Source: Bacteroidales bacterium (GTDB lineage Bacteria > Bacteroidota > Bacteroidia > Bacteroidales > UBA932). From it: a DNA stretch of 8,302 nucleotides. The position numbers and the translations under genes were made by a program. The notes below the pieces were generated by a model. The model saw nothing but the letters and a program-made list of their open reading frames with translations, did no database searches and was not told the origin of the DNA. Location: the NCBI GenBank assembly GCA_017548805.1, contig JAFYZE010000042.1:1-8302 (forward strand). The letters are read 5' to 3'. Positions 1 to 8,302 of the stretch are shown in pieces; positions within the stretch are counted from its first letter, which is position 1, and every line of letters begins with the position of its first letter.

Positions 1-210
1 ACCGAAAAAGAAGCGCCCAAGGGCTCGAAGATCTACATCACCTACAAGAACGGGGAAGGTGTGTTCGCGCCTGCCGATATCAAGATCGAACCGGAAGAGT
101 CCGTCACCAAAGCGACGACAGGAGATGGCATCCTGGCCACTTTCGAGAAAGCCGGGAAGTACACCGTCACCGCTGGAAAGCAGACCGGATCGATTGAAAT
201 CAAAGAGTAA
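1..210 (+). CDS. C-terminal end of an Ig-like domain protein (5' truncated by window)
   Basis: The first frame is open from the window edge and ends in TAA at 208-210, giving 69 visible residues. They alternate hydrophobic and polar residues like a beta-sandwich: a strand with KIYITYKNGEG, then a turn, then AGKYTVTAG, and a last strand ending SIEIKE at the C-terminus. The AGKYTVTAG pattern is typical of the final strands of bacterial Ig-like domains. The start, any signal peptide and any upstream domain lie outside the window. Because the gene sits 12 bp before the DUF2589-like array, and a later array member also carries an Ig-like domain behind its DUF2589 core, this may be the tail of another decorated DUF2589 protein. 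That is inference. The existence of the coding region is well supported by operon continuity and by codon phase to the stop. Confidence 0.75.
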   Translation, partial: TEKEAPKGSKIYITYKNGEGVFAPADIKIEPEESVTKATTGDGILATFEKAGKYTVTAGKQTGSIEIKE

Positions 211-222
211 AGCCGTCCGTTT

Positions 223-993
223 ATGACCAATATCAGACGTATTGTACGTTCCATCCTGCGGGATGTCATCCAGGCCCAGCACGATGCCAATCTCTATTCG
301 CTGCAACTGAGCGAGGAGTATGCGTCCCAAGGCGCTTCCGCCAATTTCAAGATGCCGGCGGCGCAGATCGGCGAGCTGGACATCGAGGTGAAGTACGCGA
401 TCGCTTCGACCAAGCCCGAAGACACCGTGCGGACCGAGGTCAATGCCCGGGAAGAGAAGAAGTTCATCGGCAAGCTGTCCGGAAAACTGTCCGGCCTTGT
501 CCTGTCCAGGATCTCGGCGGAGGTCAAGCGTTCGAAGGTGCCCTACCAGGAGAACGGTTTCGGCTATGTCGACGACCTCCCGAACCATCCCCTGATGAAC
601 CGCTTCGTCTCCGAGGCCATCGCCAAGGCCCTGTCCGAGAACAGCGCCCTGATGTATTCCGACGGGTCTTTCGAGTGCGACTACATCGCCAAGAAAGTCC
701 TGGAGGTCGCGGAACGCCGGGTCCTCGGGCACGGTGACATCCGGGAGCTGTTCGCCCTGCCGGGCGGGGATGTCCTCAAGAAGACGATCGTGGACAAGCT
801 CGACGACAACATCGTCGAGAATGTCCGTAAGATTACCAATGAGGTGAGCATGGAGAGCTACTTCCGCAAGCGTACCGCCAAGCATTCCATCCCGGTCATC
901 GTGGACGCGGAAGCCCTGGCGAAGATGCCGGCGGAGTCCATCCAGACCCTCCGTCTCAAAGTGGGACCGCAGGAGTTGAAGAATGACCAATAA
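223..993 (+). CDS. Divergent DUF2589-like protein with a helical insert
   Basis: This 256-aa protein is not matched by me to a named family, but its ends resemble the DUF2589-like core of its neighbours. Residues 8-30 form an N-terminal helix (DVIQAQHDANLYSLQL, comparable to the DAQ-containing helix of the canonical members). They are followed by strands around residues 40-60 with MPAAQIGELDIEVKYAI, which lines up with the VPLLTIVPVP...DELDIKF stretch downstream. The last residues (TLRLKVGPQEL) resemble the closing strand LVVKVEMGQADI of the next gene. Between them, residues 65-220 are mostly charged and helical, which would be an insert into the core. No signal peptide or membrane segment is seen, and no catalytic motif was recognised. 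The ATG at 223 lies 12 bp after the previous stop with no clear ribosome binding site. I am sure of the gene, moderately sure of the family link, and do not know the function. Confidence 0.85.
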   Translation: MTNIRRIVRSILRDVIQAQHDANLYSLQLSEEYASQGASANFKMPAAQIGELDIEVKYAIASTKPEDTVRTEVNAREEKKFIGKLSGKLSGLVLSRISAEVKRSKVPYQENGFGYVDDLPNHPLMNRFVSEAIAKALSENSALMYSDGSFECDYIAKKVLEVAERRVLGHGDIRELFALPGGDVLKKTIVDKLDDNIVENVRKITNEVSMESYFRKRTAKHSIPVIVDAEALAKMPAESIQTLRLKVGPQELKNDQ

Positions 994-1016
994 GCGCAAA
1001 AGAAGGAACGGACAAT

Positions 1017-1451
1017 ATGAGTGAGACTATCGACATAGCCGTTCTTCTGCGGAACGTCCTCTCCTCCACCATGGATGCCGAGTACCAAGGGTATCAGCGG
1101 TACCTGCAGATCCTGGAGGAGTTGGAGGATGCCGGCTCCGTGGAGTTCTCGTACCTCGATGAGAATGGGGACCGGGCGGCTCTCGAGATCCCAATCGTGA
1201 CACTGGTTCCGCTGACGATGCTCCATATTGAGGAGGCCGTCTTCGATTTCGCCCTCAATGTTAAAGGGAACAGTGAGGATGCGGAAGACCTCAAGGAGTT
1301 GGAACGTTCCGGCATGCTGGTCTCGGTGACCTCGAACCGCGCCGAGGATGAAACCACCAATCTCGTCGTCAAAGTCGAGATGGGGCAGGCGGACATCTCC
1401 TCCGGACTGATCGCGATGCTGCAGAAAAAGAACAACTCCCAGACCGCGTAG
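1017..1451 (+). CDS. Minimal DUF2589-like protein
   Basis: This 144-aa protein looks like the bare core of the family. It has an N-terminal helix (residues 8-38, with DAEYQGYQRYLQ), then strands SVEFSYLD and ALEIPIVTLVPLTMLHIEEA at about 40-80. An acidic loop follows at 85-110, and a last strand LVVKVEMGQADI leads into the helix SSGLIAMLQKK. The PIVTLVPLTMLHI element corresponds to the VPLLxIVPxPxxxI signature of canonical DUF2589 proteins encoded downstream, and GLIAML corresponds to their GLSxxL element. It is closest to the next gene, with the same EYQGY, TLVPLTMLHI and MGQA.IS motifs, so the two are probably an internal duplication. An AAGGA at 1003-1007, 9 nt before the ATG, is one of the few plausible ribosome binding sites in the operon. 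No signal peptide is present. DUF2589 has no established function; a structural or scaffold role is a guess. Confidence 0.88.
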   Translation: MSETIDIAVLLRNVLSSTMDAEYQGYQRYLQILEELEDAGSVEFSYLDENGDRAALEIPIVTLVPLTMLHIEEAVFDFALNVKGNSEDAEDLKELERSGMLVSVTSNRAEDETTNLVVKVEMGQADISSGLIAMLQKKNNSQTA

Positions 1452-1458
1452 AATCGAC

Positions 1459-2583
1459 ATGAATGCTATCAAGAATCTGACGGATGTTCTGAGCAACTCC
1501 CTGACCACGACCCTTGACGTCGAATATCAAGGGTATATGCAGTATGTGCAGATGCTGAAGCGCCTGGAAAGGATGGCTCCGCTGGAGTTCATCTACTATG
1601 ACGATCTGAATGTTCCCCGGGTGTTGAAGGTCCCGCCCATCACGCTGGTACCGTTGACGATGTTGCACATCAAGCGTGCTTCTTTCGATTATTCAGTGGC
1701 GGTTGATGAGGTCGAAAACTTCTCCAAAAATGGCGAACTCTCGGAGCCCGAACTCGCGATGGAGAAGGCAAGGAACGAGGCGCTGAAGATGTGCAAATAC
1801 GTTGAATACAAAGCTACTTCAGCGGGTCAGTACAAACAAAGCGGCAGCGGAACCAAGCCCGTTATCCAGGTGGGTGTCCTCAATACGGACAAGGTCAAAT
1901 CTTTGTACCAAAGGTTAGGGACCGTTCGGGCTGCCACCCCAAAGAAAGCCCTTGCGGAAAGGGATTTGAGTATGAAGATTTTGGCGGAGCCAGCAGTCCT
2001 CAGGAGAAAGATGGTAGACGCCGAGCTCAGCAGATTGATTTCGAATTTGAAGAGCTATAACCAGAAACCCTTTGTCCTGATGGACGGAGTCTTCTATTTC
2101 CCGATGATCTTGGACCGGAGCAGTACAAGTACAGTCCAGACGGCGTACACGTTTGACGGGTTCACGTTGAATCGGAAAGGGGCCTCCCTTCCCACTGGTC
2201 GCGAGCTGAAGTTTTGTCCGGTCAGTGGAACGGCATTCCGGATTTTGGGCGCGCAGATAGAAAAATGTGTGCAGTACACGTTCTATCAGGATGGTAGCGC
2301 GGTGTCGTCCTCCGTGGAAAAACTGGTTCCCGTCCTTTCGACGGCGGGCCTGTCGCCAATCTTCTCGGTCAGCTTTTCCGACGGGGGCTTTGATTTGCTA
2401 TGCGAAGCCAACGTCTACTATGTTCCTGAGGTTGAACGGAGAGTCCTCAGCCAGGCGATCAATGTCAAATCCGAAAAACGCAACAACAGCAATCTCAGAG
2501 TCACGGTAAAAATGGGACAGGCCGGAATCTCCCAGGGGGTGATCAGCCTGTTGAATTCAAAGAACAGAACCAATTTAAAATAG
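1459..2583 (+). CDS. DUF2589-like protein with large inserted domain
   Basis: This 374-aa protein is a sister of the preceding gene. Residues 1-82 match its N-terminal part (VEYQGYMQYVQ helix, then PPITLVPLTMLHIKRA and FDYSVAV). Residues 335-366 match its C-terminal part (INVKSE, LRVTVKMGQAGISQG, VISLL). The roughly 250 residues between have no counterpart in the 144-aa neighbour. They include a helical stretch at 95-200 rich in Lys, Arg and Glu, and a beta-rich stretch at 204-322 with FVLMDGVFYF, GRELKFCPVSGTAF and VQYTFYQDGSAV. Cysteines at 112, 253, 270 and 315 are scattered and form no CxxC pair. The insert is visibly less GC-rich than its neighbours, which may mean a separate origin. The gene starts 7 bp after the previous stop without a ribosome binding site, so translational coupling is likely. 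No enzyme motif, signal peptide or membrane segment is seen. The function is unknown. Confidence 0.88.
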   Translation: MNAIKNLTDVLSNSLTTTLDVEYQGYMQYVQMLKRLERMAPLEFIYYDDLNVPRVLKVPPITLVPLTMLHIKRASFDYSVAVDEVENFSKNGELSEPELAMEKARNEALKMCKYVEYKATSAGQYKQSGSGTKPVIQVGVLNTDKVKSLYQRLGTVRAATPKKALAERDLSMKILAEPAVLRRKMVDAELSRLISNLKSYNQKPFVLMDGVFYFPMILDRSSTSTVQTAYTFDGFTLNRKGASLPTGRELKFCPVSGTAFRILGAQIEKCVQYTFYQDGSAVSSSVEKLVPVLSTAGLSPIFSVSFSDGGFDLLCEANVYYVPEVERRVLSQAINVKSEKRNNSNLRVTVKMGQAGISQGVISLLNSKNRTNLK

Positions 2584-2593
2584 ATAGAAGGGT

Positions 2594-2821
2594 ATGGCTG
2601 GAAATCAGCAGCAGAGAACACCGGGGCTGGAGTGCCCCAAGTGCCATCATTTCATTCCGACGACGATTGCGGAGCTCATCTCCGCGCAGTATCTGGAATG
2701 CCCGCATTGCAGGCTCCGCCTGACAATCAACAAGAAAGAATCGAAGAAGGCGCTGGATATCCTGAGCAACGTGAACGACGCCCAGAACAATCTCGATAAA
2801 GCGAGCAAATTCAACCGTTAA
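2594..2821 (+). CDS. Small zinc-ribbon protein
   Basis: This 75-aa protein carries two Cys pairs, CPKC at residues 14-17 and CPHC at 36-39, separated by 18 residues. That is the layout of a four-cysteine zinc ribbon. The residues between the pairs (IPTTIAELISAQYLEC) fit a short hairpin with a helix. After the second pair comes a basic turn with LRLTINKKESK, then an amphipathic helix to the end with DILSNVNDAQNNLDKASKF. Zinc binding is a strong prediction from the Cys spacing, but nothing shows whether the ribbon binds nucleic acid or protein. It sits between the two kinds of DUF2589 genes with gaps of 10 and 17 bp, so a role as a small partner or adaptor in the same assembly is reasonable inference. 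The GAAGGG just before the ATG is only 1 nt away, too close to act as a normal ribosome binding site. Confidence 0.85.
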   Translation: MAGNQQQRTPGLECPKCHHFIPTTIAELISAQYLECPHCRLRLTINKKESKKALDILSNVNDAQNNLDKASKFNR

Positions 2822-2838
2822 ACCAAAGTGAGGATCCC

Positions 2839-3951
2839 ATGCCACCCAGGGACTTGGACGTAAACAGACCCCTCCGGTCGCTCAATTTCAGTCATCTGAT
2901 CGGTTCGCCGCTCCTGGCTTGCATCGACGCGCAGGAGAAGGCCGCCCAGTGCTCGCGTGAGTATATCGAAGAAGTGGGCCTGGAAACCGATGACGACGGC
3001 AAGAAGGAAGCCATCATGGTCTCCTTCTCGTTCATACAGGATGGACAAGCCGTAGAGCTGACCGTCCCCCTCCTCTCCATCGTCCCCATCCCGTATTTCT
3101 CGATCGATCTCCTGGAAATCAATTTCCGGGCGAATGTCAAGATCTCCGATGGTGAAATCACGGCCAGCTATGCCGCCGGCAATGATTCGAAGAATGTCCA
3201 GAGTTCGCTGTACAATGTGGAAAGTGCCGTCGACATCCACGTCAAGGCGTCCCAGGACGATATGCCCGCAGGCCTGAGCAAGGTCCTCGGCGTTCTCGGG
3301 AACAGTATCCGCAGCTACAGCGACAGCGTGGAGATTCCCGCCGACGCCGACGACCAGCTGGTCCGCCTGCTGTGCGACGTGACCCATACGCCGGCCATCT
3401 TTACCCGGAAGGAAGACGGGGAAGAAGTGGTGGACAAGGTCCTGACCCGGATTGCGGAAGTGGATGCCATGCAGGTCCGTGAGTTGTATATCAATTACAA
3501 GGATTATCCTTTCCGGGACCTCGGAGCCCTGTCCATCTTGACCCACTTGACGAACCTGACCCTCACCTACGATTCGGCCAAGGTCCAGAAGCTCGATTTC
3601 AAAGCCGTCCCCAATCTGACGCGCCTCAAGCTGACCGACCTCAACGAGGATCCCTGGGGCGGGGTAATCTTCGACTTCGAGCCCCTGACGATGCTCCGTA
3701 TCCTCCGGCTCAAGAAGATCACCAACTACTCGGAACACCGGCTGAATCTGAAGAAGCTCCCGCTGCTCCAGCGGGTGAACCTGACGGAATGCCAGATCAA
3801 GGAACTCGACGTTTCCGACAACGATTACATCGAGATGGTCAGCCTCCGGAAGTCTCAAGTCGAGAAACTCCTTGTCGACCCGGGATTCAGCGAATACTAC
3901 CTGTATGGGGACCCCGTCGGGGAAGTGGTCAAGAATGAAGAAACGACGTAG
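2839..3951 (+). CDS. DUF2589 domain protein with C-terminal leucine-rich repeats
   Basis: This 370-aa protein has two parts. Residues 15-160 are a canonical DUF2589 domain: SHLIGSPLLACIDAQ begins the N-terminal helix, then EVGLE, a strand with VSFSF, the signature VELTVPLLSIVPIPYFSID, and a closing AVDIHVKASQDDMPAGL followed by the helix KVLGVLGNSI. Residues 205-350 hold degenerate leucine-rich repeats, with strand cores such as LTNLTLTYD, LTRLKLTDL, LRILRLKKI, LQRVNLTEC and IEMVSLRKS at intervals of about 20-25 residues. LRRs normally mediate protein binding. This fits a recognition arm carried on the DUF2589 core, but the partner is not known. GAGGA at 2830-2834 lies 4 nt before the ATG. 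No signal peptide or transmembrane helix is present, unlike many surface LRR proteins of this phylum. DUF2589 is confidently recognised, its function is not established, and the LRR call is clear by pattern. Confidence 0.92.
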   Translation: MPPRDLDVNRPLRSLNFSHLIGSPLLACIDAQEKAAQCSREYIEEVGLETDDDGKKEAIMVSFSFIQDGQAVELTVPLLSIVPIPYFSIDLLEINFRANVKISDGEITASYAAGNDSKNVQSSLYNVESAVDIHVKASQDDMPAGLSKVLGVLGNSIRSYSDSVEIPADADDQLVRLLCDVTHTPAIFTRKEDGEEVVDKVLTRIAEVDAMQVRELYINYKDYPFRDLGALSILTHLTNLTLTYDSAKVQKLDFKAVPNLTRLKLTDLNEDPWGGVIFDFEPLTMLRILRLKKITNYSEHRLNLKKLPLLQRVNLTECQIKELDVSDNDYIEMVSLRKSQVEKLLVDPGFSEYYLYGDPVGEVVKNEETT

Positions 3952-3963
3952 CCGGACCATGCC

Positions 3964-5286
3964 ATGGGTGAAGACAAGTTAAAACAGATCAACAACACCT
4001 TCAACCAGGTGCCCTTCTCGCATCTGCTCGGGTCTCCGTTGCTGGCGTGTATCGATGCGCAGAAGCAGGCGGCGAACTCGTCGATCGACTATATCTATTC
4101 CGTCGGTTTTTACGAGGACAGCACCGAGGTCGTCAACGTGACGTTCAACTTCTATGCGGACGGCCGTCCGGCGACGCTTGTCGTTCCCCTGCTGACGATC
4201 GTCCCCGTCCCGTTCTTCTCGGTGGACGAGCTCGACATCAAGTTCAACGCGATGGTGGACCTGCACGAGGAGGAGATCGATGAATTCAAGGGCAATTACT
4301 CCAAGCCGGTCAGCGAGTCCAATTCGAACTATACCTACGACTACTTCTCCAACCTGAATGTCCACATGGCCGCCTCGAAGGACCACGTTCCTACCGGACT
4401 GAGCACGCTGATGGGCATGCTCGATGCCAGCATCCGGGTCGTGGAAGCGTCGGACACCGCCGATGTCGTCTCCTCCCTGCGGCTGGACCGGAAGGAGTTT
4501 GACATGCTCGTTGGGGATGAGGTCCAGCTGTACCCCAGCTCCCAGGGAGAGTTCACCTGGAGCCGCAGCAATCCGGAAGTGGTCGAGCTCGACCAGACCG
4601 GCAAGGTCAAGGCCTTGAAGGTGGGAAAATCGCGGATCTATGTCCGGACGGAGAAAGGAGAGCGGGTCGCTACGTGCCTGGTGCGGGTGGTCGTCCCGGA
4701 ATTCGTGCCGCCCCCCAATCCGGACCCGATCCCTTCTCCGAGTACTCCTCCGCCTCAACCGGGTCCTGTTCCTCCGCCCATTTACACGTCCGGATCCGGC
4801 TCTGGATCAGGTTCATTCGGTTTTGGCCCGGGCGGAGCTGGCGAAACGTCCGGAGGCGTAGGCCCCCGCGTGGACGGCGGTGGCTCCAAGCTGGCGCCTA
4901 TTCTTGAGGGTATGGTCGGCGGCTCCATCCTGGCTGACCATTCCGCAAAGGAAGCTATCGAGGCAGCCTTAGACAAAATCGATCTGGCCCAGGACCAGGC
5001 TTCACGTCTCGCCGAGGAGATCAAAGACAAGGTTTCAAGTATCTACGAGGAGGTCAAACAGAAGGTGACGGAAACCTCTAAGGGTGGGAAGTCATCTGTC
5101 GATAAAGCGAAGGACAAGATTTCAAAAGCCGTCAACGATACGGTTAAGAAAGCAAAGGACGCGGCTGAGAAGTTACCCTCTACAAAGAAGGCCTCCACAG
5201 CGAAGAAGTCCACCTCTGCGAAAGCGGCGAAGACGGCCACTAAGACGAAGGCGGCACCGAAGAAGACTGCTTCCAAAAAGAAGTAA
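3964..5286 (+). CDS. DUF2589 domain protein with Big2-like domain, Pro/Gly linker and Lys-rich tail
   Basis: This 440-aa protein is strongly modular. Residues 18-160 are a canonical DUF2589 domain (FSHLLGSPLLACIDAQ, then VVPLLTIVPVPFFSVDEL, then HMAASKDHVPTGLSTLMG). Residues 171-243 match a bacterial Ig-like group 2 (Big2) domain: LRLDRKEFDMLVGDEVQL, FTWSRSNPEVVELDQTGKV and KALKVGKSRIYVRT are its usual strands. Residues 245-273 are proline-rich and 275-318 are Gly/Ser-rich with SGSGSGSGSFGFG. Residues 319-400 form a long charged helix with AKEAIEAALDKIDLAQDQ and SSIYEEVKQKV. The last 35 residues are almost all Lys, Ala, Thr and Ser, like a histone H1 or nucleoid-protein tail. Big2 domains are usually extracellular, yet no signal peptide is seen here. 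The start at 3964 follows the previous stop by 12 bp, and an overlapping ATG at 3959 is out of frame. A polyanion-binding or anchoring tail is inference. Confidence 0.92.
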   Translation: MGEDKLKQINNTFNQVPFSHLLGSPLLACIDAQKQAANSSIDYIYSVGFYEDSTEVVNVTFNFYADGRPATLVVPLLTIVPVPFFSVDELDIKFNAMVDLHEEEIDEFKGNYSKPVSESNSNYTYDYFSNLNVHMAASKDHVPTGLSTLMGMLDASIRVVEASDTADVVSSLRLDRKEFDMLVGDEVQLYPSSQGEFTWSRSNPEVVELDQTGKVKALKVGKSRIYVRTEKGERVATCLVRVVVPEFVPPPNPDPIPSPSTPPPQPGPVPPPIYTSGSGSGSGSFGFGPGGAGETSGGVGPRVDGGGSKLAPILEGMVGGSILADHSAKEAIEAALDKIDLAQDQASRLAEEIKDKVSSIYEEVKQKVTETSKGGKSSVDKAKDKISKAVNDTVKKAKDAAEKLPSTKKASTAKKSTSAKAAKTATKTKAAPKKTASKKK

Positions 5287-5305
5287 CCTCTTTTCACCCC
5301 AAGCG

Positions 5306-6148
5306 ATGAAAGCCCTCCATATCAACAGCACCCTTCCTTTCCAAGGTGCCGAGTTCTTCATTGAGGATCCGATCATCCTGTGTACGATCCTTTCCGCCCT
5401 CATGTGGCGGAAACTGAACGGGGAGATCAAACTCTATACGGACAAGGTCGGATACGATTATTACAAGCGGGTGGGCCTGCTGGGCCTGTATGACGGGGGA
5501 ATCGACGTGGATACGCTGGAGCATCTTCCCTCGACGATCGACTACAGGATCTTCTGGGCCGGCGCCAAGCTTTTCGCCCTGCGGAAAGAGGGAACACCCA
5601 TCGCGATGATCGACAACGACCTGGTTGTCTGGAAACCGATCGGGTCGCAGTTCGCCTCGCATCCCGTCACCGTTCTCCATACCGAGAATCTCGACGAGCA
5701 GGTGTATCCTTCCGGATATGTCCTCTTGACGCGGAATGGGTATCAGTACAACCCCGCCTGGGACTGGAATGCGCGTCCGTGCAATACGGCCCTCGCCTGT
5801 TTCTCCGATGCGGCTTTCCTGGACTACTATATCGGATGCGCCATCGATTTCATGGAAGGAAACGCAGCGCCGGCCCACGAAAACGTGTCCCGGATGGTCT
5901 TTGCCGAGCAGCGGATCCTGGCCATGTGCGCAGCAGAAAAGGGGATCGCGGTGCATACCCTGCTGGGCGATCCTTTCGAGCGGCAGGACCTCGTCACCCA
6001 TATCTGGGGCGCGAAGGTCTATGCCCGGAACGATCCGGAGCAGAACCGGATCCTCTGCAATTTCCTGCTGCAGTGCATCTTGCGGCACTTTCCCGAGTTC
6101 TCCTTCGGCACTCCGAAGCTCCAGTCCCTCCTGGAAACCTACAGGTAG
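5306..6148 (+). CDS. GT-A-type glycosyltransferase, DUF6734-like
   Basis: This 280-aa protein begins with ATG at 5306, 19 bp after the previous stop. The frame is open farther upstream, but there it encodes an arginine-rich shadow of the Lys-rich tail, so that extension is rejected. Features typical of the family are visible: GEIKLYTDKVGYDYY at 39-53, which is the LYTD segment of the nucleotide-sugar binding half; FWAGAKLFAL at 83-92; the metal-binding MIDNDLVVW at 101-109 with Asp103 and Asp105 as the DxD pair; PCNTALACF at 158-166; FAEQRIL at 199-205; and THIWGAK at 231-237, comparable to the C-terminal HxxGxK metal ligand of GT-A enzymes. The protein probably transfers a sugar from a nucleotide donor in the cytoplasm, with no signal peptide or membrane helix. 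The acceptor is unknown. As the last gene of the DUF2589 operon it may glycosylate one of the operon's proteins, which is inference. Confidence 0.85.
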   Translation: MKALHINSTLPFQGAEFFIEDPIILCTILSALMWRKLNGEIKLYTDKVGYDYYKRVGLLGLYDGGIDVDTLEHLPSTIDYRIFWAGAKLFALRKEGTPIAMIDNDLVVWKPIGSQFASHPVTVLHTENLDEQVYPSGYVLLTRNGYQYNPAWDWNARPCNTALACFSDAAFLDYYIGCAIDFMEGNAAPAHENVSRMVFAEQRILAMCAAEKGIAVHTLLGDPFERQDLVTHIWGAKVYARNDPEQNRILCNFLLQCILRHFPEFSFGTPKLQSLLETYR

Positions 6149-6260
6149 ATTTCCTTGGATTTGGTACTGTCGTCTTTCGCACGCTCCCCCAGGATGGACC
6201 TACGGGTTAATCGTCAGTGGGAGACTAAGAAGATTGATTCCGGCGACCGGTATCAGGTCT
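6149..6260. other. Convergent intergenic spacer
   Basis: These 112 bp separate the end of the plus-strand operon from the end of the minus-strand gene. I see no coding sequence. CTCCC near 6184 can pair with GGGAG near 6220 across a long loop, and a more compact hairpin lies at 6235-6255. No long T-tract follows on the plus strand, so the plus-strand operon lacks a clear intrinsic terminator here. Confidence 0.6.
6235..6255 (-). terminator. Possible intrinsic terminator of the minus-strand gene
   Basis: The inverted repeat pairs TGAT with ATCA and CCGG with CCGG around a 3-nt loop, with a single T-T mismatch. Read on the minus strand it starts 5 nt after the stop codon and is followed by ATCTTCTT, a weak U-rich tract. 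Position and orientation fit a terminator for the 276-aa gene, but the tract is interrupted, so the call is tentative. Confidence 0.35.
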
Positions 6261-7091
6261 TCATAGTTCATTTATATTGATCTCCAGTTCAGTATCCTGA
6301 GAGATTTCCACTACTGCGCCGGCGTCGCGCAGTGATAGCAGCAGGGACTCCTTCTCGGAGGAATTGTCGTTATTGTCAAAGGTGAGTGTGACGGGAAGGC
6401 TGTAGTTCAGGTTATGGTTGCGCTGTTGTCCGTACAGGATGTCCAAGACTTCGTCTTTATTTCTGCCCCAGGAGGTAACCGTGTAAGAACATTTGCTTCT
6501 GAAGGTGGTCTCGCCAATCTTGCTTATCGGATCGAACTCGTTCTTGACCTTGATGATTTTCATCACATCGAAGATGGCGCCGAGTTCCTTGAGCGAGGCT
6601 ACAATCTGTTGGAGCGTTTTGGTTTCCTCCGCGCTGAATTCGACGCCGAAATTGCCTGAAGTATTGATTCCGCCGCGCTGGCGCCAGCCGTCCCCGAGGA
6701 CGACGTCCGCCACTTGAGTGCTATTCTTGGGGGCAGCATTCACCCAAACCTTATAGTTGATGGTAACGAGACTCTTGTCCTTGAAGACGGGCTTGCTTGT
6801 GGAAGTGGACGGGCGAGTCACCGTGTTGGAAGTAGACGGACGTGTCACTGTGTTGGAGGTGGTCGGGCGTGTTACCGTGTTGGAAGTAGACGGACGAGTC
6901 ACCGTGTTGGAGGTAGACGGACGAGTCACCGTGTTGGAGGAGGTCGGACGTGACACCTTGTTGGTGTCGTTGCCTGAGTCGATGTTGAATCGCTCGTACT
7001 TGCTCACTGGATGATCCACCCGGCCGTTCGTTATCTCCCTGCCGGAGTTCTTGAGCCGCTCGTCGCGCTCTCTTCTTGTTTCTTCTGCCAT
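6261..7091 (-). CDS. Thr/Ser/Pro-repeat protein with alpha/beta C-terminal region
   Basis: I do not recognise a named family. The start is placed at ATG 7091 (MAEETRRERDERLKN, 276 aa). The frame extends upstream to a GTG at 7172, but that part translates an AT-rich leader and is unlikely to be coding. Residues 1-46 are highly charged. Residues 47-100 are six 9-residue repeats of the type TRPSTSNTV, a flexible linker. Residues 107-276 are a folded alpha/beta region. Two helix-strand units there, LQQIVASLKELGAIFDVMKI (160-179) and LLLSLRDAGAVVEI (250-263), recall the helix-AGA-strand element of the ribosomal L7/L12 C-terminal fold, a weak resemblance judged by eye. There is no signal peptide or transmembrane segment. 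The gene is visibly more AT-rich than the dipeptidase beside it, which suggests accessory origin. It converges on the DUF2589 operon, but a functional link is unproven. Confidence 0.85.
   Translation of the reverse strand: MAEETRRERDERLKNSGREITNGRVDHPVSKYERFNIDSGNDTNKVSRPTSSNTVTRPSTSNTVTRPSTSNTVTRPTTSNTVTRPSTSNTVTRPSTSTSKPVFKDKSLVTINYKVWVNAAPKNSTQVADVVLGDGWRQRGGINTSGNFGVEFSAEETKTLQQIVASLKELGAIFDVMKIIKVKNEFDPISKIGETTFRSKCSYTVTSWGRNKDEVLDILYGQQRNHNLNYSLPVTLTFDNNDNSSEKESLLLSLRDAGAVVEISQDTELEININEL
6792..6953 (-). repeat. 27-bp in-frame tandem repeat, six units
   Basis: Six head-to-tail 27-bp units encode the 9-residue motif TRPSTSNTV and close variants in residues 47-100 of the minus-strand protein. 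The four inner units differ from one another at only a few bases, while the outer units (SRPTSSNTV and TRPSTSTSK) are degenerate. Unit length is a multiple of three, so gain or loss of units by replication slippage would keep the frame and change only the linker length. Confidence 0.93.
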
Positions 7092-7173
7092 AGGATTAGT
7101 GTTTAGTGTTAAAGTTAAGATTGTTTTACTGACTTCTTGAAGCGACTTTTCGTCTGTAAGGATGTAGAACACC
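7092..7173 (-). promoter_or_regulatory. AT-rich leader with possible promoter for the 276-aa gene
   Basis: These 82 bp lie between the dipeptidase stop and the ATG at 7091 and are far more AT-rich than the flanks. Read on the minus strand, TAACTTTA (7110-7117) matches seven of eight positions in my reading of the Bacteroidota -7 element TAnnTTTG, about 20 nt before the start codon. No convincing -33 TTG is found at the right distance. No strong terminator for the dipeptidase is seen either, so read-through transcription is also possible. Confidence 0.3.
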
Positions 7174-8302
7174 CTACGGCCTCACATACCGGTCTCCCGT
7201 CTGTGCCTTCACCGCGTCGATGAATACGGGGGCGTAGGCCGGGGAGGTGCGGCGGCCGGGCACGATGACGCCGTTCTGGCTCGGCTGCATGGTCTGGTCG
7301 TTGTGCTTGACGATGAGAAGCTTCGCCAGCTTGTCCCAGCGTTCCATCATCTTCGTCGTGTAGGCCTCCGTCTTGGCGGTCAGGAAATCGACGCGCTCCT
7401 GGTGGGTGAGGTTCGTGACCTGCTTCTCCACCTCCGGCTGCTCGGCGGCGTAGAAGTCCTCCAGCTCGGTCTGGGCCTCGCGGAGGTCGCCGATCATGGC
7501 GCTCCAGCGCGGATAGACCATGTTCGCCACCCAGTTGTTCATCCAGAAGGCGCTGTCGAAGCTGAATTCGCGGATGTTGTTGTTCTCGCGGCGGAAGGGC
7601 TCCGGAATGCGGTTGATGCTGCAATAGACCGGGACATAGGCCACCATCGTGGCGTCGTCCATGTTGAAGTAGGTCACGCCGCCCACCTCGTCGGGCAGGA
7701 AAGAGCGCATCTGGCACACCATCGTCATGCCGCTCTGCTGGCAGCCGATGGGGCGCTCACGGAACATCTTGGTGCCGTCGGGGGCTTCGTAGTTCACGGG
7801 CTGGTTGCGGTAGGGCGAGGCCCACGGGCCGGCGCTCACATCGGCGGTCATGTCCAGGGCGGTACCCTCGTAGTGGTCGCGCATGTCGTTCATCAGGTCA
7901 CGGACGCTCAGCGGCTTGTCGGGCTTGATCCAGAGGGGGAGTTCGTCGCAGATCTCGGTGTGGCCGTTGATGAAGGGAAGGTATGCGTCCATCTTCTCCG
8001 CATCGGTGTGGTGGCGGAAGAAGCTCCAGACGCGGGCCTCGCAGTAGCGGATGGCGCTGAAATCGAGCGGGCCGTAGGCCTCGCGGAAGCTGAAGTCCGC
8101 GTCGGGACCGTCGTACCAGCCCATTTCACGGGCGAAGGAGATGACGTCGGCGCTGTACATGCATTCGCCCTCGACGATGCAGAAGCCCTTCTTCTTGTCG
8201 GCCTTCTTGGCCTGCGGGAACTGGCGGATGCGGCTGGCATTGGCATAGGCGGAGATGCAGTCGTCCGGGACGCGTCGCGCCACCCACACGGCCCCCTTGC
8301 GG
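7174..8302 (-). CDS. Peptidase family C69 dipeptidase, C-terminal part (5' end outside window)
   Basis: The last 375 residues are visible, ending YVRP before a TAG. The right edge reads RKGAVWVARRVPDD, so the GTG at 8287-8289 is an internal Val and the gene runs on beyond the window. C69 hallmarks are present: GAVWVARRVPDDCISAYAN followed by ASRIRQF, then MVCQMRSFLPDEVGGVTYF, and FDSAFWMNNWVANMVYPRW near the middle. The family are N-terminal nucleophile cysteine peptidases that cleave dipeptides. The catalytic Cys is exposed by processing of the N-terminus, which is not in view here, so activity cannot be judged. Bacteroidales versions often carry a signal peptide, which also cannot be checked. 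It is the most conventional gene in the window, is GC-rich, and probably marks the host chromosome next to the accessory locus. Confidence 0.93.
   Translation of the reverse strand, partial: RKGAVWVARRVPDDCISAYANASRIRQFPQAKKADKKKGFCIVEGECMYSADVISFAREMGWYDGPDADFSFREAYGPLDFSAIRYCEARVWSFFRHHTDAEKMDAYLPFINGHTEICDELPLWIKPDKPLSVRDLMNDMRDHYEGTALDMTADVSAGPWASPYRNQPVNYEAPDGTKMFRERPIGCQQSGMTMVCQMRSFLPDEVGGVTYFNMDDATMVAYVPVYCSINRIPEPFRRENNNIREFSFDSAFWMNNWVANMVYPRWSAMIGDLREAQTELEDFYAAEQPEVEKQVTNLTHQERVDFLTAKTEAYTTKMMERWDKLAKLLIVKHNDQTMQPSQNGVIVPGRRTSPAYAPVFIDAVKAQTGDRYVRP

What the first reader, a model, noticed from the sequence alone, without database searches (positions are those of the whole stretch)
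223..5286. Operon of serial DUF2589-fold paralogs, each decorated differently
Two canonical DUF2589 proteins (2839 and 3964) share SPLLACIDAQ, VPLLxIVPxP and a terminal PxGLSxxxG element. Two shorter relatives (1017 and 1459) share PITLVPLTMLHI-type and MGQAxISxG elements that align to the same places, and a third (223) is more divergent. Appended or inserted modules differ: a helical insert, nothing, a large insert, LRRs, or Big2 plus linker plus Lys tail. This suggests a multi-subunit assembly with a common scaffold fold and swappable functional arms. DUF2589 itself has no function I can name.
Basis: partly seen in the sequence, partly recalled or inferred. Interest (0 to 1): 0.78.

Follow-up and report, generated by a model that had tools for sequence, protein, structure and literature searches.

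The report
Undescribed multi-subunit assembly linked to enzymes
This stretch of an uncultured Bacteroidales-like bacterium carries an enlarged copy of a gene set seen in several bacterial phyla, whose related building-block proteins often sit next to, or are fused to, enzymes that cut cell walls, lipids or proteins or may transfer sugars, hinting at an unrecognised cell-attack or release machine.

Summary
g2, g3, g4 and g5 share the DUF2589 core (E 4e-12 to 1e-51, profile without window or L001 rows). g1 (223) is at best a remote relative: profile-profile P 3e-4 (probability 39%), 14 controls P 0.12 or more, no HMM hit.

The short genes are the conserved part: DUF2589 - g1 family (B) - DUF2589 - Zn ribbon, in that order in 59 of 77 loci. 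All 12 of 296 Bacteroidota genomes with B have it beside DUF2589. The window is an enlarged version whose paralogs group mostly by operon position, not by genome.

Unrelated degradative enzymes sit beside the module in many loci: muramidase in 23 loci, other wall hydrolases, lipases, proteases, a DNase-I-like protein. DUF6734, adjacent here, is fused to DUF2589 elsewhere. Best reading: an undescribed cytoplasm-made assembly carrying or organising effector enzymes (0.37). Function is inferred, and the muramidase link is confined to part of the family.

The parts
1..210 (+). C-terminal 69 residues of a DUF2589 paralog (third one of the enlarged operon), weak Ig/Fn3-like match
   Evidence: 82.6% identical over 69 residues to the C-terminus of the 361-aa DUF2589 protein L001:6299-7384; DUF2589 call on that L001 gene; Pfam Fn3_arc below cut-off
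223..993 (+). g1, B family, 256 aa: conserved partner gene of DUF2589; helix plus strands with a helical insert at residues 75-209
   Evidence: B profile without window/L001 rows E 9e-59; model pLDDT 86.5; profile-profile to DUF2589 P 3.2e-4, probability 39%; adjacency in 12 of 12 Bacteroidota genomes with B
1017..1451 (+). g2, 144 aa, undecorated DUF2589; counterpart of the second DUF2589 (C) of the basic module
   Evidence: Pfam 30.6 bits over cut-off 23; profile E 2.4e-19; groups with position-4 proteins of enlarged operons and with basic C proteins
1459..2583 (+). g3, 374 aa, DUF2589 core interrupted by an insert of about 200 residues (roughly residues 130-335)
   Evidence: profile E 4e-12 in two pieces; Pfam below cut-off
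2594..2821 (+). 75-aa Zn ribbon with two CxxC, fourth member of the conserved module
   Evidence: family found in 70 of 82 sequences (81 loci and the window), all 70 with two CxxC; 97% to L001
2839..3951 (+). g4, 370 aa: DUF2589 (residues 17-156) plus leucine-rich repeats (160-368)
3964..5286 (+). g5, 440 aa: DUF2589 (6-159), Big_2 (187-238), Pro/Gly linker, helical and Lys-rich tail
   Evidence: Pfam DUF2589 56.0 and Big_2 30.0 bits, both over cut-off
5306..6148 (+). DUF6734 protein, 280 aa, with an invariant D-x-D (D103, D105) typical of metal-dependent glycosyltransferases (recalled rule); fused to DUF2589 in relatives
   Evidence: Pfam 47.1 bits, cut-off 27; alignment of 10; DUF6734 in 4 of 125 DUF2589 proteins, L029 = DUF2589 + Big_2 + DUF6734

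Best explanation
The window holds most of an enlarged copy of an undescribed gene system. Its core is a conserved quartet: a DUF2589 protein (A), the g1-type protein (B), a second DUF2589 protein (C) and a two-CxxC Zn ribbon. I propose that these signal-less proteins assemble in the cytoplasm into a multi-subunit particle or filament (long N-terminal helices packing as the core, beta sandwiches outside, arms such as Ig, Big_2 or LRR exposed for binding), and that the assembly carries or positions effector enzymes encoded beside it or fused to a subunit: peptidoglycan hydrolases, lipases, proteases, nuclease, and here the DUF6734 putative glycosyltransferase. Shown: gene content, order, shared core of g2-g5, position-wise grouping, enzyme linkage in part of the loci, and the DUF6734 fusion. 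Inferred: physical assembly, loading of the enzymes, and action on other cells (release by lysis or an unknown route).
For: Order DUF2589-B-DUF2589-Zn in 59 of 77 loci; all DUF2589 copies in one cluster in 12 of 12 chosen genomes; B only in genomes with DUF2589, and next to it, 12 of 12. Paralogs group mostly by operon position. Linkage to unrelated degradative families: Muramidase 20, Peptidase_C1 4, Trypsin_2 2, Peptidase_C25, Pesticin, GH108 1 each of 114 downstream proteins; in hand-picked neighbours Patatin, Pesticin, Trypsin_2, C1 (6 of 10 with an enzyme family), Amidase_3, Tle1-like lipase, GH19, M15, CHAP, patatin, subtilase (7 of 10); DNase-I-like. In 18 of 19 genomes chosen for a muramidase at the locus it is the only PF11860 gene, and 0 of 7 chosen without it have one anywhere. 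No signal peptide in 22 of 23 muramidases; in 7 of 21 downstream ones the next gene encodes a predicted exported protein of 149-162 aa, as a periplasmic immunity protein might be (simple hydrophobicity rule). DUF6734 in 4 of 125 DUF2589 proteins. No strongly hydrophobic segment starting in the first 24 residues in 250 DUF2589 ORFs, 66 B, 70 Zn.
Against: In the even draw of 296 Bacteroidota, 5 of the 19 DUF2589 genomes have PF11860, but only G002, the chosen centre, has it at the module; in the other four it lies on other contigs, and 17 muramidase genomes have no DUF2589. Most of the 25 families shown of 50 in the downstream tally are not degradative enzymes, and I made no per-locus count or random-locus control. 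No injection or secretion part was recognised near the module; of 32 DUF2589 genomes 3 have VipA and 9 a contractile sheath over cut-off, so the route out is unknown. 14 of 21 muramidase loci have no immunity-like next gene. None of the enlarged operons is among the 23 muramidase loci; their partners are DUF6734 and papain proteases. No oligomer was predicted. 13 of 77 loci lack B. Clustering has exceptions: G100 has DUF2589 at two places, and L068 and L073 are two contigs of one MAG.
Confidence: 0.37

Rival explanations
1. A regulated lysis or release cassette: the DUF2589 proteins make a particle or scaffold, and the linked wall hydrolases (endolysin-type families) open the producing cell, under LytTR control.
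For: Endolysin-type families, muramidases without signal peptides; LytTR domain in 26 of 73 upstream proteins.
Against: In 20 of 21 downstream muramidase loci no membrane protein of 60 aa or more lies between module and enzyme (smaller ORFs not looked at; in L015, L058, L063 and L066 the gene after the enzyme has a membrane-like segment). Lipases, proteases, DNase-like and DUF6734 partners are not lysis enzymes.
Confidence: 0.2
2. An intracellular defence or self-killing system: the assembly senses phage or stress and switches on the linked enzyme inside its own cell.
For: Sparse distribution (19 of 296 Bacteroidota, 1 of 146 Cyanobacteria, 7 of 299 Pseudomonadota, each count including the chosen centre); patatin, protease and nuclease partners resemble effectors of known defence systems (recalled).
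Against: No PADLOC hit for 10 window proteins; AAA-type ATPases in only 2 of 114 downstream proteins, so no recurring sensor; wall hydrolases in the cytoplasm would not reach their substrate.
Confidence: 0.15
3. A housekeeping structural scaffold (compartment or envelope-linked structure) whose enzymes remodel the cell's own wall or surface; DUF6734 would glycosylate its own subunits.
For: DUF6734 fusion; Archaeoglobus DUF2589-related genes AF0414-AF0417 reported up on lactate (one passage of PMC3949148), which suggests metabolic rather than attack use.
Against: Patchy occurrence and unrelated enzyme families at the same place; the muramidases lack signal peptides (22 of 23).
Confidence: 0.15
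4. Tandem duplicates of an uncharacterised domain with no joint function; neighbours are passengers.
For: No core protein has a known function; the muramidase link is absent from most DUF2589 genomes of the even draw.
Against: Conserved order across phyla, position-wise grouping and exclusive B-DUF2589 linkage are hard to explain without joint function.
Confidence: 0.12

Closest known systems
Pfam DUF2589 (PF11655)
   Same: g2, g4, g5 pass the model's cut-off
   Different: The family is described only as a domain of unknown function; the four-gene module and its enzyme linkage turned up in no paper of the open-licence library searched
Archaeoglobus fulgidus AF0414-AF0417
   Same: Several short DUF2589-related genes in a row (one passage of PMC3949148)
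   Different: An archaeon; its sequences, neighbours and any B or Zn partner were not examined here
Type VI secretion and extracellular contractile injection systems
   Same: Similar list of cargo enzymes (muramidase, amidase, Tle1-like lipase, patatin), some with an exported neighbour that could be an immunity protein (likeness recalled)
   Different: No sheath or VipA gene beside the module; VipA in 3 and sheath in 9 of 32 DUF2589 genomes over cut-off
Phage tail-like particles and lysis cassettes
   Same: Ig-like decorations and endolysin-type enzymes
   Different: PHROGs matches below E 0.001 are three, all on g5 around its Big_2 region, one of them a head protein with Ig domain; nothing below 0.001 for the other core proteins

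Membership tests
DUF2589 (PF11655) | whole-protein score over Pfam's cut-off of 23 bits | tested here: met
   g2 30.6, g4 83.4, g5 56.0 bits
DUF2589 (PF11655), g3 | same cut-off | tested here: not met
   19.4 bits, but profile of relatives E 4e-12 in two pieces around an insert
DUF2589 (PF11655), g1 | same cut-off | tested here: not met
   no match, E 1.2 with own profile; remote relation suggested only by profile-profile P 3.2e-4, probability 39%
Leucine-rich repeat protein (g4 arm) | LRR solenoid fold | tested here: met
Type VI secretion system | sheath subunit TssB/VipA (PF05591) with the module | tested here: not met
   over cut-off in 3 of 32 DUF2589 genomes, none beside the module, none in G001 of the closest relative; divergent Bacteroidota forms could be missed
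Contractile injection system | contractile sheath (PF04984) with the module | tested here: not met
   over cut-off in 9 of 32 DUF2589 genomes, on other contigs or more than 0.4 Mb away, none in G001
Known anti-phage defence system | PADLOC model match | tested here: not met
   0 matches for 10 window proteins at E up to 1; library of 2023
DUF6734 (PF20508) | score over cut-off 27 bits | tested here: met
   47.1 bits
Any solved fold for the DUF2589 core | structural match to residues 1-159 of g4 | tested here: inconclusive
   LRR filled the match lists; the core was not predicted alone

The most novel reading that the evidence does not exclude
The DUF2589-B-DUF2589-Zn module is the core of a previously unrecognised, non-contractile protein weapon found in several bacterial phyla: a cytoplasm-built particle whose position-specific beta-sandwich subunits carry binding arms and load interchangeable enzymes, aimed at other bacteria in the basic form (wall hydrolases, lipases) and perhaps at eukaryotic microbes in the enlarged gut and rumen form (LRR arms, papain proteases, DNase-like protein, DUF6734 glycosyltransferase).
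Probability: 0.25. Interest if true: 0.92.

Novelty: categorically new. Interest (0 to 1): 0.7.

Why it matters
A conserved four-gene module found in several phyla seems to have gone unnamed because its domain is a DUF. If it is an effector-bearing assembly, it adds a new class beside phage-tail-like and secretion-system weapons, with arms and cargo that can be read from the genome. It also gives concrete handles (B as a marker, DUF6734 fusions, muramidase linkage in one branch) that make the function of DUF2589 directly testable.

Tried and rejected

Rows dropped before counts: one search was given 114 of the 121 downstream proteins counted (left out: one probably spurious ORF of L001, one very long ORF of L043, two of L064, three of L077); one search was given 73 of 83; one search was given 2 window proteins and 123 of the 156 listed. 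The 20 proteins were hand-picked as likely enzymes or recurrent neighbours; 4 and 3 of 10 showed no enzyme family. ORFs were called by a simple longest-ORF rule, so some neighbours in GC-rich loci are spurious. The genome scan kept the best 80 of 251 candidates, so the 77 loci lean towards close relatives, and some are cut by contig ends. The B search scored at most 8 candidates per genome, so B could be missed in some genomes. The 19 muramidase genomes were chosen because their locus carries the enzyme (in L041 it lies about 3 kb upstream); 4 of the 23 such loci were not searched. The 32 genomes leave out four with only short DUF2589 pieces (G027, G068, G141, G161) and the genomes of most other loci.

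Full report
What is in the window. Eight genes run in one direction, the first cut by the window edge, with 7-23 bp between those from 223 to 6148: the tail of a DUF2589 paralog (1-210), g1 (223-993), g2 (1017-1451), g3 (1459-2583), a 75-aa Zn ribbon (2594-2821), g4 (2839-3951), g5 (3964-5286) and a DUF6734 gene (5306-6148). The nearest relative, L001 (uncultured Bacteroidales RUG352), has the same order with 60% (g3) to 97% identity and shows what lies upstream: two more whole DUF2589 genes and a DNase-I-like protein (E 1e-6 to DNase I; Exo_endo_phos). The window's own genome is not held.

The shared core. With a profile that leaves out window and L001 rows, g4, g5, g2 and g3 match DUF2589 at E 1.4e-51, 2.5e-36, 2.4e-19 and 4e-12; best of 800 shuffled controls 0.79. 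In g3 the two matched pieces (38-127, 336-368) meet almost without a gap in the profile, so about 200 residues are inserted. g1 is different: no match by HMM, but profile-profile comparison gives P 3.2e-4 over helix 1 and two strands, while 14 control comparisons (reversed profiles, neighbouring families) give 0.12 or more; hhalign's own probability is only 39%. The g1 model (pLDDT 86.5) has a helix and strands at both ends of a helical insert. In L030 and L044 the B gene is only 121 and 116 aa, and the L030 protein keeps both ends, so the insert can be missing in nature. I call g1 a possible remote relative.

The module elsewhere. A scan of species genomes found 251 candidates and returned 76 loci. 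Of 77 loci (these plus L077), 64 have B, 61 have B and Zn, and 59 have the order DUF2589-B-DUF2589-Zn; by record titles the loci come from Bacteroidota, Akkermansia, Cyanobacteria, Rhodospirillales, Chlorobaculum, Acetivibrio, SAR324 and Acidobacteria. In 12 of 12 chosen genomes all DUF2589 copies lie in one cluster, two in the basic and five to seven in the enlarged form; exceptions elsewhere are G100 with two places and one MAG with two contigs (L068, L073). In an even draw of 296 Bacteroidota genomes, 19 have DUF2589 and 12 have B; all 12 are among the 19 and each has a B match within about 170 bp of a DUF2589 match. The other 7 have short pieces only (4) or a layout without B (3). Other layouts exist: DUF2589-B-unknown 190-aa gene, and DUF2589 pairs or triplets without B. 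A quick tree of 132 domain sequences groups paralogs mostly by operon position rather than by genome: positions 2, 3 and 4 form their own clades; the second DUF2589 of basic operons sits with position 4 and g2 (support 0.98), the first with position 2 (0.95); position 1 falls into two groups and the later positions are less clean, several nodes being weak. So the enlarged operon looks like the basic module with added, stably inherited subunits.

The enzymes. Of 114 downstream proteins (of 121 listed for 57 loci), Muramidase is matched by 20, DUF6734 by 6, Peptidase_C1 by 4, Trypsin_2 by 2, and Pesticin, Peptidase_C25 and GH108 by one each; most of the other families shown (25 of 50) are unrelated to degradation. 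Upstream, 26 of 73 carry LytTR. Hand-picked neighbours in other loci are Patatin, Pesticin, Trypsin_2, Amidase_3, a Tle1-like lipase, GH19, M15, CHAP, patatin, subtilase; 7 of the 20 hand-picked proteins showed no enzyme family. Plasmid records with DUF2589 (4) add a peptidoglycan-binding protein some 2 kb downstream in Smac51 and one, plus an endonuclease/exonuclease/phosphatase protein, on the other strand in Vibrio; the Streptomyces one shows nothing recognised, the Burkholderia one has no annotation in that stretch. That several unrelated wall-hydrolase families sit at one module suggests that cutting peptidoglycan belongs to its function in part of the basic forms. In 18 of 19 genomes chosen for a muramidase at the locus it is the only PF11860 gene, and none of 7 chosen without it has one. 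Against this, in the even draw only the centre G002 has it at the module, while four other DUF2589 genomes have it on other contigs and 17 muramidase genomes have no DUF2589. The muramidases lack signal peptides (22 of 23); in 7 of 21 the next gene is a small exported protein (simple rule).

How it may work. The core proteins show no N-terminal membrane segment or signal-like start (13 of 250 DUF2589 ORFs have a hydrophobic stretch further in), yet carry Ig, Big and LRR arms that are usual on exposed surfaces, and many come with signal-less degradative enzymes. The model that covers most of this is a cytoplasm-built assembly that carries or positions effectors. What is not explained is the way out of the cell. 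Contractile machines are missing from most of the genomes tested. Lysis by the linked hydrolase is possible, but in 20 of 21 loci no membrane protein of 60 aa or more lies between module and enzyme. Defence from within is possible for lipase, protease and nuclease partners, but not obviously for wall hydrolases.

Literature. One held paper mentions DUF2589 (I saw one passage): a run of short DUF2589-related genes in Archaeoglobus fulgidus, up during growth with lactate. Searches for PF11655, DUF6734, the Archaeoglobus locus names (same paper only), and muramidase with LytTR and Bacteroides gave nothing further. Most subscription papers and preprints are not held, so a description elsewhere cannot be excluded.

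Verdict. The system looks new; its function is inferred, not shown.

Noticed in passing
window 6261-7172, minus strand: A 303-aa ORF with SNTVTRPST linker repeats; the same repeat fills the linker of a DUF2589 protein in another locus (L044 10136-12097; 83% over 54 residues). Its C-terminal domain has no clear match in the loci searched, L001 included, so it may be a stray arm of the system or only a shared simple repeat.
   Followed up: partly
window 7174-8289, minus strand: C69-family peptidase, cut by the window edge; L001 has a longer copy on the same side with a signal-peptide-like start. Probably a separate gene.
   Followed up: partly
L078-L081: Phage contigs in which 3 to 11 ORFs per locus share an N-terminal MKxLxxYI-type peptide (0 in three control loci), reminiscent of the capsid-targeting peptide of T4 internal proteins (recalled); the same region has a 150-163 aa protein with two copies of a VPLLTIVPIP-like strand motif of DUF2589.
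   Followed up: partly
MT839761.1 (L174): A 4,044-base unverified 'Bacteriophage sp.' record from human faeces encodes two DUF2589 proteins on one strand; it looks like bacterial module DNA filed as phage.
   Followed up: partly
L077 2956-3438: In a Bacteroides-type contig held as viral, the second DUF2589 gene ends early (160 against 204 aa in L042) just before an ORF that looks like an integrase (recalled, not tested); the module may be hit by an integrating element.
   Followed up: no
L030 12159-12524, L044 8580-8930: B genes of only 121 and 116 aa; the L030 protein keeps both ends but lacks room for the helical insert.
   Followed up: partly
L070 11590-11955, L165 11097-11525: Small proteins of 121 and 142 aa with a similar VIAHGN motif directly downstream of the module in two different groups, no Pfam match.
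   Followed up: partly
L069 about 15000-19600: Dense short repeats (reading as FQYIPCSGS / FNTSHVAVQ in ORFs) beside the module in Acetivibrio; looks like a CRISPR array, not checked.
   Followed up: no
L035, L037, L040, L045, L046, L054, L062: Enlarged operons without a detectable B gene, so B may be lost once more DUF2589 paralogs are present.
   Followed up: partly
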